NCBI RefSeq assembly: GCF_945957355.1
Contig: NZ_CAMFKM010000003.1
Coordinates: 372,001-436,000, forward strand
Source of the DNA: an uncultured Reyranella sp.
GTDB taxonomy: Bacteria > Pseudomonadota > Alphaproteobacteria > Reyranellales > Reyranellaceae
Direction of reading: 5' to 3'
Length of the DNA: 64,000 nucleotides
The notes under the pieces were generated by a model. The model did no database searches, was not told the origin of the DNA, and saw nothing but the letters and a program-made list of their open reading frames with translations. Positions within the stretch are counted from its first letter, which is position 1. Each line of letters opens with the position of its first letter. The translations under genes were made by a program, and so were the position numbers. This document shows positions 1 to 64,000 of this stretch, piece by piece.

Positions 1-90
1 ATCGGCTTCCATGCCCATGACAGCACGCGGCCCTGGTGCGATCTCGCGGTGGAGAAATTCATCGACCGGCTTGCTACCATCGAGGCGTGA
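1..90 (+). CDS. C-terminal end of a YheT-like alpha/beta hydrolase (partial)
   Basis: An open frame enters from the left window edge and ends with TGA at 88-90. It encodes 29 visible residues. They begin IGFH and contain a Pro-Trp pair, which matches the end of the next gene (VGFH followed by Pro-Trp). I infer that the truncated upstream gene is a tandem paralog of that alpha/beta hydrolase, and that the visible IGFH segment holds the catalytic-His region. Its stop overlaps the GTG start of the next gene (GTGA), so the two are translationally coupled. Family assignment rests on only about 29 residues. Confidence 0.55.
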   Translation: MGFHAHDSTRPWCDLAVEKFIDRLATIEA

Positions 91-1064
91 AGCTCGATCT
101 CCCGCTGTTCCGTCCGCGCTTTCCCTGGTGGGGCGCCGATCTCCAGACCGTCGCCAACTTCGTACGCTCGGCAAAGCGGACGTTGGCTCCTCACGATTCC
201 GAAAACTTGCTGATCGACCTGCGGGACGGCACGGGCGACCGTCTATTCTGCACGCTCGACAGACCCGCGGTACCCAGGCCCGGCACGCCGCTCACGATCC
301 TGGTCCACGGGCTGACCGGCTCGCAGGAGAGCCAGTACATCTACAGCATGGCGTGCCGGCTGCTCGATGCCGGCGAACGGGTGCTGCGGGTCAACCTGCG
401 GGGTGCCGGGCCGTCGCGGGCGACCTGCCGCGGGCAATACTATGCGGGCCGCAGCCACGACTTCCGCGCGCTGCTGGCGAACCTGCCAGCCGAGCTGACA
501 CGCGATGGAATGCGCGCGGCGGGTTACTCACTGGGCGGCGCAATGCTTCTCAAATACCTCGGCGAGGAAGGAGAGGCCGCCCCTCTGCTTGCGGCGGCGA
601 CAGTGTGCGCGCCCATCGACCTGTCCGCGACCTGCCGCCGGATGCTGGAGCGCCGCAACACGATCTACCATCGCTATATTCTCGGACAGATGAAGATCGA
701 GGCAACGGCGGCGGGGGCGGAAATCACGGCGGCGGAGAGAGAGGCCATCCTCGGATCGCGTTCGGTCTGGGATTACGACGAAGTTTTCATCGCGCCGCGC
801 CACGGCTTTGCCGGTGCGGAGGATTATTACGAACGCTGCAAGCCGGTCCATTTCATGGGCGGCATCCGCGTGCCGACATTGGTGCTGGGCGCGCTGGACG
901 ATCCCTGGATTCCCGGTGCGCTCTACAGCAGCTACGACTGGGCAGGCAACAAGGCGCTGATGCCGCTGTTGCCGACGCGCGGCGGGCATGTCGGCTTCCA
1001 TGGCGCCGCCAGCCGCCATCCCTGGAGCGACGAGGCCATCATGAGGTTTTTCGATCGTGGGTGA
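87..1064 (+). CDS. YheT-family alpha/beta-fold hydrolase
   Basis: A predicted serine hydrolase of the YheT/EMB8 family, 325 residues from the GTG at 87. That start overlaps the previous stop and opens with VKLDLPLFRPRFPWWG, a typical family beginning; an upstream in-frame ATG at 36 lies inside the previous gene. Visible motifs are ILVHGLTG (oxyanion region, about residue 75), the nucleophile elbow GYSLGG (about residue 151), an Asp in LGALDDPW, and the C-terminal GGHVGFHG holding the probable catalytic His. The family acts on short-chain esters or thioesters, but no substrate is evident here. It is likely cytoplasmic, as no signal peptide is seen. It appears duplicated, since the fragment upstream has a matching C-terminus. 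Confidence 0.85.
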   Translation: MKLDLPLFRPRFPWWGADLQTVANFVRSAKRTLAPHDSENLLIDLRDGTGDRLFCTLDRPAVPRPGTPLTILVHGLTGSQESQYIYSMACRLLDAGERVLRVNLRGAGPSRATCRGQYYAGRSHDFRALLANLPAELTRDGMRAAGYSLGGAMLLKYLGEEGEAAPLLAAATVCAPIDLSATCRRMLERRNTIYHRYILGQMKIEATAAGAEITAAEREAILGSRSVWDYDEVFIAPRHGFAGAEDYYERCKPVHFMGGIRVPTLVLGALDDPWIPGALYSSYDWAGNKALMPLLPTRGGHVGFHGAASRHPWSDEAIMRFFDRG

Positions 1065-1074
1065 GGTGGAGCCG

Positions 1075-1200
1075 ATGGCGATGATCGTGGGCGTGGCCTG
1101 TTCAGCGGTCGCACTCGTCCTGGCATGGCGCGCCTATCGCGGCGCGGCAGAGGAGCAGGAACGGCGCAAGCGGGAACGCGAGGAGCGCGAACGCCGCTAG
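1075..1200 (+). CDS. Small membrane peptide, 41 residues
   Basis: A short frame starts at ATG 1075, with an in-frame ATG at 1081 and a GTG at 1057 that would overlap the preceding stop. It encodes one hydrophobic segment (about residues 3-18, MIVGVACSAVALVLAW) followed by a strongly charged Glu/Arg/Lys tail (about residues 24-41). This looks like a single-pass membrane peptide with a cytoplasmic helical tail. A GGTGGAG stretch 4-5 bases upstream of 1075 could serve as ribosome-binding site. It lies just after the hydrolase on the same strand and converges with the Nudix gene, overlapping its stop by four bases. No family is recognised. Coding status is plausible but unproven. Confidence 0.45.
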   Translation: MAMIVGVACSAVALVLAWRAYRGAAEEQERRKREREERERR

Positions 1201-1685
1201 CTGAGTTGCAGCGCCTCGACCGGAGGCCCGTCGCGCAGCAGGGCGGGCAGCAGCGTTCCGAGGGCAAGCGGCTCGAAGCGCTCGGACGACGAGGCGATCT
1301 CCTCGGCGGTCCACCAGCGATGGCCGAGCGTCCAGCTCCGTTCCTTCTCGTCAAGGCCCGACACGTCGATCTCGGTTCGGTCGGTGCGTGCCAGGAAGAA
1401 GCGCTCCCTGTGCAGCACGTCCTTGCCGCGCCAGCTCATGACTCGCTCTCGCGACCAGACCCAGCGCGGGGTGCCGATGACCGGCAGCCTGGTTTCCTCG
1501 CCGGCCTCGCGTACCGCGGCCTGGGCATAGTCCTCGCCCGGATCGACCATGCCGCCGATCATCACCCAGAAAGGATCGAAGAACGGCTTGGCCGGATCGA
1601 AGACGTGGGGATCGTGGACGTTGAACAGGAACAGCCGGTCCTGCGGATCGAGCAGGATCAGGCGGGCCGAGGGGCGTTCGATCAT
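1197..1685 (-). CDS. Nudix hydrolase
   Basis: A 162-residue Nudix-family pyrophosphohydrolase, cleaving a nucleoside diphosphate linked to another moiety. The Nudix box is complete: GGMVDPGE, seven residues, then REAGEET, giving the metal-binding REXXEE. The ATG at 1685 (MIERPSARLILLD) is preferred because the first beta strand of the fold begins there and it lies 10 bases after the hemB stop; a longer frame from 1736 would run into hemB. It is probably co-transcribed downstream of hemB. A Trp-rich segment (PRWVWSRERVMSW) and a WWTAEEI segment are typical of NUDIX proteins acting on dinucleotide or alcohol-phosphate substrates, but the specificity cannot be read from sequence. Confidence 0.88.
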   Translation of the reverse strand: MIERPSARLILLDPQDRLFLFNVHDPHVFDPAKPFFDPFWVMIGGMVDPGEDYAQAAVREAGEETRLPVIGTPRWVWSRERVMSWRGKDVLHRERFFLARTDRTEIDVSGLDEKERSWTLGHRWWTAEEIASSSERFEPLALGTLLPALLRDGPPVEALQLS

Positions 1686-1695
1686 CGGCAGGCGA

Positions 1696-3935
<2,240 letters not shown>

Positions 3936-3939
3936 AAGT

Positions 3940-5007
3940 ATGTCCGAAGCTGAAATCCTGTTCGACGTGAAGGACGGTCTGGGCGTCATGACGCTCAACC
4001 GCCCGAAGGTCCTCAACTCGCTGTCGCACGGCATCATCCTCGAGATGGAAAGGGTCATGCCGGAATGGGAGAAGGATCCTTCCATCAAGGCGGTTGTCCT
4101 GCGGGGCGCGGGCGACCGGGCCTTCTCGGCGGGTGGCGACGTGGCGGGTCTCTATCGCGAGATGCGTGACAATCCGTCGGGCACCCTGCGTCGCGACTTC
4201 TTCCGCGACGAGTACATCGTCAACCGTCGCATCTACCGCTATGCCAAACCGTGGATCTCGCTGATCGACGGCATCAACATGGGTGGCGGTGTCGGCCTGT
4301 CGGCACACGGCTCGCACTCGGTGGTGACGGAGAAGTACCTGTTCGCCATGCCCGAGACGACGATCGGCCTATTCCCCGATGTCGGCGGCGGCTATTTCCT
4401 TACGCGCCTGCCGGGCGCACTGGGCACCTTCCTCGCGCTGACCAGCTACCGGCTCAAGGCAGCCGACGCAGTCTGGGCAGGAATCGCACATGCCTTCGTG
4501 CCGAGCGCAAAGATCGACGACCTGCAGGCCGCCCTTGGCGCGGCAGACCTTTCCGGCCCGCGCGCCAACGAGAAGGTCGATGCCGTCATTGCCCGGTTCC
4601 AGGGGGATGCGGGCGAGCAGACGCTGCCGGACCTGATGCCGGAGATCGACCGCTGCTTCTCGGCCGAGACCCTGCAGGAGATCGTCGGCAACCTGAAGAA
4701 GTCGAACAGCGAGTTCGCGCAGAAGCAGCTCGCCGCCCTCATGAAGCTCTCGCCGCTCTCGATGGCGATCACGCTGGAGCAGCTGAAGCGCTGCGCCAAC
4801 CGGTCGTTCGAGGACACGATGACGATCGAGTACCGCATGTCGCAGCGCTGCATGCAGAAGGGCCATGACTTCTTCGAGGGCGTGCGCGCGCTGCTGATCG
4901 ACAAGGACCAGAAGCCGCAATGGAACCCGCCGACCATCGACGGCGTCACGCGCGCCCTGGTCGAGGAGCACTTCCAGCCGGTGTCCAACGACCTGTTCTT
5001 CGACTAG
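3940..5007 (+). CDS. 3-hydroxyisobutyryl-CoA hydrolase (enoyl-CoA hydratase family)
   Basis: A crotonase-fold protein of 355 residues, the length of 3-hydroxyisobutyryl-CoA hydrolases rather than of ordinary enoyl-CoA hydratases (about 260). Motifs include GDRAFSAGGDV (CoA/oxyanion), INMGGGVGLS, and the hydrolase signature MPETTIGLFPDVGGGYFLTRLPG with its catalytic acid. A C-terminal extension (from about residue 230) contains CMQKGHDFFEGVRALLIDKDQKPQWNP, also typical of this subfamily. It releases 3-hydroxyisobutyrate from its CoA ester in valine catabolism. It begins 4 bases after the acyl-CoA dehydrogenase stop and precedes the dehydrogenase that uses its product. Confidence 0.93.
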   Translation: MSEAEILFDVKDGLGVMTLNRPKVLNSLSHGIILEMERVMPEWEKDPSIKAVVLRGAGDRAFSAGGDVAGLYREMRDNPSGTLRRDFFRDEYIVNRRIYRYAKPWISLIDGINMGGGVGLSAHGSHSVVTEKYLFAMPETTIGLFPDVGGGYFLTRLPGALGTFLALTSYRLKAADAVWAGIAHAFVPSAKIDDLQAALGAADLSGPRANEKVDAVIARFQGDAGEQTLPDLMPEIDRCFSAETLQEIVGNLKKSNSEFAQKQLAALMKLSPLSMAITLEQLKRCANRSFEDTMTIEYRMSQRCMQKGHDFFEGVRALLIDKDQKPQWNPPTIDGVTRALVEEHFQPVSNDLFFD

Positions 5008-5035
5008 GCGGCAGCAAGCAAATACGGAGGAAACC

Positions 5036-5917
5036 ATGGCGAAGATTGCCTTCATCGGTCTCGGCAACATGGGCGGCCCGATGGCCGCCAACCTGGCAAA
5101 GGCCCAGCATCACGTCATGGCCTTCGACCTTTCCGACGCCGCGGTCAGCGCGGCGGTGGAGAAGGGGGCGCACAAGGCCTCCTCGGCCGCCGAAGCGGCG
5201 AGGGGGGCGGAGATCGTCGTCACCATGCTGCCGGCCGGCAAGCATGTGCGCGAGGTCTATGAGAAGGACGTGCTGCCGAATGTCGCAAAGGGCACGCTCC
5301 TGATCGACTGCTCGACCATCGACGTGGAGAGCGCGCGCCACGTGGCGACGCTGGCGGAGAAGGCGGGCCTCGACATGGTCGACGCGCCGGTTTCGGGCGG
5401 CGTCGGCGGCGCCACTGCGGGCACGCTCACCTTCATGGTGGGCGGCAGCGAAGCGTCGTTCGCCAAGGCCCGGCCCATCCTGGAGAAGATGGGCAAGAAC
5501 ATCGTCCTGGCCGGCGCGAGCGGCGGCGGGCAGGCCGCCAAGATCTGCAACAACATGATCCTGGGCATCTCGATGATCGCCGTCAGCGAGGCCTTCATGC
5601 TGGCCAAGCGGTTGGGCCTCGATGCCCAGAAGCTGTTCGACGTGGCCTCGACCGCATCGGGTCAGTGCTGGTCGCTCACCAACTACTGCCCCGTTCCGGG
5701 CCCGGTGCCGGCCTCGCCGGCCAATCGCGACTACCAGCCGGGCTTCACGGCGGCGATGATGCTGAAGGATTTGATGCTGGCCCAGCAGGCGGCCAGTGCG
5801 GCCGGCGCCAGCACGCCGCTCGGCGCCGAAGCCGCCCAACTCTTCAGCCTGTTCGTGAACTCGGGCAACGGCGCCAAGGACTTCTCCGGCATCGTCAGGA
5901 TGCTGGACGGCAAGTGA
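5036..5917 (+). CDS. mmsB: 3-hydroxyisobutyrate dehydrogenase
   Basis: An NAD-dependent beta-hydroxyacid dehydrogenase of 293 residues, oxidising 3-hydroxyisobutyrate to methylmalonate semialdehyde. The N-terminal Rossmann motif is IAFIGLGNMGGPMAANL. The substrate-binding motif DAPVSGGVGGATAGTL lies near residue 120, and the catalytic-Lys motif GGGQAAKICNNMILG near residue 162. It completes the three-gene valine segment. AGGAGGAAACC-like ribosome-binding sequence lies just before the ATG. The gap to the preceding stop is 28 bases. No methylmalonate-semialdehyde dehydrogenase gene is present in this window. Confidence 0.94.
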   Translation: MAKIAFIGLGNMGGPMAANLAKAQHHVMAFDLSDAAVSAAVEKGAHKASSAAEAARGAEIVVTMLPAGKHVREVYEKDVLPNVAKGTLLIDCSTIDVESARHVATLAEKAGLDMVDAPVSGGVGGATAGTLTFMVGGSEASFAKARPILEKMGKNIVLAGASGGGQAAKICNNMILGISMIAVSEAFMLAKRLGLDAQKLFDVASTASGQCWSLTNYCPVPGPVPASPANRDYQPGFTAAMMLKDLMLAQQAASAAGASTPLGAEAAQLFSLFVNSGNGAKDFSGIVRMLDGK

Positions 5918-5924
5918 GGCGCGG

Positions 5925-6611
5925 ATGATCACGCTTTACGACCTGGCCTTCGAGAACGACCGGCGTCCCAGTCCCTTCTGCTGGCGCACCAAGTTCTCGC
6001 TGGCGCACAAGGGCCTAGACTTCACCAGCGTGCCGATGGGCTTCACGGAGAAGGAGAAGATCGCCTTCGCCGATTCGAAGACCGTGCCGGTGATCAGGGA
6101 CGGCGAGAAGCCGGTCAAGGACAGCTGGGCCATCGCCGTCTACCTCGACGACATGTATCCGGAGAGGCTGTTGCTGAAGAGCGAGATGGGCCGGTCCTAT
6201 GCGCGCTTCATCAATGGCTGGACGGACACGGTGGTCAATGCCGGGGTATTCCCGCTGATCGTTGGTGACCTCTATGATCGCGTGCGGGCAGAGGACAAGC
6301 CTTACTTCGCGGAGTCGCGCGGGAAGCGGCTGGGCACGACGGATTTCTCCTCGTTCCAGACGAAGGCGCGTGAAAAGGGGCTGGCGGCCTTCCGCGCCGC
6401 GCTCGAACCGGCTCGCCGGGCGCTGCGTGAGCAGGCGTTCCTGTCGGGCGCCGAGGCGGCGTATCCGGACTACATCCTTGCCGGCACCTTCATGTGGCCG
6501 CGCACTGTCAGCCCGCTCGAACTGCTGGAGAAGGACGACCCGGTCTACGCGTGGCGAGAGCGCATGCTCGACCTCTTCGACGGCATGGCCCGCAAGGCGA
6601 AGGCAGCCTAG
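5925..6611 (+). CDS. Glutathione S-transferase, LigE/beta-etherase-like
   Basis: A 228-residue GST-fold protein. The N-terminal thioredoxin-like domain (ITLYDLAFENDRRPSPFCWRTKFSLAHKGLDF ... KTVPVIRDGEKPVKDSWAIAVYLD) resembles the LigE/LigP type of glutathione-dependent beta-aryl-ether cleaving enzymes in its SPxxWRTK segment, VPVI.DGE and DSWxIAxYLD. The C-terminal helical domain ends near MLDLFDGMARK. The true activity is unknown, and most LigE-like GSTs outside sphingomonads are uncharacterised. It starts 7 bases after mmsB and runs into a MaoC gene, so it probably belongs to the same transcript. Confidence 0.82.
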   Translation: MITLYDLAFENDRRPSPFCWRTKFSLAHKGLDFTSVPMGFTEKEKIAFADSKTVPVIRDGEKPVKDSWAIAVYLDDMYPERLLLKSEMGRSYARFINGWTDTVVNAGVFPLIVGDLYDRVRAEDKPYFAESRGKRLGTTDFSSFQTKAREKGLAAFRAALEPARRALREQAFLSGAEAAYPDYILAGTFMWPRTVSPLELLEKDDPVYAWRERMLDLFDGMARKAKAA

Positions 6612-6613
6612 GC

Positions 6614-7105
6614 ATGACGGACGACCAGGCCAAGCCGTTCGACCCGGCCGAGCATCGCTTCGGGCCGGCCCACTGGTTCGAGGATCTCGAGGTCGGCCAG
6701 AAATTCTATATCAACTCCAGGACCCAGACCGAGGCATTGTTCTCGGCCTTCCAGCTCGCCAGCGGCGACAATCATCCGATCCACTACGATCGCGAATACT
6801 GCAAGGCGCTGGGGCATCGGGACATGCTGGCCCATGGACTCCAGGTCGCGATCCAGGGCGCGGCGGGCGGCGGGATATTCCCGCATTTCGTGGGCGAATC
6901 GCTGGTCGGATTCCTTGAACAGTCCTCGCGTTTCCTGAAGCCGGTCTATGTCGGCGACACACTCTATCCAATGCTTCAGGTCATCGGGCTGAAGCCCGGG
7001 CGCACGACGGGCGTTGCCGTGCTGAAACTCACCATCCACAACCAGAAAGGTGAACTGGTGTGCGATGGCGAGCACAAGTATCTTTTGAAGAAGAAGCCGC
7101 AATAG
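6614..7105 (+). CDS. MaoC-family acyl-CoA hydratase
   Basis: A 163-residue single hot-dog domain of the MaoC/R-hydratase type. The catalytic hydratase motif is visible as ASGDNHPIHYD (Asp and His, about residues 57-62), followed by AHGLQVA. The ATG at 6614 is chosen because it lies 2 bases after the GST stop; upstream in-frame starts would sit inside the GST gene. It probably hydrates a 2-enoyl-CoA (or related mesaconyl-type) substrate. The position after the valine genes is consistent with acyl-CoA metabolism, but no specific step can be assigned. Confidence 0.87.
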   Translation: MTDDQAKPFDPAEHRFGPAHWFEDLEVGQKFYINSRTQTEALFSAFQLASGDNHPIHYDREYCKALGHRDMLAHGLQVAIQGAAGGGIFPHFVGESLVGFLEQSSRFLKPVYVGDTLYPMLQVIGLKPGRTTGVAVLKLTIHNQKGELVCDGEHKYLLKKKPQ

Positions 7106-7125
7106 AGACGGCAGGAGGAGTGAGT

Positions 7126-7410
7126 ATGATCGGCGTTATCGCGAAACTGACCATCAAGCCCGGCACCAACAGCGACTTCGAGGCGACCATGAAGGCGCTT
7201 CAAGCCAAGGTTCACGCCGACGAGCCGGGCAACAAGCTCTATGCGCTGCACAAGACGGCCGACGTTAACGTCTACGTCATGCTGGAGCGCTACGCAGACC
7301 AGGCGGCGCTGGAGGCCCATCGGGCTGCGCCGCACTTCAAGGAACTCGGCCGCAAGCTCGGCGACTATCTCGCCGGCCGCCCCGACGTCCAGGTGATGGA
7401 AGAAGTCTGA
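7126..7410 (+). CDS. Antibiotic biosynthesis monooxygenase (ABM) domain protein
   Basis: A small 94-residue ferredoxin-like alpha/beta protein with the ABM pattern: beta strand MIGVIAKLTIKPG, helix DFEATMKALQ, a strand ending in NVYVMLERYADQAALEAHRAAPHFKE, and a C-terminal strand. The AAPHF segment is the typical conserved His region. ABM proteins are dimeric cofactor-free oxygenases or stress proteins of the YgiN type. The start at 7126 has a strong GGAGGAG site 5 bases upstream. It is probably translated from the same transcript as the MaoC gene, 20 bases before it. Confidence 0.82.
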   Translation: MIGVIAKLTIKPGTNSDFEATMKALQAKVHADEPGNKLYALHKTADVNVYVMLERYADQAALEAHRAAPHFKELGRKLGDYLAGRPDVQVMEEV

Positions 7411-7433
7411 ACGACTCGAGGGCGAGTGACCGC

Positions 7434-8501
7434 ATGGAGGGCTTTTCCCGCCGCCATACCAAGCCCGGAACGGCGCCCGGCACATTGGCCGGCCGCGCGC
7501 CGGTCCCGGACGAGGCGCTCGATTTCACCTTGGTCGAGTACACGGCGGACGAGGTCGAAGTCCTGCACGAGGTGGAAGTGGACCAGTGCCGCTTCCATCT
7601 CGGCACGCCCGGGCATACCTGGATCGACGTGAGCGGCCGCCCGAGTTCCGAGATGCTTCGCAATCTCGGCATGGCGTTCAACCTGCATCCCCTCGCGCTG
7701 GAGGACGTGTTCCACGCCAATCAGCGCAGCAAGCTGGATCTCTACGAAGGGCAGGGATTCATCGTCCTGAACGACCCGGCCTACGAGGACTGCGTCCTGA
7801 AGGGCCAGCAGGTCAGCATCTTCTTCGGCGACAACTACGTCATCTCCTTCCATGACCTGAAGGCCGACATCTTCAAGCCGGTGCGCGATCGGTTGCAGAC
7901 CCCGGGCTCGCGGCTGCGCACGTTCGGCATCGACTATCTCGTCTATGCGCTGATCGATCTCGTGGTCGACCGCAAGTTCCCGCTGATCGAGGCCCTGTCG
8001 ACTCATCTCGAGGAGCTGGAGGAGGAGGCGCTCGACCACCCGACCAAGGACACGCTGGCGCATATCCATCAGGCCCGGCGGGCGCTCGTCGCCTTCCATC
8101 GCATCCAGTGGGCCGAGCGCGAGACGGTGCTGGCGGTGATGCGGCCGGACGTACCCTTCATCATGCCGGAGACGCGGACCTACCTGCGCGACTGCTTCGA
8201 CCATGCCGTGGCTGTGCTCGACCTGGTCGAGAGTTACCGCGAAATGGCCAATGGCTTGATGGAAGTCTACCTCATGGACTCGTCCAACCGGATGTCCGAG
8301 GTGATGAAGACCATGGCGGTCATCACCGTGTTCTTCATGCCGCTCAGTTTCCTTGCCGGCATCTACGGCATGAACTTCGACCGCGACAGCGGCAACATGC
8401 CCGAGCTGGGATGGAAGCATGGCTATGATTTCTTCTGGGTGATGGTCGTGGTCATCGTGACGTCCATCTTCCTCTGGCTGAAGCGCAAACGCTGGATCTG
8501 A
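7434..8501 (+). CDS. corA: CorA-family magnesium/divalent cation transporter
   Basis: A 355-residue CorA-type channel. A large N-terminal cytoplasmic alpha/beta domain (to about residue 240) is followed by the long stalk helix and two C-terminal membrane segments (VITVFFMPLSFLAGIYG and FFWVMVVVIVTSIFLWL). The signature loop GIYGMNF between them is intact, forming the pore-entry selectivity motif. The C-terminus is Lys/Arg-rich (LKRKRWI), as usual. Moves Mg2+ (or Co2+/Ni2+) across the inner membrane as a pentamer. It sits between ABM and GST genes with short gaps, but there is no obvious functional link to them. Confidence 0.94.
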   Translation: MEGFSRRHTKPGTAPGTLAGRAPVPDEALDFTLVEYTADEVEVLHEVEVDQCRFHLGTPGHTWIDVSGRPSSEMLRNLGMAFNLHPLALEDVFHANQRSKLDLYEGQGFIVLNDPAYEDCVLKGQQVSIFFGDNYVISFHDLKADIFKPVRDRLQTPGSRLRTFGIDYLVYALIDLVVDRKFPLIEALSTHLEELEEEALDHPTKDTLAHIHQARRALVAFHRIQWAERETVLAVMRPDVPFIMPETRTYLRDCFDHAVAVLDLVESYREMANGLMEVYLMDSSNRMSEVMKTMAVITVFFMPLSFLAGIYGMNFDRDSGNMPELGWKHGYDFFWVMVVVIVTSIFLWLKRKRWI

Positions 8502-8508
8502 GAGCGCC

Positions 8509-9501
8509 ATGACCTACAGGATCTACGGCTCCGAACTGTCGCCCTATTCGGTCAAGGTCCGGTCCTTCTTCCGCTACAAGAACCTAGATCACGAGTGGAT
8601 TCCGAGGTCGCCCGCGGTGCAGCCCGAGTTCCAGAAATACGCCAAGTTGCCGCTCGTGCCGCTTGTGGTGACCCCCGAAGGCGAGGGCATCCAGGACTCC
8701 ACGCCGATCCTTGAACGGTTCGAGGTGTTCCATCCCGAACCTGCCGTTACGCCCGCGGACCCCGCGCTCGCCTTCGTCTCCGCACTTCTCGAAGAGTATG
8801 GCGACGAGTGGGGCAACAAATGGATGTTCCACTATCGCTGGCGCTACCAACCGGACGTCTGGTCGACGGCCGAGCGCATCGCCCAGCAGATGATGGGCGC
8901 ACAGGGCACGCTGGCCGTCGCGCAGGCCCGGGCGGCCGTGGCCGAGCGCATGATGGGACGGCTGGGATTCGTGGGATCGAACGAGAAGACCCAGCAACTG
9001 ATCGAGGCCTCATTCAAGACGGCGCTTGGCCTGATCGAGGCTCATCTGGCGTCGCGGCCCTACCTGCTGGGCGGCCGGCCCGCGATGGCGGATTTCGGTC
9101 TCTGGGCACAGCTCTACGAGGGCGCGACCGATCCCACGCCGGGCGCGATCATGCGGGAAACGGCACCGAACGTGATGGCCTGGCTCCAGCGCATGCTCTC
9201 GCCACGGTTGGAAGGGGAGTTCGAGGCCCTGTCGGCCCTCGTGCCGACGCTGATGCCGCTTCTGCGCGAAGAGGTCGGTGCGCTGTTCCTGCCCTGGTCG
9301 AAGGCCAACGCGGCCGCGATCGCAGCCGGCGAGAAGAGCTTCACCCTGAGCCTCGGCGGCGCGGAGTGGACGCAGGAGCCGCAGAAGTACCATGCACGCT
9401 CGCTGGCCGAGATCCGGCGCAAGTATGAAGCGGCAAAGGATGCGCCCGGCCTCGACAGGCTACTGGCCGAGAGTGGCTGCCTGAAAGTGCTGGCGGACTA
9501 G
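8509..9501 (+). CDS. Glutathione S-transferase family protein
   Basis: A 330-residue protein with an N-terminal GST thioredoxin-like domain (YRIYGSELSPYSVKVRSFFRYKNLDHEWI ... AKLPLVPLVV, with SPYS at the glutathione-binding position). The C-terminal all-helical domain contains RPYLLGGRPAMADFGLWAQLY, the usual N-capping/hydrophobic-staple region. It is longer than typical GSTs (about 220 residues), with a C-terminal extension from about residue 240 containing LGGAEWTQEPQKYHARSL. Long GSTs of this kind are common in Reyranella-type genomes, and the role is not known. Starts 7 bases after corA. Confidence 0.85.
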   Translation: MTYRIYGSELSPYSVKVRSFFRYKNLDHEWIPRSPAVQPEFQKYAKLPLVPLVVTPEGEGIQDSTPILERFEVFHPEPAVTPADPALAFVSALLEEYGDEWGNKWMFHYRWRYQPDVWSTAERIAQQMMGAQGTLAVAQARAAVAERMMGRLGFVGSNEKTQQLIEASFKTALGLIEAHLASRPYLLGGRPAMADFGLWAQLYEGATDPTPGAIMRETAPNVMAWLQRMLSPRLEGEFEALSALVPTLMPLLREEVGALFLPWSKANAAAIAAGEKSFTLSLGGAEWTQEPQKYHARSLAEIRRKYEAAKDAPGLDRLLAESGCLKVLAD

Positions 9502-9570
9502 CGTACGGATGTCACGACTAGCAGCATCGTGCAAATATGAGGTTGTGCGCGACGTCGGCCGCTCTTTAGG

Positions 9571-10683
9571 ATGCGTGCAGCAGCAGGCGGGGCAGAGTTG
9601 CGTACAGGCACCGGAAATGGCGAGCATGTCGGCGTTCACGAGCTGGTAAAGCGCTACGGTGATGTCGCGGCCGTGGACGGGGTGACGTTCGGTGTCCGTA
9701 CCGGAGAATTCCTTGCCCTGCTGGGCCCTTCGGGATCGGGCAAGACCACAGTCCTTATGAACATCGCGGGCTTCGATTTTCCTGACTCCGGGCGCATCGA
9801 GATTGGCGGACAGGACGTGACCTGGACGCCGTCCCACAAGCGCAACCTGGGGATGGTGTTCCAGCGCTACACCCTGTTCCCGCACATGACCGTGCTCGAC
9901 AACATCGCATTCCCGCTCCGCATGAGGAGGATCGGCCGGGCCGAGCGTGAGGAACGGGCGCGCGCGGCACTCAGCACGGTGCGCCTCGAAGGCTATGGCG
10001 AGCGCAAGCCCGCCCAGCTGTCGGGTGGCCAACAGCAGCGCGTCGCGATGGCAAGGGCCGTCGTGTACAATCCCGAAGTGCTGCTGATGGACGAACCGCT
10101 GTCCGCGCTCGACAAGAATCTGCGAGAGGAGATGCAGATCGAGATCAAGCATCTGCAGCGAGAGCTGGGCGTGACGGTGATCTTCGTTACCCACGACCAG
10201 ACCGAGGCTCTCACCATGGCCGACCGCATCGCCGTGCTCGATCTCGGCAAGCTGCAGCAGCTCGACACGCCCAAGGCACTCTACGAACAGCCCACCTCAG
10301 CCTTCGTCGCGGGATTCATCGGCGAGACCAATTTCTGGCCGGCCGTCGCGTCGGGCGACGCCGCGGCCGGAAGCGAGGTCGGCGTCACCCTCGACGGAGG
10401 AGAGTGGGCAACCGTCACCGCCGCGGACGCCATCCGGGGCGGGCAGAAGGTCAGGGTGGCGATCCGCCCCGAGAATATCCGCCTGTCCGGCGACGGTGCC
10501 GGCGTGCAGGCCACGGTCGAAGAAGCCATCTATGCCGGCAGCGTTACGACGCTTCTGCTGCGCAGCAAGGGGCCGACGCTGCGCGTCCGGGTCGGCCCCG
10601 ACGGTGCGCTGCGCGAGCCGATGCCGGGCACTCCCTTCACCTTGGGCTGGCAGACGCGCCACGCCCGCGCCTACGCCGCATGA
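9571..10683 (+). CDS. ABC transporter ATP-binding protein, polyamine/Fe type (PotA-like)
   Basis: A 370-residue ATPase of the spermidine/putrescine-type importer family. Walker A is GPSGSGKTT (residues 52-60), the Q-loop lies in MVFQRYTLFPHMTV, the signature is LSGGQQQR, Walker B is VLLMDEPLSALD, and the H-loop is VTHDQTEAL. A C-terminal TOBE-type regulatory domain (about residues 255-370, with RPENIRLSG) follows. It begins a five-component run: ATPase, two permeases, binding protein, then dimethylformamidase. The start is uncertain, because only a weak AGG precedes the ATG and the first 20 residues look unconserved. Stop overlaps the next start (ATGA). Confidence 0.9.
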   Translation: MRAAAGGAELRTGTGNGEHVGVHELVKRYGDVAAVDGVTFGVRTGEFLALLGPSGSGKTTVLMNIAGFDFPDSGRIEIGGQDVTWTPSHKRNLGMVFQRYTLFPHMTVLDNIAFPLRMRRIGRAEREERARAALSTVRLEGYGERKPAQLSGGQQQRVAMARAVVYNPEVLLMDEPLSALDKNLREEMQIEIKHLQRELGVTVIFVTHDQTEALTMADRIAVLDLGKLQQLDTPKALYEQPTSAFVAGFIGETNFWPAVASGDAAAGSEVGVTLDGGEWATVTAADAIRGGQKVRVAIRPENIRLSGDGAGVQATVEEAIYAGSVTTLLLRSKGPTLRVRVGPDGALREPMPGTPFTLGWQTRHARAYAA

Positions 10684-11549
10684 CAGCCCGGCCGTCGCGC
10701 TTCATGCTGGGGGGCCGGACCTATAGTCCTGCCGCAAGCCTGTTGCTCGCGACGCCGTTCCTGCTGGTCCTGCTGCTCGCGTTCCTGCTGCCGCTGGGCA
10801 TGCTCCTGCGCGAGAGTCTTTTCGTGCCGTCCTTCACGGTGGAGCACTATCGCCGCGTGTTCGACGAGCCGGTCTATCTCCGGGTGATGTACCGCACGAT
10901 CAGGATATCGGCGCTCGTGACACTGATCAGCCTGCTGCTCGGCTATCCTCTGGCGGCCATGATGGCGCGAACGCGCGGGCTGATGCTCAACCTGCTGCTG
11001 GTCGCTGTTCTGCTGCCGCTTTGGACGTCAGTGCTGGTGCGCACCTATGCCTGGCTCGTGTTGCTGCAGCGCAACGGCGTGGTCAACGACCTGCTGACCG
11101 GCCTCGGCGTCGTGGACGCGCCCATGCAGCTCCTGCGCACCGAGGGTGCGGTCGTGCTGGCGATGAGCCATGTACTTCTGCCGTTCGTGGTGTTGCCACT
11201 CTATGCCACGTTGCGCGCCATACCGGACGACTATGCGCGGGCCGCCAGGATGCTGGGCGCCAACGGCTTCGCGGTGTTCCGCCACGTCACCCTGCCGCTG
11301 TCGATGCCCGGCATCACGTCCGGATGCGTGATGGTGTTCCTGCTGGCGCTGGGCTTCTTCGTCACGCCAGCGCTGATCGGCGGGCCGCAGCAGATGATGC
11401 TGGCCACGTTGGTCCAGCAGCAGGTCACCGAACTGCTGAACTGGCCCTTCGCCGGCGCCATCATCGGTGTTCTGCTGCTCGCGGTGCTTGGGCTGATGAT
11501 CGTCTTCCATCGCGTCATCCGGCTGGACCGGTTCGTGGGGCAGGCGTGA
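10680..11549 (+). CDS. ABC transporter permease (PotB-like)
   Basis: A 289-residue inner-membrane permease with about six transmembrane segments, starting with LLLATPFLLVLLLAFLLPLGMLL. The EAA-type cytoplasmic loop appears as YARAARMLGANGFAVFRHVTLPLSMPGITSG, the contact site for the ATPase. ATG at 10680 overlaps the ATPase stop (ATGA), and its own stop overlaps the next GTG start (GTGA). It forms a heterodimeric membrane channel with the following permease. The PotB/PotH family imports polyamines or related small cationic/amide compounds. The coupled dimethylformamidase suggests an amide-type substrate here. Confidence 0.9.
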   Translation: MTARPSRFMLGGRTYSPAASLLLATPFLLVLLLAFLLPLGMLLRESLFVPSFTVEHYRRVFDEPVYLRVMYRTIRISALVTLISLLLGYPLAAMMARTRGLMLNLLLVAVLLPLWTSVLVRTYAWLVLLQRNGVVNDLLTGLGVVDAPMQLLRTEGAVVLAMSHVLLPFVVLPLYATLRAIPDDYARAARMLGANGFAVFRHVTLPLSMPGITSGCVMVFLLALGFFVTPALIGGPQQMMLATLVQQQVTELLNWPFAGAIIGVLLLAVLGLMIVFHRVIRLDRFVGQA

Positions 11550-12376
11550 AGCGGCGGTCGGACCTGACGGCGGGACGGCTGGCGGCAAACGCCTTTGCCT
11601 ACGGTGTCGCGATCTTCCTGCTCGTGCCGACGGCGCTGATCGTGCCGATGTCGTTCGGCCCCGATCGCTTCCTCAAATTCCCGCCCTCGGGCTTCACGCT
11701 CGAATGGTACGCGGCCTATTTCTCCGATCGGGACTGGCTCGATTCGACTTTCTTCAGCCTGCGCATCGCGGTGCTGACATCGATCGTCGCCACAGTCGTC
11801 GGCGCGCTCGTTTCCCTGGCCCTGGTGCGCGGCCGGCTTCCCGGCAAGCCCGTGTTCGAGTTGCTTGTGGTGGGACCGGTGATCGTGCCCAACATAGCGA
11901 TCGCCATCGCCACCTACCTGGTGTTCGACGGGCTGAAGCTCACCGGCACCACGCTGGGCTTCGTTGCCGCCCATACCGCGCTCGCGATGCCGTTCGTCGT
12001 GTTCACGATCCTGGCGTCGCTGCATCGCTTCGATGCCGATCTTGAGCGCGCGGCGCTGTCGTGCGGCGCCAGTCCACTGCAGGCCTTCACCTGGGTCACG
12101 CTGCCTCAGATACTGCCCGGCATCGTCTCGGCGGCGCTTTTCGCCTTCATCATTTCCTTCGACGAGCCGGTGATCTCGTTCTTCATTTCGGACCTCGATC
12201 ACCGGTCGCTGCCGCGCAAGATGTTCGAGGACATCGACTACAATGTTTCGCCGACCCTGGCCGCGGTGGCCACGGTCCTGACCGGGCTCACCGTACTGGC
12301 CCTGGTGGCCGGTCATTTTGCCGGCCGCGGCCGGCAGGCCTCGCCCGGTGCGCGCAGGCCGACTTCCGGGAATTGA
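11546..12376 (+). CDS. ABC transporter permease (PotC-like)
   Basis: The second permease subunit, 276 residues from GTG 11546, which overlaps the previous stop. About six membrane segments are visible (for example FAYGVAIFLLVPTALIVPMSF and VFELLVVGPVIVPNIAIAIATYLV). The EAA-like loop is ERAALSCGASPLQAFTWVTLPQILPGIVSA, and FDEPVISFFIS is typical of the PotC/PotI group. It pairs with the preceding PotB-like protein. The binding-protein gene follows after 13 bases. Confidence 0.9.
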   Translation: MKRRSDLTAGRLAANAFAYGVAIFLLVPTALIVPMSFGPDRFLKFPPSGFTLEWYAAYFSDRDWLDSTFFSLRIAVLTSIVATVVGALVSLALVRGRLPGKPVFELLVVGPVIVPNIAIAIATYLVFDGLKLTGTTLGFVAAHTALAMPFVVFTILASLHRFDADLERAALSCGASPLQAFTWVTLPQILPGIVSAALFAFIISFDEPVISFFISDLDHRSLPRKMFEDIDYNVSPTLAAVATVLTGLTVLALVAGHFAGRGRQASPGARRPTSGN

Positions 12377-12389
12377 ACAGGAGAGCAGC

Positions 12390-13436
12390 ATGAAATTGAC
12401 ACGCCGCACGATCCTCGGGGCCACCGCGTCCTTTCCCTTCATCTCGACGGCCCGGGCCGCCGGCGGCGAGGTGATCATCGCGACCACCGGCGGGCTGATG
12501 ACGAACAGCCTGCAGGCCCATTTCTACAAGCGCTTCGAGGCCCAGACCGGCATCAAGGTTCGCGCCATCGCCATCGAGCTTCCGGACCAGTGGGCGCGGG
12601 CGATCGCAGGGGCGCGCAGCGGCAACGTGCCGTTCGATGTGGTGACCGCCACGCCGCCCGACCTGATCCAGCATGCGAGCCTGCTGCAGCCGCTCGATTG
12701 CGCCGCCATGCCCGGCATCGTTGCCAATGCCCTGCCGGGCAGTTGCATGCCGAGCGGAATCATCCGGACGGTGGGCGGCATGGCCCTGACCTGGAGCAAG
12801 AAAGCCTTCCCGGCGGGCGGGCCGCAATCCTGGGCCGATTTTTTCGACGTGGCCAAGTTTCCCGGCCCGCGCTCGCTCCCCGACACCGGGGATCGTGACT
12901 GGTGGGTGCCGCTGGCCGCCCTGATGGCCGACGGCGTGCCGCGCGACAAGCTGTTCCCGATGGATGTGGATCGGGCCTACCGCAAGCTCGACACGATCAA
13001 GAAGCACGTCGCGGCCTGGTGGAAGAGCGGCGACAATTCCATGCAGATCCTGCGCGGCGGCGACGCGGTCATGAGCATGCTCTATTCGAGCCGTGCCGTT
13101 CCCCTCGCCAAGAGCGGCGAGTTCGATTTCACCTGGAACGGCGCCATCCGCGACACCGGCAACTGGGCGGTGCTGAAGGGCGGGCCGAATACCGCGAACG
13201 CCATCAAGTTCCTCGATTTCTTCGTACAGGACCCGTCGGAGCACCTGCCGTTCAGCAACGAGGTGAGCTTCGATTCGAACAACAAGGAAGCCGCCGCCAA
13301 GGTGCCGGCCGAGGAGCGGCGCTTCCGGCCGAGCTATCCCGAGAACTACGACAAGCTGGTCATCGCCGACTATGCGTGGATCGCCGCCGATCGCGCCAAG
13401 CTGCGCGAGCGCTGGATCAGCTGGCTCACCAAGTAG
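12390..13436 (+). CDS. ABC transporter substrate-binding protein (PotD-like)
   Basis: A 348-residue periplasmic binding protein. The N-terminus has a twin-arginine-like export signal: KLTRRTILG followed by a hydrophobic stretch ending FISTARA-AGG. The body resembles the extracellular binding proteins of the spermidine/putrescine family (VIIATTGGLMTNSLQAHFYKRFEAQTGIKV; DVVTATPPDL; YSSRAVPLA). ATG at 12390 has a GGAG site. It delivers substrate to the preceding PotB/PotC-like pair. The immediate downstream genes are the two subunits of a dimethylformamidase, so the ligand may be a formamide/amide rather than a polyamine, which is an inference from context. Confidence 0.88.
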   Translation: MKLTRRTILGATASFPFISTARAAGGEVIIATTGGLMTNSLQAHFYKRFEAQTGIKVRAIAIELPDQWARAIAGARSGNVPFDVVTATPPDLIQHASLLQPLDCAAMPGIVANALPGSCMPSGIIRTVGGMALTWSKKAFPAGGPQSWADFFDVAKFPGPRSLPDTGDRDWWVPLAALMADGVPRDKLFPMDVDRAYRKLDTIKKHVAAWWKSGDNSMQILRGGDAVMSMLYSSRAVPLAKSGEFDFTWNGAIRDTGNWAVLKGGPNTANAIKFLDFFVQDPSEHLPFSNEVSFDSNNKEAAAKVPAEERRFRPSYPENYDKLVIADYAWIAADRAKLRERWISWLTK

Positions 13437-13443
13437 GCCGCCC

Positions 13444-13803
13444 GTGCTCGTCACCTATCCCGAGGCCGCGCACTGGCCGATCGACCCCGACCGGCTCGAC
13501 CTGGTCGAGGAATTCAGGCGGCAACCGCGCGGACCGCACGGAGATGAACTTCAGAAGCTGCTGCATCGGCTGCGCTGGGCGGGCGATCCCGACCAGCCCG
13601 GCCGTTATGTGCTGATCGTCACGCAGCCGGGCAAGGAATGGATGCTGGGCCGCCTGCCGCGCCAGCGGGGCAGGCCGATCGAGCTCATGCGCAATCACGT
13701 CTTCACCTCCATCGCCGAGGCGGAATGGGAGGTCTTCAAGTTGCGCTGGGAGGCCGCCACCGGCCGGACCCTGCCACCGCACCTGAGTGAAAAACTGGCA
13801 TGA
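13444..13803 (+). CDS. N,N-dimethylformamidase small (alpha) subunit
   Basis: A 119-residue protein from GTG 13444, overlapping the next start by ATGA. Its size, Trp/Arg-rich composition, C-terminal segment (FTSIAEAEWEVFKLRWEAATGR) and position directly before a dimethylformamidase large subunit match the small subunit of N,N-dimethylformamidase, whose two-subunit (about 130 plus 760 residues) organisation is established in Paracoccus/Alcaligenes. The small subunit assembles with the large one and is needed for activity. The start is uncertain, because no good ribosome-binding site is seen and the gap after the binding-protein gene is only 7 bases. Assignment relies on pairing plus resemblance. 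Confidence 0.75.
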   Translation: MLVTYPEAAHWPIDPDRLDLVEEFRRQPRGPHGDELQKLLHRLRWAGDPDQPGRYVLIVTQPGKEWMLGRLPRQRGRPIELMRNHVFTSIAEAEWEVFKLRWEAATGRTLPPHLSEKLA

Positions 13804-16034
13804 CCGATACAACGTCCGTTCTGGGATATGCGTGGCCGATGGTGGTCTCGCCCGGCGAAGAAGTGGCCTTCCATCTTTCCAGCCCTTCCGTACCGAAGGC
13901 CGATGCCGCCCTGGTGCGCGTGCGCTGTGGCGATCCGGACCCTGCGGGCCCCGGAATCCGCGTGCAGGAGATGGACGCCCCGTTCGAGCGCACGGTGTCG
14001 CTCGTAAATCAGCCCATCCGGCCCGGCTCGTGCGCCATCGTGGCCGACGCGCCGGCACTCACGTCCTTCCGGTCGTTCACCGTCGGTGCGTTCCTGTGGC
14101 CGACGATGCCCGGAGACCGCGCGCAGACCATCCTGTCGCGCTGGAGAGCGGATACGCAGGAGGGCTGGCGGCTCGGCCTCGACGCAGAGGGCCACCTGGA
14201 GTTCGTCGTGGCGGCCGGTGGCCGGACGTGGCGGGCTGCGACCAGCGCGGCCCTGTTGTCGCGCGAGTGGGTGCTGGCGGGGGCGAGTTGGGATGCCGAC
14301 GCCGGCCGCCTTGCGGTGGTGGTCCGCAGCGCCGACCCACAGGCCGGCCGGGATCGCTCCGAGAGAGTCGAGGCGGACGGGCCGACACTCCTGGAATGGC
14401 CAGCCGCCGTTCCGCTGGTGATCGCAGCCCATGCCAGGGACGGTGGCAACCTGCTGTTCGACGGTTTCTACGACGGCAAGATAGACCGGCCCCGGCTCCA
14501 TGCCAGCGTGCAGCCGATCGACGGGTTGCACCGGCTTTGCGAGAGCGTGCGCTTTCCGGTGGCTGACGCGCGACTGATCGCTGCGTGGGATTTTTCGCGG
14601 GAGATCGCCGGCGAGAGTGTCACCGACCTTTCGGCCCACCACCTCCATGGCAGGCTGCGCCAGATGCCCACGCGAGGCATGACCGGCGCCAACTGGGACG
14701 GCAGCACGGACCGTTGGACGGATTGCCCCGAGCAGTATGGCGCCATCCATTTTCACAGCGACGACATGGCCGACGCGGAGTGGGAGCCGACCGTGCGCTT
14801 CACCGTCCCGGCGGAGTGGCGCAGCGGTTTCTATGCGCTGCGTTTGCGTGCAGGCGGGGGTGACGAGCCGGTCGAGAGCTTCGTCGCGTTCTTCGTTCGC
14901 GCCGAACTGGGCAAGCCCCGTTCGAAGCTCGCCTTCGTGGCCAGCACCGGCACCTTTCTCGCCTATGCCAACAGCGCCCTTCGCCTCGACCAGGTCCATG
15001 CCGAGGCGATGCTCGAAGGGGTGCTGACGCTGTCACGCGACGATGTCTACATCCAGGAGCATCGCGAGGTCGGCCTCTCGACCTACGACACGCATGCCGA
15101 CGGCAGCGGCTGGAGCATCAGCAGCGCGCGACGCCCCATTCTCAACATGCGGCCGCGCGGCAACGTCTTCAACTACGGCAACGATACGCACTTCATCGAC
15201 TGGCTCGAGGAGACGGGGCAGGATTACGACGTCATCACCGACGACGACATCCACCGCCACGGCGTCCAGGTTCTGGCGCCCTACACCTGCGTCGTCACGG
15301 GGTCGCATCCGGAGTACATCAGCCGCGAGGTCTGGGAGGCGTTCGACGCCTATCAGCGGGGCGGCGGACGTCACATGTATCTCGGAGGCAACGGCTTCTA
15401 CTGGCGCATCGCCTATCATCCGACGGTGCCGCACACGATCGAGATGCGCCGCGGCATGACCGGGCTGCGCACCTGGGAAGGAGAGGCGGGTGAGACCGCG
15501 CTGGCCTTCACCGGCGAGCCGTCCTCGACCTGGCGCAGCAACGGGCGTCCTCCCCAGCGACTGCTCGGTGTCGGCTTCGACGGTCAGGTCTTCACCCATT
15601 CCTCGCCGTACCGCTGGCTCGACGGTGCCAAGGATCCGGCCCTGTCATGGCTGACCGAAGGGATCGACCTTGCCGCCCCGCTGGGCGACTTCGGCCTGCG
15701 TGGCAACGGCGCCGCTGGGGTCGAGATCGATCGCGTGGACTGGTCGCTTGGGTCGCCGCCCGGCACCGTCTGGCTCGCGACGGCGGACCGGCTCGGCTAT
15801 GGCGGGACGCCCGCACCGGAGGAGATCCGTACGCTGCATCGCGGCGTGATGGGGGACCAGAACGCGCAGGTGAGGGCCGATCTGGTCTATTTCCCAACCG
15901 CCAACGGCGGTGCGGTCTTCTCGACCGGATCGATCGCCTGGGTCTGTGCCCTGTCGCACGCGGGCTACAGGAACAACGTGAGCCAGCTCACCGGAAATGT
16001 CCTGAGGCGCTTCCTCGACCCGACACCGCTGTGA
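13800..16034 (+). CDS. N,N-dimethylformamidase large (beta) subunit
   Basis: A 744-residue cytoplasmic hydrolase, close to the about 760 residues known for the family, which splits N,N-dimethylformamide to dimethylamine and formate. The N-terminal half contains a concanavalin-like beta-sandwich (RSFTVGAFLWPTMPGDRAQTILSRW, and FDGFYDGKIDRPRLH near residue 225). The C-terminal half holds the catalytic region: STYDTHADGSG (Tyr429), DYDVITDDDIHRHG (Tyr476), GGGRHMYLGGNGFYWR (Tyr534) and TIEMRRG (Glu548). The characterised enzyme uses a mononuclear iron held by two Tyr and one carboxylate. I cannot say which of these residues correspond. Translationally coupled to the small subunit and downstream of a PotABCD-like importer. 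Convergent with the TauE gene. Confidence 0.88.
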   Translation: MTDTTSVLGYAWPMVVSPGEEVAFHLSSPSVPKADAALVRVRCGDPDPAGPGIRVQEMDAPFERTVSLVNQPIRPGSCAIVADAPALTSFRSFTVGAFLWPTMPGDRAQTILSRWRADTQEGWRLGLDAEGHLEFVVAAGGRTWRAATSAALLSREWVLAGASWDADAGRLAVVVRSADPQAGRDRSERVEADGPTLLEWPAAVPLVIAAHARDGGNLLFDGFYDGKIDRPRLHASVQPIDGLHRLCESVRFPVADARLIAAWDFSREIAGESVTDLSAHHLHGRLRQMPTRGMTGANWDGSTDRWTDCPEQYGAIHFHSDDMADAEWEPTVRFTVPAEWRSGFYALRLRAGGGDEPVESFVAFFVRAELGKPRSKLAFVASTGTFLAYANSALRLDQVHAEAMLEGVLTLSRDDVYIQEHREVGLSTYDTHADGSGWSISSARRPILNMRPRGNVFNYGNDTHFIDWLEETGQDYDVITDDDIHRHGVQVLAPYTCVVTGSHPEYISREVWEAFDAYQRGGGRHMYLGGNGFYWRIAYHPTVPHTIEMRRGMTGLRTWEGEAGETALAFTGEPSSTWRSNGRPPQRLLGVGFDGQVFTHSSPYRWLDGAKDPALSWLTEGIDLAAPLGDFGLRGNGAAGVEIDRVDWSLGSPPGTVWLATADRLGYGGTPAPEEIRTLHRGVMGDQNAQVRADLVYFPTANGGAVFSTGSIAWVCALSHAGYRNNVSQLTGNVLRRFLDPTPL

Positions 16035-16050
16035 GCCTGGGAGAGCCCGG

Positions 16051-16797
16051 CTAACGCAGCGACGTCAGGATCAATGTCAGGCCCGACAGGCAGAGCAGGC
16101 TGAGCAGGATGGTGCGGAACTGGGCATCGTTGATGCGGCCGTAGAGGGCCAGGCCGATGCGCGCACCGACCAGGGTCGTCGGCACGGTGATCGCTGCCCA
16201 GATCAGGAAGGTCCGGTCGAGGAAGCCCGCGATCCCTGCCGACACCAGGGCCAGGGACAACACGCTCATGTTGAAGGGCTGGTTGACGCCGCGCTGTTCG
16301 TCCTTGCCGAAGCCGCGCAGTTGCGCCCAGATCGCCGGCGCCGGGCCGCTGAGGCTCGCCATGCCACCCATCGCACCGCCGATCAGGCCCACCGCCGCGT
16401 CGGCCAGACGGCCGCCGCCGGTAACGATGGGCGGCCGGCGCACCATGGCCATCCAGGCGCTGTAGACGATCAGCAGGATGCCGACGCCGGCCTTGAGGGG
16501 GCGAGGTTCCAGGTGGTTGAGCAGGAGCGTGCCCAACGGCACGCCGACGATACCCGCCGACAGCATTGGCCACAGGCGCGACCAGCGCACGCCGCTCCAG
16601 ATGCGCGGTAGGGACTGGACGTGCCCTGCCACGCCGCACAGGGCGGTGAGGGGTGCAGCCGTGAGGGGCGACATGGCCTGCAGCCAGAAGCCCAGCGCCA
16701 CCAGCGCGTAGCCGGTGCCGCTCAATCCGTTGACGAAGCCTGCCGCCAGCGCCCCGGCGACGACGATCGCGATGTCGCCGGGGGGTGGCAGGGGCAC
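16051..16797 (-). CDS. TauE/SafE-family membrane transporter
   Basis: A putative sulfite/organosulfonate-type exporter (DUF81) of 248 residues with about eight membrane segments in two homologous halves. The first half has GFVNGLSGTGYALVALGFWL and the second GLIGGAMGGMASLSGPAPAIW, the repeated Gly-rich pseudo-symmetric motif of the family. The GTG at 16797 is chosen because it lies just after the stop of the upstream glutaryl-CoA dehydrogenase gene. An ATG at 16845 would add 16 unlikely residues and overlap that gene by 41 bases. Substrate not determinable. Confidence 0.85.
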   Translation of the reverse strand: MPLPPPGDIAIVVAGALAAGFVNGLSGTGYALVALGFWLQAMSPLTAAPLTALCGVAGHVQSLPRIWSGVRWSRLWPMLSAGIVGVPLGTLLLNHLEPRPLKAGVGILLIVYSAWMAMVRRPPIVTGGGRLADAAVGLIGGAMGGMASLSGPAPAIWAQLRGFGKDEQRGVNQPFNMSVLSLALVSAGIAGFLDRTFLIWAAITVPTTLVGARIGLALYGRINDAQFRTILLSLLCLSGLTLILTSLR

Positions 16798-16804
16798 GGC
16801 CGAA

Positions 16805-18040
16805 TCAGGCCCCGGCGCTGAACGCCTGCATGCCGGTGATGGCACGGCCGAGGATCAGCGCATGGACGTCGTGCGTGCCCTCATAGGTGTTCACGGCCTC
16901 GAGGTTCATCGCGTGACGGATCACGTGATATTCGTCCGAGACGCCGTTGCCGCCGTGCATGTCGCGGGCGACGCGGGCAATGTCGAGCGCCTTGCCGCAG
17001 TTGTTGCGCTTGATCAGCGAGATCATCTCCGGTTGGGCATGGCCCTTGTCCTTGAGGCGGCCGACCCGCAGGCAGGCCTGGAGGCCGAGCGCGATCTCGG
17101 TCTGCATGTCGGCGAGCTTCTTCTGGATGAGCTGGGTGGCGGCCAGCGGGCGGCCGAACTGCTTGCGCTCCATCGTGTAGTTGCGCGCCTGCTTCCAGCA
17201 GAACTCGGCGGCGCCCATGGCGCCCCAGGCGATGCCGTAGCGGGCGTTGTTGAGGCAGCCGAACGGGCCGCCGAGGCCGGCGACGTTGGGCATCAGGTTC
17301 TCGACCGGCACGAAGACGTCTTCGAGCATGATGGCGCCGGTCACCGAGGCGCGAAGACTGAACTTGCCCTCGATCTTCGGCGTCTCGATGCCCTTCCAGC
17401 CGCGCTCGAGGATGAAGCCGCGAATGGCGCCGCCGTCGAGCTTGGCCCAGATGACCAGCACGTCGGCGATCGGCGAGTTGGTGATCCACATCTTCGAGCC
17501 GGAGAGCTTGAAGCCACCGGGAACCGTGACGGCGCGGGTCTTCATGCCGCCGGGATCGGAGCCATGGTCGGGCTCGGTCAAGCCGAAGCAGCCGACCCAT
17601 TCGCCGGTGGCGAGCTTGGGCAGGTACTTCATGCGCTGCTCTTCGCTGCCGTAGGCGTAGATCGGATGCATGACCAGAGAGGACTGGACGCTCATCGCCG
17701 AGCGGTAGCCGGAGTCGACACGCTCGACTTCGCGGGCGACCAGGCCGTAGCTCGTGTAGTTGGCGCCGGCGCAGCCGTACTTCTCGGGAAGCGTCGAGCC
17801 CAGCAGGCCCAGTGCGCCGAATTCGTTCATGATCTCGCGATCGAACTTCTCGTTGCGGTTTGCCAGCAGGACGCGCGACATCAGCTTGTCCTGGCAATAG
17901 TCGCGCGCGACGTCGCGGATCGCGATCTCGTCCTCGGTCAGCTGGTCGTCGAGGAAGAACGGGTCTTCCCAGTCGAAGGGCCTGGCATCGGCGCTGATGC
18001 CCTTGGCGGCGCTCTTGAGGGGGGTGGCGGCGTTGGCCAT
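16805..18040 (-). CDS. gcdH: Glutaryl-CoA dehydrogenase
   Basis: A 411-residue FAD acyl-CoA dehydrogenase of the glutaryl-CoA subfamily. Motifs are [23 protein letters not shown] (N-terminal helix), [18 protein letters not shown] (the TEPDxGSDP loop typical of GcdH), [45 protein letters not shown], and [21 protein letters not shown] with the catalytic Glu. Converts glutaryl-CoA to crotonyl-CoA plus CO2 in Lys/Trp/aromatic degradation. The start at ATG 18040 is followed by a normal short N-terminus. It stands apart from the ABC transporter upstream (57-base gap) and precedes the TauE gene by 7 bases. Confidence 0.93.
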
Positions 18041-18097
18041 GTCTGCTCCTGCTATTTCGCCCGCGTCTTATCAGGCAGGGCGGGCTGCGCCAACGCC

Positions 18098-18898
18098 CTA
18101 AAGGGCCGTGCCCACGATGGTCTTGCCTGTCAGGGCGCGGAAAATCTCGAGGTTGAGCTTGCCGAAAGCCTCGGATGCCCGCAGTTCCACGGTGCGAGGG
18201 CGCGGCAGGTCGATGCGGAAGTCCGCTGCGATGCGGCCCGGGCGGGCCGACATGACGATCACGCGGTCGGAGAGGAAAACGGCCTCCGGGATCGAGTGGG
18301 TGACGAACAGGACGGTCTTGCGGGCCTCGCGCGCGACGTCCTTCTCGCCCCAGATACGCAGGAGTTCCAGGGCCATGTCGTCCCGCGTCATGGCGTCGAG
18401 CGCGCCGAACGGCTCGTCCATGAGGAGGAGCGGCGGGTCGAGGAGCAGGGCTCGGCAGAGCGCGGCCCGCTGCTGCATGCCGCCTGAGAGTTCGCGCGGC
18501 AGCTTGGTGCCGAATCCGCCAAGGCCGGCCATTTCGAGAAGCTGCTCAGCTCGTTTCCGCAGTAAGCGCGGATCCTTGCCGGCGAGCTCGGCTGGCAGCA
18601 GTACGTTCTCCAGGATTGACCGCCATTTCAGCAGGATCGGCGCCTGGAAGACCATGCCGATGTCGGGGATCGGCTGGTTCACAGTGCGGCCGGCTACCGT
18701 GATGGCGCCGGTCGTGGCCGGACGCAGCCCGGCCACAATGCGCAGCAGGGTCGACTTCCCGCAGCCGCTCGGGCCGACCAGCGAGACGAACTCGCCGCCC
18801 CCGATCGACGCGGAAATCCCGGCGAGGGCTTCAACCGGGCCGCTCGCCGCCTGATACGTCATGCCGACCCGGTCGAGGTCGATCAGTCCCTTTGTCAC
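18098..18898 (-). CDS. ABC transporter ATP-binding protein (SsuB/TauB type)
   Basis: A 266-residue ATPase of the nitrate/sulfonate/NMT1 importer family. Walker A is GPSGCGKST, the Q-loop lies in VFQAPILLKWRSILEN, the signature is LSGGMQQRAALCRAL, Walker B is LLLMDEPFGALD, and the H-loop is VTHSIPEAVFLSDRVIVM. It is last in a minus-strand operon (permease, binding protein, ATPase). There is an 18-base gap to the binding-protein gene. Confidence 0.92.
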   Translation of the reverse strand: MTKGLIDLDRVGMTYQAASGPVEALAGISASIGGGEFVSLVGPSGCGKSTLLRIVAGLRPATTGAITVAGRTVNQPIPDIGMVFQAPILLKWRSILENVLLPAELAGKDPRLLRKRAEQLLEMAGLGGFGTKLPRELSGGMQQRAALCRALLLDPPLLLMDEPFGALDAMTRDDMALELLRIWGEKDVAREARKTVLFVTHSIPEAVFLSDRVIVMSARPGRIAADFRIDLPRPRTVELRASEAFGKLNLEIFRALTGKTIVGTAL

Positions 18899-18916
18899 GC
18901 GACGCGACTGCCTGGA

Positions 18917-19903
18917 TCAGTTCGGCATCGCGACCTTGGTGAAGAACGCGGTCGAGTAGACGTCCTTGCACTCGACCTTCTTCGGCAGGCCCATATAGGT
19001 GTTCACCAGGTCGACCGAGTCGCACATCTTCTTCTCGTCGATCCAGCCGATGCCGTTCTTGGCGTAGCGGTCGGTCTTCATCAGGCCGAGGCCGATCATC
19101 ATGTTCGGCGTCATCACCTCGACGTCGACCTCGGGCACGCGCTTCTTCAGGATTTCCATGGCGGCCTTCGGATCGGCCATGACGTCACGCCAGCCCATGT
19201 AGGAGGCTTCGAGGAAGTCCTTCAGGGCCTTGGGCCTGTCCTTCATCGTCTTGGCGCTGGCGATGATCGACATGGAGTACATGTCGAAGCCGAAATCGGC
19301 CCACGGCATCATGACGACGCTACCCTTGCCGGCGGCCTTCTCGTAGAGCGGCAGGCCGGTGCTGTAGTCGCCGACGCCGTCGACACGCTTCTCGGCCAGC
19401 GCCGCGATCTTGGCGGCAGGCTCGATGTTCACCCAGGAGACCTTGGCCGGATCGATGCCGTTCACCTTGGCGAAGGCCGGGAACATCTGGCGCTGCGAAT
19501 CGCCCGGAGGGGCGGCGAGCGTCTTGCCCTCGAGGTCCTTGGGCTTGGCGAGCGGCTTTTCTTTCAGGCTGAAGATGTTGAGCGGCGTCTTGTCGAACAC
19601 CATGCCGACCGTCTTCACCGTCGTGCCACGGCCCACCGAGGCGATGACGACGGCGGCGTCGGCGAGTCCGGCATCGGCGCGGCCGGTGTCGACCTTGGCG
19701 ATCGAGTCGCCCGATCCCTTGGAGTTCTCGAGTGTCACGTCGAGGCCCTTGGCCTTGTAGTAGCCCTTGTCGAGGGCGACCCAGTAGGCGGCGTGGTCGC
19801 CGACCGCAAACCAGTTCAGTGCAAAGGTGAACTTCTCCTGCGCCGAGGCGGCGCCGGAGGCGGCCAGCAGCGCAGCCAGCGCAAGCGACAGTGTGCGAGT
19901 CAT
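18917..19903 (-). CDS. ABC transporter substrate-binding protein (NMT1/THI5-like)
   Basis: A 328-residue periplasmic protein with an N-terminal Sec signal (RTLSLALAALLAASGAASA). The NMT1/THI5 fold follows: FTFALNWFAVGDHAAYWVALDKGYYKAKGLDVTLE, then IAKVDTGRADAGLADAAVVI. The family binds nitrate, aliphatic sulfonates, taurine, riboflavin or pyrimidine precursors. The residue pattern does not single one out. It is located between its permease and ATPase genes. The divergent neighbouring catabolic operon (sugar-acid or amide type) is a plausible clue to its ligand. Confidence 0.9.
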   Translation of the reverse strand: MTRTLSLALAALLAASGAASAQEKFTFALNWFAVGDHAAYWVALDKGYYKAKGLDVTLENSKGSGDSIAKVDTGRADAGLADAAVVIASVGRGTTVKTVGMVFDKTPLNIFSLKEKPLAKPKDLEGKTLAAPPGDSQRQMFPAFAKVNGIDPAKVSWVNIEPAAKIAALAEKRVDGVGDYSTGLPLYEKAAGKGSVVMMPWADFGFDMYSMSIIASAKTMKDRPKALKDFLEASYMGWRDVMADPKAAMEILKKRVPEVDVEVMTPNMMIGLGLMKTDRYAKNGIGWIDEKKMCDSVDLVNTYMGLPKKVECKDVYSTAFFTKVAMPN

Positions 19904-19931
19904 GACGGTCTCCCTTTTCCCTTCCCCGATT

Positions 19932-20699
19932 TCAGTCGACGCCCTCGGCCCAGGGGGCCCAGAGATGCGCCAGCAACACGACGGCGCCGTAAAGCACGAG
20001 GCCCACGACGGAAATCCAGACCAGGGCTGCGAACGCCACGGAGGTGTTCATGCTGCTCTGGGTGGTGACGATGACGTATCCCAGGCCGCGCTGGGAGGCG
20101 ACGAACTCGCCGACGATCGCGCCCACCACGGCGGCGGTCGCCGTGATCTTCAGCGCGCTCAGGATGTAGGGGAGCGCGTTGGGGATGCGGATCTTGACGA
20201 AGATCTTCCATTTCGGCGCGTTGAAGACACGCCCGAGGTCGAGCATGTCCGGCTCGACCTGGGACAGGCCGACGGCGGTGTTGATCACCACCGGGAAGAA
20301 GCCGATGAGCGCGCCCATCAGCATGTTGGGGAAGATGCCGTAGCCCATCCAGATCAGGAACAACGGCGCGATCGCGACCTTGGGCAGCGTGTTCACGAAC
20401 ACGAGGAAGGGAACGAGTGCGTTGGCGAGCACGGGCGACCAGGCGATGGCCACGCCCAGCGCCACGCCGACCACGGCGGCCATCAGGAAGGCGCCGATGA
20501 TCTCGAGGGTGGTCGTCCAGAGATGGCCCGCCCAGGCCGTGTCGCCGTGCCAGAGTGCGTTCCAGACCGAGAGCGGGGCGGGAAGCAAATATTCGCGGAT
20601 GTTGCCGAAGGTGACGGCGGCCTGCCAACTCGCCAGCAGGAAGGCGAAGAGGGCGAGCGTGGGCCAGTAACGGTTGGCCAGGGTGCCGAATTTCGTCAT
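19932..20699 (-). CDS. ABC transporter permease (SsuC/TauC type)
   Basis: A 255-residue inner-membrane permease and first gene of the minus-strand transporter operon. It has about six membrane segments, and the EAA-type loop is KIFVKIRIPNALPYILSALKITATAAVVGAIVGEFVASQRGLGYVI, characteristic of the SsuC/TauC family (EFxxxxxGLG). ATG at 20699. Its upstream region is shared with the plus-strand operon beginning at 20808 and holds two inverted repeats that could regulate both directions. Confidence 0.92.
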   Translation of the reverse strand: MTKFGTLANRYWPTLALFAFLLASWQAAVTFGNIREYLLPAPLSVWNALWHGDTAWAGHLWTTTLEIIGAFLMAAVVGVALGVAIAWSPVLANALVPFLVFVNTLPKVAIAPLFLIWMGYGIFPNMLMGALIGFFPVVINTAVGLSQVEPDMLDLGRVFNAPKWKIFVKIRIPNALPYILSALKITATAAVVGAIVGEFVASQRGLGYVIVTTQSSMNTSVAFAALVWISVVGLVLYGAVVLLAHLWAPWAEGVD

Positions 20700-20707
20700 G
20701 CGCGCGC

Positions 20708-20729
20708 AGCGATGAAACTGTTCATCGCT
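20708..20729. promoter_or_regulatory. Perfect 9-bp inverted repeat, candidate operator 1
   Basis: AGCGATGAA, four bases (ACTG), then TTCATCGCT form a perfect palindrome only 8 bases upstream of the permease start. The shape (GATGAA-N4-TTCATC) is typical of sites for dimeric helix-turn-helix repressors such as GntR or LacI types. It lies in the 108-base gap between divergent operons. No regulator gene is adjacent in the window. Confidence 0.5.
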
Positions 20730-20732
20730 TTC

Positions 20733-20768
20733 GTCTCACTGATATCATGGGCCCCCATGAGATGAGAC
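20733..20768. promoter_or_regulatory. Second inverted repeat, candidate operator 2
   Basis: TCATGGG-CC-CCCATGA is a perfect 7-bp palindrome. It is flanked by GTCTCA on the left and TGAGAC on the right, which are also complementary but separated from the core by 6 and 2 bases respectively. Together they make a nested, slightly asymmetric palindrome ending about 40 bases before the GTG of the isomerase gene. It could be a second operator or a transcript hairpin. Confidence 0.42.
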
Positions 20769-20807
20769 TGGCGAACGCGCATTTGCCCGTCAAGGCGAGG
20801 TTCGTCT

Positions 20808-21626
20808 GTGAAGCTTTCCCTGTGCAACGAAGTCATCCGCGAGCTGCCGTTCGAGCGTCAATGCGCACTGGCCGCGGCGCTCGGCTATCAGGGGCTGGAA
20901 GTCGCGCCTTTCACCTTGGGCGACGACGCGTGGCGCATGCCAGCCACCAAGCGTGCTGCCGTCCGTCGGACCTGTGCCGACGCCGGCGTCGAGGTGAGCG
21001 GTCTTCACTGGCTGCTGGCGGCGCCGGCCGGGCTTTCGATTGCGACTGACGATCGGGCCGTGTGGCAACGCAGCCTCGACGTGATGTTGTCATCCATCGA
21101 ACTGTGCGCCGAGCTGGGCGGTGCCTATCTCGTACATGGCTCGCCGGGTCAGCGGCGCATCGCCGGTCCGGATGACGCCAAGCGGGTCGAAGCAGCCTGG
21201 GCGGCTGCCGCGGCTGCCGCGGAAAAGGCCGGCGTGGTCTATTGTCTGGAGCCGCTCGCCCGGCCGGATTGCAACTTCGTCAATACGCTCGGCGAGGCGG
21301 AAGCCATCGTCCGCCGGATCGGCAGTCCGGCCTTCCGGCTGATGGTCGACACGCTGGCATCGAGCCTGGAAGAGCAAGAACCGGTCGCCAACGTCATCCG
21401 CCGCTGGATGCCGACCGGATTGATGGCCCATATCCAGTTCAACGACCGCAACAAGCGCGGACCGGGCGAGGGCACGGACAAGTTCGAGCCCGTGGTCGAG
21501 GCGCTGCACGACACCGGCTATGATGGCTGGGTCGCCATGGAGCCCTTCGTGTACGAGCCCGATGGCCCGACCTGCGCGGCGCGCATGATCGGCTATGTCC
21601 AAGGTCTGCTGGAGCAAACTGCATGA
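20808..21626 (+). CDS. Sugar phosphate isomerase/epimerase (TIM barrel)
   Basis: A 272-residue xylose-isomerase-like TIM-barrel protein from GTG 20808. It contains the AP-endonuclease-2/isomerase features GYQGLEVAPF near the N-terminus, YLVHGSPGQRR, a metal-ligand Glu in VYCLEPLARPDCNFVNT, a metal/substrate His in GLMAHIQFNDRNKRGPGEGTD, and Glu in WVAMEPFVYEPDG. It probably isomerises or epimerises a keto-sugar or hydroxy-acid with a divalent metal. It begins an operon coupled by overlaps: its stop overlaps the next ATG (ATGA). Confidence 0.86.
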   Translation: MKLSLCNEVIRELPFERQCALAAALGYQGLEVAPFTLGDDAWRMPATKRAAVRRTCADAGVEVSGLHWLLAAPAGLSIATDDRAVWQRSLDVMLSSIELCAELGGAYLVHGSPGQRRIAGPDDAKRVEAAWAAAAAAAEKAGVVYCLEPLARPDCNFVNTLGEAEAIVRRIGSPAFRLMVDTLASSLEEQEPVANVIRRWMPTGLMAHIQFNDRNKRGPGEGTDKFEPVVEALHDTGYDGWVAMEPFVYEPDGPTCAARMIGYVQGLLEQTA

Positions 21627-23068
21627 AAGTGAAGGTTGAGGCGGTCGACCGCTTCGAGCGCGACCATCGCCTGCGCCTGCCGTTCCGCTTCGGTGTCATC
21701 ACGGTGACGCAGGGCATCCAGGCGATCATCCGCGTGCGCATCGCGCTGGAGGATGGCCGCACCAGCGAAGGCGTCGCCGCCGAGGCGTTGGGGGCGAAGT
21801 GGTTCGAGAAGAGCCCGGAATTTTCCGACGCGCAGAATCTCGACCAGCTGCGTCAGGCGCTGCAGCTGGCCGTCGACCACTATTCGGCGCGCGGCTTCGA
21901 TACGCCGTTCGGGCTCTACGCCGGCAGCTATCGCCAGCAGATCGCGCGCGGCGCCGAACTCGGCCTCAATCCGCTGGTCGCCTCGTACGGGCCGGCCCTG
22001 CTCGACCGCGCGATCATCGATGCGCTCGGCAAGGCGACCGGCCAGTCCTTTGCGGAGATGATCGCGGCCAATGTGCCCGGCATCGCCGCGACCGATCTGA
22101 CTCCCGACATCGACGCGGGGCATTTGGCGGGATTCCTCCCGGGATTAAAGCCGCGACCCTCGATCGATCTGCGTCACACGGTGGGCCTCGTCGATCCGCT
22201 GACGAAGGCCGACCGGCCGGAGTCGGAGCGGGTGAACGACGGGTTGCCGGAAACGCTCGAAGAGGTCGTCTCCTATTATCGCGGCCGTTACTACAAGCTG
22301 AAGGTGGGCGGCGACATCAAGGCCGACCTCGACCGGCTGACGCGCATCGCCTCGGTGCTCGATTCCGGCGCCGGCGATTACAAGGTCACGTTCGACGGCA
22401 ACGAGCAGTATGACGATGTCGACGGCATCGTCGAACTCTGGCGCAAGGTCGAGGAGACGCCGGCGCTCGCCAAGATGGTCGCGGCGACACTGTTCATCGA
22501 GCAGCCGATCAAGCGCCAGGCGGCGCTCAGTCGGCCGGTGACGGCGCTGGCCAAATACCGTCCGGTCATCATTGACGAGTCCGACGGCGAGCTCTCGACC
22601 TTCCCTGAGGCGCTGAAGCTCGGCTATGCTGGTGTCTCGAGCAAGAACTGCAAGGGCTTCTACAAGTCGATCCTGAATGCCGCGCGCGTCGCCAGGCTCG
22701 GGCCGGGGTACTTCATGTCCGCCGAGGATCTGACCACGCAGCCCGGCGTCAGCGTCCAGCAGGACCTGGCCCTGGTCTCGCTGCTGGGCCTCACCCATGT
22801 CGAGCGCAACGCCCACCATTTCATCGATGGCATGTCGTCGGCCTCCGATGCCGAACAGAACGCCTTCGTGGCCGCGCATCCCGATCTCTACGAGCGGCAG
22901 CCGGGCAAGCCGGCGCGCCTGAAAGTCCGCGACGGCGCGCTGTCGCTGGGCTCGCTGGATTGCCCGGGCTTTGCGGTCGGCGTCGATCTCGACTTCGCTG
23001 CCCTGCGGTCGATGCCCGCCGCGCCGCGAGAACGCCTGGTCCCGGCCCATCCTGGAGGCAAGAAATGA
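21623..23068 (+). CDS. Enolase-superfamily protein (mandelate racemase/muconate cycloisomerase-like)
   Basis: A 481-residue enolase-superfamily enzyme, longer than the usual 370-400. Acid/base and metal residues are recognisable: YYKLKVGG (Lys225, Lys227), VTFDGNEQY (Asp258), LFIEQPIKR (Glu293), VIIDESDG (Asp318/Glu319), then the seventh-strand lysines in SSKNCKG (Lys341/Lys344). The K-x-K ... D-E-D/E ... K arrangement is closest to the muconate-lactonising subgroup, which abstracts a proton alpha to a carboxylate. The N-terminal capping domain carries an insert (about residues 150-215). The substrate is unknown. Flanked by coupled isomerase and SDR genes. Confidence 0.84.
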   Translation: MKVKVEAVDRFERDHRLRLPFRFGVITVTQGIQAIIRVRIALEDGRTSEGVAAEALGAKWFEKSPEFSDAQNLDQLRQALQLAVDHYSARGFDTPFGLYAGSYRQQIARGAELGLNPLVASYGPALLDRAIIDALGKATGQSFAEMIAANVPGIAATDLTPDIDAGHLAGFLPGLKPRPSIDLRHTVGLVDPLTKADRPESERVNDGLPETLEEVVSYYRGRYYKLKVGGDIKADLDRLTRIASVLDSGAGDYKVTFDGNEQYDDVDGIVELWRKVEETPALAKMVAATLFIEQPIKRQAALSRPVTALAKYRPVIIDESDGELSTFPEALKLGYAGVSSKNCKGFYKSILNAARVARLGPGYFMSAEDLTTQPGVSVQQDLALVSLLGLTHVERNAHHFIDGMSSASDAEQNAFVAAHPDLYERQPGKPARLKVRDGALSLGSLDCPGFAVGVDLDFAALRSMPAAPRERLVPAHPGGKK

Positions 23069-24096
23069 GCGCCAATCTTCCAGCCCGCTTCGAGAGTGTC
23101 GAAGCGGTCGAGGACTTCATGACCGCCCCGTCCGCCGAGCTGGTGGCGGACCTTGCTGCGACGCCAGGCGACATCCTGGTGCTGGGTGTCGGGGGCAAGA
23201 TGGGCCCGACCCTGGCGCGCATGGCCAAGCGCGCGGCGCCGTCCAAACGCGTGATGGGCGTGGCGCGCTTCAGCGAGCCGGGTGTGAAGGGCGCTCTGGA
23301 GAAGGCCGGTGTCGAGCCGATCTCCGCGGACCTGCTGGATCGGGCTGCACTGGAAAGCCTTCCGAAAGCCGCCAACGTCGTGTTCATGGCGGGGCGCAAG
23401 TTCGGCGCCACGGGCGACGTTCCACTCACTTGGGCGATGAACGTGCAGGTGCCGGCGATGGTCGCCGAAGTCTTCAAGGAGTCGCGCATCGTCGCTTTCT
23501 CGACAGGATGCGTCTATCCGTTCGTGCCGGTCGACAGCGGCGGCGCCACGGAAGACGTCCCGCCGGTGCCGCCCTCCGGCGACTATGCGAATTCCTGCGT
23601 CGGGCGCGAGCGCATGTTCGAGTATTTTTCGGCGCGCCACGGCACGCCCGGCCGCCTGTTCCGACTCAACTACGCGATCGACATGCGCTACGGCGTGCTG
23701 CACGACGTCGGCCGCAAGGTGAGGGACGGCGAGCCGATCGACCTGTCAATGGGCCACGTGAACGTCATCTGGCAGGGCGACGCCAACTCGGTCGCGCTGC
23801 GCTGCCTGGCGCGCGCGACGACGCCCACGACACCGATCAACGTTACGGGACTGGAGACGATCGAGATCCGGAAACTCGCCGCCGAGTTCGGCAAGCTGCT
23901 GGGCAGGACGCCGACGCTCACCGGCAAGGAAGCGCCGACCGGCTGGCTGAACAATGCCAGCCGCATGGAGAAGGAATTCGGTCCGCCCAGCGTGCCGCTC
24001 TCCAAGATGATCGAGTGGACCACCGACTGGCTGCAGAGGGACATGGCCACGCTGAACAAGCCCACGCACTACGAGGTGCGCGATGGCAAGTACTGA
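23065..24096 (+). CDS. NAD-dependent epimerase/dehydratase family protein (atypical SDR)
   Basis: A 343-residue Rossmann-fold protein. ILVLGVGGKMGPTLARMAK (residues 37-55) is the dinucleotide-binding glycine motif. At the usual SDR YxxxK position the sequence is DYANSCVGRE. Tyr174 is present, but the lysine is replaced by Cys178. An upstream FSTGCVYPF segment corresponds to the Ser/Thr strand. The ATG at 23065 overlaps the previous stop. Placed between the enolase-superfamily enzyme and GNAT genes. It may oxidise or epimerise the sugar acid handled by the operon, with an altered catalytic residue. Confidence 0.85.
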   Translation: MSANLPARFESVEAVEDFMTAPSAELVADLAATPGDILVLGVGGKMGPTLARMAKRAAPSKRVMGVARFSEPGVKGALEKAGVEPISADLLDRAALESLPKAANVVFMAGRKFGATGDVPLTWAMNVQVPAMVAEVFKESRIVAFSTGCVYPFVPVDSGGATEDVPPVPPSGDYANSCVGRERMFEYFSARHGTPGRLFRLNYAIDMRYGVLHDVGRKVRDGEPIDLSMGHVNVIWQGDANSVALRCLARATTPTTPINVTGLETIEIRKLAAEFGKLLGRTPTLTGKEAPTGWLNNASRMEKEFGPPSVPLSKMIEWTTDWLQRDMATLNKPTHYEVRDGKY

Positions 24097-24952
24097 AGCG
24101 CTCGACGTCCGGCCGATCGATCCCGAACAGAGCGACGCGGTGTGGCCGCTGTCGATCGAGGCGGGCTGGAACCAGAACGTCGCCGACTGGCGCTTCATGC
24201 TGGGCGCCGGACGCGGCTTTGGCTGTGCGGCGCCGGACGGGACGTGGCAGGCGAGTTCCCTGATCCTGCCGCTCGGCCAGAAGCTGGCCTGGATCAGCAT
24301 GGTGCTGGTGACGAAGGAGCGCCGCCGCGGCGGCGTCGGGACCGGCCTGCTGAAGCGCTGCATCGATGAGGTGCGAGCCGCCGATGCGGTAGCGGGCCTC
24401 GATGCGACGGAGCAGGGGCGGCCGATCTACCTGTCTCTGGGATTCCGCGACCTCTACCCGATCGCGCGTTGGCACTTCGACGCCGTGAAAGGCGAGGCCG
24501 TTGCGCCGCCGGCCGGCATCACGGTCCGGCCAATCACCCCGGCCGATCTGCCGCGGCTCGCGATCTACGACCGGCCGCTGACCGGGATGGAGCGACCGTC
24601 GATCCTGATGCATCTCGCCTTGCGTCAGCCCGGCCGCGCCTGGCTGGCCGAAGACGCGGGCGGCAAGATCGTGGGCTTCGTGCTGGGCCGTGAAGGCCGC
24701 ACGGCGACGTCGCTCGGGCCCGTGGTCGCCGATCGCGAGTCCATCGCCCTGTCACTGATCTCGCGCGCGGCGGCTGCCGCTCCGGGGCCGTTCATCACCG
24801 ACGTGCCGGAGGCGCACCAGGCCGTCCGCGCCTGGCTCGAGGAGCAGGGCGCGACTTCGCCCCGCGGCTACATGCGGATGACGTTGGGCACAGCGAAGGG
24901 ACTGGACGATCCCTCGTATGTCTTCGCCCTCGCGGGTCCTGAATTGGGATAG
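24083..24952 (+). CDS. GNAT acetyltransferase with two GNAT-like domains
   Basis: A 289-residue protein. The N-terminal GNAT domain has the acetyl-CoA motif A in VLVTKERRRGGVGTGLL (about residues 73-90), followed by IYLSLGFRDLYPIARW. The C-terminal half (from about residue 135, ITVRPITPADLPRL) looks like the second GNAT domain seen in YitH-type proteins, with RAWLAEDAGGKIVGFVLGREG. Its start lies 14 bases inside the SDR gene, so translation is coupled. Acceptor unknown. Confidence 0.82.
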   Translation: MASTEALDVRPIDPEQSDAVWPLSIEAGWNQNVADWRFMLGAGRGFGCAAPDGTWQASSLILPLGQKLAWISMVLVTKERRRGGVGTGLLKRCIDEVRAADAVAGLDATEQGRPIYLSLGFRDLYPIARWHFDAVKGEAVAPPAGITVRPITPADLPRLAIYDRPLTGMERPSILMHLALRQPGRAWLAEDAGGKIVGFVLGREGRTATSLGPVVADRESIALSLISRAAAAAPGPFITDVPEAHQAVRAWLEEQGATSPRGYMRMTLGTAKGLDDPSYVFALAGPELG

Positions 24953-24961
24953 GATACAGGC

Positions 24962-26035
24962 ATGAGCACCGACAAGGCCCTCCACTGGCGCGATCTTCCG
25001 GCGCCGGTCCTGTCCCTGCTGCGGCAGGGTACCGTCATCCCCGCGCATCCGCTGGCGCTCGACACCGACCGAATCTTCGACAAGCAGTCGCAGCGCGCGC
25101 TCAGCCGCTACTACCTCGACGCCGGTTCCGGCGGGCTGGCCGTAGGGGTGCATTCCACCCAGTTCGCCATTCGCGAAGTCGGGCTCTATCGTCCCGTGCT
25201 CGAGCTTGCCATCGGGACGGCGCGCGACTGGACCGACCGGCCGCTGGTCATGATCGCGGGCGCGGTCGGCAGGACGGCGCAGGCGGTCGAGGAAGCGCGC
25301 ACGGCGCGGTCGCTCGGCTATCATGCAGTGTTGCTGTCGCTGGCGGCGCTGAAGGGCGCGAGCGAGGACGAGCTGATCGAGCATTGCGCGGCGGTCGCGA
25401 AGGAGATGCCGCTAATCGGCTTCTATCTGCAGACCGCCGTGGGAGGCATCAAGCTGTCGCGCGAATTCTGGACGCGCTTCGCGGCGATCGACAATGTCGT
25501 GGCCATCAAGGTGGCGCCGTTCAACCGCTATCGCACGCTCGACGTCTGCTTCGGTATCGCCGCCGCCCATGCCGAGGATCGCATCACGCTCTATACCGGC
25601 AACGACGACCATATCGTGGCCGACCTTGTGACGCCGATGGTCGTTCGCACCGGCAACCGCGAGGTGACGCTGCGGTTCCAGGGCGGACTCCTCGGTCACT
25701 GGAGCGTCTGGACACGCGGCGCGGTGAAGATGCTCGAAAGGCTGAAGCTCTCGGTCTCGAACGGTGCCATCGCGCCCGAGGTGCTGGCGCTCGATTCCTT
25801 CGTTACGGATTGCAACAGCGTGGTTTTCGACGTCGACCACGATTTCGCGGGCTGCATTCCGGGGTGCCACGAGATCCTGCGGCGGCAGGGGCTTCTGCAA
25901 TCGATCGAATGCCTGGACCCTCACGAAAAGCTGAGCCCCGGCCAGAGCGAGGGAATCGACCGGCTCTACGCGACCTACCCCGAGCTGCACGACGATGCCT
26001 TCGTGGCGGCGAACCTCGAGCGCTGGCGGAACTGA
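24962..26035 (+). CDS. Dihydrodipicolinate synthase/N-acetylneuraminate lyase family protein
   Basis: A 357-residue class I aldolase-type TIM barrel. The Schiff-base lysine is Lys183 in NVVAIKVAPF, and the conserved tyrosine is Tyr155 in LIGFYLQTA, where true DHDPS has YNxP. The N-terminal substrate-carboxylate motif is modified to GGLAVGVHSTQF. Longer than DapA (about 290), with a C-terminal addition. It is more likely a 2-keto-acid aldolase or dehydratase of the catabolic cluster than a lysine-biosynthetic enzyme. Starts 10 bases after the GNAT gene. Confidence 0.85.
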   Translation: MSTDKALHWRDLPAPVLSLLRQGTVIPAHPLALDTDRIFDKQSQRALSRYYLDAGSGGLAVGVHSTQFAIREVGLYRPVLELAIGTARDWTDRPLVMIAGAVGRTAQAVEEARTARSLGYHAVLLSLAALKGASEDELIEHCAAVAKEMPLIGFYLQTAVGGIKLSREFWTRFAAIDNVVAIKVAPFNRYRTLDVCFGIAAAHAEDRITLYTGNDDHIVADLVTPMVVRTGNREVTLRFQGGLLGHWSVWTRGAVKMLERLKLSVSNGAIAPEVLALDSFVTDCNSVVFDVDHDFAGCIPGCHEILRRQGLLQSIECLDPHEKLSPGQSEGIDRLYATYPELHDDAFVAANLERWRN

Positions 26036-26039
26036 GCCG

Positions 26040-27458
26040 TTGGACGATCTGTTCGCTTCCCATGACGCACTGGCCGTCGCGGAGCTGGTCCGCAGCCGGC
26101 AGATCGGCGCTCGGGAACTGCTCGACGTCACTCTCGCGCGGCTGCGCAAAGCCAACGGCCATCTGAACGCGATCACGGATTTCTACGAGGGCAACCTGCT
26201 CGAACGGTCCGTCTCGGCGGCGGGCGAGGGGCCGTTCCGCGGCATTCCCTTCGTCGTGAAGCAGCTGATGGCCGATTGCGCCGGTACGCCGACCACGGTC
26301 GGCTCGCGCTTCTTTGCCAGGGAACCGGTGGCGGCAAATGACAGTGCTGCGGTAGCCCGCATGCGCCGCGCCGGCCTGGTGATTGTCGGCCGCAGCAACA
26401 CCAGCGAGTTCGGCCTGGCGCCGACGACCGAGCCCGCCTTTGGCGGCGCGACGGTCAATCCGTGGCGTGCTGACCTGTCGCCGGGCGGCTCGTCCGGCGG
26501 TTCGGCTGCGGTGGTGGCGGCCCGGCTGCTGCCGATGGCGCATGCGACCGACGGCGGCGGCTCGATCCGCATTCCGGCCTCCCTGTGCGGGCTGTTCGGC
26601 CTGAAGCCCTCGCGCGGCCGCATCAGCCTCGCGCCGATCGGAGAGACCCTCGCCGGGGCTGGGGCACAGCTCAGCGTCTCGATCTCCGTGCGCGACAGCG
26701 CGGCACTGCTCGACGTACTGGCGGGCGGCGAACCCGGAGATCCCTATCGCGCGCCCGAGGCCGAAGGGTCGTTCCTCGACGCGACCAAGCGTACCCCGGG
26801 CAAGCTTCGCGTCGCCTTCGTCCGCAAGCCCGTCGGCTGGGAGTCGATGGACCCGGCGCTGGTCGCGGCCGTCGAGCGTACGGCGAAGCGGCTGGAAGCG
26901 CTCGGTCATCACGTCGAGGAGGCGACGCCGGATTATGATCCCGTGGCGACCGGCATGGCCTTCGGCACGGTGATGTGCGCCAACACCTTCACCAACATCC
27001 AGGTCCGCGCCAACGGCCGCGTGCCCGGGCCCGGCGATCTGGAACCGGTGACGCGGCTCTACGCGGAGCAGGGCGGCAAGGTGAGCGCCCACGACTATAT
27101 CCGCGCCGTCCAGACTTTCCATCGCACGGGACGGCAGCTCGGCGCCTTCTTCGAGAGGTTCGACATCCTCCTCTCGCCGACCATCGCGCGGCCGTCGTTG
27201 CCGCTGGGCACCGTGCGCATGGATGGCAGCCTTGAGCAGTACGAGGGGGGGCTCGCGCCGATGGTGGCCTTCACCTCTGTCTGCAATGCCGCAGGCGTGC
27301 CGGCCATGTCGGTGCCGCTGGAATGGACGGACGACGGTCTGCCCATCGGCATGCACTTCGTCGCCCGCTACGGCGCAGAGGCCACGCTGTTGTCACTGGC
27401 TGCGCAGCTCGAACAGGCGCATCCGTGGCGCGATCGGCGGCCTCCCGGAGTGAACTGA
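26040..27458 (+). CDS. Amidase (amidase-signature family)
   Basis: A 472-residue amidase-signature hydrolase. The catalytic Lys74 is in GIPFVVKQLMAD, the cis-Ser is within PGGSSGGSAA (about residue 152), and the nucleophile Ser175 is in DGGGSIRIPAS. The TTG at 26040 is taken as start because it lies 4 bases after the previous stop. The only upstream ATG (25995) is inside the aldolase gene, so the start is moderately uncertain. It would release ammonia or an amine from a carboxamide. Its place in this operon suggests an amide-containing substrate. Confidence 0.88.
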   Translation: MDDLFASHDALAVAELVRSRQIGARELLDVTLARLRKANGHLNAITDFYEGNLLERSVSAAGEGPFRGIPFVVKQLMADCAGTPTTVGSRFFAREPVAANDSAAVARMRRAGLVIVGRSNTSEFGLAPTTEPAFGGATVNPWRADLSPGGSSGGSAAVVAARLLPMAHATDGGGSIRIPASLCGLFGLKPSRGRISLAPIGETLAGAGAQLSVSISVRDSAALLDVLAGGEPGDPYRAPEAEGSFLDATKRTPGKLRVAFVRKPVGWESMDPALVAAVERTAKRLEALGHHVEEATPDYDPVATGMAFGTVMCANTFTNIQVRANGRVPGPGDLEPVTRLYAEQGGKVSAHDYIRAVQTFHRTGRQLGAFFERFDILLSPTIARPSLPLGTVRMDGSLEQYEGGLAPMVAFTSVCNAAGVPAMSVPLEWTDDGLPIGMHFVARYGAEATLLSLAAQLEQAHPWRDRRPPGVN

Positions 27459-27459
27459 C

Positions 27460-27897
27460 GTGACGGGCAATTTCTGGCGCATCGCGGTCGCGGGCTTCGT
27501 CGCCGGCGCGCTCAGCGTGCTGGTGTTCCATCAGTGGGGATTCTACGTCGCCGCTGAACTCGGCTTCGGGCGACCCAATCTCTACAGCATGCGGCCGGTC
27601 CCGCCGTGGGGCGCTCCCGCCATCGTCTCGCTCGCCTTCTGGGGCGGGCTGTGGGGGATGCTCGGCGCGTTCGTGGTCGGGCGCCTGCCCGGGATCCTGA
27701 GCGGGGCGCTGGGCTGGATCCTCTTCGCGATCACGCTGGTGCTGGCGGTGAACTGGTTCGTCGTCCTGCCGATCAAGGGCGCGCCGGTGGGCGGCGGCTG
27801 GCGCCTGCCGGGCGTGGTCGTGGTGCCCATCGTCTACGCACTCTGGGGCTTCGGGATGTGGCTGTTCTACGGTCTCATCCGCCGGCTGCTCAGGTAG
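27460..27897 (+). CDS. Hypothetical membrane protein, 145 residues
   Basis: A small protein from GTG 27460, just after the amidase stop. About four hydrophobic segments are visible (IAVAGFVAGALSVLVFHQWGFYV; APAIVSLAFWGGLWGMLGAFVV; LGWILFAITLVLAVNWFVVL; VVPIVYALWGFGMWLFYGLI), ending in a basic tail RRLLR. No function is recognised. Similar small four-helix proteins are common in alphaproteobacteria. Convergent with the selenoprotein-operon genes, with a 19-base gap. Confidence 0.72.
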   Translation: MTGNFWRIAVAGFVAGALSVLVFHQWGFYVAAELGFGRPNLYSMRPVPPWGAPAIVSLAFWGGLWGMLGAFVVGRLPGILSGALGWILFAITLVLAVNWFVVLPIKGAPVGGGWRLPGVVVVPIVYALWGFGMWLFYGLIRRLLR

Positions 27898-27915
27898 CCG
27901 GCTTGATGCCCCTCG

Positions 27916-28887
27916 TCAGAGCCTGCGCATAACGATCTGCGAGCCGCCGCCCCAGATCGGGAGATAGGCCATCTTGTAGCCGGCGCCGCCGGTCACGATC
28001 GGATGGATCGCCTCGGAAGAGGAGGCGACGTCCTTGCCCTCATCGAACAGATACTGCTGGACCCGCTTGATGTCCCAGCCCTCGTGGCGGGCGATTTTCT
28101 CGGCGAGTTCGAGCGGCAGCAGAAGCACCTGTTCGCCTCGCGCGCTCTTGCGGCTCTGGCCCGACATCACGATCTCGGCACGCATGCCGGCGACGACCGG
28201 GTCGAGGATCGCTTGCGGTGTCGCGCCCTCGCCGTCGCCGGGCAGCACCTCGGCCGTGCCAGAAATGCCCATCACCGTGAGGGCGCTCTCGTTCTTCGCA
28301 AGCCCGTGGCGTTCCGTGAATGTCGGGAAGGGACCTTCACTCCTCTCGGCGAAGCACAGGGTGAACTTGGCAGGCTGGCCCATTGTCGCCATGTCGCCCG
28401 TGTCAGAGCGCGCACCGCCGATGTTGCGCAGGCAGAGCTGGAGGGCGCGGCCGATGCAGGCATTGGTGCGGTTGCCGGGACCGATGGTGTTCGTCAGGGC
28501 GTTGACGCCGAGCTGCTGCACGATCGGGCCGTGGAGGCAGAGCGCGACCGCGGCGCTGCCGGTGGTCGTGGCGATGCCGAGGAGATTGAAGTCGGGTTCG
28601 AGCACCGCCTGCGCCGCCGCCAGAACCACCGGCACCTCGGCCGGTACGCAGCCCGCGATCACGCATTGATAGGCTACGCTCTCGGGGGTGATGTCGCCGA
28701 ACATCGGCGGCATCATGCCTTGCGACTCCGAGCGGCCGCCGATGCCGGCGACCATCGCTTCCAGGCGCCGCCGGGTCGGCGGCACCAGGGGGAGGCCATC
28801 CGAGAGTTCGGCCTCCGTCAGGATCTGTTGTGCGCTCTCCCAAGCCGTCTGCTCGTCGACGACCGGCCAGCCGCACCACTCGTTCAT
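27916..28887 (-). CDS. Uncharacterised protein B of the selenoprotein operon (cysteine-poor paralog)
   Basis: A 323-residue soluble protein of unknown function, last in the minus-strand operon and overlapping the previous gene by ATGA. It is a clear paralog of the 345-residue protein before it. Both share GLPL(V)PPT near residue 35, an AGC..E.PVV segment, and NACIGRAL.L.L.N.GGA...GDM...G.PAKFTLCF (residues 142-179). Of the paralog's cysteines at 81, 113, 131, 135 and 179, only the equivalents Cys80 and Cys178 remain. The other positions are Ser111, Ala130 and Thr134 here. It may therefore be a non-catalytic partner in a heteromer. No signal peptide. Confidence 0.8.
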   Translation of the reverse strand: MNEWCGWPVVDEQTAWESAQQILTEAELSDGLPLVPPTRRRLEAMVAGIGGRSESQGMMPPMFGDITPESVAYQCVIAGCVPAEVPVVLAAAQAVLEPDFNLLGIATTTGSAAVALCLHGPIVQQLGVNALTNTIGPGNRTNACIGRALQLCLRNIGGARSDTGDMATMGQPAKFTLCFAERSEGPFPTFTERHGLAKNESALTVMGISGTAEVLPGDGEGATPQAILDPVVAGMRAEIVMSGQSRKSARGEQVLLLPLELAEKIARHEGWDIKRVQQYLFDEGKDVASSSEAIHPIVTGGAGYKMAYLPIWGGGSQIVMRRL

Positions 28888-29921
28888 CGGGCGATGCGCG
28901 TGCAGGCGACGGTGGTGCCGCCGAATGACGGTATGAAGGCCGAATGCTTGCCTGGACCGCCCGCCACAGTGATGTGGATGTCGTTCGGATCACGGCCGAT
29001 CGCCAGCCAGTCCCCGTCGGGCTTGTGGCCGGTGCTCTCGTAGGTGGCGAGGTTCTCGCGGGAGATGCGCGACAGGTGGATGCGCGAGCGCTTCCAGAGT
29101 TCCTCCCGGATGCTCTCGATCGTGAAGCCATCACGCTTCAGGGTCGCCGCATGTTCGGGGCCGATGATGAGGAACATCGGGCCCTTGCCGTACACGGTGT
29201 TGGCACCCGGATTGGACATGCCGCCGGCGAAGGTGGTGAGCAGGCCGTCGCCCGTGGTCGAACCGTGATCGTTGAGATTATGCGGACCTTCGCCCGACAT
29301 CACCGTAACGACCGAGTCGGTGGGCGCGAAGCCGCGCTGCACGTGATAGGGCGTCCAGGGATTCTCCTCCTCGTTCTCGCCGAAGCAGAAGGTGAACTTG
29401 GCGGGATTGCCCTGGGTCGAGCGGTCCATCTCACCGGGCTTGGCGCCGGCTACGTTCAGCAACATCAGGCCGAGCGCGCGGCCGATCGTGGCATTGGCCT
29501 GGCGGCCCTGGCCGAAGCAGTTGGTGCCGCAGTTGATGTTGAGTTCGTGGCGGATCGGGCCGCTCACCATGACCATCGGGGCGCAGGAGTGAGTGGTCGC
29601 AAGCGTGCCGTGCAGATTGTAGTCCGGATCGAGCACGCCGCGCAGGGCGGCGGTCACGACGGGGAAGTATTCGGGCTTGCACCCGGCCATGACGGCGTTC
29701 GCGGCAAGCGCCTGCAGCGTCGGCACGATCTGGCGCGGCGGGACGGGCGGGTAGGGGCGATTGTCGCCCCGGACCGTCTCGACGAACTTCGCCACTTTGG
29801 CCTCGGTGGGCACGAAGAGCGGCATGCCGTCGCTCCAGCCCTGTTCGTTGGCGTACTCGTTGAAGGCCTCGACATCCATGTCGCCGATGTCGATCACTTC
29901 CTGGTCGGCGATGTCCTTCAT
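28884..29921 (-). CDS. Uncharacterised protein A of the selenoprotein operon (cysteine-rich paralog)
   Basis: A 345-residue soluble protein of unknown function. Its ATG overlaps the stop of the selenoprotein gene (ATGA), and its own stop overlaps the next start. Conserved features are GWSDGMPLFVPT (residues 28-39), AGCKPEYFPVV (Cys81), TTHSCAP (Cys113), a C-GTN-C pair (Cys131, Cys135) and NPAKFTFCFGE (Cys179). Five cysteines in blocks shared with its paralog suggest redox or metal chemistry. The translational coupling predicts 1:1 production with, and probably physical association to, the UGSC selenoprotein. Not recognisable as any named enzyme. Confidence 0.82.
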   Translation of the reverse strand: MKDIADQEVIDIGDMDVEAFNEYANEQGWSDGMPLFVPTEAKVAKFVETVRGDNRPYPPVPPRQIVPTLQALAANAVMAGCKPEYFPVVTAALRGVLDPDYNLHGTLATTHSCAPMVMVSGPIRHELNINCGTNCFGQGRQANATIGRALGLMLLNVAGAKPGEMDRSTQGNPAKFTFCFGENEEENPWTPYHVQRGFAPTDSVVTVMSGEGPHNLNDHGSTTGDGLLTTFAGGMSNPGANTVYGKGPMFLIIGPEHAATLKRDGFTIESIREELWKRSRIHLSRISRENLATYESTGHKPDGDWLAIGRDPNDIHITVAGGPGKHSAFIPSFGGTTVACTRIAR

Positions 29922-30436
29922 TTGCCCGTGGCCTCGGTCAATCCCTTGGTCGCTGCTTCGATACGTTCCCGCAGTTCTTCGGCATTGAGGCCGCCGACGG
30001 GATGCTTGACCACGATCAGGCGCGGTTCGACCTTGCGGGCCTTCGCCTGGGCGAGGACCAGCGGCTTGAATGTCTCAGTGGCGATCACGTAGGCGGTGAT
30101 GCCGAGCTTCTCGAGTTCGAGGCTGTCGTGGAAACTCCACGATGAACAGCTTCCTCAATCCCCTAAGGCGAGGAGTGCCGCCTTGTAGTTCTTGGCGACC
30201 TTCTCGATCAGTTCCTTCGGCGCCGGCTGGCTGGCGCTGTTCTTGGCGTGGAAATGGATGTTGTCGACCGGACGATGGGCGCCCAGCATGGCGCGTACGC
30301 CTTCCAGCAACTCACGAGCGTTCGGCTTGGAATTGGAGATCAGCGCAATGGCGTCCGTCGCCCAGTTGACCGGCTGCAACGTCACCTTGGCGGGGCCGGC
30401 GGCGGCCATTCCGAAGCTTGGATTGAAGATACGCAT
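29918..30436 (-). CDS. UGSC-motif selenoprotein (in-frame TGA read as selenocysteine)
   Basis: The frame starts at ATG 30436 with a GGAGG site upstream and would conventionally stop at the TGA at 30155-30157. Beyond it the same frame stays open for 78 codons and ends with TGA at 29918-29920, coupled to the next ATG. Full product: 172 residues with Sec94. The TGA falls exactly in the motif GD-U-GSC, so Sec94 and Cys97 form a U-x-x-C redox pair. The N-terminal part (ALISNSKPNARELLEGV; SASQPAPKELI) and C-terminal part (SSWSFHDSLELEKLGITAYVIATETF) together match the UGSC family of bacterial (seleno)proteins as I know it. A stable hairpin immediately follows the TGA. It is preceded by a thioredoxin-reductase-like gene, the likely reductant. 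Conventional gene callers would truncate it to 93 residues. Confidence 0.88.
30119..30157 (-). promoter_or_regulatory. Bacterial SECIS-like hairpin following the Sec TGA
   Basis: On the minus strand, counting from the base after TGA, positions 13-19 (TCGTGGA) pair perfectly with 23-29 (TCCACGA) around the loop GTT at 20-22. Below a 5'-side bulge (TTCA, 9-12), GCTG (5-8) pairs with CAGC (30-33). GAG spanning the TGA can pair with CTC (34-36). The apical loop begins with G about 20 bases after the TGA, and a bulged U lies in the stem, as described for bacterial SECIS elements bound by SelB. The hairpin is within the coding sequence, as expected in bacteria. Confidence 0.75.
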
Positions 30437-30453
30437 GTTCGCTTTCCTCCACG

Positions 30454-31323
30454 CTACTTGTTCAACGCCGCGATAACCGACTTGGCGGCGCGTTGGCCGT
30501 CCGCGATGGCGTTGGCCAGATATTCCTTCGAACCGGACCTTACGTCGCCGGCGGCAAACACCAGCGGCTGGGCAGTCTGGCCCGCTTCGTCAACAACGAT
30601 ATGCCCCGTGGCGTCGCGTGCAAGCGAATCCGGCAGGAATTCCGCAGCGGGAGACCGCCCCTCATAAACGAACACCGCATTGGTCGGAATTCGGTTTCGC
30701 TGGCCGCTATCTTCGACCGTGACGGCCTCGAGACCGTTGCTGCCTTCGAGACCGACGATGCGTCCCGGCATGGCCGTGACGCCTTCGGGGAGCGGGCCAT
30801 TCGGCGTGCCGAGCATGGTGATGTCGCTGGCGATGCCGACCAGGACGGCGGCCTCGTAGGGCGCCCAGCCGGTCGCGCCGGCGATGATCACGGGCTGGCC
30901 GGCATAGAGCGGCCCGTCGCAGTTCGCGCAGTGGGAAAGGCCACGTCCTTCATATTCCTCCTCGCCGGGGAGACCGAGCTTGCCCTTGCTCATGCCGGTC
31001 GCAACGACGAGGGATCGCGCCGTGTGGTGCTCGCCGTCGGCGGTCTCGATCTCGAAGGGCCCGTTGCCGGAAATCGCCGTCACTTCGCCGAAGCCGATCT
31101 CGACGCCGGCGACGACGGCGTCGTCGGTCAGGCGCGCGGCCATAGTCGTGCCGTCGAAGATCTCCTCGAAATCGTGCAACTGGCCCAGGTTGATGATTTC
31201 GCCGCCGGGCGCGAGCTTGTCGAGGCAGAGCGCCTTCAGGCCCGCGCGGGCGGCTTCGGTGGCGGCGGTCAGTCCGGCAGGACCGGCGCCAATGACGATC
31301 ACGTCGTAGGAAGGGGTGTCCAT
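30454..31323 (-). CDS. Thioredoxin-reductase-like FAD oxidoreductase
   Basis: A 289-residue flavoprotein of the low-molecular-weight thioredoxin reductase family. The FAD motif is IVIGAGPAGLTAATEAAR (residues 9-26), the redox disulfide CANC is Cys132/Cys135 (HCANCDGPLYAG), and the second FAD motif is VFAAGDVRSGS. The central pyridine-nucleotide site is unusual. Where the family has GGGDSA, this protein has IIAGATGWAPYEAA, and the HRRxxxRA arginines are not present (MLGTPNG). It may use NADH, ferredoxin or another donor. It is first in the operon, 17 bases before the UGSC selenoprotein, and divergent from livH. Confidence 0.86.
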   Translation of the reverse strand: MDTPSYDVIVIGAGPAGLTAATEAARAGLKALCLDKLAPGGEIINLGQLHDFEEIFDGTTMAARLTDDAVVAGVEIGFGEVTAISGNGPFEIETADGEHHTARSLVVATGMSKGKLGLPGEEEYEGRGLSHCANCDGPLYAGQPVIIAGATGWAPYEAAVLVGIASDITMLGTPNGPLPEGVTAMPGRIVGLEGSNGLEAVTVEDSGQRNRIPTNAVFVYEGRSPAAEFLPDSLARDATGHIVVDEAGQTAQPLVFAAGDVRSGSKEYLANAIADGQRAAKSVIAALNK

Positions 31324-31510
31324 GGTCGTCTTTAATCGGCACTTGTACCGGGGAGTGCAAGGGACAATTCCGGGACCGGACGGAGCTGGTCAAGCCTGAG
31401 CATCCTCCCGCGCCCCATTGTGGTCCGCGATTTGCAGGCCGTGCATCTTGAGCTTGCCAGTCCCCGAGAAAGCATCGTAGGTCGCAAAGGCAGGGAGACA
31501 GAAACAAGGC

Positions 31511-32425
<915 letters not shown>

Positions 32426-32428
32426 CGG

Positions 32429-33850
32429 ATGGGCCCGCGTCTCCCTCTCATGCTGAAGGATGCGGGCCTTACCGCCTTCGTCGCCGCGGCCCTCGGCATC
32501 TTCATCGTGGGCTTCCGCACCGTCGACCTGGGGGGCGGCAAGGGGCTGGGCTTCGACTATCACCTCGTCGATCTCGCGGTGGCCGTGGTCGTCATCTTCA
32601 TCGGCCGGCTCGGCCTCTCGATGGCGGCCAATGGTCTGCGCTGGCCGGCCATTGCGCTGGGTGTGGCGATGGTCGCGGCCGGCGCCTCGCCCATGAAGCT
32701 GCCGTCCGGCTTCCTGCACTGGTTCGTGGCGCTGGGCGGCGTACTGCTGGTGATCCGCGCGATCTGGCCATGGGCCAATGACGCCATGGGCGCTGCGGCG
32801 CGGACCCCGTCGGGTGTGGCGCTGGGCAAGGCCGGGTCCAAATGGTTTGGCTGGCTGTTGCTGGCCGCAGCGGTGCTGATGCCGTTCACGCCGTTCGCCG
32901 ACCAGAAGACGATGGATCTCGGCGTCCTGATCCTGACCTACGTGATGCTTGGCTGGGGGCTCAACATCGTGGTCGGCCTCGCCGGCCTGCTCGACCTGGG
33001 CTACGTCGCATTCTACGCGGTCGGCGCCTACGCCTATGCGCTGCTCAGCACGCAGTATGGACTGGGCTTCTGGACTGTCTTGCCGCTCGCCGGGATGATG
33101 GCGGCGCTGTTCGGCATCATGCTGGGTTTCCCGGTCCTGCGCCTGCGCGGCGACTACCTCGCCATCGTGACCCTCGGCTTCGGCGAGATCATCCGTCTCG
33201 TGCTGCTGAACTGGTTCGACCTCACCAACGGGCCGGCCGGCATCGGCTCGATCCCGGGACCGACCCTGTTCGGCGCCGTGTTCGCCGAGACGCCGCCGCC
33301 CGGCAAGCAGACTGTCTCGGAGATGCTGGGAATCGCCTTCGACGGCAATCACCGGCTGATCTTCCTCTATTACATCATCCTCGGCCTGGCCCTGATCACC
33401 AACCTCTTCACCCAGCGCATGCGGCGCCTGCCGGTCGGTCGCGCCTGGGAGGCGTTGCGCGAGGACGAGACCGCTTGCCAGGCGCTCGGCATCAATCCGA
33501 CCAACACCAAGCTCACGGCCTTCGCCATCGGCGCCATGTTCGCGGGCTTTGCCGGTTCCTTCTTTGCCGCCAAGCAGCGCTTCATCAGCCCCGAGAGCTT
33601 CGTGTTCATCGAGTCGGCGATCATCCTGGCCATCGTCGTCCTGGGCGGCATGGGCAGCCAGATCGGCGTGGTGCTGGCGGCCGTGCTGTTGATCGGCCTG
33701 CCAGAATGGTTCCGGGACCTCGGCAATTACCGCATGCTGGCCTTCGGCCTCGCCATGGTCCTGATCATGGTGTTCAAGCCGCGCGGGCTCATTTCCCATC
33801 GCGAGCCGTCGATACGGTTGCATCCCGCCGGCTCGGGAGGCGGGGGATGA
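32429..33850 (+). CDS. livM: Branched-chain amino acid ABC transporter permease LivM, with N-terminal extension
   Basis: A 473-residue permease. The LivM core (from about residue 165) has [54 protein letters not shown] and a C-terminal [28 protein letters not shown]. The first about 150 residues form four additional hydrophobic segments, making it longer than minimal LivM proteins (about 320-360) but similar to the LivM forms with a DUF3382-like N-terminal region. It starts 4 bases after livH and its stop overlaps the livG start (ATGA). Confidence 0.94.
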
Positions 33851-34648
33851 CCTCATCGCTGATCGAGATCGAGCACCTCACCATGCGCTTCGGCGGGCTG
33901 GTCGCGATAGACGACGTCTCGTTCTCGGCGCGATCGCAGGAGATTACCGCAGTCATCGGTCCCAACGGCGCCGGCAAGACGACGGTCTTCAACTGCATCA
34001 CCGGCTTCTACAAGCCGACGATCGGCCGGCTGACCCTGCGTGGCGCTGGCGGCGAATTCCTGCTCGAACGGATGCGCGGCCACGAGATCGGTCAGAAGGC
34101 CCGGGTGGCTCGTACCTTCCAGAATATCCGTCTGTTTCCCGGCATGACCGTGCTGGAGAACCTGATGGTGGCGCAGCACAACAAGCTGATGCGCGCCTCG
34201 GGCTGGAGCCTGCTGGGTCTTGTTGGCGTGGCGAGCTTCCGGCGGGCCGAGGCGGCCGCGGTCGACCTGGCGCGGCTCTGGCTGGAGCGCATCGGTCTGG
34301 TGGCGGATGCCGACCGTCCGGCCGGCGAGCTGCCCTATGGCGCCCAGCGGCGCCTCGAGATCGCCCGGGCCATGTGCACCGAGCCGGTGCTGCTCTGCCT
34401 GGACGAGCCGGCGGCCGGTCTCAACCCGCGCGAATCGGCCGAACTCAACCAGCTGCTGGTTTCGATCAGAGACCGGGACGGGATCGGCGTGCTGCTGATC
34501 GAGCACGACATGAGCGTCGTGATGAACATTTCCGACCACATCGTCGTCCTCGACTATGGCCGCAAGATCGCCGAGGGGGATCCGCTGGCGGTGCGCGGCA
34601 ACCCGGCGGTGATTCGCGCCTATCTCGGCACCGACGAGGAGGCGATCG

Positions 34649-34656
<8 letters not shown>
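33847..34656 (+). CDS. livG: Branched-chain amino acid ABC transporter ATP-binding protein LivG
   Basis: A 269-residue ATPase. Walker A is GPNGAGKTT, the Q-loop lies in [25 protein letters not shown], the signature region is [15 protein letters not shown], Walker B is [13 protein letters not shown], and the H-loop is [15 protein letters not shown]. The PYGxQRR signature and NP after the D-loop are typical of LivG. ATG at 33847 overlaps the livM stop. Its own stop lies 8 bases inside livF. Confidence 0.95.
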
Positions 34657-35373
<717 letters not shown>

Positions 35374-35377
<4 letters not shown>

Positions 35378-35736
35378 GCCCGCTCGACACCTTCATGTTC
35401 GACTGGTTCGGCGACACGCTGTTCAACGTGGTGCTGTTCAACATCGTGCTGATCGGGCCGGCGTCGTTCGCCGCCGGGCACGCCGTGGCTCTCACCTGGC
35501 GACCCTGGCCGCAGATCGTATTCTACACGGCGCTCCTGTCGGCGACCCTGCGCTTCCTCGACTATGCGCTGGCCAATGGCGAGTTATGGTCGTTGGCGGG
35601 ATTTGTACTGGGCTGGGCCGTGCAACTGGCGATCGCGGCCTTCGCCTTCAGGCTCACGCGCGCGCGCCAGATGGTGCGCCAATATCCATGGCTTTACCGG
35701 CGCAAAGGCTTGCTGGGCTGGGACGAGCGGCCCTAA
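35374..35736 (+). CDS. Small membrane protein next to the Liv transporter (DUF6867-like)
   Basis: A 120-residue protein with three hydrophobic segments (about residues 18-36, 50-62 and 70-90) and a basic C-terminus (RQMVRQYPWLYRRKGLLGWDERP). Coupled to livF by ATGA and located before the binding-protein gene. The length, context and C-terminal YRRKGLLGW segment correspond to the DUF6867 proteins that accompany Liv operons in alphaproteobacteria, as far as I recall. It may be an accessory membrane component of the importer. Function unproven. Confidence 0.75.
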
Positions 35737-35749
35737 TGTAACAGCCATG

Positions 35750-35765
35750 CTCCGCCAGTGCGGAG
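35750..35765 (+). other. Intergenic hairpin between the membrane protein and binding-protein genes
   Basis: CTCCGC-CAGT-GCGGAG is a perfect 6-bp stem with a 4-base loop, 27 bases before the binding-protein ATG. There is no T-run after it, so it is not a terminator. Hairpins here could stabilise the downstream mRNA and raise binding-protein output over the membrane components. Confidence 0.35.
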
Positions 35766-35791
35766 GAGGCTCAACGACAAGGGAGACCCGG

Positions 35792-36904
35792 ATGAAGAAG
35801 ATGTACGGCACACTGGCCGTCGCAGCCGTCGCACTGATGGCGACGCCCGCGTTCGCCCAGATCAAGATCGGCTCGGCCGGTCCGATGACCGGTTCCAACG
35901 CGGCGTTCGGCGAGCAGCTCCGTCGCGGCGCCGAGATGGCGGTCGCGGACATCAATGCCGCCGGCGGCGTCAACGGCCAGAAGCTCGAACTGGTGATCGG
36001 CGACGATGCCTGCGATCCCAAGCAGGCGACCGCGGTCGCCAACAAGATGGTTTCGGACAAGGTCGTGTTCGTGGCCGGCCACTTCTGTTCGGGTTCGTCG
36101 ATCCCGGCCTCGGACATCTACAAGGAAGGCAAGATCCTGCAGATCACGCCGGCCTCGACCAATCCGAAGCTGACGGACGACGCCGCTTCCAAGGGCAACA
36201 CCACGGTGTTCCGCACCTGCGGCCGTGACGACGTGCAGGGCACGACGGTCGGCAACTACATCCTGAAGAACAACAAGACCGCCAAGGTCGCGATCCTTCA
36301 CGACAAGTCGCCGTACGGCAAAGGCGTGGCCGACGAGACCAAGAAGGCCCTGAACAAGGGTGGTCTGCGCGAGGCCATGTACGAGGCCTACAACGACACC
36401 GACAAGGACTTCGCCGCGCTGATCAACAAGATGAAGCAGGCGAAGATCGACATCATCGTGCTGGGCGGCTACCACACCGCGGGTGCGCTGATCATCAAAC
36501 AGGCGCGCGAGCAGGGCCTGGCCGCGAACATGATGGGCTTCGACGCGCTCGAGACCGCTGAGTTCGCCCAACTGGGCGGCGCGGCGACCAACGGCGTGAT
36601 GATGTCGTTCCCGCCGAAGGCCGAGGACGACCCCAAGAATGCCGCCCTCGTTAAGAAATTCCGTGACGCCAAGTACAACCCGGAAGGCTACACGCTGTTC
36701 AGCTACGCCGCCGTGAAGGCCTGGGCCGATGCCGCCAACAAGGCGAAGTCGGTCGAGGCAGCCAAGGTCGCCGCGGCGCTGCGCTCGGGCAAGTACGACT
36801 CGGCCGTCGGCGTGCTCGAATTCGACGCCAAGGGCGACATCAAGGACGCGGTCTACGACATCTACGTCTGGAAGGACGGCAAGTCGGCTCCGATGAAGAA
36901 GTAG
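35792..36904 (+). CDS. livK: Branched-chain amino acid ABC transporter substrate-binding protein
   Basis: A 370-residue periplasmic protein. Sec signal peptide of about 22 residues (KKMYGTLAVAAVALMATPAFA, then QIKIGSAGP). The periplasmic-binding type 1 fold is seen in GPMTGSNAAFGEQLRRGAEMAVADINAAGGVNG, a disulfide-forming pair in DDACDPKQA and HFCSGSS, ILHDKSPYGKG and VLGGYHTAGALIIKQAREQGL. ATG at 35792 has a GGGAG site. Last gene of the Liv operon, followed by a strong terminator. Confidence 0.95.
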   Translation: MKKMYGTLAVAAVALMATPAFAQIKIGSAGPMTGSNAAFGEQLRRGAEMAVADINAAGGVNGQKLELVIGDDACDPKQATAVANKMVSDKVVFVAGHFCSGSSIPASDIYKEGKILQITPASTNPKLTDDAASKGNTTVFRTCGRDDVQGTTVGNYILKNNKTAKVAILHDKSPYGKGVADETKKALNKGGLREAMYEAYNDTDKDFAALINKMKQAKIDIIVLGGYHTAGALIIKQAREQGLAANMMGFDALETAEFAQLGGAATNGVMMSFPPKAEDDPKNAALVKKFRDAKYNPEGYTLFSYAAVKAWADAANKAKSVEAAKVAAALRSGKYDSAVGVLEFDAKGDIKDAVYDIYVWKDGKSAPMKK

Positions 36905-36928
36905 GGCAGACGAGCTCTGCGATGGAGG

Positions 36929-36958
36929 GGCCCGGCTTCAGCCGGGCCTTTTCTTTTT
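36929..36958. terminator. Strong rho-independent terminator, shared by convergent genes
   Basis: GGCCCGGC-TTCA-GCCGGGCC (8 bp, 4-base loop) followed by TTTTCTTTTT. It lies 24 bases after the livK stop. The stop codon of the convergent Ada-type gene (36938) falls within the hairpin. In the plus direction it has the classic T-run. On the minus strand the upstream A-run would also give a U-tract only on one side, so termination is mainly plus-directed. Confidence 0.88.
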
Positions 36959-37516
36959 GGCGGCGAGCCGGCGTATGTCGCTAGGCGTGCGCTTGTAGAC
37001 TTCGGCGAAGACGGCGTTGAAGCGGCGCAGGCTTGCGAAGCCAGCGCGCGCTGCGACCTCGATCATCGGCACCCTGGTCTGATCGAGCAGGCGCTTGGCG
37101 CGTTGGACGCGCTGTGTTCGCGCGACCTGCAGCGGGCTTGCGCCGATGTGGCGTTGGAACAGCCGGTCGAGATGGCGCGTGCCGACGCCCAGTCGTTCAG
37201 CTAGATCGTCGACGCCTCCGCGGTCGAGCGCGCCGTCACGGATCAGCCGCAGGGCGCGCTGCACCGTCGTGCGTGAGCCCAGCCACGCCGGCGAGAAGGG
37301 GGCCGTCTCGGGACGACAGCGCAGGCACGGGCGGAAGCCAGCAACCTCCGCTGCGGCGGCCGTCGGATAGAACTGGACGTTCCTGCCCTGGGCGGGGCGC
37401 ACCGGACAGACCGGACGACAGTAGATGCGGGTGGTGCGCACGCCGGAGAAGAAGCGGCCATCGTAGCGACGGTCGCGACCGATGCGGGCGCGTTCGCAGA
37501 CCTCGGGGTCGAGCAT
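36938..37516 (-). CDS. Ada-type Zn-binding/AraC-family transcriptional regulator (AdaA-like)
   Basis: A 192-residue protein from ATG 37516. An N-terminal Ada metal-binding domain (DPEVCERARIGRDRRYDGRFF ... TRIYCRPVCPVRPAQGRNVQFY ... GFRPCLRCRPE) holds the four zinc cysteines, one of which accepts methyl groups from phosphotriesters in the Ada family. A C-terminal AraC helix-turn-helix follows (DLAERLGVGTRHLDRLFQRHIGASP; VAARAGFASLRRFNAVF). It lacks the methyltransferase or AlkA glycosylase domains of full-length Ada/AlkA proteins. It is probably a methylation-damage-responsive activator. Divergent from a GNAT gene, which it might control. Confidence 0.88.
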   Translation of the reverse strand: MLDPEVCERARIGRDRRYDGRFFSGVRTTRIYCRPVCPVRPAQGRNVQFYPTAAAAEVAGFRPCLRCRPETAPFSPAWLGSRTTVQRALRLIRDGALDRGGVDDLAERLGVGTRHLDRLFQRHIGASPLQVARTQRVQRAKRLLDQTRVPMIEVAARAGFASLRRFNAVFAEVYKRTPSDIRRLAAKKKRPG

Positions 37517-37574
37517 GACGATGGAGTCCGATTCCGGCGAGTCGACTTTCACCACTCATGTTACTTCGCGCGGC

Positions 37575-38252
37575 ATGACGATCAACGTTCTCGACAATTC
37601 GGTATGGCACGCTCTTGTGGGGCGGCATCGACATCACGCGACCGGCCGTGGAGCCGCCCGTCATTATCCGCGCGATATCGCGCCGTTCTCCGCGATCCTC
37701 GAACCCACCGATCAGGCCTATGCCGACCTTGCGGCCGATCTTCCGGCTGGCGCCGAAGCACGCCTGTTCCGTCCGACAGAGGAGCCGCTGCCGCCCGGCT
37801 GGGACGATGTCGGTCGCTTCCCCATGCTGCAGATGGTGGCGACGCGAACTCCGGAGGAAGATGACGACGCGGTTTCGCCACTCTCGTCCGACGACGCTGG
37901 GGCAATGCTCGATCTCGTGGCGCTTGCCCAGCCCGGTCCATTTGGGGCGCGTACACCATTGTTGGGGCGTTACCTCGGCGCTTGGAGCGGAAATCGTCTC
38001 ATTGCGATGGCAGGCGAGCGGCTGCGCGTAGCGGGCCATGTCGAGCTGAGCGCGATCTGCGTCCACCCCGAGGCGCGAGGGCAGGGACACGCAGGCAGAC
38101 TCGTGCGTCGGCTGATGCGGCTGGCCTTCGAGAACGGCGAAGTGCCGTTCCTGCACGTACGGCCCGACAACAAGCCGGCGATCGAGCTTTATCGCCACCT
38201 GGGCTTCGAGGTCCGGCGCGAACTCATGGTCCTGTGGCGCCGGCCCAGATGA
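37575..38252 (+). CDS. GNAT family N-acetyltransferase (FR47-like)
   Basis: A 225-residue acetyltransferase. The acetyl-CoA motif A is SAICVHPEARGQGHAGRLVRRLM (about residues 155-178), followed by FLHVRPDNKPAIELYRHLGFEVRRELMVLW, the FR47/RimI-type C-terminal half. ATG at 37575 is preferred (MTINVLDNSVWHALVGRHRHHATG). An upstream frame from 37482 overlaps the divergent Ada gene. Its stop overlaps the MFS gene start (ATGA), so the two are coupled. Confidence 0.88.
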   Translation: MTINVLDNSVWHALVGRHRHHATGRGAARHYPRDIAPFSAILEPTDQAYADLAADLPAGAEARLFRPTEEPLPPGWDDVGRFPMLQMVATRTPEEDDDAVSPLSSDDAGAMLDLVALAQPGPFGARTPLLGRYLGAWSGNRLIAMAGERLRVAGHVELSAICVHPEARGQGHAGRLVRRLMRLAFENGEVPFLHVRPDNKPAIELYRHLGFEVRRELMVLWRRPR

Positions 38253-39418
38253 TCGATGCGGCCGACCGCCACGGCACGCGGGTCGTCTGGACCGCCTTCG
38301 TGGTGGCCGTATTCGGCTGGGGCGTAGGCTTCTACGGACCTGCGGTTTATCTCCCGGTGCTACATCGGACGCATGGCTGGTCGCTCTCGATCCTCTCCGC
38401 GGCGATCACGGCGCACTACCTCGTGAGCGCCGTCCTGATCATCGCTTTGCCAGATGCCTACCGGCGCTTTGGCGTGGCCCGCGTCACGCAGGGCGGTACA
38501 CTGCTTGGTGCCGCAGGTGCGATTGCGTGGGCCAATGCGCAGCAGACATGGCAGCTCGTGCCCGCTCTGCTGCTGAGCGGCGCGGGATGGGCCGCAATGA
38601 GCGGGGCAGCACTCAACGCGATGGTGTCACCCTGGTTCGAGCGCGATCGGCCCAAGGCCCTCAGCATGGCGTTCAATGGCGCGAGCGTCGGCGGCATCGT
38701 GTTGGTGCCGCTCTGGATGGCGCTCGCAGGCGGTTTCGGCCTGGCGCCTGCGGCGTTCCTCATGAGCATCGCCATGGTTGCGATCGTCTGCCCCCTGGCA
38801 TTCCGCACCCTGCAGCGTCGGCCCGCAGTCGCGGTATCGAAGACGCGGCCGTTGCCGCGTCTTGCCCTTCTGCGGCAGCCGCGCTTCCTGACGATCTCAC
38901 TGGCCTTTGCCCTCGGCCTGTTCGCACAGATCGGGCTCTTCGCGCATTTGATCGCGAGGCTCGAACCCGTGCTCGGGCCAAGCCTGGCGGCGGGGGCGAT
39001 CAGTCTGATCACGGTTTGCGCTGTGGTGGGGCGCACCTTGCTGGCAAGGCTCCTGGGCGAGCATGACCGTAGGCTCGCTGCCGCGGCCAACCTGCTGATG
39101 CAGGCCGTCGGCGTGTTGCTGCTGGCGCTCGGGGAGGGCAGCGTCCCGCTGACGGCGGGTTGCATCCTGTTCGGATTGGGAGTCGGTAACCTGCTCTCGC
39201 TGCCGCCGCTGATCGCCCAGCGCGAATTCCGGCTGGCCGACGTCGGGACCGTGGTCGCTCTCGTGACAGCCATTAACCAGGCGGTCTTTGCCTTTGCGCC
39301 AGCCATATTCGGCGCCTTGCGCGATTCGACCGGCAGCTATGTTGTGCCATTCCTGGTGGCGGGGGGCGTCCAGACCCTCGCGGCTGCGATCATCTTCCTG
39401 GGCCGGCGATTTTCCTGA
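38249..39418 (+). CDS. Major facilitator superfamily transporter
   Basis: A 389-residue protein with about 12 membrane segments. An early segment reads VVWTAFVVAVFGWGVGFYGPAVYLPVLH, and the motif-like YRRFGVARVTQGGTLLGA occupies the cytoplasmic loop 2-3 position. The second half contains RLLGEHDRRLAAAANLLMQAVGVLLLALG. Coupled to GNAT by ATGA. Ligand unknown. A drug or metabolite exporter paired with an acetyltransferase is possible. Confidence 0.87.
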   Translation: MIDAADRHGTRVVWTAFVVAVFGWGVGFYGPAVYLPVLHRTHGWSLSILSAAITAHYLVSAVLIIALPDAYRRFGVARVTQGGTLLGAAGAIAWANAQQTWQLVPALLLSGAGWAAMSGAALNAMVSPWFERDRPKALSMAFNGASVGGIVLVPLWMALAGGFGLAPAAFLMSIAMVAIVCPLAFRTLQRRPAVAVSKTRPLPRLALLRQPRFLTISLAFALGLFAQIGLFAHLIARLEPVLGPSLAAGAISLITVCAVVGRTLLARLLGEHDRRLAAAANLLMQAVGVLLLALGEGSVPLTAGCILFGLGVGNLLSLPPLIAQREFRLADVGTVVALVTAINQAVFAFAPAIFGALRDSTGSYVVPFLVAGGVQTLAAAIIFLGRRFS

Positions 39419-39528
39419 GCCAATTCAGTGTCTTGTGGGTCACCCTCCACGATTTTGCGGAACGGTGACATCACGGCCCCGGATATGGTATCGGGGGGCT
39501 CAATAGCTAGAGGGGGTCGATCGTCGAT

Positions 39529-39969
39529 ATGCCGGGGGGCGCCATCGCGGTCGCGTCGGATCATGCCGGCTTCGACCTTAAGGAAACGCTGAAGCGTGAC
39601 CTGCAGGAAGCAGGTCACGAAGTGCTGGATCTCGGCACGAATTCGACCGCTTCCGTCGACTATCCCGACTTCGGGAAAGCCATGGGCGACGCCATCGCCT
39701 CGGGCAGGGCCAACCGCGGCGTCCTCGTCTGCGGCAGCGGCATCGGCATCTCCATCGCCGCCAACCGCAATCCCAAAGTTCGCGCAGTGCTCGCGCACGA
39801 TGTGACCTCGGCGCGGCTCTCGCGCGAGCACAACGACGCCAATGTCATTGCCTTCGGCCAGCGTCTGACCGGTATCGAGGTCGCGCGCGAAGCCCTGAAG
39901 GTCTTCCTCGCGACCAAGTTCGAAGGCGGCCGTCACAGCGGCCGCGTCGACAAGCTTTCGAAGGGTTGA
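39529..39969 (+). CDS. rpiB: Ribose-5-phosphate isomerase B
   Basis: A 146-residue RpiB/LacAB isomerase. The N-terminal motif [20 protein letters not shown] carries the phosphate/substrate Asp-His. The catalytic Cys is in [17 protein letters not shown]. Other family strings are [29 protein letters not shown]. Interconverts ribose-5-P and ribulose-5-P. It immediately precedes glyA, a conserved alphaproteobacterial arrangement. Confidence 0.95.
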
Positions 39970-39974
39970 GTGTC

Positions 39975-41282
39975 ATGAGCCAAGCCGCTGCCAAGATGAG
40001 CGATTCGCCGCTGCCGTTGTTCACCAGGGGGGTCGCCGAAGCCGATCCGGCGATCGATGCCGTCCTCAAGGGCGAACTGCACCGGCAACAAGAGCAGATC
40101 GAGCTGATCGCCTCGGAGAACATCGTCTCGCGGGCCGTGCTCGAGGTCGCGGGCTCGGTCCTGACCAACAAGTATGCCGAGGGCTATCCGCGCCGCCGCT
40201 ACTATGGCGGCTGCGAGGAGGTCGACAAGGCCGAGGATCTCGCGATCGAGCGCGCCAAGAAGCTGTTCAATTGCAGCTTCGCCAACGTACAGCCGCACTC
40301 GGGCGCGCAGGCCAACCAGGCCGTGTTCATGGCGCTGTTGCAGCCGGGCGACACGTTCCTCGGCATGGCGCTCGACCAGGGCGGGCACCTGACGCACGGC
40401 TCGCCGGCCAACCAGTCGGGCAAGTGGTTCAAGGTCGTGTCCTACGGGCTGAAGCCAGACACGCATCTGATCGACTACGAGCAGATGGAGGAGGCGGCCC
40501 GCCGCGAGAAGCCGAAGCTGATCATCGCCGGCGCGTCGGCCTACTCGCGCCACATCGACTGGGCGCGCTTCCGGAAGGTGGCTGACGAGATCGGCGCCTA
40601 CTTCATGGTCGATATGGCGCACTATGCCGGCCTGGTTGCGGCCGGCGTCTATCCGAGCCCGCTGCCGCACGCCCATGTCGTGACGACGACGACCCACAAG
40701 ACGCTGCGCGGACCGCGTGGCGGCATGATCCTGTCGAACGACGCCGAGCTCGGGAAGAAGATCAACTCGGCGGTGTTCCCCGGCCTGCAGGGCGGCCCGC
40801 TGATGCACATCATCGCCGCGAAGGCGGTGGCGTTCGGCGAAGCGCTGAAGCCCGAGTTCAAGGTCTATGCCCAGCAGGTCGTCGACAACGCGCGCGCGCT
40901 CGCAGCGACCCTGACCGAGCGCGGTCTGAAGATCGTGTCCGGCGGCACCGACAGCCACGTCATGCTGGTCGACCTGCGCCCGAAGAAGGCGACCGGCGTG
41001 TCGGCTGAGAAGGTGCTCGACCGCGCGGGCATCACGACGAACAAGAACAGCATCCCGGGCGATCCGGAGAAGTACACGGTGACGTCGGGCGTGCGGCTCG
41101 GCTCGCCGGCGGGAACCTCGCGCGGCTTCGGCGTCGCGGAGTTCCAGCAGATCGGTCATCTGATTGCCGACGTGCTCGACGGCATCGCCAAGAACGGTCC
41201 GGACGGCGACGCCCAGGTCGAAGCCCAGGTTCGCGCCAAGGTCCATGCCCTCTGCGCGCGCTTCCCGATCTACCGTGACTGA
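39975..41282 (+). CDS. glyA: Serine hydroxymethyltransferase
   Basis: A 435-residue PLP enzyme converting serine plus THF to glycine plus 5,10-methylene-THF. Motifs are [69 protein letters not shown], and the PLP-lysine motif [21 protein letters not shown] at 39975 ([11 protein letters not shown]) is preferred over the TTG at 39966, which lies inside the rpiB stop. Head of the glyA-nrdR-rib run. Confidence 0.96.
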
Positions 41283-41316
41283 CAAGGCGCAAAGCCGGAA
41301 CGAACAGGGGAACTAG

Positions 41317-41784
41317 ATGCGCTGCCCATTCTGCGGTCACGAGGACACACAAGTTAAGGACTCGCGGCCGACCGACGACAATTCGGCGATCCGCCGGCGG
41401 CGTTACTGCCCGTCCTGTGGATCGCGCTTCACGACCTTCGAGCGCGTGCAGCTGCGCGAATTGACGGTGGTGAAGAAGAACGGGCAGCGCGTGCAATTCG
41501 ATCGCGATAAGCTGGCGCGTTCCATACAGGTCGCCTGCCGCAAGCGGCCGGTCGATCCGGAGCGTACGGAGCGCGTGGTGAACGGGATCGTGCGCCGCCT
41601 CGAAAGCTCCGGCGAAAGTGAGATCCCCTCGACGCAGATCGGCGAGCTGGTGATGGATGCGCTGCGCGCGCTCGATCCGGTGGCCTATGTGCGATTCGCC
41701 TCGGTTTATCGCAACTTCCGCGAGGCCCGGGATTTCGAGGAGTTCATCTCCGATCTCGCCGATACCGCCCACTTCAAGGACTGA
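41317..41784 (+). CDS. nrdR: Transcriptional repressor NrdR
   Basis: A 155-residue regulator of ribonucleotide reductase genes. An N-terminal zinc ribbon ([42 protein letters not shown], two CxxC pairs) is followed by the ATP-cone domain ([29 protein letters not shown]). ATP/dATP binding controls its DNA binding. A GGGG-AAC site precedes the ATG. Followed after 5 bases by ribD, the usual arrangement. Confidence 0.97.
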
Positions 41785-41789
41785 CGCCG

Positions 41790-42881
41790 ATGATGCGCGC
41801 GGCGCTCGCGCTGGCGCGGAGGTCACTCGGCTGCACCTGGCCCAATCCCGCCGTGGGCTGCGTGATCGTGCGGGACGGCCGGATACTGGTGCGCGGTCGC
41901 ACCAGGGAAGGGGGCCGGCCTCACGCCGAGGCCGATGCGATCGCGCAGGCGGCCGAGGCCGGCCTGTCGCTGACGGGTGCCACGGCCTACGTCACGCTTG
42001 AACCCTGCTCGCATCACGGTCGAACACCGCCCTGTGCGGACGCCCTCGTGGCGGCCGGAATCTCACGGGTCGTCTCCGCGCTCGAGGATCCGGATCCGCG
42101 CGTCAGCGGCGAGGGGCATGCGCGACTCAAGGCTGCCGGACTCTCGGTCGAGATCGGGGAAGGGCGCGCCGAGGCGGCCGAGATCAATGCCGGCTTCCTG
42201 TTGCGGGTTCGTGAAGGCCGGCCGCTCTTCCATCTCAAGTTGGCGGGATCGCTCGACGGGCGTATCGCGACCGCGTCCGGCGAGAGCAAGTGGATCACCG
42301 GCGAGGGCGCGCGACGCGACGGCCACCGGCTGCGCGCGACCCACGACGCAATCCTGGTCGGGGCCGCGACGGCGGCCGCCGACGATCCGGAGCTCACCTG
42401 CCGCCTGCCGGGTCTGGGTGTCCGCTCGCCCGTCCGGATCGTCCTGGATTCGCAGGCGCGCCTGTCGGCCCTGTCAAAACTCGCAACGTCGGCGCGGGTG
42501 ACTCCAGTGTGGCTGGTTTGTACGAAGGCGGCGTCGGCAGACCGCCGGGATGCGCTGAGCGCGCTCGGTGTCGAGATCGTCGAGGTCGGCGGCCGCGACG
42601 ACGGTCGGATCGATGTTGCGGCGGCGGCGCAGGCGCTCGGCTCGCGCGGGGTGACCCGGGTGCTTGTGGAAGGCGGCGGCCAGGTCGCCGCCTCCTTCCT
42701 CAAGGCAGGGCTTGTCGACCGGATCTCGAGCTACCGGGCCGGGTTGGTCCTGGGGGCCGACGGCCGCTCTGCGGTTGGGGGACTGGAATTTGCACGCCTC
42801 GGTTCCGCGCCCCGGTTCAGACTCCTTTCGGCGCGGCAACTGCAGGGCGACACGCTGGAAACCTGGCGCCGGGAGGACTAA
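41790..42881 (+). CDS. ribD: Bifunctional pyrimidine deaminase/reductase RibD
   Basis: A 363-residue enzyme carrying out the second and third steps of riboflavin synthesis. The N-terminal deaminase has HAEADAIAQA and the zinc motif EPCSHHGRTPPC. The C-terminal NADPH reductase has LKLAGSLDGRIATASGESKWITGEGARRDGHRLRATHDAILVG and VLVEGGGQVAASFL. Standard length. No FMN-riboswitch-like element is apparent in the 5-base gap from nrdR, so expression probably comes from the upstream genes. Confidence 0.95.
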   Translation: MMRAALALARRSLGCTWPNPAVGCVIVRDGRILVRGRTREGGRPHAEADAIAQAAEAGLSLTGATAYVTLEPCSHHGRTPPCADALVAAGISRVVSALEDPDPRVSGEGHARLKAAGLSVEIGEGRAEAAEINAGFLLRVREGRPLFHLKLAGSLDGRIATASGESKWITGEGARRDGHRLRATHDAILVGAATAAADDPELTCRLPGLGVRSPVRIVLDSQARLSALSKLATSARVTPVWLVCTKAASADRRDALSALGVEIVEVGGRDDGRIDVAAAAQALGSRGVTRVLVEGGGQVAASFLKAGLVDRISSYRAGLVLGADGRSAVGGLEFARLGSAPRFRLLSARQLQGDTLETWRRED

Positions 42882-42890
42882 GTAGCGGCC

Positions 42891-43493
42891 ATGTTCACAG
42901 GCATCGTGACCGACATCGGCGAGATCGTCTCGGTCGACCCCGGCGGCAAGGAAGGCGACCGCCGTTTCGTGATCGCCACGAAACACGACATGGCTCCGAT
43001 CGCCATCGGTGCTTCGATCGCCTGCTCGGGCTGCTGCCTGACGGTGATCGAGAAGGGGACCGGCTGGTTCGCCGTCGAGGTCTCGGCCGAGAGTCTCGCC
43101 AAGACGCATCTGGGTGACTGGCAGGTCGGCAGCCGGCTCAACCTCGAATTGTCGCTGAAGCTCGGCGACGAGCTGGGTGGACATCTCGTCTACGGCCACG
43201 TCGACGGTGTGGGCAGGATCGCCGCCATGACCCCGGAGGGCGGCAGCGTGCGTTTCGTGTTCGAGGCGCCTCCGGAGCTGGCGCGCTTCGTTGCGGCCAA
43301 GGGCTCCATCGCGATCGACGGCATCTCGCTCACCGTCAATGAAGTGGAGGGCAATCGCTTCGGCGTGAACGTGATTTCACACACGCAGGCGGTCACCACG
43401 CTGGGGCAGGCCCGGGTCGGCCAGAGGGTCAACCTTGAGGTGGATATGCTCGCGCGTTACGTTGCGCGACTGTTGGAGCATCAGAAAACATGA
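42891..43493 (+). CDS. ribE: Riboflavin synthase, alpha chain
   Basis: A 200-residue protein with the duplicated lumazine-binding fold. N-terminal MFTGIVTDIGEI, first-barrel IACSGCCLTV and AESLAKTHLG; second-barrel GHLVYGHVDGVGRIAAM and SIAIDGISLTVNEVEGNRFGVNVISHT. Dismutates 6,7-dimethyl-8-ribityllumazine to riboflavin. Its stop overlaps the next start by ATGA. Confidence 0.96.
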   Translation: MFTGIVTDIGEIVSVDPGGKEGDRRFVIATKHDMAPIAIGASIACSGCCLTVIEKGTGWFAVEVSAESLAKTHLGDWQVGSRLNLELSLKLGDELGGHLVYGHVDGVGRIAAMTPEGGSVRFVFEAPPELARFVAAKGSIAIDGISLTVNEVEGNRFGVNVISHTQAVTTLGQARVGQRVNLEVDMLARYVARLLEHQKT

Positions 43494-44641
43494 GTGCGCT
43501 CGAAAAGGACGCCTGGCGGGTCACCTTCAGCGAGGTGAAGGCCGCCGCCGAGGACATCATCGAGGAGGCTCGCAAGGGCCGGATGTTCATCCTCGTCGAC
43601 GACGAGGATCGCGAGAACGAGGGCGACCTGGTGATCCCGGCCCAGTGGGCGACGGCCGAAGCGATCAATTTCATGGCCCGGCATGCGCGCGGCCTGATCT
43701 GCCTCGCGCTGACGCGCGAACGGGTGGAGCAGCTCGGCCTGCCGTTGATGTCCCAGAACAACCGCACCCGACACTCGACCGCGTTCACCGTCTCGATCGA
43801 AGCCCGCGAGGGCGTGACGACCGGAATCTCCGCCGCCGACCGTGCGCGCACGGTATCGGTGGCGATCGATCCCTCGTGTGGTCCGCAGGACATCGTGACG
43901 CCGGGGCATGTCTTCCCGCTGGTCGCCCGCGACGGCGGCACGCTGGAGCGCACAGGCCACACCGAGGCTGCCGTCGATATCGCCCGTCTGGCCGGTCTCA
44001 ATCCGGCCGGCGTGATCTGCGAGATCATGAACGACGACGGCACGATGGCCCGTCGCAACGACCTCATCACCTTCGCGCAGCGCCATGCGCTGAAGATCGG
44101 CACCATCGCCGATCTGATCGCCTATCGCCGCCGCTACGACTCGATCGTGAAGCGCATCAGCGAGACCTCGCTGGACAGCACCTGGGGTGGTGACTTCCGC
44201 TGCGTCGTCTACGTGAACAAGGTGACAATGGCGCAGCACGTTGCCCTGGTGAAGGGCGATCCTGCAGCCGGCGGGCCCGTCATGGTGCGTATGCATGCCG
44301 TCAACCTCTTCACCGACACGCTGGGCCAGCGCAGTGGCGGTCGCGGCGGAGAGATCGAGGCTTCGATGCGGGAGATCGCCCACGAGGGACGCGGTGTCAT
44401 CGTGCTCATCCGGGAGCCGCTCACCGTCGTTCTGGCCGAGCAGCGCCGCCGCGCCGGCGAGCCGATCGAGCCGTCGGGCCAGGAGCTGCGCGACTACGGC
44501 GTCGGCGCCCAGATCCTGATCGACCTCGGAGTGAAGGAAATGGTGCTGCTCAGCAATTCCCAGAAGAGCGTCGTCGCCCTCGAGGGATTCGGGCTGAAGA
44601 TCGTCGCCCAGAAGCCGGTCCCCGGTCGCGCAAAGGTCTGA
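43490..44641 (+). CDS. ribB: 3,4-dihydroxy-2-butanone-4-phosphate synthase with degenerate GTP cyclohydrolase II domain
   Basis: A 383-residue RibBA-type fusion. The N-terminal RibB half is intact: FILVDDEDRENEGDLVIPA, RHSTAFTVSIEAREGVTTGISAADRA, TPGHVFPLVARDGG and GHTEAAVDIARLAG. In the C-terminal RibA-like half the zinc-binding cysteine cluster (normally SECLTGD...RCDCG) is replaced by HAVNLFTDTLGQR with no cysteine, and the QEGRGIGL catalytic loop is replaced by REPLTVVL. DYGVGAQIL is retained. It should make DHBP but not open GTP. Coupled to ribE and 3 bases before ribH. Confidence 0.93.
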   Translation: MSALEKDAWRVTFSEVKAAAEDIIEEARKGRMFILVDDEDRENEGDLVIPAQWATAEAINFMARHARGLICLALTRERVEQLGLPLMSQNNRTRHSTAFTVSIEAREGVTTGISAADRARTVSVAIDPSCGPQDIVTPGHVFPLVARDGGTLERTGHTEAAVDIARLAGLNPAGVICEIMNDDGTMARRNDLITFAQRHALKIGTIADLIAYRRRYDSIVKRISETSLDSTWGGDFRCVVYVNKVTMAQHVALVKGDPAAGGPVMVRMHAVNLFTDTLGQRSGGRGGEIEASMREIAHEGRGVIVLIREPLTVVLAEQRRRAGEPIEPSGQELRDYGVGAQILIDLGVKEMVLLSNSQKSVVALEGFGLKIVAQKPVPGRAKV

Positions 44642-44643
44642 AC

Positions 44644-45132
44644 ATGTCGACACGGACGGAAAACCCGACGGCCAGGCCGGCGGTCGATGGGGTCAAGGGC
44701 GCGCGCATCCTGATCGTCGAATCGCGCTACTACGCAGACATCGCCGATGCGCTGATCCTGGGCGCTGAGCAGGAGATCGCCAGGAATGGCGCGAAGTCCG
44801 AGCGCGTTGTCGTGCCCGGCGCCTTCGAGATTCCGGGCGCGATCGCGATGGCGGCAGACAAGAAGGGTAAGCGCTACGATGGCTATGTCGCGCTGGGCTG
44901 CGTCATCCGCGGTGAGACGACCCACTACGACTATGTCTGCGGTGAGAGTGCGCGCGGGCTGATGGATCTCGCGGTCCAGAAGAAGCTGGCCATCGGCTAC
45001 GGCATCGTCACGGTCGAGACCATCGAGCAGGCCCGGGCGCGCGCCTTCACAGATCGCGGCGACAAGGGCGGCGACGCCGCCCATGCCTGCCTCGCGATGG
45101 TGGCACTCGGCCGTCGCTGGAAGAAATCGTGA
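44644..45132 (+). CDS. ribH: 6,7-dimethyl-8-ribityllumazine synthase
   Basis: A 162-residue lumazine synthase. Substrate-binding VVPGAFEIPGAIAMAA, the VALGCVIRGETTHYDYVCGESARGLMDLAV segment with the catalytic His, and IGYGIVTVETIEQARAR are all present. Forms pentamers or icosahedral capsids. Overlaps nusB by ATGA/GTGA-type coupling (start 45129). Confidence 0.96.
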   Translation: MSTRTENPTARPAVDGVKGARILIVESRYYADIADALILGAEQEIARNGAKSERVVVPGAFEIPGAIAMAADKKGKRYDGYVALGCVIRGETTHYDYVCGESARGLMDLAVQKKLAIGYGIVTVETIEQARARAFTDRGDKGGDAAHACLAMVALGRRWKKS

Positions 45133-45599
45133 GCGACACCAAGCCGGCCGGCCCCAGCCGTCGCCAGGCAGCACGGCTGGCGGCGGTCCAGGCGCTCTAC
45201 CAGTGGCAGGAGGGGCAGGATGCCCCGGCCGAGATCATCGAGCAGTTCCTGAAGGTGCGGACCGGGGAGGCGGGCGAGGGCGGCATGCGCCGAGATGCCG
45301 ACCGTCCGCTGTTCAAGGACGTGGTCGAGGGCACCACGACCAACCGCGACGCGCTGGAGGCGATCGTGACGGCGTCGCTGGCGCAGGACTGGACTTGGGC
45401 GAGGGTCGACCGCCTGGTGCGTGCCATTCTGCTCGCGGGCGCCTATGAACTCGTGCATCGGGGGGACGTACCGCTGCGGGTCGTCATCAACGAGTATGTC
45501 GAAATCGCGCACGCCTTCTATGACAAGGGCGAGCCGAGCTTCATCAACTCCGTCCTCGACCGCGTGGCACGTCAGGCGCGGCCGACCGACCGGAAGTAG
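45129..45599 (+). CDS. nusB: Transcription antitermination protein NusB
   Basis: A 156-residue all-helical NusB protein: SRRQAARLAAVQALYQWQEG at the N-terminus, RPLFKDVVEGTTTNRDALEAIV, and WARVDRLVRAILLAGAYELVHRGDVPLRVVINEYVEIAHAFYDKGEPSFINSVLDRVAR, the conserved second half. It works with S10 (NusE) on boxA in rRNA operon antitermination. GTG start at 45129 overlapping ribH, followed by thiL. Confidence 0.95.
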   Translation: MSDTKPAGPSRRQAARLAAVQALYQWQEGQDAPAEIIEQFLKVRTGEAGEGGMRRDADRPLFKDVVEGTTTNRDALEAIVTASLAQDWTWARVDRLVRAILLAGAYELVHRGDVPLRVVINEYVEIAHAFYDKGEPSFINSVLDRVARQARPTDRK

Positions 45600-45605
45600 G
45601 CCGCC

Positions 45606-46592
45606 ATGGCGCGGCGCGGGCGGATCGGCGAGTTCGAACTGATCGCCCGCTACTTTGCGCCGCTTGCCCGGACCTTCAAGGGGGCGGGCAATCTCCAGAG
45701 CGACAACGCCTTTCTCGCGGCCGATCCGCGCCACGACCTCGTCGTCAAGACGGACACGGTCGTCGCGGGCGTCCATTTCCTGGCCGATGAGTCGCCTCAG
45801 CGTGTCGCGGCCAAGGCCCTGCGCGTCTGCCTCTCCGATCTTGCGGCCGGCGGCGCGATGCCGTTCGTCTATCAACTCTCTCTCGCACTGCCGGCGCGGT
45901 GGACCGAGAAGTGGCTCGCGGGCTTCGCTAAAGGCCTCGCGGCCGACCAGCGGCGCTACGCTATCGTCCTGTGCGGCGGCGACACGGTGGTGACCCCCGG
46001 GCCACTCACCGTCACGATCACCGCCTTCGGCCGCGTGGCGCGCGGCAAGGGCATCGGTCGCGGTGGCGCGAGGGCCGGGGACGAACTCTGGGTGAGTGGC
46101 ACGGTTGGCGACGGCGCGCTCGGCCTGCTGGCGGCGAAAGGCCGCTTGCCGGAGCTGACGCCGCGGCAGCGCGCCTTTCTCGACGATCGCTATCGCCTGC
46201 CGCAGCCACGCACCGCGCTCGGCCATCACCTCGTGGGCATCGCGACGGCGATGGCTGATGTCTCCGACGGGCTCCTGGCCGATGCCGGGCACATCGCTGA
46301 CGCCTCTCGCCTGGCCGTGACCGTCGAGCGCGATGACGTGCCTCTGTCAGCGGCGGGCCGTGCGGCGGTGACGGCCGACCCCCGCCTGTGGGCGAATGTC
46401 CTGGGGGGTGGCGACGACTACGAGCTCGTATTGGCGGTCCCGCCCCGCAAGCGGTCGGCGCTCTTGGGCGCCGCACGTGCCGCCGGCATCGCCGTCACGC
46501 GTATTGGCCGTTTTACCGATGGCAGCGGCGTCACCTTGACGGCGGCGGGCAGGGCCGCCGCGGCCCCGCGCAAGGGGTACGTTCACTTCTAG
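45606..46592 (+). CDS. thiL: Thiamine-monophosphate kinase
   Basis: A 328-residue ThiL phosphorylating thiamine phosphate to thiamine pyrophosphate. Motifs are RIGEFELIARYFAPL, DTVVAGVHFLADESPQRVAAKALRVCLSDLAAGGAMP, DVSDGLLADAGHIADAS and GGGDDYELVLAVPP. Follows nusB by 6 bases, the usual order in alphaproteobacteria, and ends the cluster. Confidence 0.95.
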   Translation: MARRGRIGEFELIARYFAPLARTFKGAGNLQSDNAFLAADPRHDLVVKTDTVVAGVHFLADESPQRVAAKALRVCLSDLAAGGAMPFVYQLSLALPARWTEKWLAGFAKGLAADQRRYAIVLCGGDTVVTPGPLTVTITAFGRVARGKGIGRGGARAGDELWVSGTVGDGALGLLAAKGRLPELTPRQRAFLDDRYRLPQPRTALGHHLVGIATAMADVSDGLLADAGHIADASRLAVTVERDDVPLSAAGRAAVTADPRLWANVLGGGDDYELVLAVPPRKRSALLGAARAAGIAVTRIGRFTDGSGVTLTAAGRAAAAPRKGYVHF

Positions 46593-46669
46593 TGAATCAC
46601 ACCTCCTCATAGCTGCACTGCGTGCCGCGCCATGGCGCGGGCAGGGCGCGCCACTAGAGTGCCGGCCCA

Positions 46670-47902
46670 ATGGACGGATCTTCTAGGGTGCAGGAAATGC
46701 CCGCGGCCTCCGACGGGCGCATACCGCGCCGGTCGATGCGAAACATCGCCTTGCTGGCAATGTGCCAGGCGCTGACGCAGAGCAGTAATACGCTGATGTT
46801 CGCTTCGTCGGCGCTGGCGGTTCTCACCATCGTTTCGCCGGACATGCGCATGTGGGCCAACCTGCCGGTCACCATGCAGCATCTCGGCGTGATGCTGTCG
46901 GTGTTCCCGGCCTCGCTGCTGATGATGCGGCGCGGCCGCAAGTTCGGTTTCCGCAGCGGCTCGGTAATGGGGATGATCGGCTCGTCGCTGGCCGCCATCG
47001 GGCTGGGCCTCGGCAGTTTTCCGGTCATGTGCCTTGGCGGCCTGTTCCTGGGCTACGGCATCGCCAACATGCAACTCTATCGCTTCGCCGCCGTCGAGTT
47101 GGCCCCGGCGCCTTATCGCGCACAGGCGATCTCCTACGTCACGGCGGGCGGCGTGCTGGCGGGCATCCTCGGCCCGAGCCTGGCCCGTTTCACGCCCGAT
47201 CTCTGGCAGCCGCTCTTCCAGGCGAGCTTCTGCGCCGTCATCGTCATTCACATCCTCGTCTTCATCGTGCTGGGCTTCATCGAATTCCCGCAGGTCAGGG
47301 TCGAGGACACATCCGGGCCGCAGCGGCCGCTCTCCCAGATCGTTACCCAGCCGGCCTACATGGTGGCCTGCGCGGGGGCGATGATCGCCTTCGGTGTGAT
47401 GTCCTTCGTGATGGCGGCCTCGCCGCTGGCCATCGTGCAATGCGGTCTCAAGGCGACTGAAGCGCCGGTGACGATCTTCGTGCACGTTATGGGCATGTTC
47501 ATCCCGTCCTTCTTCACCGGCCACCTGATTGCGCGCTTCGGCATCTTCAACATCATGATCGCGGGCATCGTGCTGCTGGTGGCGGGGGTGGTCGTGGCGC
47601 TGATGGGGGTCACCGAATGGCACTTCCGCGGCGCCCTCAGCCTGAACGGCGTGGGCTGGAACTTCCTGTTCGTCGGGGCGACGACCCTGCTCACCACGAC
47701 CTACCGGCCATCGGAGCGGGGAAAGGCGCAGGCATTCAACGACTTCATGGTGTTTGGCGTCACCACCGTGGCCAGCCTGATGGCCAGCGTCGTGCTGGAG
47801 CTGAAGGGCTGGGCTGCCCTCAATTACGTGGCGCTCGCCCTGGTGCTGGTCGCCCTGCTGGTCATCGGCATCTTCCGGTTGCGGAATCCGTCACGCGCCT
47901 GA
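46670..47902 (+). CDS. Major facilitator superfamily transporter
   Basis: A 410-residue protein with about 12 hydrophobic segments. MRNIALLAMCQALTQSSNTLMFASSALA is the first, then SLLMMRRGRKFGFRSGSVMGMIGSSLAAIGLG with the basic loop-2-3 motif. It also contains MQLYRFAAVELAPAPYRAQAISYVTAGGVLAGILGP. Start uncertain between 46670, 46697 and 46736. The whole N-terminus before the first membrane helix is variable. Substrate unknown. Stands alone between thiL and hppA. Confidence 0.87.
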   Translation: MDGSSRVQEMPAASDGRIPRRSMRNIALLAMCQALTQSSNTLMFASSALAVLTIVSPDMRMWANLPVTMQHLGVMLSVFPASLLMMRRGRKFGFRSGSVMGMIGSSLAAIGLGLGSFPVMCLGGLFLGYGIANMQLYRFAAVELAPAPYRAQAISYVTAGGVLAGILGPSLARFTPDLWQPLFQASFCAVIVIHILVFIVLGFIEFPQVRVEDTSGPQRPLSQIVTQPAYMVACAGAMIAFGVMSFVMAASPLAIVQCGLKATEAPVTIFVHVMGMFIPSFFTGHLIARFGIFNIMIAGIVLLVAGVVVALMGVTEWHFRGALSLNGVGWNFLFVGATTLLTTTYRPSERGKAQAFNDFMVFGVTTVASLMASVVLELKGWAALNYVALALVLVALLVIGIFRLRNPSRA

Positions 47903-48053
47903 CGCCAAGCCCTTGAGGTGACGGCGCTTTTCCCATCGGCGAGTTGCGCCGACACGGGCATCATGTCATTTTTCGCGCGCCTCGCGCCGGGGGAGTAATC
48001 GCTTCAGGCCGCGATGCGCTAGAAGCGCTTTAAAAAACAATGGGTTAGGAAAT

Positions 48054-50159
<2,106 letters not shown>

Positions 50160-50183
50160 GCGCACGCGGAACACCTGATACGG

Positions 50184-50214
50184 AAAAGCCCCGGCCGAGA
50201 GGCCGGGGCTTTTT
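50184..50214. terminator. Rho-independent terminator after hppA
   Basis: AAGCCCCGGCC-GAGA-GGCCGGGGCTT, an 11-bp stem with a 4-base loop, followed by a T-run. It lies 24 bases past the hppA stop and 45 bases from the stop of the convergent bamE. With A-rich sequence on the left and T-rich on the right, it could work in both directions. Confidence 0.9.
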
Positions 50215-50258
50215 CGTTGAGGATCTGGCCCGGCTCCGGGCCGGACGATCTCGGGGCG

Positions 50259-50747
50259 TTAGATTCCGCCACCGCCGGTCGGAGCGCCGGGGTTGCTCGT
50301 CTGCTTCGGACCGGTGAAGCGGCCGACGTTGCCCAGCACCTGCTCGAGGATCGTGAGTTCCTTGCCCGAGGTCGGCGTGATGCGCTGGACCATCTGGATG
50401 TCCTGCGCATCCTTGAGGTCGTAGTTCTTGATGGCTTCGATACGGCCCGATTCGTTGAACGTGACCTGGATCACCTTCTGGGAAGTGATCCTAGGCTTGG
50501 TGTAGGCCCAGTACTCCTGGGTCTCGCTGATGTAGTACCAGATGTTCGGATTGAAGGTCGCCACGGCCGAGGGCGATCCGATCAGGCGGACCACGTCCTC
50601 ACGGCTCTGGGCGCCGACTTCGAGCTTTTCGACCGAGCCCGGCGTTGCCGCGAAGCCACGCAGGTCGACAGTGTTCTCGCAGCCGGTCAGCGCAATGGCG
50701 GTAAGGGCGAGTGCGCCGGCGAGGGCGAGCGGGGCGGTGCGACGCAT
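50259..50747 (-). CDS. bamE: Outer membrane protein assembly factor BamE (SmpA/OmlA) lipoprotein
   Basis: A 162-residue lipoprotein. Signal peptide with lipobox: LALAGALALTAIALTGC, so the mature form is lipidated at Cys23. The SmpA/OmlA fold follows: KLEVGAQSREDVVRLIGSPSAVATFNPNIWYYISETQEYWAYTKPRITSQKVIQVTFNESGRI. A C-terminal Gly/Pro tail follows. A component of the BAM complex inserting outer-membrane beta-barrels. Divergent from the CBP3-type chaperone, a common alphaproteobacterial pair. Confidence 0.94.
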   Translation of the reverse strand: MRRTAPLALAGALALTAIALTGCENTVDLRGFAATPGSVEKLEVGAQSREDVVRLIGSPSAVATFNPNIWYYISETQEYWAYTKPRITSQKVIQVTFNESGRIEAIKNYDLKDAQDIQMVQRITPTSGKELTILEQVLGNVGRFTGPKQTSNPGAPTGGGGI

Positions 50748-50848
50748 GGACTGCTTCTTGGCTTTGCGGGAAGAGGGATCGCAAGATGTCGCGATGAAGG
50801 GTCCGGGTCAACCTGTTGTACCGCGACCAGTTGGGGAGGGAGTCGTTC

Positions 50849-51343
50849 GTGTTCCGCCGTCGCAAGCCAGAGGATGATTTCGCCGCCACCATCTATAATC
50901 GTGTGGCCGAGCAGGCGCGCACGGCGGAGCTGTTCGAATCCTGCGGCATTCCCGACACGCTCGATGGCCGCTTCGATTCGCTGGCGCTCCACGCGGCGCT
51001 GATGATCGACCGATTGCGCCGTGAGCCGGACGGCGAGCCCCTGTCCCAGGCGTTCTTCGACGCCATGTTCCGCCATCTGGACCTCACGCTGCGCGAGATC
51101 GGCATTCAGGACCTGGGGGTCGGCCGGCGCATCAAGATCATGGCCGAGGGGCTGCATGGCCGTGCGCTGGCCTATCGCGAGGCGCTGAATGACGGGCCGA
51201 CACCGCTGGCCGAGGTCTTGCGCCGCAATGCCTATGGCGGTAGGTCGCCCCAGAATTCCGAAGTCGTCGCCCGGCTTGAAGCTTATGTGCGAGATTATGT
51301 GCGCCTCCTTGGTGCCACGGCCCGTAACGACCTGATAAAGTGA
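50849..51343 (+). CDS. Ubiquinol-cytochrome c chaperone (CBP3-like)
   Basis: A 164-residue member of the ubiquinol-cytochrome c reductase chaperone family, which assists cytochrome bc1 assembly. The family segment FDSLALHAALMIDRLRREPDGEPLSQAFFDAMFRHLDLTLREIGIQDLGVGRRIKIMAEGLHGRALAYREAL is clear. GTG at 50849 is chosen because it has a GGGGAGGGAG site 7-8 bases upstream. The alternative TTG at 50816 has none. Followed by a DUF177 gene. Confidence 0.92.
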   Translation: MFRRRKPEDDFAATIYNRVAEQARTAELFESCGIPDTLDGRFDSLALHAALMIDRLRREPDGEPLSQAFFDAMFRHLDLTLREIGIQDLGVGRRIKIMAEGLHGRALAYREALNDGPTPLAEVLRRNAYGGRSPQNSEVVARLEAYVRDYVRLLGATARNDLIK

Positions 51344-51352
51344 ATTAACAAA

Positions 51353-51937
51353 ATGTCCCAAGATACTGATAAAACAGTAAAATCTGAGATTGAACGCTTG
51401 GTTGATCTCGACAAGCTCGGCAACAATGGCGCGGCGCTCGAGATTTCCACAACGGAAAGTGAGCGGGCGGCGCTGGCCAAGAGGTTCGGCTTCCTGGGTC
51501 TGCCGGCCTTTTCGGCGAGGGTGACCGTGGACAGGCGGCCAGGGGGGCAGGTCGTCGTCGAGGGGCGCCTCAAGGGCCGGATCGTCCAAGCCTGCATCCT
51601 GAGCCTTGAGCCTGTAGCCCAGGAACTGGACGACGCCTTCCGGCTCGTCTTTGCCGAGAATGTCGCGGAGGAGCACGACCCCGAGAGCGGCGAAGCGCTG
51701 TTGAATTCACAGGGCGACGCGCCGGAGCCGCTGAGCGGGAATATGCTGGATGTCGGTGAAATCGTGGCCGAGCAACTGTCCCTGACGGCGGACCCCTATC
51801 CGAGGCGGCCGGGAATCAAGCTCGAGGACGTGCTGCCCAAACCGAAAGGCGGCGCCCGCCGTTCGGCGCCCGAGCAGCGGCGGCATCCCTTTGCCGGCCT
51901 GGCGGCCCTGAAGGACAAGCCCCGCCGCGGCCGGTAA
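51353..51937 (+). CDS. DUF177/YceD family protein
   Basis: A 194-residue YceD-type protein. The core strand motif [46 protein letters not shown] is recognisable. The C-terminal half contains [23 protein letters not shown]. In E. coli and plants DUF177 proteins affect 23S rRNA accumulation, and the gene sits before rpmF as here. The first 25 codons are more A+T-rich than the rest. Confidence 0.92.
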
Positions 51938-52065
51938 ATTGTTGCGGCGGTAAGACGTTTTGGCTAGAGAAGGCCGCCCGCCGCGCCTACAGAGCGCGGC
52001 TGCAGCTTTTTTGGGGGCATGCCCTGCTCAGATGGGCGGGTGCGGCCCTCGTCGTGGAGATCGTC

Positions 52066-52260
52066 ATGGCAGTTCCCAAGAAAAAGGTTTCGAAGTCCCG
52101 CCGCAACATGCGTCGCTCGCATCACGCGCTGCCGACCATGGCATTCATGGAGTGCAAGAACTGTGGCGAGCTGAAGCGCCCCCATATGGTGTGCTCGCAT
52201 TGCGGCTACTACCGCGAGGACATGCCCGTCCTGGCCGACGCCGCGTCGGCCGAGAAGTAG
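52066..52260 (+). CDS. rpmF: 50S ribosomal protein bL32
   Basis: A 64-residue protein, [21 protein letters not shown], with the zinc-ribbon cysteines CKNCGELK...CSHCGYY. ATG at 52066 preceded by GGAG. Sits between DUF177 and plsX, a highly conserved bacterial arrangement linking ribosomal and lipid genes. Confidence 0.97.
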
Positions 52261-52306
52261 TCCGAAGCACGCCGCCGGCAATGCGCTGGCATTCGACAGG
52301 CGGAGC

Positions 52307-53389
52307 GTGACGGTGGGTGCGAACAAGATCGTCCTCGCACTCGACGGCATGGGGGGCGATCACGCGCCCGATGTCGTGGTGAACGGCGCGGATATCGCCC
52401 GCGAGCGCTATCCCGGTACGTCCTTTCTGTTGTTCGGTGACGAGCCGCGCCTGAAGGCCCTGGTCGACAAGCGCAAGGGCCTCGCGCAGGTGCTCGAAAT
52501 CGTGCCGTCGGAAGATGCCGTGCTGGCCGAGGACAAGCCGTCCTTCGCGCTGCGTCGGCGCCGTAAGTCCAGTATGTGGATGGCTGTCGAGGCGGCAGCC
52601 CAGGGACGCGCCGACACGGTCGTGTCGGCCGGCAATACCGGTGCGCTTCTCGCCATCTCGATGTTCGCGATGCGCATGCTCGAGGGTGCCGACCGGCCGG
52701 CATTGGCTTCGTTCATGCCGACCTCGCGGGGCGAGACCGTGATGCTGGATCTCGGCGCCAATCTCGAATGCGATGCCGAAAACCTCGCGCAGTTCGCCGT
52801 GATGGGCAGCGTGTTCGCCCAGGCGCTGCTCGGCCTCGACTCCCCGAAAGTCGGCTTGCTGAATGTCGGCTCGGAGGAGCTCAAGGGGCACGAGGAGCTG
52901 CGGCAGGCGGCGGCGTGGCTGCGCCGCGAGGGCTCGCCGGTCAATTTCCATGGCTTCGTCGAAGGCAATGACATCGGTGCCGGCGTGACCGACGTCGTCG
53001 TCACCGACGGCTTCACCGGCAATGTCGCCCTGAAGGCGATCGAGGGTACCGCCAAGCTCACCTTCCAGTTCGTGGGCGACGCCTTCCGCACCTCGACCTT
53101 CGCCAAGATCGGCTACCTGTTCGCGGCTGGCGCCTGGCGGAAACTGCGCAAGAGGGTCGATCCGCGCCGTTACAATGGCGGCGTGTTCCTGGGCCTCGAT
53201 GGGGTCTGCGTGAAGAGCCACGGCGGCACGGACGCGCTGGGCTTCGCCTACGCCATAGGCGTGGCGGTCGACCTGGTCCGCTACGAATACAAGAGCAAGC
53301 TTGTCGAGGGTCTGGCCCGGCTGCGCGAGGTCACCTCGGCCGCCGAAACGCCTGCCACCTCGCTGCAGGCCACCGGAGGAACTGCGTGA
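52307..53389 (+). CDS. plsX: Phosphate acyltransferase PlsX
   Basis: A 360-residue enzyme making acyl-phosphate from acyl-ACP for phospholipid synthesis. Motifs are [77 protein letters not shown] and [22 protein letters not shown] start at 52307. A shorter in-frame ATG does not precede the conserved N-terminus. Its stop overlaps the fabH start. Confidence 0.96.
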
Positions 53390-54357
53390 TTCGTTCTGTC
53401 GTCCAGGGTTGCGGTTCGTATCTGCCCGAGCGCGTCGTCACCAACGAAGAACTGTCCAGGACCGTGGACACCACCGACGAGTGGATCCGCCAGCGCAGCG
53501 GCATCTGCCAACGCCATATCGCAGCCGAGGGCGAGTTCACGTCCCACCTTGCAATCAAGGCCTCCCAGCGCGCGCTCGACCACGCGGGCCTCAACGCCTC
53601 TGACCTCGACCTGATCGTGCTCGCGACGGCGACGCCGGACCAGACGTTTCCGGCGACGGCGACGCGGGTGCAGGCCGCGCTCGGCATGACGAAGGGCGCG
53701 GCGTTCGACGTCCAGGCGGTGTGTGCGGGATTCGTTTACGGCGTGTCGGTCGCCGACAGTCTCATCAAGAGCGGTCTCGCCTCGACCGCCCTCGTGATCG
53801 GCGCGGAGACCTTCTCCCGCATCCTCGACTGGGACGATCGTGGGACGTGCGTGCTGTTCGGCGACGGCGCCGGTGCGATCGTCCTCAGGGGCGAGCAGGG
53901 TGCCGGCACCCCGGCCGACCGCGGTATCCTCGCCAACGCGCTGCACTCCGACGGTCGGCACCACGACCTTCTCTATGTCGACGGCGGACCGTCCTCGACC
54001 CGGACCACCGGCTTCCTCCGCATGGAAGGCAAGGAGGTCTTCAAGCATGCGGTGGTCAACATGGCCACCGTCGTGGGCGAGGTGCTGGAGAAGGCTGGGC
54101 TCGAGGCCAAAGACGTCGACTGGCTGGTCCCGCATCAGGCCAACAAGCGCATCATCGACGGTACCGGTCGCAAGCTCGGCCTGCCGCCGGAGCGCGTCGT
54201 GGTGACCGTCGACAAGCACGCCAACACGTCGGCGGCGTCGATCCCGCTGGCACTCGACGTCGCGGTCAAGGACGGCCGCATTAAGAAGGGCGACCTGCTC
54301 CTGCTGGAGGGGATCGGCGGCGGCCTGTCCTGGGGAGCAAGCCTCGTTCGCTGGTAA
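53386..54357 (+). CDS. fabH: 3-oxoacyl-[ACP] synthase III
   Basis: A 323-residue ketoacyl-ACP synthase starting fatty-acid elongation from acetyl-CoA. Catalytic Cys113 lies in [13 protein letters not shown], the His is in [13 protein letters not shown], and the Asn is in [14 protein letters not shown]. Also shows [12 protein letters not shown] and [12 protein letters not shown] start overlaps the plsX stop. Standard plsX-fabH-ihfA order. Confidence 0.97.
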
Positions 54358-54424
54358 TGCGAGAATCGTAGCCAACGGAACGTGAACAGGCGGCGATTCA
54401 AGTCCACCCTCTATCCTACTGATA

Positions 54425-54453
54425 TTGACCGCTTTCCCACCTTAGAGTAAGGA
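54425..54453 (+). promoter_or_regulatory. Candidate sigma-70-type promoter for ihfA
   Basis: TTGACC (54425-54430), then 17 bases, then TAAGGA (54448-54453). The -35 matches five of six consensus bases, but the -10 is weak. It lies in the A+T-richer 123-base gap between fabH and ihfA, about 28 bases before the GTG start. Confidence 0.35.
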
Positions 54454-54480
54454 TTAAGTGGGGGAAGAAGAGGTACCGGA

Positions 54481-54792
54481 GTGGACGGCCGGACAATCAC
54501 GCGTGCCGATCTGAGCGAGTCAGTGTTCCAGGAAGTGGGCCTGTCTCGCAATGAATCCAGCGATCTCGTGGAGACGATTCTCTCCGAGGTGGTGGAGGCG
54601 TTGGCGCGCGGCGAATCGGTGAAGATCTCCTCGTTTGGGAGTTTCACGGTTCGCGACAAGGGGCAAAGGGTCGGCCGCAACCCGAAGACCGGGCAGGAAG
54701 TTCCCATCCTGCCGCGGCGAGTCCTCGTCTTTCGAGCGTCGAATGTCCTGAAAACACTGATCAACGGGGCGCCCGGCGAGAACAAGGGGTAG
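54481..54792 (+). CDS. ihfA: Integration host factor subunit alpha
   Basis: A 103-residue HU/IHF DNA-bending protein from GTG 54481. [30 protein letters not shown], then [41 protein letters not shown], contains the Pro-tipped DNA-intercalating arm (RNPKTG). The last about 10 residues (GAPGENKG) extend beyond the core. It heterodimerises with IhfB and is followed by a MerR-type gene, as usual in alphaproteobacteria. Confidence 0.96.
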
Positions 54793-54815
54793 TTGGGAAC
54801 ACGAGGGGATCTTAG

Positions 54816-55343
54816 ATGGCCGTTTCCGTTCAGACCGTCGAAAGACGGGTCGAGAAGTCGGCGCAGGCGTTCCGTACGATCAGCGAGGTCGCGACCGAGC
54901 TCGATGTGCCGCAGCACGTGCTGCGGTTCTGGGAAAGCAAGTTCACCCAGGTTCGCCCGCTGAAGCGGGGCGGGGGCCGCCGCTACTACCGGCCGGAAGA
55001 CATCGACCTCCTGCGCCGGATCCGCACGCTGCTCTACGAAGATGGGTACACGATCAAGGGCGTCCAGCGCCTACTCAAGGAAGGCCGCGGTCGCTTGCCG
55101 GCGCAGCGCCTCGATCTCGCGGCGGAAAGTGCGCTGGAGAGCCTGCGCATCGTCTCGGCGCGGGCTGAGGCTATGGCGGGAGGCACTCGCCAGCCGCTGC
55201 CGCGCACCGGCCCTCAGCCGTCCACCACCACTCCGCGGGCGGCGGTCCTCGACCTCCACAAGCGGCGTGAGATCGAATCCGTGCTGGAAGACCTCGAGCA
55301 GGCGCTGACGCAATTGCGCAGCACGCTGAAGACGCAGAACTAG
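54816..55343 (+). CDS. MerR family transcriptional regulator
   Basis: A 175-residue regulator. The winged helix-turn-helix is in [70 protein letters not shown]. The C-terminal half is a variable, low-complexity region with a final helix ([21 protein letters not shown]). No cysteines for metal sensing. The ihfA-merR pairing is a conserved alphaproteobacterial feature, and its targets are unknown. Confidence 0.92.
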
Positions 55344-55535
55344 CCCCTTCAATCCGTGGGCATTGCCGGGGGGCGATGCTCAAGGGCTTGCAGGTGCGGC
55401 GTCGGCGGGCCACCAAATCAGGTGGCCTTTGTAAGAAAGTGTATCAAGTCTCTGATTTTATTTGGTTTTTAGCCGGGTAGGCGTATCGTGCCTGGTGAGG
55501 GGCCTTTAGCGGTATCGTCAAAGGGGGACGTGACC

Positions 55536-55844
55536 GTGCTTATTAATCGCGATTTCGCGCGCCATCACGCGTGCTCATTTGAATTAATTTCATTAAATGA
55601 CAATGGGTTGGAGGGTGATCTTCCTACTCTGCATGAGTTACTTTACCTGCGTCGCGGGCTGATCCAGCCGGGCGGAAAGCTGCCCTTGTTCGATCTTGAC
55701 GGTCAGGATGTGGATCCTGCCGTCGTCAAGAAATGCCTGAAGGCAGGGTGGGCGCAGCCTTGGTTCAAGAATCCGCTGAAGCCCGACTGGCTCGTCTGCA
55801 AGCTCACGGAACTGGGGCGGCAGGTCGCGTCCGCCCCCCGGTAA
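55536..55844 (+). CDS. Hypothetical protein, A+T-rich small gene
   Basis: A 102-residue protein from GTG 55536, preceded by AAAGGGGG at a good 8-base distance. GTGs at 55488 and 55530 are in frame but worse placed. Begins VLINRDFARHHACSFELISLNDNGLEGDLPTLHELLYLRRGLIQPGGKLPLFDLDGQDVDPAVVKKCLKAGWAQPWF. No family recognised. The 5' half and about 100 bases upstream are clearly more A+T-rich than the rest of the window, whereas the 3' half is normal. Overlaps the convergent TetA-like gene by 41 bases. Confidence 0.6.
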   Translation: MLINRDFARHHACSFELISLNDNGLEGDLPTLHELLYLRRGLIQPGGKLPLFDLDGQDVDPAVVKKCLKAGWAQPWFKNPLKPDWLVCKLTELGRQVASAPR

Positions 55845-57015
55845 CGATCCACGTCACGACGGCCGCTGCCGCGAGCAGCGCACCAGCCAGCAGAAAGGCC
55901 GCACCGGGCACGCTGTCGATCGTCGAAGCGAACAGCACGGCGAAAACGCCGGGCGCAACCAGGCCGGCAATGCTGCGCGATGCCGAGGTGGCGCCCTGAA
56001 GCTGGCCCTGCTCGGAGCCGCTGACCCTGCGGGTCATCATGTCCTGCAACGCCGGACCAGCGATCCCCCAGAAGGCCATCACCGGCACGCCGGCCCAGAA
56101 CCAGGGTCCGGTGGCGGCCAGCCCATAGATCGCCATGCCGGCCGCGCCGGCCAGCAGACCGACGATCAGGGCTCGCCGCGCCCCGAGCCGGCTGACGATG
56201 GGTCCGATCAACCCTCCCTGCACGAAGGCGGTGCAGATGCCCACGAAGGCGAGGGTGAGCCCCACCGTGGTCTCGCCCCAGCCGTAGCGATGGCCGGCGT
56301 AGAGAACGAACACGGCGGGCAGGACCTGGTGGGCGAAGTTTCCCAGAAAGTCCACGGCGGCAAGGCCGAGCAACTGGCGGTGCGAAGCCAGCAGCTTCAG
56401 CGAGCCGACCGAGTTGGCGCGCTTCCACGAAAATTCCATGCGCCTTTCCGGTGGCAGCGATTCCGGCAGGACGAACCAGCCGAACGCCGCATTGGCGAGA
56501 CAGGCGGCGGCCGACACCCAGAACGGCAGGCGCGAATCGACGCTGCCCAGCAGGCCGCCGATGGCCGGACCGACCACGAAGCCCAGCCCGAATGCCATGC
56601 CGACCAGGCCGAACGCCTTGGCGCGCTCCTCGGGCTTCGTCACGTCGGCGATGTAGGCGACCGAGGTGCCGATCGTGGCCGAGGTGATGCCCGAGACGAT
56701 GCGGCCGACCAGCAGCGGCAGCAGCGAGGGCGCCAGCGCCATGAAGATGTAGTCGAGGCCGAGACCCAGGCAGGAGATCAGGATGACCGGCCTGCGGCCG
56801 TAGCGGTCCGACAGGGCACCGAGCAGCGGCGAGCACAGGAACTGCATCAGCGCCCAGACCGTCGCGAACACGCCGAACATCTCGGCGGCGCCGGCCGTGT
56901 CGCCGCCCATGAAGCCCAGCACGATCGTCGGCAGGACCGGGATCATGACCCCGAGCGCCAGCACGTCGAGCGACACCGTACAGAAGATGAAGGCGAGGGC
57001 ACGACGCGTGTTCAT
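55804..57015 (-). CDS. MFS transporter, TetA/TCR-type
   Basis: A 403-residue exporter with 12 hydrophobic segments: ALAFIFCTVSLDVLALGVMIPVLPTIVLGFMGG (TM1 with the DhA1-type motif D..), LGALSDRYGRRPVILISCLGLG (motif A, GALSDRYGRRPV, in loop 2-3), and GMAFGLGFVVGPAIGGLLG (motif C, antiporter signature). Closest in style to tetracycline/H+ antiporters of the TCR group, but no resistance specificity can be claimed. Overlaps the 3' end of the small gene at 55536. Confidence 0.88.
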   Translation of the reverse strand: MNTRRALAFIFCTVSLDVLALGVMIPVLPTIVLGFMGGDTAGAAEMFGVFATVWALMQFLCSPLLGALSDRYGRRPVILISCLGLGLDYIFMALAPSLLPLLVGRIVSGITSATIGTSVAYIADVTKPEERAKAFGLVGMAFGLGFVVGPAIGGLLGSVDSRLPFWVSAAACLANAAFGWFVLPESLPPERRMEFSWKRANSVGSLKLLASHRQLLGLAAVDFLGNFAHQVLPAVFVLYAGHRYGWGETTVGLTLAFVGICTAFVQGGLIGPIVSRLGARRALIVGLLAGAAGMAIYGLAATGPWFWAGVPVMAFWGIAGPALQDMMTRRVSGSEQGQLQGATSASRSIAGLVAPGVFAVLFASTIDSVPGAAFLLAGALLAAAAVVTWIVTGGRTRPAAPVP

Positions 57016-57162
57016 TGCTTTCCCGTTTGCCGGATCGATTGCTTGCAGGGCGGAAGAATGCGCCGATCTTTATCCTGTTATGCACCCGCAGGACCAAGAG
57101 GATGATTGTGAACTTGCAGCGTTGAGGCAGTATGTCTGCCGGTGTCTCGGGGAGGTGGCGTC

Positions 57163-59034
57163 ATGTCATTCAAGTCCACTCTGGCGGTCGGGCTCGTCAG
57201 TGCGTTCTCCGTGCTGGCGGCGATCGTGCCCGCGGGTGCGCAAAGCGCCGGTGCCCGGAAGCAGGTTAAGGTTGCCGCCGTCGACTTCGTGCCCGCCTGG
57301 GGCGATCTCGACGGCAATGTCTCCCGTCTCGCCAAGGCGGCCGAAGAGGTGGCGAAGCAGGGCGTCGAATATGCCGTGTTCCCCGAGACGGCGGTCAGCG
57401 GCTACCTGTTCAGCGGGCCGCAGCAACTCGCGCCCTTCGTCGACACGATCCCCGGCAAGGCGACCGCCGCTCTGCTGCCGATCCTGCAGCGCACCGGCCT
57501 GCACATGAGCGTCGGCATCGCCGAGCGCGACGCGGCGACCGGCCTCGTCTACAACACCGCCGTGCTGATGGGACCCGGCGGCATCATCGGCAAGTATCGC
57601 AAGAACGGCCTCAACCCGCAGGACCAGAAGGTCTTCGCGCCCGGCACCACCGGCGTCGAGGTCTTCGACACGCCGCTCGGCCGCATCGCGCTGCTGATCT
57701 GCTACGACGACACCTATTGGCAGTACGCCCGCCTCGCGGCGCTGCGTGGCGCGCAGATCATCGGCTGGCATTCGGTATCGGATCGGGTCATGCCGGGGAC
57801 GCCGCCGGCCGAGGCGACCGGCAATCATTCGACGGTCTCGAACGTGCAGTACATGAGCGCGCAGAACGGCGTCTGGGTCGTCGGCGCCACACGCACCGGC
57901 GTCGAGACCAACCCGATCACCGGCGGCAAGCTCTACTACAATGGCGGTTCGAGCATCTGGTCGCCGAAGGGCGAGAAGCTCGTGCAGGCGCCCGTGGTGC
58001 CGCCCGAGAACCTGCCGCCCGGCCTCGCCGGCATCTACGCGACGACGATCGCGCCGGCCGACGCCGATGCCGAGCGCGGCGCCCAACTGGCGCGCCGCCG
58101 GCCCGAACTCTATTCGCCGGTGCTGGCGCTGCATCGCAGCCCGACCGACGCCAACGCCACCGTGGCCGCGCGCTCGGTGTCGCTGGCGGCGGCGCAATGG
58201 CCCGAGGGGCCGTCGCTCCTGTCCTCGGCCCGCCCGGGCGCGGGCGAACTCCTCGTCCTGCCCGAACTGTCGGGCCTCGCCTCGGGGATTGCCGCGACCG
58301 AGGTCAGGAACCGCGCCGAGGCGCGGGGAGGGGATTTCGAGAAGGCGCTGGGCGCCGCCGCGAAGGCCGGCGCCGGCTACCTCGTCGGCAGCTATCCCGA
58401 GCGCGACGGCGACAAGGTCTATCACACCGTCGTGCTCGCGGGTCCCGAGGGCACGGTGCTGGGCCGCTATCGCGCAACGCATCTCTCCGCCGCGACCGCG
58501 GCGTGGGCCAGCTCCGGCGATGCGCCGGTCGTGGTCGACACGCCGCTCGGCCGCGTGGGCCTCGCCCTCGCCGAGGAGCTGCGCGTGCCGGAACTGGGCG
58601 GCCTTTACGGCGCCCTGCGCACCGACATCCTCGCGGCGCCGGCCGGACGCCCGGAGCCGCTCAAGGTCCAGATCGACGCCAAGCTGTTCGCCGTGAGCCA
58701 TCCGCCGACCGGCCGCGCCGACTTCTTCCCCTATGCCTCGGCCAAGCAGAACCAGCTCTGGCTGGTGAGCGGCGGCCGTCGCGCCGGAGAGGCGACCGCG
58801 GCGGCCATCTACGGCCCGGAGCCGATCGTCGAGACCCCGACGCTCACGGCCCAGGCGGGCGAGGACGCCGTGCGCTACCGCACGCGCGTGCCGGCGCCGG
58901 GCACCTGGATCAACCAGCAGCAGCTCATCACCGGCCAGCAGTCGCTCTACTTCATCCCGATCGTGATGAAGGACGACAGCGACTGCGTGAAGGAGTGGCG
59001 CATGAAGGGCACGGGCCTCCTGGCCTGCAGATAG
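57163..59034 (+). CDS. Secreted tandem carbon-nitrogen hydrolase with one active and one inactive nitrilase domain
   Basis: A 623-residue protein from ATG 57163 (GGGGAGG site). Signal peptide (VGLVSAFSVLAAIVPAGA, cleaved before QSAG). Domain 1 (about residues 35-300) has the full nitrilase triad: Glu75 in FPETAV, Lys147 in KYRKNGL and Cys180 in LLICYDDTYW. Domain 2 (about 335-600) repeats the fold, with Glu368 in LPELSG, but the lysine position reads YRATH (Ala438) and the cysteine position reads GLALAEEL (Ala470), so it should be inactive. A periplasmic or extracellular amidase/nitrilase is likely. Divergent from the TetA-like exporter. Confidence 0.9.
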   Translation: MSFKSTLAVGLVSAFSVLAAIVPAGAQSAGARKQVKVAAVDFVPAWGDLDGNVSRLAKAAEEVAKQGVEYAVFPETAVSGYLFSGPQQLAPFVDTIPGKATAALLPILQRTGLHMSVGIAERDAATGLVYNTAVLMGPGGIIGKYRKNGLNPQDQKVFAPGTTGVEVFDTPLGRIALLICYDDTYWQYARLAALRGAQIIGWHSVSDRVMPGTPPAEATGNHSTVSNVQYMSAQNGVWVVGATRTGVETNPITGGKLYYNGGSSIWSPKGEKLVQAPVVPPENLPPGLAGIYATTIAPADADAERGAQLARRRPELYSPVLALHRSPTDANATVAARSVSLAAAQWPEGPSLLSSARPGAGELLVLPELSGLASGIAATEVRNRAEARGGDFEKALGAAAKAGAGYLVGSYPERDGDKVYHTVVLAGPEGTVLGRYRATHLSAATAAWASSGDAPVVVDTPLGRVGLALAEELRVPELGGLYGALRTDILAAPAGRPEPLKVQIDAKLFAVSHPPTGRADFFPYASAKQNQLWLVSGGRRAGEATAAAIYGPEPIVETPTLTAQAGEDAVRYRTRVPAPGTWINQQQLITGQQSLYFIPIVMKDDSDCVKEWRMKGTGLLACR

Positions 59035-59111
59035 GCATTGGGAACGCTCTGCTGGTAAGCGAGAGGCTCGTCAGCCTGTATCGCGCCCGCCGCCTTTCGG
59101 GTGGCTGGCAC

Positions 59112-59140
59112 AGAAGCCCGATCCTGAAGGTAGGGCTTCT
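59112..59140. terminator. Weak terminator-like hairpin between convergent genes
   Basis: AGAAGCCC and GGGCTTCT form a perfect 8-bp stem with a 13-base loop, followed by TCGTTCT. It lies 78 bases after the nitrilase stop and before the stop of the minus-strand gene at 59172. The long loop and poor T-run make termination uncertain. Confidence 0.4.
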
Positions 59141-59171
59141 TCGTTCTGGCTAGTGAGTCCTCACCGGACGT

Positions 59172-59477
59172 TCATTTCAATCTTCCACCGGCGCCCATTG
59201 CCGCGTTCGCGTCGTCCATACCGGCGGCGCCACCGTTGCCGCCCAAGGGCCCTGAATGCCCATGGGTCATCCCCGGCGCCGCCGACGGGATCGTTGGTGC
59301 GACCGGAATAGCCGCGGGCGCGCTTGGGGCGACGGCGGGTGCTGCCAGAGCCGAGCGAGGCTGAGGCGCAACGGCTCCTCCGCCGGGCGTCATGGCGCCT
59401 TGAGACAAGGCCGGTGATGTGGAAACGACGACGAACGCCAACCCACCGAGCGCGGCGCAGAACGACTTGATGCACAT
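59172..59477 (-). CDS. Small secreted Ala/Pro/Gly-rich protein
   Basis: A 101-residue protein from ATG 59477 (GGGGAAG upstream). Signal peptide CIKSFCAALGGLAFVVVSTSPALSQ. The mature part is low-complexity, rich in Ala, Pro and Gly (AVAPQPRSALAAPAVAPSAPAAIPVAP), and ends in a Gly/Asn/Asp-rich segment with a His pair in MTHGHSG. No family recognised. Could be a periplasmic or surface protein. Longer in-frame starts (to 59597) lack a proper signal position. Confidence 0.6.
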   Translation of the reverse strand: MCIKSFCAALGGLAFVVVSTSPALSQGAMTPGGGAVAPQPRSALAAPAVAPSAPAAIPVAPTIPSAAPGMTHGHSGPLGGNGGAAGMDDANAAMGAGGRLK

Positions 59478-59945
59478 GGAAGCTTCCCCGCGAAGGTCGC
59501 GCCACATCGGAGTGGCTAAAGGCATGGTGCATGGTGCATGGGGCGTGAGTGTTTTGCACGTCCGAAACACGGCGGCTTCAGGGCTCGGCCTGAGCAAATT
59601 GTCGGAAGGGCTTTACATCCAGATTGCCTGATAAAGATTATCTCGGACGCGTTTTATTCTCGCTGCTCCGAAGTACTCAATCTTGCCTAAGGCCCGATCA
59701 GTAGTGTTTCCGCCTCGGATGCTCCGCATTTCCACGACCTGTGACCAGCGAATGCGCGGGAGCCGCCTAGCTGGCGGTGCCTTCAAAGAGGGGGCGCTTC
59801 CACCGTGAACCGGACGGGAACGCACTTCAGGGATTTTTCAGGGATTTCGGGGCCGAACTCTGCACTTCGGGGCCCTTGGCACCGCAATGCGAGGGGAGCG
59901 CCGATCCGGCCACCTTGCGAAAATCCAACGTTTTCAGGCTTTAAA
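59478..59945. other. 467-base intergenic region with short repeats
   Basis: No convincing gene. It holds the upstream region of the small secreted protein and the 3' flank of tRNA-Pro. Two short tandem repeats are visible: GCATGGT three times with a variant last unit (59522-59542), and TTCAGGGATTT twice directly adjacent (59825-59846). The middle is A+T-richer than average (59630-59700) and may carry promoters, but none is clear. Confidence 0.5.
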
Positions 59946-60022
59946 TGGTCGGGGCGACAGGATTTGAACCTGCGACCCCCAGTCCCCCAGACTGATGCGC
60001 TACCAGGCTGCGCTACGCCCCG
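59946..60022 (-). tRNA. tRNA-Pro (anticodon GGG)
   Basis: On the minus strand the acceptor arm 5' CGGGGCG pairs with 3' CGCCCCG, followed by discriminator A and encoded CCA at 59946-59948. The D-arm AGCGCAGCCTGGTAGCGC and T-arm GGTTCAAATCC are canonical. The anticodon loop CTGGGGG is closed by TCAGT/ACTGG and gives GGG, reading CCC. Total 77 bases. Confidence 0.96.
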
Positions 60023-60130
60023 ACCGGTGCCGCCGGCCGGTCGGCCCGCGGCACGGGGGCTTTAGCGCGAATGGCAGCATTGCCGCAAGCTGCGCTTGCG
60101 CCGAAACGGACGGCAAAGGATACAGGCGCC

Positions 60131-61387
60131 ATGATCGAATCCGGCAACCGCGTCCTGCTCTTCTCCTCCATCGGCCACGCGCTGATGCACATGATGACGG
60201 CCTTCTATGCCGTGATCGTGCTGACCCTGGCGGTTTCCTGGAACCTGCCGGCCGAGGATCTGCTGCGGCTCTACGCGCCGGCGACCATCCTGCTGGGCGT
60301 GGTGTCGCTGCCGGCCGGCTGGGCCTCCGACCGGTTCGGCGCGCCCGCGATGATGGTCGTAATGTTCCTCGGCCTCGGCCTGTCGTCGATCGCCTGTGGC
60401 CTGGTGCCGACCGGCGACACGCTGGCGCTGTCGCTGGCCCTCTGCGGCATCGGCACCTTCGGCGCCTTCTACCATTCGGTCGGCATCGGCTGGGTGATCC
60501 GCACGGCGAAGGAGCAGGGGCACGCGATGGGCGTGAACGGGCTGTGGGGCAGCGCCGGGCTGGCGCTCTACGGCATCGTGCCCGGCGTGCTGATCACGCT
60601 GGCCTCGTGGCGCGCCGCCTTCATCGTTCCCGGCATCGTCTGTCTCGCCGTCGGCGCCGTCCTGTGGGCGCAGATCCGCCAGGGCAAGGTCGGCGACCGG
60701 CCGATGCCGCAGGCCAAGGGCACGCAGGTCGGTCGCCGCGACTTCTGGCGCGTCTTCTCGGTGCTCTCGGTCACCATGGCGCTGGAAGGCGTCATCTGGC
60801 AGGCGGTGATGTTCGGCGCGGCGATGGTCTTCGAGGTGAAGCTGGCACCCGAAATCTCGGCGTTGCGCGACGGGCTCGCTTCGTGGGGCGTCGCCACGCA
60901 GATCGTGCTGTGGGTCGGCCTGGCCACCTCGATGATCTACGTGGTTTCGGGTGTCGCCCAGTATGCGATGGGCCGGCGCATCGTCGACCGCTATCCGCTA
61001 AAGGCGACCTATGTCGTGGCCTCGGCGCTGCAGGTGATCGCCATGCTGGCGCTGGCCATGGGCAACGGCTACGTGGCGCTGCTGGGTGCCATCGGCTCGG
61101 CGGTGCTGAGCTCGGCGGCGGGCCCGATCGAGAACATCCTGATCGCGCGCTACACGCCCAGCCGCTATCACGGTCTCGGTTTCGGTGCGAAGTTCGTCGT
61201 GGCCTTCGGGGCCGGGCCGCTCGCGATCCTGCTGATCGCCTGGGTGCGCGAGACGACCGGAGGCCTCGAACTTCTGTTCCTCGGCCTCGCCGTCGTCTCG
61301 GTCGTGATCACCCTGGTGGCGCTGCTGCTACCCGGCAGCGAGCGCGATACGTCGTTGCCGGCGCCCCAGGTCGCGCCCGCGGAGTAG
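60131..61387 (+). CDS. Major facilitator superfamily transporter
   Basis: A 418-residue protein with 12 predicted membrane segments. First segments: NRVLLFSSIGHALMHMMTAFYAVIVLTLA, then PAGWASDRFGAPAMMVVMFLGLGLSSIA (loop 2-3 motif GWASDRFGAP) and IGTFGAFYHSVGIGWVIRTAKEQGHAMGVNGLWGSAGLALYG. ATG at 60131 fits the start of the first helix. Resembles MFS metabolite carriers. Not part of an obvious operon. Convergent with the GST gene (6-base gap). Confidence 0.88.
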   Translation: MIESGNRVLLFSSIGHALMHMMTAFYAVIVLTLAVSWNLPAEDLLRLYAPATILLGVVSLPAGWASDRFGAPAMMVVMFLGLGLSSIACGLVPTGDTLALSLALCGIGTFGAFYHSVGIGWVIRTAKEQGHAMGVNGLWGSAGLALYGIVPGVLITLASWRAAFIVPGIVCLAVGAVLWAQIRQGKVGDRPMPQAKGTQVGRRDFWRVFSVLSVTMALEGVIWQAVMFGAAMVFEVKLAPEISALRDGLASWGVATQIVLWVGLATSMIYVVSGVAQYAMGRRIVDRYPLKATYVVASALQVIAMLALAMGNGYVALLGAIGSAVLSSAAGPIENILIARYTPSRYHGLGFGAKFVVAFGAGPLAILLIAWVRETTGGLELLFLGLAVVSVVITLVALLLPGSERDTSLPAPQVAPAE

Positions 61388-61393
61388 GAGCGG

Positions 61394-62002
61394 CTACTTC
61401 GCGCCGCGGGCCGCCTTGTAGGAGGGGCGCGACAGGCAGCGGTCTAGCCACGCACTGACGTTGGGGACCTGGCTGAAGTCGACCTTGATCGGCTTGGCCC
61501 AGCTCATGATCGAGGCCAGGTTCAGGTCGGCGACGGTGAAGGTCGAGCCCAGCAGGTAGTCGCGTCCCTCGAGCGCGCCGTTGAGCACTGCCAGCGGCTT
61601 CGGCAACGCCTTCTGCGCCTCGGCGACGGCCTCCGGCTTGCGCTTGTCGGGGGCGGTCATGAACATGTCGATCAGGATCGTCAGCAGCGGCTTCTCGAGC
61701 TCGGTCATGCCCCAGAAGCTCCACTGGTTGCACAGGGCCTGATCCTCGAGGCTGGCCGGCAGGAAGCCGTCCTTGCCGTGCTTGGCGGCGAGGTAGAGGT
61801 TGATCGCCATCGACTCGAAGAGCTTGAAGTCGCCGTCGACGAGGGCCGGCACCTTGCCGTTCGGATTGACCTTCAGATAGTCGGGATTCTTGAGATCCTT
61901 CATCTCGACGGCGATGTGCTCGTACGGAATGCCGAGTTCATGCGCGATCCAGAGGGCGCGCGCCGCGCGCGAGGCCGTCGGTCCGTAAATCTTGATGGTC
62001 AC
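61394..62002 (-). CDS. Glutathione S-transferase
   Basis: A 202-residue GST. Thioredoxin-like half: IKIYGPTASRAARALWIAHELGIPYEHIAVEM, VNPNGKVPALVDGDFKLFESMAINLYLAAKHG, with the cis-Pro VPAL and ES glutathione contacts. Helical half ends with LLGSTFTVADLNLASIMSW and PNVSAWLDRCLSRPSYKAARG. Standard GST length. Located downstream of two Rieske oxygenases on the same strand. Confidence 0.92.
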   Translation of the reverse strand: MTIKIYGPTASRAARALWIAHELGIPYEHIAVEMKDLKNPDYLKVNPNGKVPALVDGDFKLFESMAINLYLAAKHGKDGFLPASLEDQALCNQWSFWGMTELEKPLLTILIDMFMTAPDKRKPEAVAEAQKALPKPLAVLNGALEGRDYLLGSTFTVADLNLASIMSWAKPIKVDFSQVPNVSAWLDRCLSRPSYKAARGAK

Positions 62003-62069
62003 CTAGCTGTCTCCCCAAGCCCGATATCGGCGGCGACGATAATCCAGCGCATCATGGCGGTCTAACGCT

Positions 62070-63407
62070 CTATTCCGCCAGCCCGTATTCGTGGCCGACA
62101 TAGCCATCGCGGTGGCCGAAGCGTTCGGTCATCACCGTCACGAGATCCTTGTCCGCCGCGGCGATCCATCCGCCCGCACGCACGGCATAGTGGCGCGACG
62201 CGGCGGCCGCGCGCGGCGGTTGGCCCTGCTGCAGCGCGCGGGCCGCCGCCATCAACAGCTTGCGGAACTCGGCGATGCCGACATCCGTGGGACCGAGATG
62301 CTCGCGGGTGCGGTCCTGAATCGCACCCTGGCTGTCCTGGATGGCGGCATCCTGGTCGGACACGCCGCTGATGCCGGTGTAGCTCAGCGTCTTCTGCAGC
62401 TCGCGATCGATCATGTAGTCGTTGCGCATGTTGCGCTTCGGAACGTAATTCTCGTCGATCTCGGCATGAAGGCTGAGGCCGGAGGCGTACTTGGCGCGCT
62501 CGGCATTGGTGAGCGGCCGGTCGGGCACCCAGCTGTAGGTGTAGATCCAGCAGCTCGTGTCATCGACCGGCACCCAGGTCTGCCCGTGATAGACCTCGCC
62601 CGGGAAGGCGACCGGCACCAGCGCATGGTTGGGCGCGAGGTACTGGGCAATGCGCCAGTAGAGGTCGGTCGTGTCGGTCTTGCGGCCGGCGGCGATGACC
62701 AGCCCGGCATCGTGGCCCTGGACCCTGAATTTCGGCCGCGGATCGTCGGTCACCCAGCGGCTGCGGTCGGCGAGGCCGCCTTCCTGGCCGATCGCCGAGG
62801 TCTTGCGCAGGATGTCGAGGCGGGTCGCTTCATCCTTGGTCGGGATGGCGTGCAGGAAGGAGAAGTGCGCGGTATCGATGGCGCCTTCGAGACTCTGCAC
62901 CCAGTTGCAGTCCTGCCATTTCTTGGAGACGAAGCGATGGCCGGCGGGCACGAGGCCGAGCTCGAGCTGCGGCAGTTCCGGCATGTGCTCGCGCGGGCCC
63001 ATGTAGACCCAGATCATGTCGGCCCATTCGCGTACCGGGTAGGACAGGAGCTTGATCGTGTCCTTGTAGGTGGACTCGGGTGGCGAGGTGGGCAGGTCGA
63101 CGCAGTTGCCGTCGATGTCGAACTTCCAGCCGTGGAAGGCGCAGCGGATGCCGCACTCCTCGTTGCGGCCGTAATAGAGGTTGGCGCCGCGATGCGGACA
63201 GTGCGGCTCGACGATGCCGACCCGTCCGTCGGTCTGTCGGAAGGCCAGCAGGTCCTCCCCCAGGATGCGGATCTTCTTCGGCGGCCCGTCGCGCTCGGGA
63301 AGTTCCTCGGAGAGGAGGGCGGGCATCCAGAAGCGGCGCATCAGGTCGCCCATTGGCGTGCCAGGACCGCTCTGCGTCAGGAACGCGTTGTCGGCAGCGA
63401 GCATCAC
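62070..63407 (-). CDS. Rieske [2Fe-2S] aromatic ring-hydroxylating oxygenase, alpha subunit
   Basis: A 445-residue oxygenase component of the phthalate/vanillate type. Rieske ligands are C70-P-H72 in EPHCPHRGANL and C89...H92 in RCAFHGWKFD. The mononuclear-iron ligands lie in GAIDTAHFSFLHAIP (Asp and two His). The C-terminal domain shares with the next gene the strings TGISGVSDQDAAIQDSQGAIQDRTREHLGPTDVGIAEFRKL. It needs a separate reductase, not present here. Its start overlaps the neighbouring paralog's stop. Confidence 0.93.
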   Translation of the reverse strand: MMLAADNAFLTQSGPGTPMGDLMRRFWMPALLSEELPERDGPPKKIRILGEDLLAFRQTDGRVGIVEPHCPHRGANLYYGRNEECGIRCAFHGWKFDIDGNCVDLPTSPPESTYKDTIKLLSYPVREWADMIWVYMGPREHMPELPQLELGLVPAGHRFVSKKWQDCNWVQSLEGAIDTAHFSFLHAIPTKDEATRLDILRKTSAIGQEGGLADRSRWVTDDPRPKFRVQGHDAGLVIAAGRKTDTTDLYWRIAQYLAPNHALVPVAFPGEVYHGQTWVPVDDTSCWIYTYSWVPDRPLTNAERAKYASGLSLHAEIDENYVPKRNMRNDYMIDRELQKTLSYTGISGVSDQDAAIQDSQGAIQDRTREHLGPTDVGIAEFRKLLMAAARALQQGQPPRAAAASRHYAVRAGGWIAAADKDLVTVMTERFGHRDGYVGHEYGLAE

Positions 63408-64000
63408 TCACCCAATCCATACAGGTTGCCGACATAACCGCGATCGTGGCCGAAGCGCTCGGCCATGACCGTGGCGAGGTCCTTGTCCGGCGCGGCGATC
63501 CACCCACCCGAGCGCACGGCATAGCGATGCGCCTTGTGGGCCGCGGCCGGCGCTTCGCCCGAGGCGAGGCGTCGCGCCGTGCCCATCACAAGCTTGCGGA
63601 ACTCGACGATGCCGATGTCGGTCGGCCCGAGACGCTCCTTCGTTCGATCCTGGATCGGGCCCTGGCTGTCCTGGATGGCGGCGTCCTGTTCGGAGACGCC
63701 GGTGATGCCGGTGAAGTTCTCGCTGAGCTGGACGCTGCGGTCGCGCAGATAGTCGTTGTCCCGGTTGCGCAGCGGCTTGTAGTCGGCGTCGACTTCGGAA
63801 TGGACGTTGAAGCCGCCGCGGAACTTGGCCCGCTCGGAATTGCTGAGCGGCCGGTCGGGCTGCCAGCAGTAGGTGTAGATCCAGCAGTTCACGTCATCGA
63901 CCGGCACCCACGACTGCCCGTAGTAGATCTCGCCGGGGAAGGCGGCCGGCGTGTAGGCGTGGTTGGGCATCAGGAACTGCGCGATGCGCCAGTAGAGGTC
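63404..64000 (-). CDS. Second Rieske oxygenase alpha subunit (C-terminal part, cut by window edge)
   Basis: About 198 C-terminal residues of a paralog of the preceding oxygenase, with the 5' part beyond 64000. Matching strings include ITGVSEQDAAIQDSQGPIQDRTKERLGPTDIGIVEFRKLV and AVRSGGWIAAPDKDLATVM. The reading frame is open to the window edge (DLYWRIAQFLMPNH at the limit). The stop at 63404 overlaps the ATG of the downstream paralog (ATGA), so they form a coupled pair. Confidence 0.9.
   Translation of the reverse strand, partial: DLYWRIAQFLMPNHAYTPAAFPGEIYYGQSWVPVDDVNCWIYTYCWQPDRPLSNSERAKFRGGFNVHSEVDADYKPLRNRDNDYLRDRSVQLSENFTGITGVSEQDAAIQDSQGPIQDRTKERLGPTDIGIVEFRKLVMGTARRLASGEAPAAAHKAHRYAVRSGGWIAAPDKDLATVMAERFGHDRGYVGNLYGLGE

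Follow-up and report, generated by a model that had tools for sequence, protein, structure and literature searches.

UGSC is itself an already named selenoprotein family (PF24696), listed since 2008 as abundant and without known function (PMC2398784, PMC9312934, PMC13188914). It was counted among the most abundant selenoproteins of aquatic metagenomes in the GOS paper, where a thioredoxin fold was suggested for it and a fusion to an "Unknown_1" domain was mentioned (PMC2398784). Unlike the locus presented here, the family comes with no partner, operon or reductant in the open-access literature searched; the same search returned no assay of any member, and neither this four-gene operon nor a pathway with such a gene set, in agreement with an earlier note on this DNA that knew of none. 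Two other groups of described systems invite comparison: i) the SAO and Tso operons, which are also selenoprotein operons with unproven function, but which carry six or three selenoproteins instead of one and a different set of genes (PMC13188914); and ii) glycine/sarcosine/betaine and D-proline reductases, in which the Sec-containing GrdB/PrdB protein (PF07355) has a partner subunit, as UGSC does.

The locus lies on the minus strand of the window, a stretch of 64,000 nucleotides from an uncultured Reyranella sp., where four genes form a real operon in the order (5' to 3') flavoprotein, UGSC selenoprotein, large protein A and large protein B. The thioredoxin-reductase-like flavoprotein (289 aa; 30454..31323) is followed after a gap of 17 nt by the UGSC-family selenoprotein (172 aa, Sec94-Gly-Ser-Cys97; 29918..30436), which terminates at a second UGA; its stop overlaps the start of large partner A (345 aa; 28884..29921) by 4 nt (ATGA), and the stop of A overlaps the start of large partner B (323 aa; 27916..28887) likewise by 4 nt (ATGA). 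These coordinates and spacings confirm the one-strand, four-gene operon with overlaps or a 17-base gap described in the earlier note. Since the order flavoprotein-UGSC-A-B was present in all 20 of the homologous, window-type loci fetched, one genome of another family included, the arrangement is far above chance. Divergent from the operon, on the plus strand (31511..36904), NCBIfam and Pfam matches identify a Liv-type ABC transporter (LivH, LivM, LivG, LivF, a small protein and a periplasmic binding protein); most related loci have homologs of it next to the operon, and it is a possible partner of the operon.

UGA recoding in the window UGSC gene is well supported. The in-frame UGA (30155..30157, minus strand) is Sec codon 94, a position occupied by Cys in the Cys-type homologs, and the PF24696 match (128 bits against a gathering score of 25; residues 3-166, i.e. 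the whole domain) spans it. The genome encodes SelD, a tRNA-Sec (anticodon tca) and a SelB adjoining the tRNA-Sec, and a SECIS-type hairpin (UCGUGGA-GUU-UCCACGA; 30126..30142, minus strand) begins 12 bases past the UGA, with a 7-bp stem and GU in the loop. Taken together, the match across the UGA, the SelD/SelB/tRNA-Sec machinery and the hairpin make the UGA a sense codon and not an error, and the selenium dependence claimed for the operon is supported.

The hairpin was evaluated by comparing Sec-type with Cys-type genes. Among 40 distinct Sec genes, at least six of the seven pairs form in 39, all seven form in 34, and the three-base loop opens with GU in every one; among 42 Cys-type genes, all seven pairs form in just one. 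The mean folding energy of the Sec genes was lower than that of a synonymous-codon null (-12.7 vs -10.0, sd 0.5), and that of the Cys genes agreed with their own null. Moreover, one stem position shows a compensatory change between C-G and G-C among the Sec genes, with which the encoded residues mostly shift jointly from Cys..Leu to Trp..Phe; thus the Trp and Phe of the window protein are explained by RNA structure. An Rfam search of the region gave a chance match only. In a Myxococcales contig, a Sec-type UGSC gene lies ~350 bp from selB.

The window protein, with its UGA-encoded Sec, SECIS element and host Sec machinery, shares with PF24696/NF041046 the family assignment, the U-G-S-C motif and the Sec/Cys exchange. 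Its score against NF041046 (118.6 bits) is under the equivalog cutoff of 125; by its profile scores, it is a slightly divergent member that belongs with PF24696 and not with the NF041046 equivalog. Searches of PDB sequences by phmmer and profiles gave no match to UGSC. In the structure model (pLDDT 90), UGSC folds into a five-strand alpha/beta domain in which Sec94 sits immediately ahead of the helix after strand three; the predicted structure resembles flavodoxin/Rossmann folds generally and is not thioredoxin-like. Many alpha/beta folds match it about equally, so the fold matches point to no function.

The UGSC gene is coupled to a large partner well beyond this operon. Each of the four UGSC genes of this genome has an in-frame TGA and is adjoined by a large-partner gene, and across 28 genomes the partner lies on the same strand within 215 bp of UGSC for 97 of 99 UGSC genes, the two exceptions being one gene at a contig start and another without explanation. 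Five genomes without UGSC were also without the large partner. A scan with Cys in place of Sec in the query, which captures only Cys-type genes, found the partner adjacent in 40/40 loci from Actinomycetota, Bacteroidota, Pseudomonadota (several proteobacterial classes), Myxococcota and Binatia, a sample that includes close relatives and hence fewer than 40 independent cases. In one relative, locus L120, UGSC and its partner are fused as a single 555-aa ORF. The earlier note had proposed a genome survey of the linkage, and linkage was found conserved both for the four-gene set and for the UGSC-partner pair. Judged by these counts, the conserved core is UGSC with a single large partner; the four-gene set elaborates on this core within a lineage.

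Large partners A and B are paralogs with 33% identity, and B follows A in 20/20 related loci. Among 108 large proteins placed in one tree, the A clade and the B clade are each fully supported and are not sisters: the two proteins represent anciently separated branches of a single family, whose two lineages were combined long ago and have stayed together in this genus and in one further family. The "two novel protein families" claimed earlier are thus two clades within a single family, and the paralogy claimed with them stands. The supposed contrast between a Cys-rich and a Cys-poor paralog fails, as A has six Cys and B seven, and both keep the two Cys (C81 and C179 in A) that are invariant across 38 aligned family members. 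Both of these "invariant" Cys are absent from the L120 partner; thus the partner Cys are not essential in every version.

The large partner could be assigned to no recognised family or fold, with no clear match in the Pfam, NCBIfam and PDB comparisons. Neither A nor B matched Pfam or NCBIfam; the 38 family members gave nothing in Pfam beyond single weak matches, none convincing; and PDB sequences searched by phmmer and profiles gave no match. The AF2 model of A (pLDDT 90, pTM 0.91) found no clear counterpart among solved structures (best Foldseek E 0.02), the best VIA-align match having Z 5.4 over 110 residues at rmsd 3.9. Encapsulin, Toblerone-fold hydrolase and fumarase were considered as the fold and rejected, their Foldseek and VIA-align matches being weak and scattered.

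The flavoprotein resembles thioredoxin reductase in its FAD motifs, redox CxxC and two-domain layout; it matches PF07992, and TIGR01292 at 185 bits, under the equivalog cutoff of 343. When 21 orthologs were aligned with canonical TrxB, the motifs GAGPAG and GDVRSG were kept, as was SHCANC with its CxxC. It differs in a shortened pyridine-nucleotide domain that, in the aligned orthologs, lacks the canonical NADPH motifs GxGxxA and HRR, both of which are present in the TrxB proteins encoded near the modules of L049 and L057. As these motifs are missing, NADPH is not to be assumed as the electron source of the flavoprotein; the donor may be NADH, ferredoxin or something else.

A second kind of attachment is found in 32 loci, where a thioredoxin domain with a CxTC motif stands at the N-terminus of the partner. 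These partners form one clade (support 0.995); on the L049 partner, PF00085 scores 27.0 bits against a gathering score of 23.5 (E 5e-6) over an N-terminus with CETC. TrxR-like genes are adjacent in 20/20 window-type loci and are likewise found after the module in L120 and L109; a TrxB gene lies near the module of L068 as it does in L049 and L057. On the other hand, of the four UGSC loci in this genome only one has an adjacent TrxR-like gene, and just one of the other three has the thioredoxin fusion; thus not every module has a dedicated reductant. That one and the same protein pair is joined to a thioredoxin-type reductant in two unlike ways argues most strongly for electron delivery to U/C-x-x-C. 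The thioredoxin-type redox feed to U-x-x-C suggested in the earlier note is thus upheld as far as gene fusion and gene proximity can indicate it.

UGSC was also compared, profile to profile (hhalign), with a PrdB-like set collected with PF07355. It scored 47.5 against this profile, and 42.8 with UxxC masked, while 60 column shuffles scored at most 19.5; UxxC and a later P-L-G/H-P motif were in register between the UGSC and GrdB/PrdB profiles. The highest score among 40 natural control families was 38.4, for an unrelated hydrolase (Amidohydro_2), and the next was 26.7, so the link to GrdB/PrdB has a modest margin. On this profile similarity, the Sec region of UGSC is likely, though short of proven, to be akin to the Sec domain of glycine and D-proline reductases, and Trx/TrxR as the likely electron source is a further likeness. 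The differences are that UGSC proteins have no direct PF07355 match (none at E<=1 in 47 sequences scanned singly) and that, in the Pfam comparison, the large partner resembled none of the described subunits convincingly and, unlike GrdE/PrdA, was not recognised as a pyruvoyl subunit. To our knowledge, UGSC hosts are mostly not amino-acid fermenters.

We moderately favor the reading that the operon encodes one form of a two-component thiol/selenol reductase that is widespread and fed by Trx/TrxR. Its reactive pair would be the Sec (or Cys) and the resolving Cys three residues later, which lie at a helix start in the predicted alpha/beta domain. The large partner would bind the substrate, Sec94 would attack it, and Cys97 would displace the product with formation of a selenenylsulfide, which would be reduced by the TrxR-like flavoprotein here and by the fused thioredoxin elsewhere. 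A and B are probably subunits of one heteromeric partner, produced together through the ATGA overlaps, and the chemistry is probably akin to that of the Sec domain of glycine and D-proline reductases, though the bacteria are not known to carry out Stickland metabolism. More speculatively, and we think rather doubtfully, the modules could constitute a third branch of Sec-dependent reductive bond-cleaving enzymes beside glycine and D-proline reductases, found in aerobic bacteria of several phyla, with a new-fold substrate-binding subunit and a dedicated thioredoxin or non-NADPH flavoprotein as reductant.

Transport genes of several kinds (Liv, TctC, TTT, TRAP and DctA) occur near UGSC modules in various lineages, as do genes for amidase, Amidohydro_2, CoA-transferase III, AMP-ligase, HpcH/HpaI, MaoC, BKACE and 3-hydroxyacyl-CoA dehydrogenase-like enzymes, which suggests that the neighbours in several lineages take up and degrade small organic acids, amides or amino-acid-like compounds. 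The module may accordingly be a catabolic enzyme that reductively activates or cleaves such a transported compound and feeds CoA-dependent degradation, a reading that is plausible though short of an even chance; as it is a specific form of the two-component reductase reading, confidence in the one overlaps with confidence in the other. The transporter, amidase and CoA-type enzyme genes beside the modules speak for it, but the neighbours vary among lineages and share no pathway: clustering of gene neighbours for a common substrate pathway, which relied partly on shadow ORFs, gave no single answer, and the TctC association is weak because this genome has 98 TctC matches.

A general antioxidant role, in which UGSC would be peroxidase-like and clear hydroperoxides or oxidised protein thiols via Trx/TrxR with the large proteins as scaffolds or targets, is less probable, and we consider it unlikely. 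U-x-x-C served by Trx-type reductants is what thiol peroxidases and repair enzymes typically show, and UGSC has been placed among Trx-fold proteins in published summaries (PMC2398784, PMC13188914); however, the predicted fold is flavodoxin/Rossmann-like. Moreover, a conserved partner of 320-345 aa with many invariant residues suggests specific substrate binding, and four separate copies per genome with differing neighbours suggest different substrates. A further reading is detoxification of organomercury or metals: Sec binds mercury strongly, and the earlier note named organomercury among the compounds to try for growth phenotypes, but the neighbours examined included neither mer genes nor metal regulators. 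This idea goes by analogy with the SAO system, a selenoprotein operon proposed for organometallic compounds (PMC13188914), and with one selenoprotein here against the six of SAO it is very improbable. Least probable of all is that the genes are co-located by chance or merely share expression without a common reaction: operons can hold unrelated genes and the flavoprotein is missing at most UGSC loci of this genome, but the adjacency recurs across several phyla and is reinforced by two kinds of gene fusion.

For the family, the two-component reductase reading means that the module is probably an unstudied selenium-powered reductase, as the UGSC-partner adjacency and the frequent link to thioredoxin-type proteins suggest. 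The predicted alpha/beta fold of UGSC would also revise the thioredoxin-like fold suggested for it in print (PMC2398784). The near-obligate partner, the thioredoxin fusion and the likely reductase kinship together make UGSC, so far an orphan selenoprotein, a testable enzyme.

Two loci carry variants of the UGSC selenoprotein and its large partner. At one of them (L120:7722-9389) the two are fused into a single 555-aa protein, which carries CSTC in place of UGSC and lacks both of the partner cysteines that are invariant elsewhere. At another locus, L071, a second UGSC-like protein (L071:9638-10081) is without the C-x-x-C pair (reading MCDTGVSM) and its gene adjoins a large partner of its own, which together suggest a degenerate or repurposed copy.

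In the genome that holds the window, a PrdB-like (PF07355) protein at locus L137 (contig C14, about 137733-138092), with an in-frame UGA within a U-P-x-C motif, is a candidate for a second kind of selenoprotein. PF07355 matches were found in 11 of 115 genomes of the class, most of them with an in-frame TGA. The selD gene of the same genome (L013, contig C11, 122853-123767) sits within a roughly 801-codon open frame and is in addition matched, at a score below the cutoff, by TIGR04369, a model for oxidoreductase/SelD fusions, so the encoded SelD may be a fused one. This genome also holds 98 TctC/Bug-type solute receptor matches (a few of them fragments), an unusually high count.

Directly beyond large partner B, on the opposite strand, an Amidohydro_2 (PF04909) gene is present in 13 related loci (L100:7242-8084 and 12 others), and in the window it is missing from this position. 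In four loci (L054, L055, L056 and L061; Cyclobacteriaceae, Ekhidna), the module of UGSC protein and large partner is followed by a Dpp5-like S9 peptidase gene, with AraC-type and 3-hydroxyacyl-CoA dehydrogenase-like genes in the vicinity and, at L061, also a BKACE-type gene. These neighbours are a possible clue to the substrate.

Follow-up and report, generated by a model that had tools for sequence, protein, structure and literature searches.

A UGSC-family selenoprotein gene of Reyranella, its partner family UgsX, and a proposed thiol-driven function

The locus described here lies in a window of 64,000 nucleotides, i.e., the whole stretch of DNA from an uncultured Reyranella sp. that was analyzed, and it raises two questions. 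Does a TGA codon inside a reading frame on the minus strand encode selenocysteine (Sec) and, if so, what might the protein do? The initial annotation described a frame that opens with ATG at 30436, meets TGA 30155-30157 after 93 codons and then continues for 78 further sense codons, and all of these coordinates proved to be exact. The same was true of the coupling that it described downstream, where the stop codon TGA 29918-29920 overlaps the ATG of the next gene as ATGA (29921-29918), and of its GD-U-GSC motif: the codon context of the TGA on the minus strand is GAT-TGA-GGA-AGC-TGT (D-U-G-S-C), creating a U-x-x-C arrangement. When read through, the gene (29918..30436, minus strand) encodes a product of 172 residues, with Sec at position 94 and a resolving Cys at position 97.

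Decoding of the in-frame TGA

TGA is a stop codon by default, and on that reading the frame would encode a truncated protein of only 93 residues, or be a pseudogene. The openness of the frame beyond the TGA is by itself weak evidence, because 78 open codons have a chance probability of ~0.16 at the window GC of 66.5%. The 3′ half did have the coding character ascribed to it, the G+C content at the three codon positions being 0.60/0.44/0.82 before the TGA versus 0.63/0.45/0.77 after it. What takes the read-through far beyond chance is the combination of homology along the whole product, retention of the TGA in all orthologues examined, and frozen synonymous codons at a hairpin just downstream.

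The homology is with the UGSC family, to which the gene had been correctly assigned by name. The profile PF24696 matched the read-through product across the TGA, from residue 3 to 167 (5e-37; 128.1 bits versus a gathering score of 25), so that both flanks do belong to one family. The product also matched NF041046, an equivalog model for the UGSC family, with 118.6 bits (E 2e-34); because this is below the curated cut-off of 125 bits, we file the gene under PF24696 and not under the equivalog. It is thus a new member of an already known selenoprotein family. The nearest loci found in a DNA search were in Reyranella MAGs, and every one of the 37 same-genus genomes examined carried from two to five UGSC members, nearly all of which contained a single TGA; there are four members in the window's own genome. 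When sampling was widened to the class, the family appeared in 28 of 289 genomes, almost always with one TGA. Gene callers that take TGA as a stop would truncate the UGSC gene in every species that has Sec at this position.

The genome (5.79 Mb, 99.9% complete) contains selA, selB, selC and selD, the check proposed in the initial annotation, with selA scoring over its cut-off and a tRNA-Sec with the anticodon TCA adjoining selB. Each of the 27 orthologues examined has TGA at this codon in an intact frame, and homologues extend past the TGA instead of ending before it. A sequencing error, which had been raised as another way in which the reading might fail, is excluded: independent genomes share this TGA, as do four paralogues within the window's own genome. 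A further check suggested at the outset was for Cys at position 94, and this was found in five distant relatives, from Natrialba (a haloarchaeon), a Sphingomonas MAG, a Binatia MAG, an Acetobacteraceae MAG and Mycobacterium gordonae. The best match of a tRNA-Sec model in Natrialba was below the gathering score; tRNA-Sec is present in the Acetobacteraceae MAG and in M. gordonae despite their Cys-form UGSC. Across 50 aligned UGSC members the column at position 94 (with Sec shown as C) was invariant, the codon being TGA or TGY. In Blastococcus (L089) the Sec codon is TAG (L089:6729-6731) within the same four-gene cluster, and a tRNA with a CTA anticodon occupies the tRNA-Sec locus; UAG-decoded Sec has been reported in Geodermatophilaceae, with UGSC-motif proteins included (PMC5330540). 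Two divergent forms were also seen: a UGSS variant, in which Ser replaces the resolving Cys (L163:791-1225), and a fused UGSC-like domain with neither Sec nor Cys (L147, frame +0).

The hairpin, of SECIS type (UCGUGGA-GUU-UCCACGA; 30126..30142, minus strand), was evident from two kinds of alignment. Among the 27 orthologues, synonymous differences amounted to only 2 of 191 in codons 98-106, compared with ~33% elsewhere in the gene. In an alignment of 68 diverse Sec members, a stem of eight pairs, at 15-33 nt counted from the first base of the TGA, was 91% paired, versus 17-54% for versions slid along the alignment, and none of 2000 column shuffles was as good. The loop was GTN in 64 of the 68, and the stem covaried, one pair being G-C in 54 members and C-G in 11. 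That swap came mostly from members that have C in place of W two residues past the conserved Cys, and the change in the RNA pair and the change in the protein therefore go together. Folding of single sequences (mildly unusual, z ~-2) and shuffling of synonymous codons (median p 0.048 for Sec forms) are weaker than these alignment-based tests, and scanning the site against Rfam for known SECIS families gave no relevant match. The hairpin following the TGA is under selection at the RNA level.

That TGA 30155-30157 encodes Sec is near certain. The reading as an ordinary stop is already contradicted by the presence of the four sel genes, by the intact frame and retained TGA in the orthologues, by conservation of the hairpin at synonymous sites, and by the Cys and TAG variants at the Sec codon; we consider it extremely improbable.

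UgsX, a partner family of UGSC

The UGSC gene belongs to a tight run of genes on the same strand, consisting of a thioredoxin-reductase-like (TrxR-like) flavoprotein gene, UGSC itself, and two copies of an unnamed partner for which we coined the name UgsX; the two junctions downstream of UGSC are ATGA overlaps. UgsX copy 1 (28884..29921, minus strand; 345 residues) is coupled in this way to UGSC, and copy 2 (27916..28887, minus strand; 323 residues), which is ~31% identical to copy 1, is coupled to copy 1. UgsX had no match in Pfam, in NCBIfam or among solved structures.

When 84,980 genomes were searched with a profile of UgsX, blind to UGSC, 80 loci were recovered. UGSC was present in 76 of these, always on the same strand (76/76), and lay no more than 300 bp away in 74; in three of the four loci where it was missing a contig end was close to the match. 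In the other direction, UgsX stood beside UGSC in 59 of 60 UGSC loci, and in some genomes the two are fused (L049, L051). Given this co-occurrence in both directions, together with the fusions, UgsX and UGSC are close to being an obligate pair. In the literature searched we found no description of the pairing, apart from the fusion of UGSC with a domain termed "Unknown_1" in the 2008 GOS paper, which may or may not be UgsX. In the window's own genome, two consecutive Lin0512-type genes, the first of them matching PF09585, adjoin another UGSC/UgsX pair (L047:7465-8161). UGSC/UgsX clusters at L112, L131, L137 and L160 are in MAGs titled Bordetella parapertussis; they share their isolate naming with environmental betaproteobacterial MAGs, and the title looks like mislabelling.

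The predicted model of UgsX was confident (pLDDT 91.7), with no good match to known structures (best Z 5.0), which is not proof of a new fold. Residues conserved in UgsX include D31, N143, R148, E182, H214 and H257. A faint resemblance to the fumarase and cyanuric-acid-hydrolase folds (Foldseek E 4e-3) was not supported as an assignment, with a TM of ~0.2 and the same best Z of 5.0. A relationship to GrdE/PrdA was likewise set aside, since none of 47 UgsX proteins matched any of those models up to E = 1 and no Cys is conserved through the whole UgsX family. Searches of solved-structure sequences with UGSC, UgsX and GrdB-like profiles returned nothing useful.

Putative thiol-reducing neighbors and genomic surroundings

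The first gene of the run (30454..31323, minus strand) encodes a flavoprotein with a CANC motif that matched PF07992 (4e-29) and, below the cut-off, TIGR01292 (1e-54). All 20 loci retrieved from the same genus preserve the four-gene order, as do other alphaproteobacteria and Blastococcus. Some loci, L048 of the window's own genome among them, form a class in which UgsX has an N-terminal CxxC domain with weak but consistent thioredoxin-fold matches; in others, including that in the window, the TrxR-like gene is adjacent. A C-A-x-C motif was found in 28 of 28 TrxR-like proteins among the matches listed. The protein from the window keeps its CANC and has neither the usual GxGxxA nor the HRRxxxR motif for NADPH, as is the case throughout its subgroup, so its source of electrons may not be NADPH; the relative at L049 retains a glycine-rich motif. 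Ferredoxin-dependent flavin thioredoxin reductases, for which NADPH is not a usable donor (PMC12796991), would provide a precedent by analogy only, and the TrxR-like protein is an uncertain candidate for the donor.

These neighbors bear on the possibility that UgsX is the enzyme proper, i.e., a hydrolase, lyase or isomerase, with UGSC serving as a regulatory subunit or one that scavenges peroxides or electrophiles. The many invariant polar residues in UgsX would fit such a role, as would the faint likeness of its model to the fumarase and cyanuric-acid-hydrolase folds, although those resemblances are weak, and the reductant domains fused to UgsX suggest that the complex has to be supplied with reductant. 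We consider this possibility unlikely.

Divergent from the cluster is a set of genes for a branched-chain-type ABC transporter and a periplasmic binding protein (31511..36904, plus strand), which provides context only and might serve in uptake of a substrate; the binding protein occupies 35792-36904. Genes for a DHDPS-family protein and an amidase (24962..27458, plus strand), also context only, converge on the cluster and are found near it at L053 and L085 as well. Of the 80 UgsX loci, 26 had a TctC-type binding protein nearby, 15 a member of CoA-transferase family III and 12 an enoyl-CoA hydratase. The proximity of transporters for carboxylates or amino acids and of catabolic genes is suggestive of a catabolic context, and only suggestive because these are raw counts without a background rate.

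Likeness to GrdB/PrdB and a proposed function

The statement in the initial annotation that the reaction of UGSC is unknown agrees with the literature that we searched. The family is abundant in aquatic metagenomes, where it made up 8.2% of the selenoprotein genes in an updated GOS set, and is functionally uncharacterised; a 2026 review still placed it among the selenoproteins whose functions are largely uncharacterised.

A possible relative came from profile comparisons. The GrdB model TIGR01917 matched 27 of 50 UGSC members (best 1.5e-6), followed by models for GrdF, GrdH, PrdB and "selenoprotein B", and no NCBIfam family other than those of GrdB/PrdB type matched more than two of the 50. 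The matches fell at positions 335-404 of the 431 in the GrdB profile, the Sec motif included. When UGSC was compared with a profile of 18 GrdB/PrdB-like proteins, two of them from the window's own genome, Sec aligned with Sec (probability 61%, E 8.1e-5), while UgsX, as a control, gave a probability of 0.9% with the same profile. The similarity is statistically modest and covers ~80 residues. The UGSC protein of the window itself had no GrdB/PrdB match at E 0.1; the cut-offs of TIGR01917, TIGR01918 and TIGR04483 were not reached, the best UGSC members scoring 27.4 and 23.8 bits versus 602.2 and 65.45; and PF07355 was reported for none of the 50. Judged from sequence similarity, a distant common ancestry of the Sec segment of UGSC and the Sec domain of GrdB/PrdB is likely.

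The window's own genome also contains three GrdB/PrdB-like genes with an in-frame TGA, at C14:48935-49840 (L202), C14:137637-138374 (L166, with LVPVUPAC) and C3:87593-88411; because these are additional, they bring the genome's probable selenoproteins to at least seven. In another genome (G107), a GrdB-like gene contains a TAG that was considered as UAG-encoded Sec and rejected: it lies away from the Sec site, and that genome gave no tRNA-Sec scoring over the cut-off.

The 2008 GOS paper expected a thioredoxin-like fold for UGSC. In a thioredoxin fold the redox motif would come after the first strand. In our predicted model (pLDDT 93.6) five strands alternate with helices and Sec follows the third strand; the structural matches were common alpha/beta folds, with no thioredoxin among the matches listed. 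The top match, 8s7v_H (Z 10.4), was tied with FtsZ and others, and was set aside as evidence. The model thus speaks tentatively against the published suggestion, a miss in a structural library being no proof. It likewise counts against the idea that UGSC is a general thioredoxin-like thiol-disulfide oxidoreductase, which would repair or protect UgsX or other proteins and not act on a small substrate. The U-x-x-C motif, the expectation of the GOS authors and the adjacent TrxR-like gene are all consistent with that idea; however, it sits poorly with the almost obligate pairing with a single partner family, with sequence similarity that leads to GrdB/PrdB, and with the separate Trx-like domain already present in some fused loci, and we regard it as rather improbable.

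Computation has shown the insertion of Sec, the hairpin downstream of it, the pairing of the genes and the fusions of domains. The overall best explanation, which we hold to be somewhat probable, is that UGSC and UgsX are the two subunits of a selenoenzyme, driven by dithiols, for the reductive cleavage of a small molecule taken up from outside. In this explanation SelB and tRNA-Sec read TGA 30155-30157 as Sec under the direction of the hairpin (15-33 nt, counted from the first base of that codon), and the predicted fold of UGSC is a small alpha/beta domain in which the selenolate sits where a helix begins, beside the resolving Cys of the U-x-x-C motif. We infer the reaction, substrate class and electron donor as follows. 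UGSC would be the catalytic redox subunit, and the UgsX proteins would form the substrate site. The selenolate might attack an electrophilic substrate held by UgsX and, by analogy, reductively cleave a C-N bond or one of a similar kind, with a selenenyl-sulfide forming between Sec94 and Cys97. A dithiol donor, i.e., thioredoxin, the fused Trx-like domain or the adjacent TrxR-like flavoprotein, would then re-reduce the selenenyl-sulfide, and the imported substrate would pass into catabolism.

The near-obligate partner gene, the TrxR-like gene in the run and the resemblance to GrdB/PrdB are new with respect to the initial annotation. With a partner gene, a source of reductant and a probable relative whose enzymology is known, there is a first testable idea of the function of the UGSC family, and an old open question becomes a concrete experiment. 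More tentatively, and as something we find plausible but rather short of probable, these proteins may represent an undescribed class of thiol-driven selenoenzyme, in which a stand-alone Sec domain of GrdB/PrdB type works with UgsX, of a fold unrecognised among solved structures, in the reductive breakdown of small molecules brought into the cell, with no pyruvoyl group involved. The class would extend over Proteobacteria, Chloroflexota, Rokubacteria and Actinobacteria, with a Cys form in haloarchaea.

Compared with known systems, the gene in the window resembles the PF24696/NF041046 family in the match along the whole product, the UGSC motif and the SECIS hairpin, and its subgroup differs in having the TrxR-like gene and two UgsX copies. 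The UAG selenoproteins of Geodermatophilaceae (PMC5330540) have their counterpart in the Blastococcus cluster, with its TAG and CTA-anticodon tRNA, whereas the organism in the window uses ordinary UGA. With respect to GrdB, GrdH, GrdF and PrdB (TIGR01917, TIGR01918, TIGR04483), UGSC is short (~150-170 residues), scores far under all of the cut-offs, and is spread through many lineages other than clostridia; in addition, no partner of the pyruvoyl GrdE/PrdA type was detected among the 47 UgsX proteins up to E = 1. What UGSC and these proteins would have in common is a segment with the order strand, UxxC, helix, "GIPT", strand, in which Sec falls on Sec, and the GrdB/PrdB systems are thiol-coupled, as is the system that we propose for UGSC.

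Follow-up and report, generated by a model that had tools for sequence, protein, structure and literature searches.

The hairpin that follows the in-frame TGA of a UGSC-family gene in an uncultured Reyranella sp. is, judging from sequence comparisons, almost certainly a bacterial SECIS (bSECIS) element serving selenocysteine (Sec) insertion at codon 94. The window analysed here is a 64,000-nt stretch of DNA (GCF_945957355.1, contig NZ_CAMFKM010000003.1, positions 372,001-436,000 of the forward strand), and coordinates are positions within it unless another contig is named. bSECIS elements and UGSC selenoproteins were known beforehand, as documented in PMC2398784, PMC9312934 and PMC13188914, and the hairpin is a well-supported further example of such an element. 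The first-pass annotation had proposed that its features fit a SelB-bound SECIS. This proposal is borne out by agreement with all published bSECIS constraints, by the Sec machinery that the genome encodes, by membership of the gene in a known selenoprotein family, by conservation of the hairpin in Sec genes and by loss of its loop in cysteine (Cys) homologues.

The reading frame in question, on the minus strand, stays open for 93 codons (30436-30158), meets a TGA (30157-30155) and then resumes up to a second TGA (29920-29918). Reading the first TGA as Sec and the second as the stop gives a UGSC-family selenoprotein gene (29918-30436, minus strand) for a protein of 172 aa, with Sec94 in the motif D-U-G-S-C. 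The translation matched PF24696 over residues 3-167 with 128.1 bits, against a cut-off of 25, and the TGA falls on the U of its UGSC motif. The NF041046 score of 118.6 bits was 6 bits short of the cut-off of 125; further UGSC-motif proteins likewise remained under it, with 119.3 and 120.2 bits, and we therefore placed the window protein in the Pfam family and not in the NF041046 equivalog. It has the same motif, length and whole-length profile match as the UGSC family (PF24696, NF041046), which PMC2398784 presents as a major one. That family consists mostly of Sec proteins, with Cys forms in the minority. Within it the window protein represents a divergent subfamily, having W-S-F after the motif where C-S-L is found elsewhere, and it is about 23-33% identical to the other UGSC subfamilies. 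The genome of the window holds four UGSC genes with one in-frame TGA each, the further three lying at C2:175153-175650 (loci L143/L121), C4:31614-32120 (loci L093/L119) and C7:148490-148993 (loci L110/L120). When PF24696 was searched across 240 genomes of the class, every match, among the matches listed, had exactly one TGA; Cys forms in one genus came from searches made after this class-wide one.

A possibility was that the first TGA is a true stop, in a split gene or a pseudogene, or else a sequencing error, and the homologous gene is indeed labelled a truncated or split hypothetical protein in two public plasmid annotations. Yet the TGA was kept in 81 of 81 close loci, that is, the window and 80 relatives recovered by a scan of genome contigs (mostly Reyranella and other Rhodospirillales-labelled assemblies). 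The same TGA thus recurs in 81 independent assemblies, and divergent families have it at the same motif. Moreover, the downstream frame is conserved at the protein level to its end, and other homologues have Cys in place of the TGA. We consider a stop or an error at this position very improbable. The two plasmid genes, from Acidovorax sp. T1 plasmid p2-T1 (L160) and Paracoccus ferrooxidans pFER4 (L170), carry both the TGA and an intact stem-loop. Still less probable is a genome-wide reassignment of TGA, for example to tryptophan. We found no evidence supporting it, and against it the homologues have Cys and not Trp at the aligned position, the genome has a tRNA-Sec and SelB, and the same UGSC gene ends at a TGA overlapped by a start codon (ATGA). 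The best hairpin following this stop TGA has 4 bp, and none there is SECIS-like. Given the start overlap and the lack of a comparable hairpin, UGA therefore has both meanings in one gene, Sec at codon 94 and stop at its end.

We numbered the hairpin on the minus strand, taking the T of the TGA (30157) as position 1. The whole element (30122-30150) extends from 5 to 33 bases past the TGA. Its conserved core (30126-30142) is an upper stem of seven perfect pairs, positions 16-22 with 26-32 (30142-30136 with 30132-30126), closed by a GUU loop at 23-25 (30135-30133) whose G is the 20th base past the TGA. Below it lie a UUCA bulge at 12-15 (30146-30143) and a lower stem of four pairs, 8-11 with 33-36, in which the 3' arm (30122-30125) faces 30150-30147. 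This is the arrangement given in the first-pass annotation, down to a loop beginning with G about 20 bases past the TGA, and it withstood folding, since the minimum-energy and centroid folds of a 51-nt stretch both contained the hairpin. Three more optional pairs had also been suggested, for which support was partial: in some folds, 5-39 and 6-38 pair beyond a mismatch. When compared with shuffled sequences, the 51-nt fold had a z-score of -2.17, and 6 of 200 shuffles were as stable. A strict version of the hairpin (7-bp stem, 3-nt G[G/U] loop, bSECIS distance) followed only 4 of the 1534 TGAs on both strands of the window.

According to a 2026 review (PMC13188914), a bSECIS has a loop of 3-9 nt, an upper stem of 4-16 bp and 16-37 nt from the UGA to the loop; one of the first two loop bases is a G, after which G or U is usual, and the energy is at most -7.5 kcal/mol. 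The present hairpin has a 3-nt loop, GUU, on a 7-bp upper stem, with 19 nt between the UGA and the apical loop and an energy of -17.7 kcal/mol over 51 nt. It thus shares with the consensus of that source the placement right after the UGA and a loop starting with G-U, and violates no constraint. A search of Rfam at the gathering threshold assigned no family to the hairpin, the sole match in the window being a tRNA. The genome, which is 99.9% complete, encodes SelB (464 bits), SelA (565 bits) and a tRNA-Sec (71.5 bits), all on contig C17, and SelD on contig C11, each above its cut-off; ARAGORN found the tRNA-Sec as well. Going by what is established about Sec insertion in bacteria, we infer that SelB, loaded with GTP and Sec-tRNA(Sec), would bind the hairpin at its upper stem and GU apical loop, about 20 nt past the UGA. 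Sec would then be delivered as the UGA enters the ribosomal A site, giving Sec at codon 94 and the full 172-aa protein.

Codon usage in the 81 close loci pointed to constraint on the nucleotides of the hairpin. Codons +5 (TCG), +6 (TGG), +7 (AGT), +8 (TTC) and +10 (GAC) showed no synonymous variation in any of the 81 loci, and codon +9 was CAC in 77 and CAT in 4. At least five different codons encode the Ser at +2, and variation is also freer outside the hairpin. The AGT at +7, which supplies the GU of the loop, is rare: in a small sample of nine ORFs of the window it accounts for about 2% of Ser codons. Compared with bSECIS elements in general, the UGSC stem-loop sequence is almost frozen inside its own family. 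Its stem sequence differs from that of the E. coli fdhF element. We also noticed that codon +4 (30143-30145), which lies in the bulge, is the Ser codon TCA in 76 of the 81 loci, TCA likewise being about 2% of Ser codons; it is perhaps conserved to block extension of the stem.

As the first-pass annotation had recognized, structure and coding constraints overlap here, the stretch encoding conserved active-site residues. The hairpin might thus be a by-product of coding, the motif that follows Sec, GSCSSWSFHD, happening to fold into an RNA structure that has no role. We recoded the window peptide synonymously 20,000 times, sampling codons by their local usage. The seven upper pairs were retained in 13% of them, and the folding energy of the natural sequence was unremarkable (z-score -0.87), 20% of the recodings being at least as stable. 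We therefore dropped folding energy as proof of the element, and the case rests on conservation. Seven plus four pairs were retained in 1.0% of recodings and the seven pairs with the GU loop in only 0.8%, yet the stem with this loop, including its rare Ser codon, is present in 81 of 81 relatives. Therefore, the peptide favours a hairpin, but coding alone does not explain a stem-loop kept in 81 genomes. Two further observations run against a by-product of coding: 14 Cys homologues with similar peptides lack the loop sequence, and pair 21-27 stays complementary despite differing amino-acid pairs. We regard this explanation as highly unlikely, and the hairpin as almost certainly a bSECIS.

We assessed pairing in more distant genes on 48 diverse Sec sequences, in which 94.3% of the upper stem was paired, as against 64.6% of lower-stem cells, and the outer two pairs of the lower stem were open in 34 and 26 of the 48. 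The consensus fold retained five of the seven upper pairs, 17-31 to 21-27. Thus, of the hairpin first described, the upper stem core and loop proved general, but the lower stem and the UUCA bulge are specific mainly to the Reyranella lineage. Pair 21-27, both members of which are third-codon positions, was C-G in 33 sequences and G-C in 15, with no mismatch, and it was complementary whether W was combined with F, V or I, or C with L, M or T. Pair 18-30, likewise third with third, was G-U, G-C or A-U with one exception. The covariation score was 0.214 versus 0.145 for shuffled data; none of 500 shuffles scored as high, and the true register topped every slid one, although relatedness alone can yield such an excess. 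On the tree, we counted two changes on each side of pair 21-27 and a single independent pair on supported branches. The compensatory change that the first-pass annotation had named as a check is therefore present, 15 of the 48 sequences having both members of pair 21-27 switched. The covariation is real, with few independent compensatory events behind it.

The Cys homologues offered a control. The TGA aligned with Cys in 14 distinct sequences from Alphaproteobacteria, Comamonadaceae, Actinomycetes and haloarchaea. Of the 73 distinct Sec sequences, 71 had the loop GU, as against 0 of the 14 Cys sequences, and at least six of the seven upper pairs were kept in 68 of 73 versus 6 of 14. The two Sec exceptions, L107 and L136, belong to a distant subfamily of fused proteins, whose hairpin is of another kind and likewise has GU in its loop. 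Two Cys clades nested among Sec genes had lost the loop, one being L168 beside L088-L090 and the other L140 and L157-L159 beside L143. Tree-based independent contrasts between Sec and Cys numbered four, too few for significance. Incidentally, in one Cys-form relative, L139, a TGA lies in frame further along (SEKF*P), which may mark a pseudogene or a sequencing error.

The gene lies in a tight minus-strand cluster with ATGA overlaps. Seventeen nt upstream of UGSC is a thioredoxin-reductase-like flavoprotein with a CANC motif (30454-31323, minus strand; PF07992, 102 bits). Downstream, partner A (28884-29921, minus strand; 345 aa), of an unnamed family, has a start that overlaps the UGSC stop, and partner B (27916-28887, minus strand; 323 aa), a paralogue of A with 31% identity, has a start that overlaps the stop of A. 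Of the 80 close loci, 79 have A, 71 have B and 58 have the reductase, the last count being of reductases that adjoin UGSC with more than 50% identity. A-like proteins also adjoin most of the divergent UGSC genes, and A is fused to UGSC in three loci (L107, L136, L169); this is probably the UGSC/Unknown_1 fusion of PMC2398784. A and B share invariant DG-P and C-E motifs. Neither had a relative by sequence in Pfam, NCBIfam or the PDB, and the predicted model of A (pLDDT 87.6) gave no clear fold match (best Foldseek E 0.005, probability 0.44; best VIA Z 5.6). The flanks (24962-27458 and 31511-35377) hold a dihydrodipicolinate-synthase-like protein, an amidase and what looks by eye like a transporter cluster of the branched-chain amino-acid ABC type, which are possible hints at the substrate.

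The predicted model of the UGSC protein (pLDDT 91) is a five-strand alpha/beta structure, Rossmann or flavodoxin-like, in which residue 94 opens a helix that comes after a strand. PMC2398784 suggested a thioredoxin-like fold. Thioredoxin was absent among the best structural matches of the model, an absence that does not exclude such a fold; the protein is predicted to be Rossmann-like and not obviously thioredoxin-like. The matches of the model include many unrelated alpha/beta proteins (WrbA, FtsZ, receiver domains), so that only the general fold can be named, and a sequence search of the PDB returned no relative. The GrdB profile was weakly matched by 14 of 37 UGSC proteins (up to 21.1 bits, E down to 1.2e-4), the alignments covering its C-terminal, Sec-bearing part (about 330-420 of 431); no such match was reported for the window protein itself. 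We rejected membership in GrdB/PrdB, the best score being 21.1 bits against a TIGR01917 cut-off of 602, for the C-terminal part only. In a class-wide search for Sec-containing GrdB/PrdB, PF07355 had matches, none with a C/U-G-[TS]-C-x-x-C motif. With the selenoprotein B of glycine, sarcosine and D-proline reductases (GrdB, GrdF, PrdB), UGSC has in common a thioredoxin-reductase-like neighbour. It differs in standing alone as a domain of some 170 aa and in having partners, A and B, without a match to any reductase subunit. The profile matches suggest that UGSC may be a GrdB-like selenol reductase, as distinct from a member of GrdB. The selenol of the UGSC motif would be the redox centre, with the neighbouring thioredoxin-reductase-like protein, A and B all serving it.

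A broader reading, which we put forward tentatively and hold to be possible but rather less than probable, is that UGSC is the selenol subunit of an undescribed type of reductase, related in minimal form to the Sec-bearing end of GrdB/PrdB. Mainly in Alphaproteobacteria, it would cleave some substrate reductively, acting with the A/B family and often with a thioredoxin-reductase-like flavoprotein. SECIS and active site would overlap so tightly that pairing limits the residues that follow (W with F/V/I, C with L/M/T). We did not find this tie between RNA pairing and active-site codons, or the partner system, described in the available parts of the literature on the family.

The recurring neighbourhood of UGSC points to a selenoenzyme system, whose reaction is not assigned in the accessible portions of published work on it. 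Settling how the interrupted frame is read means that the gene can be annotated correctly, where some public records call it a truncated or split hypothetical protein. Finally, the UGSC family is an unusually clean natural experiment, in which the RNA signal stays with Sec and goes when Cys replaces Sec.
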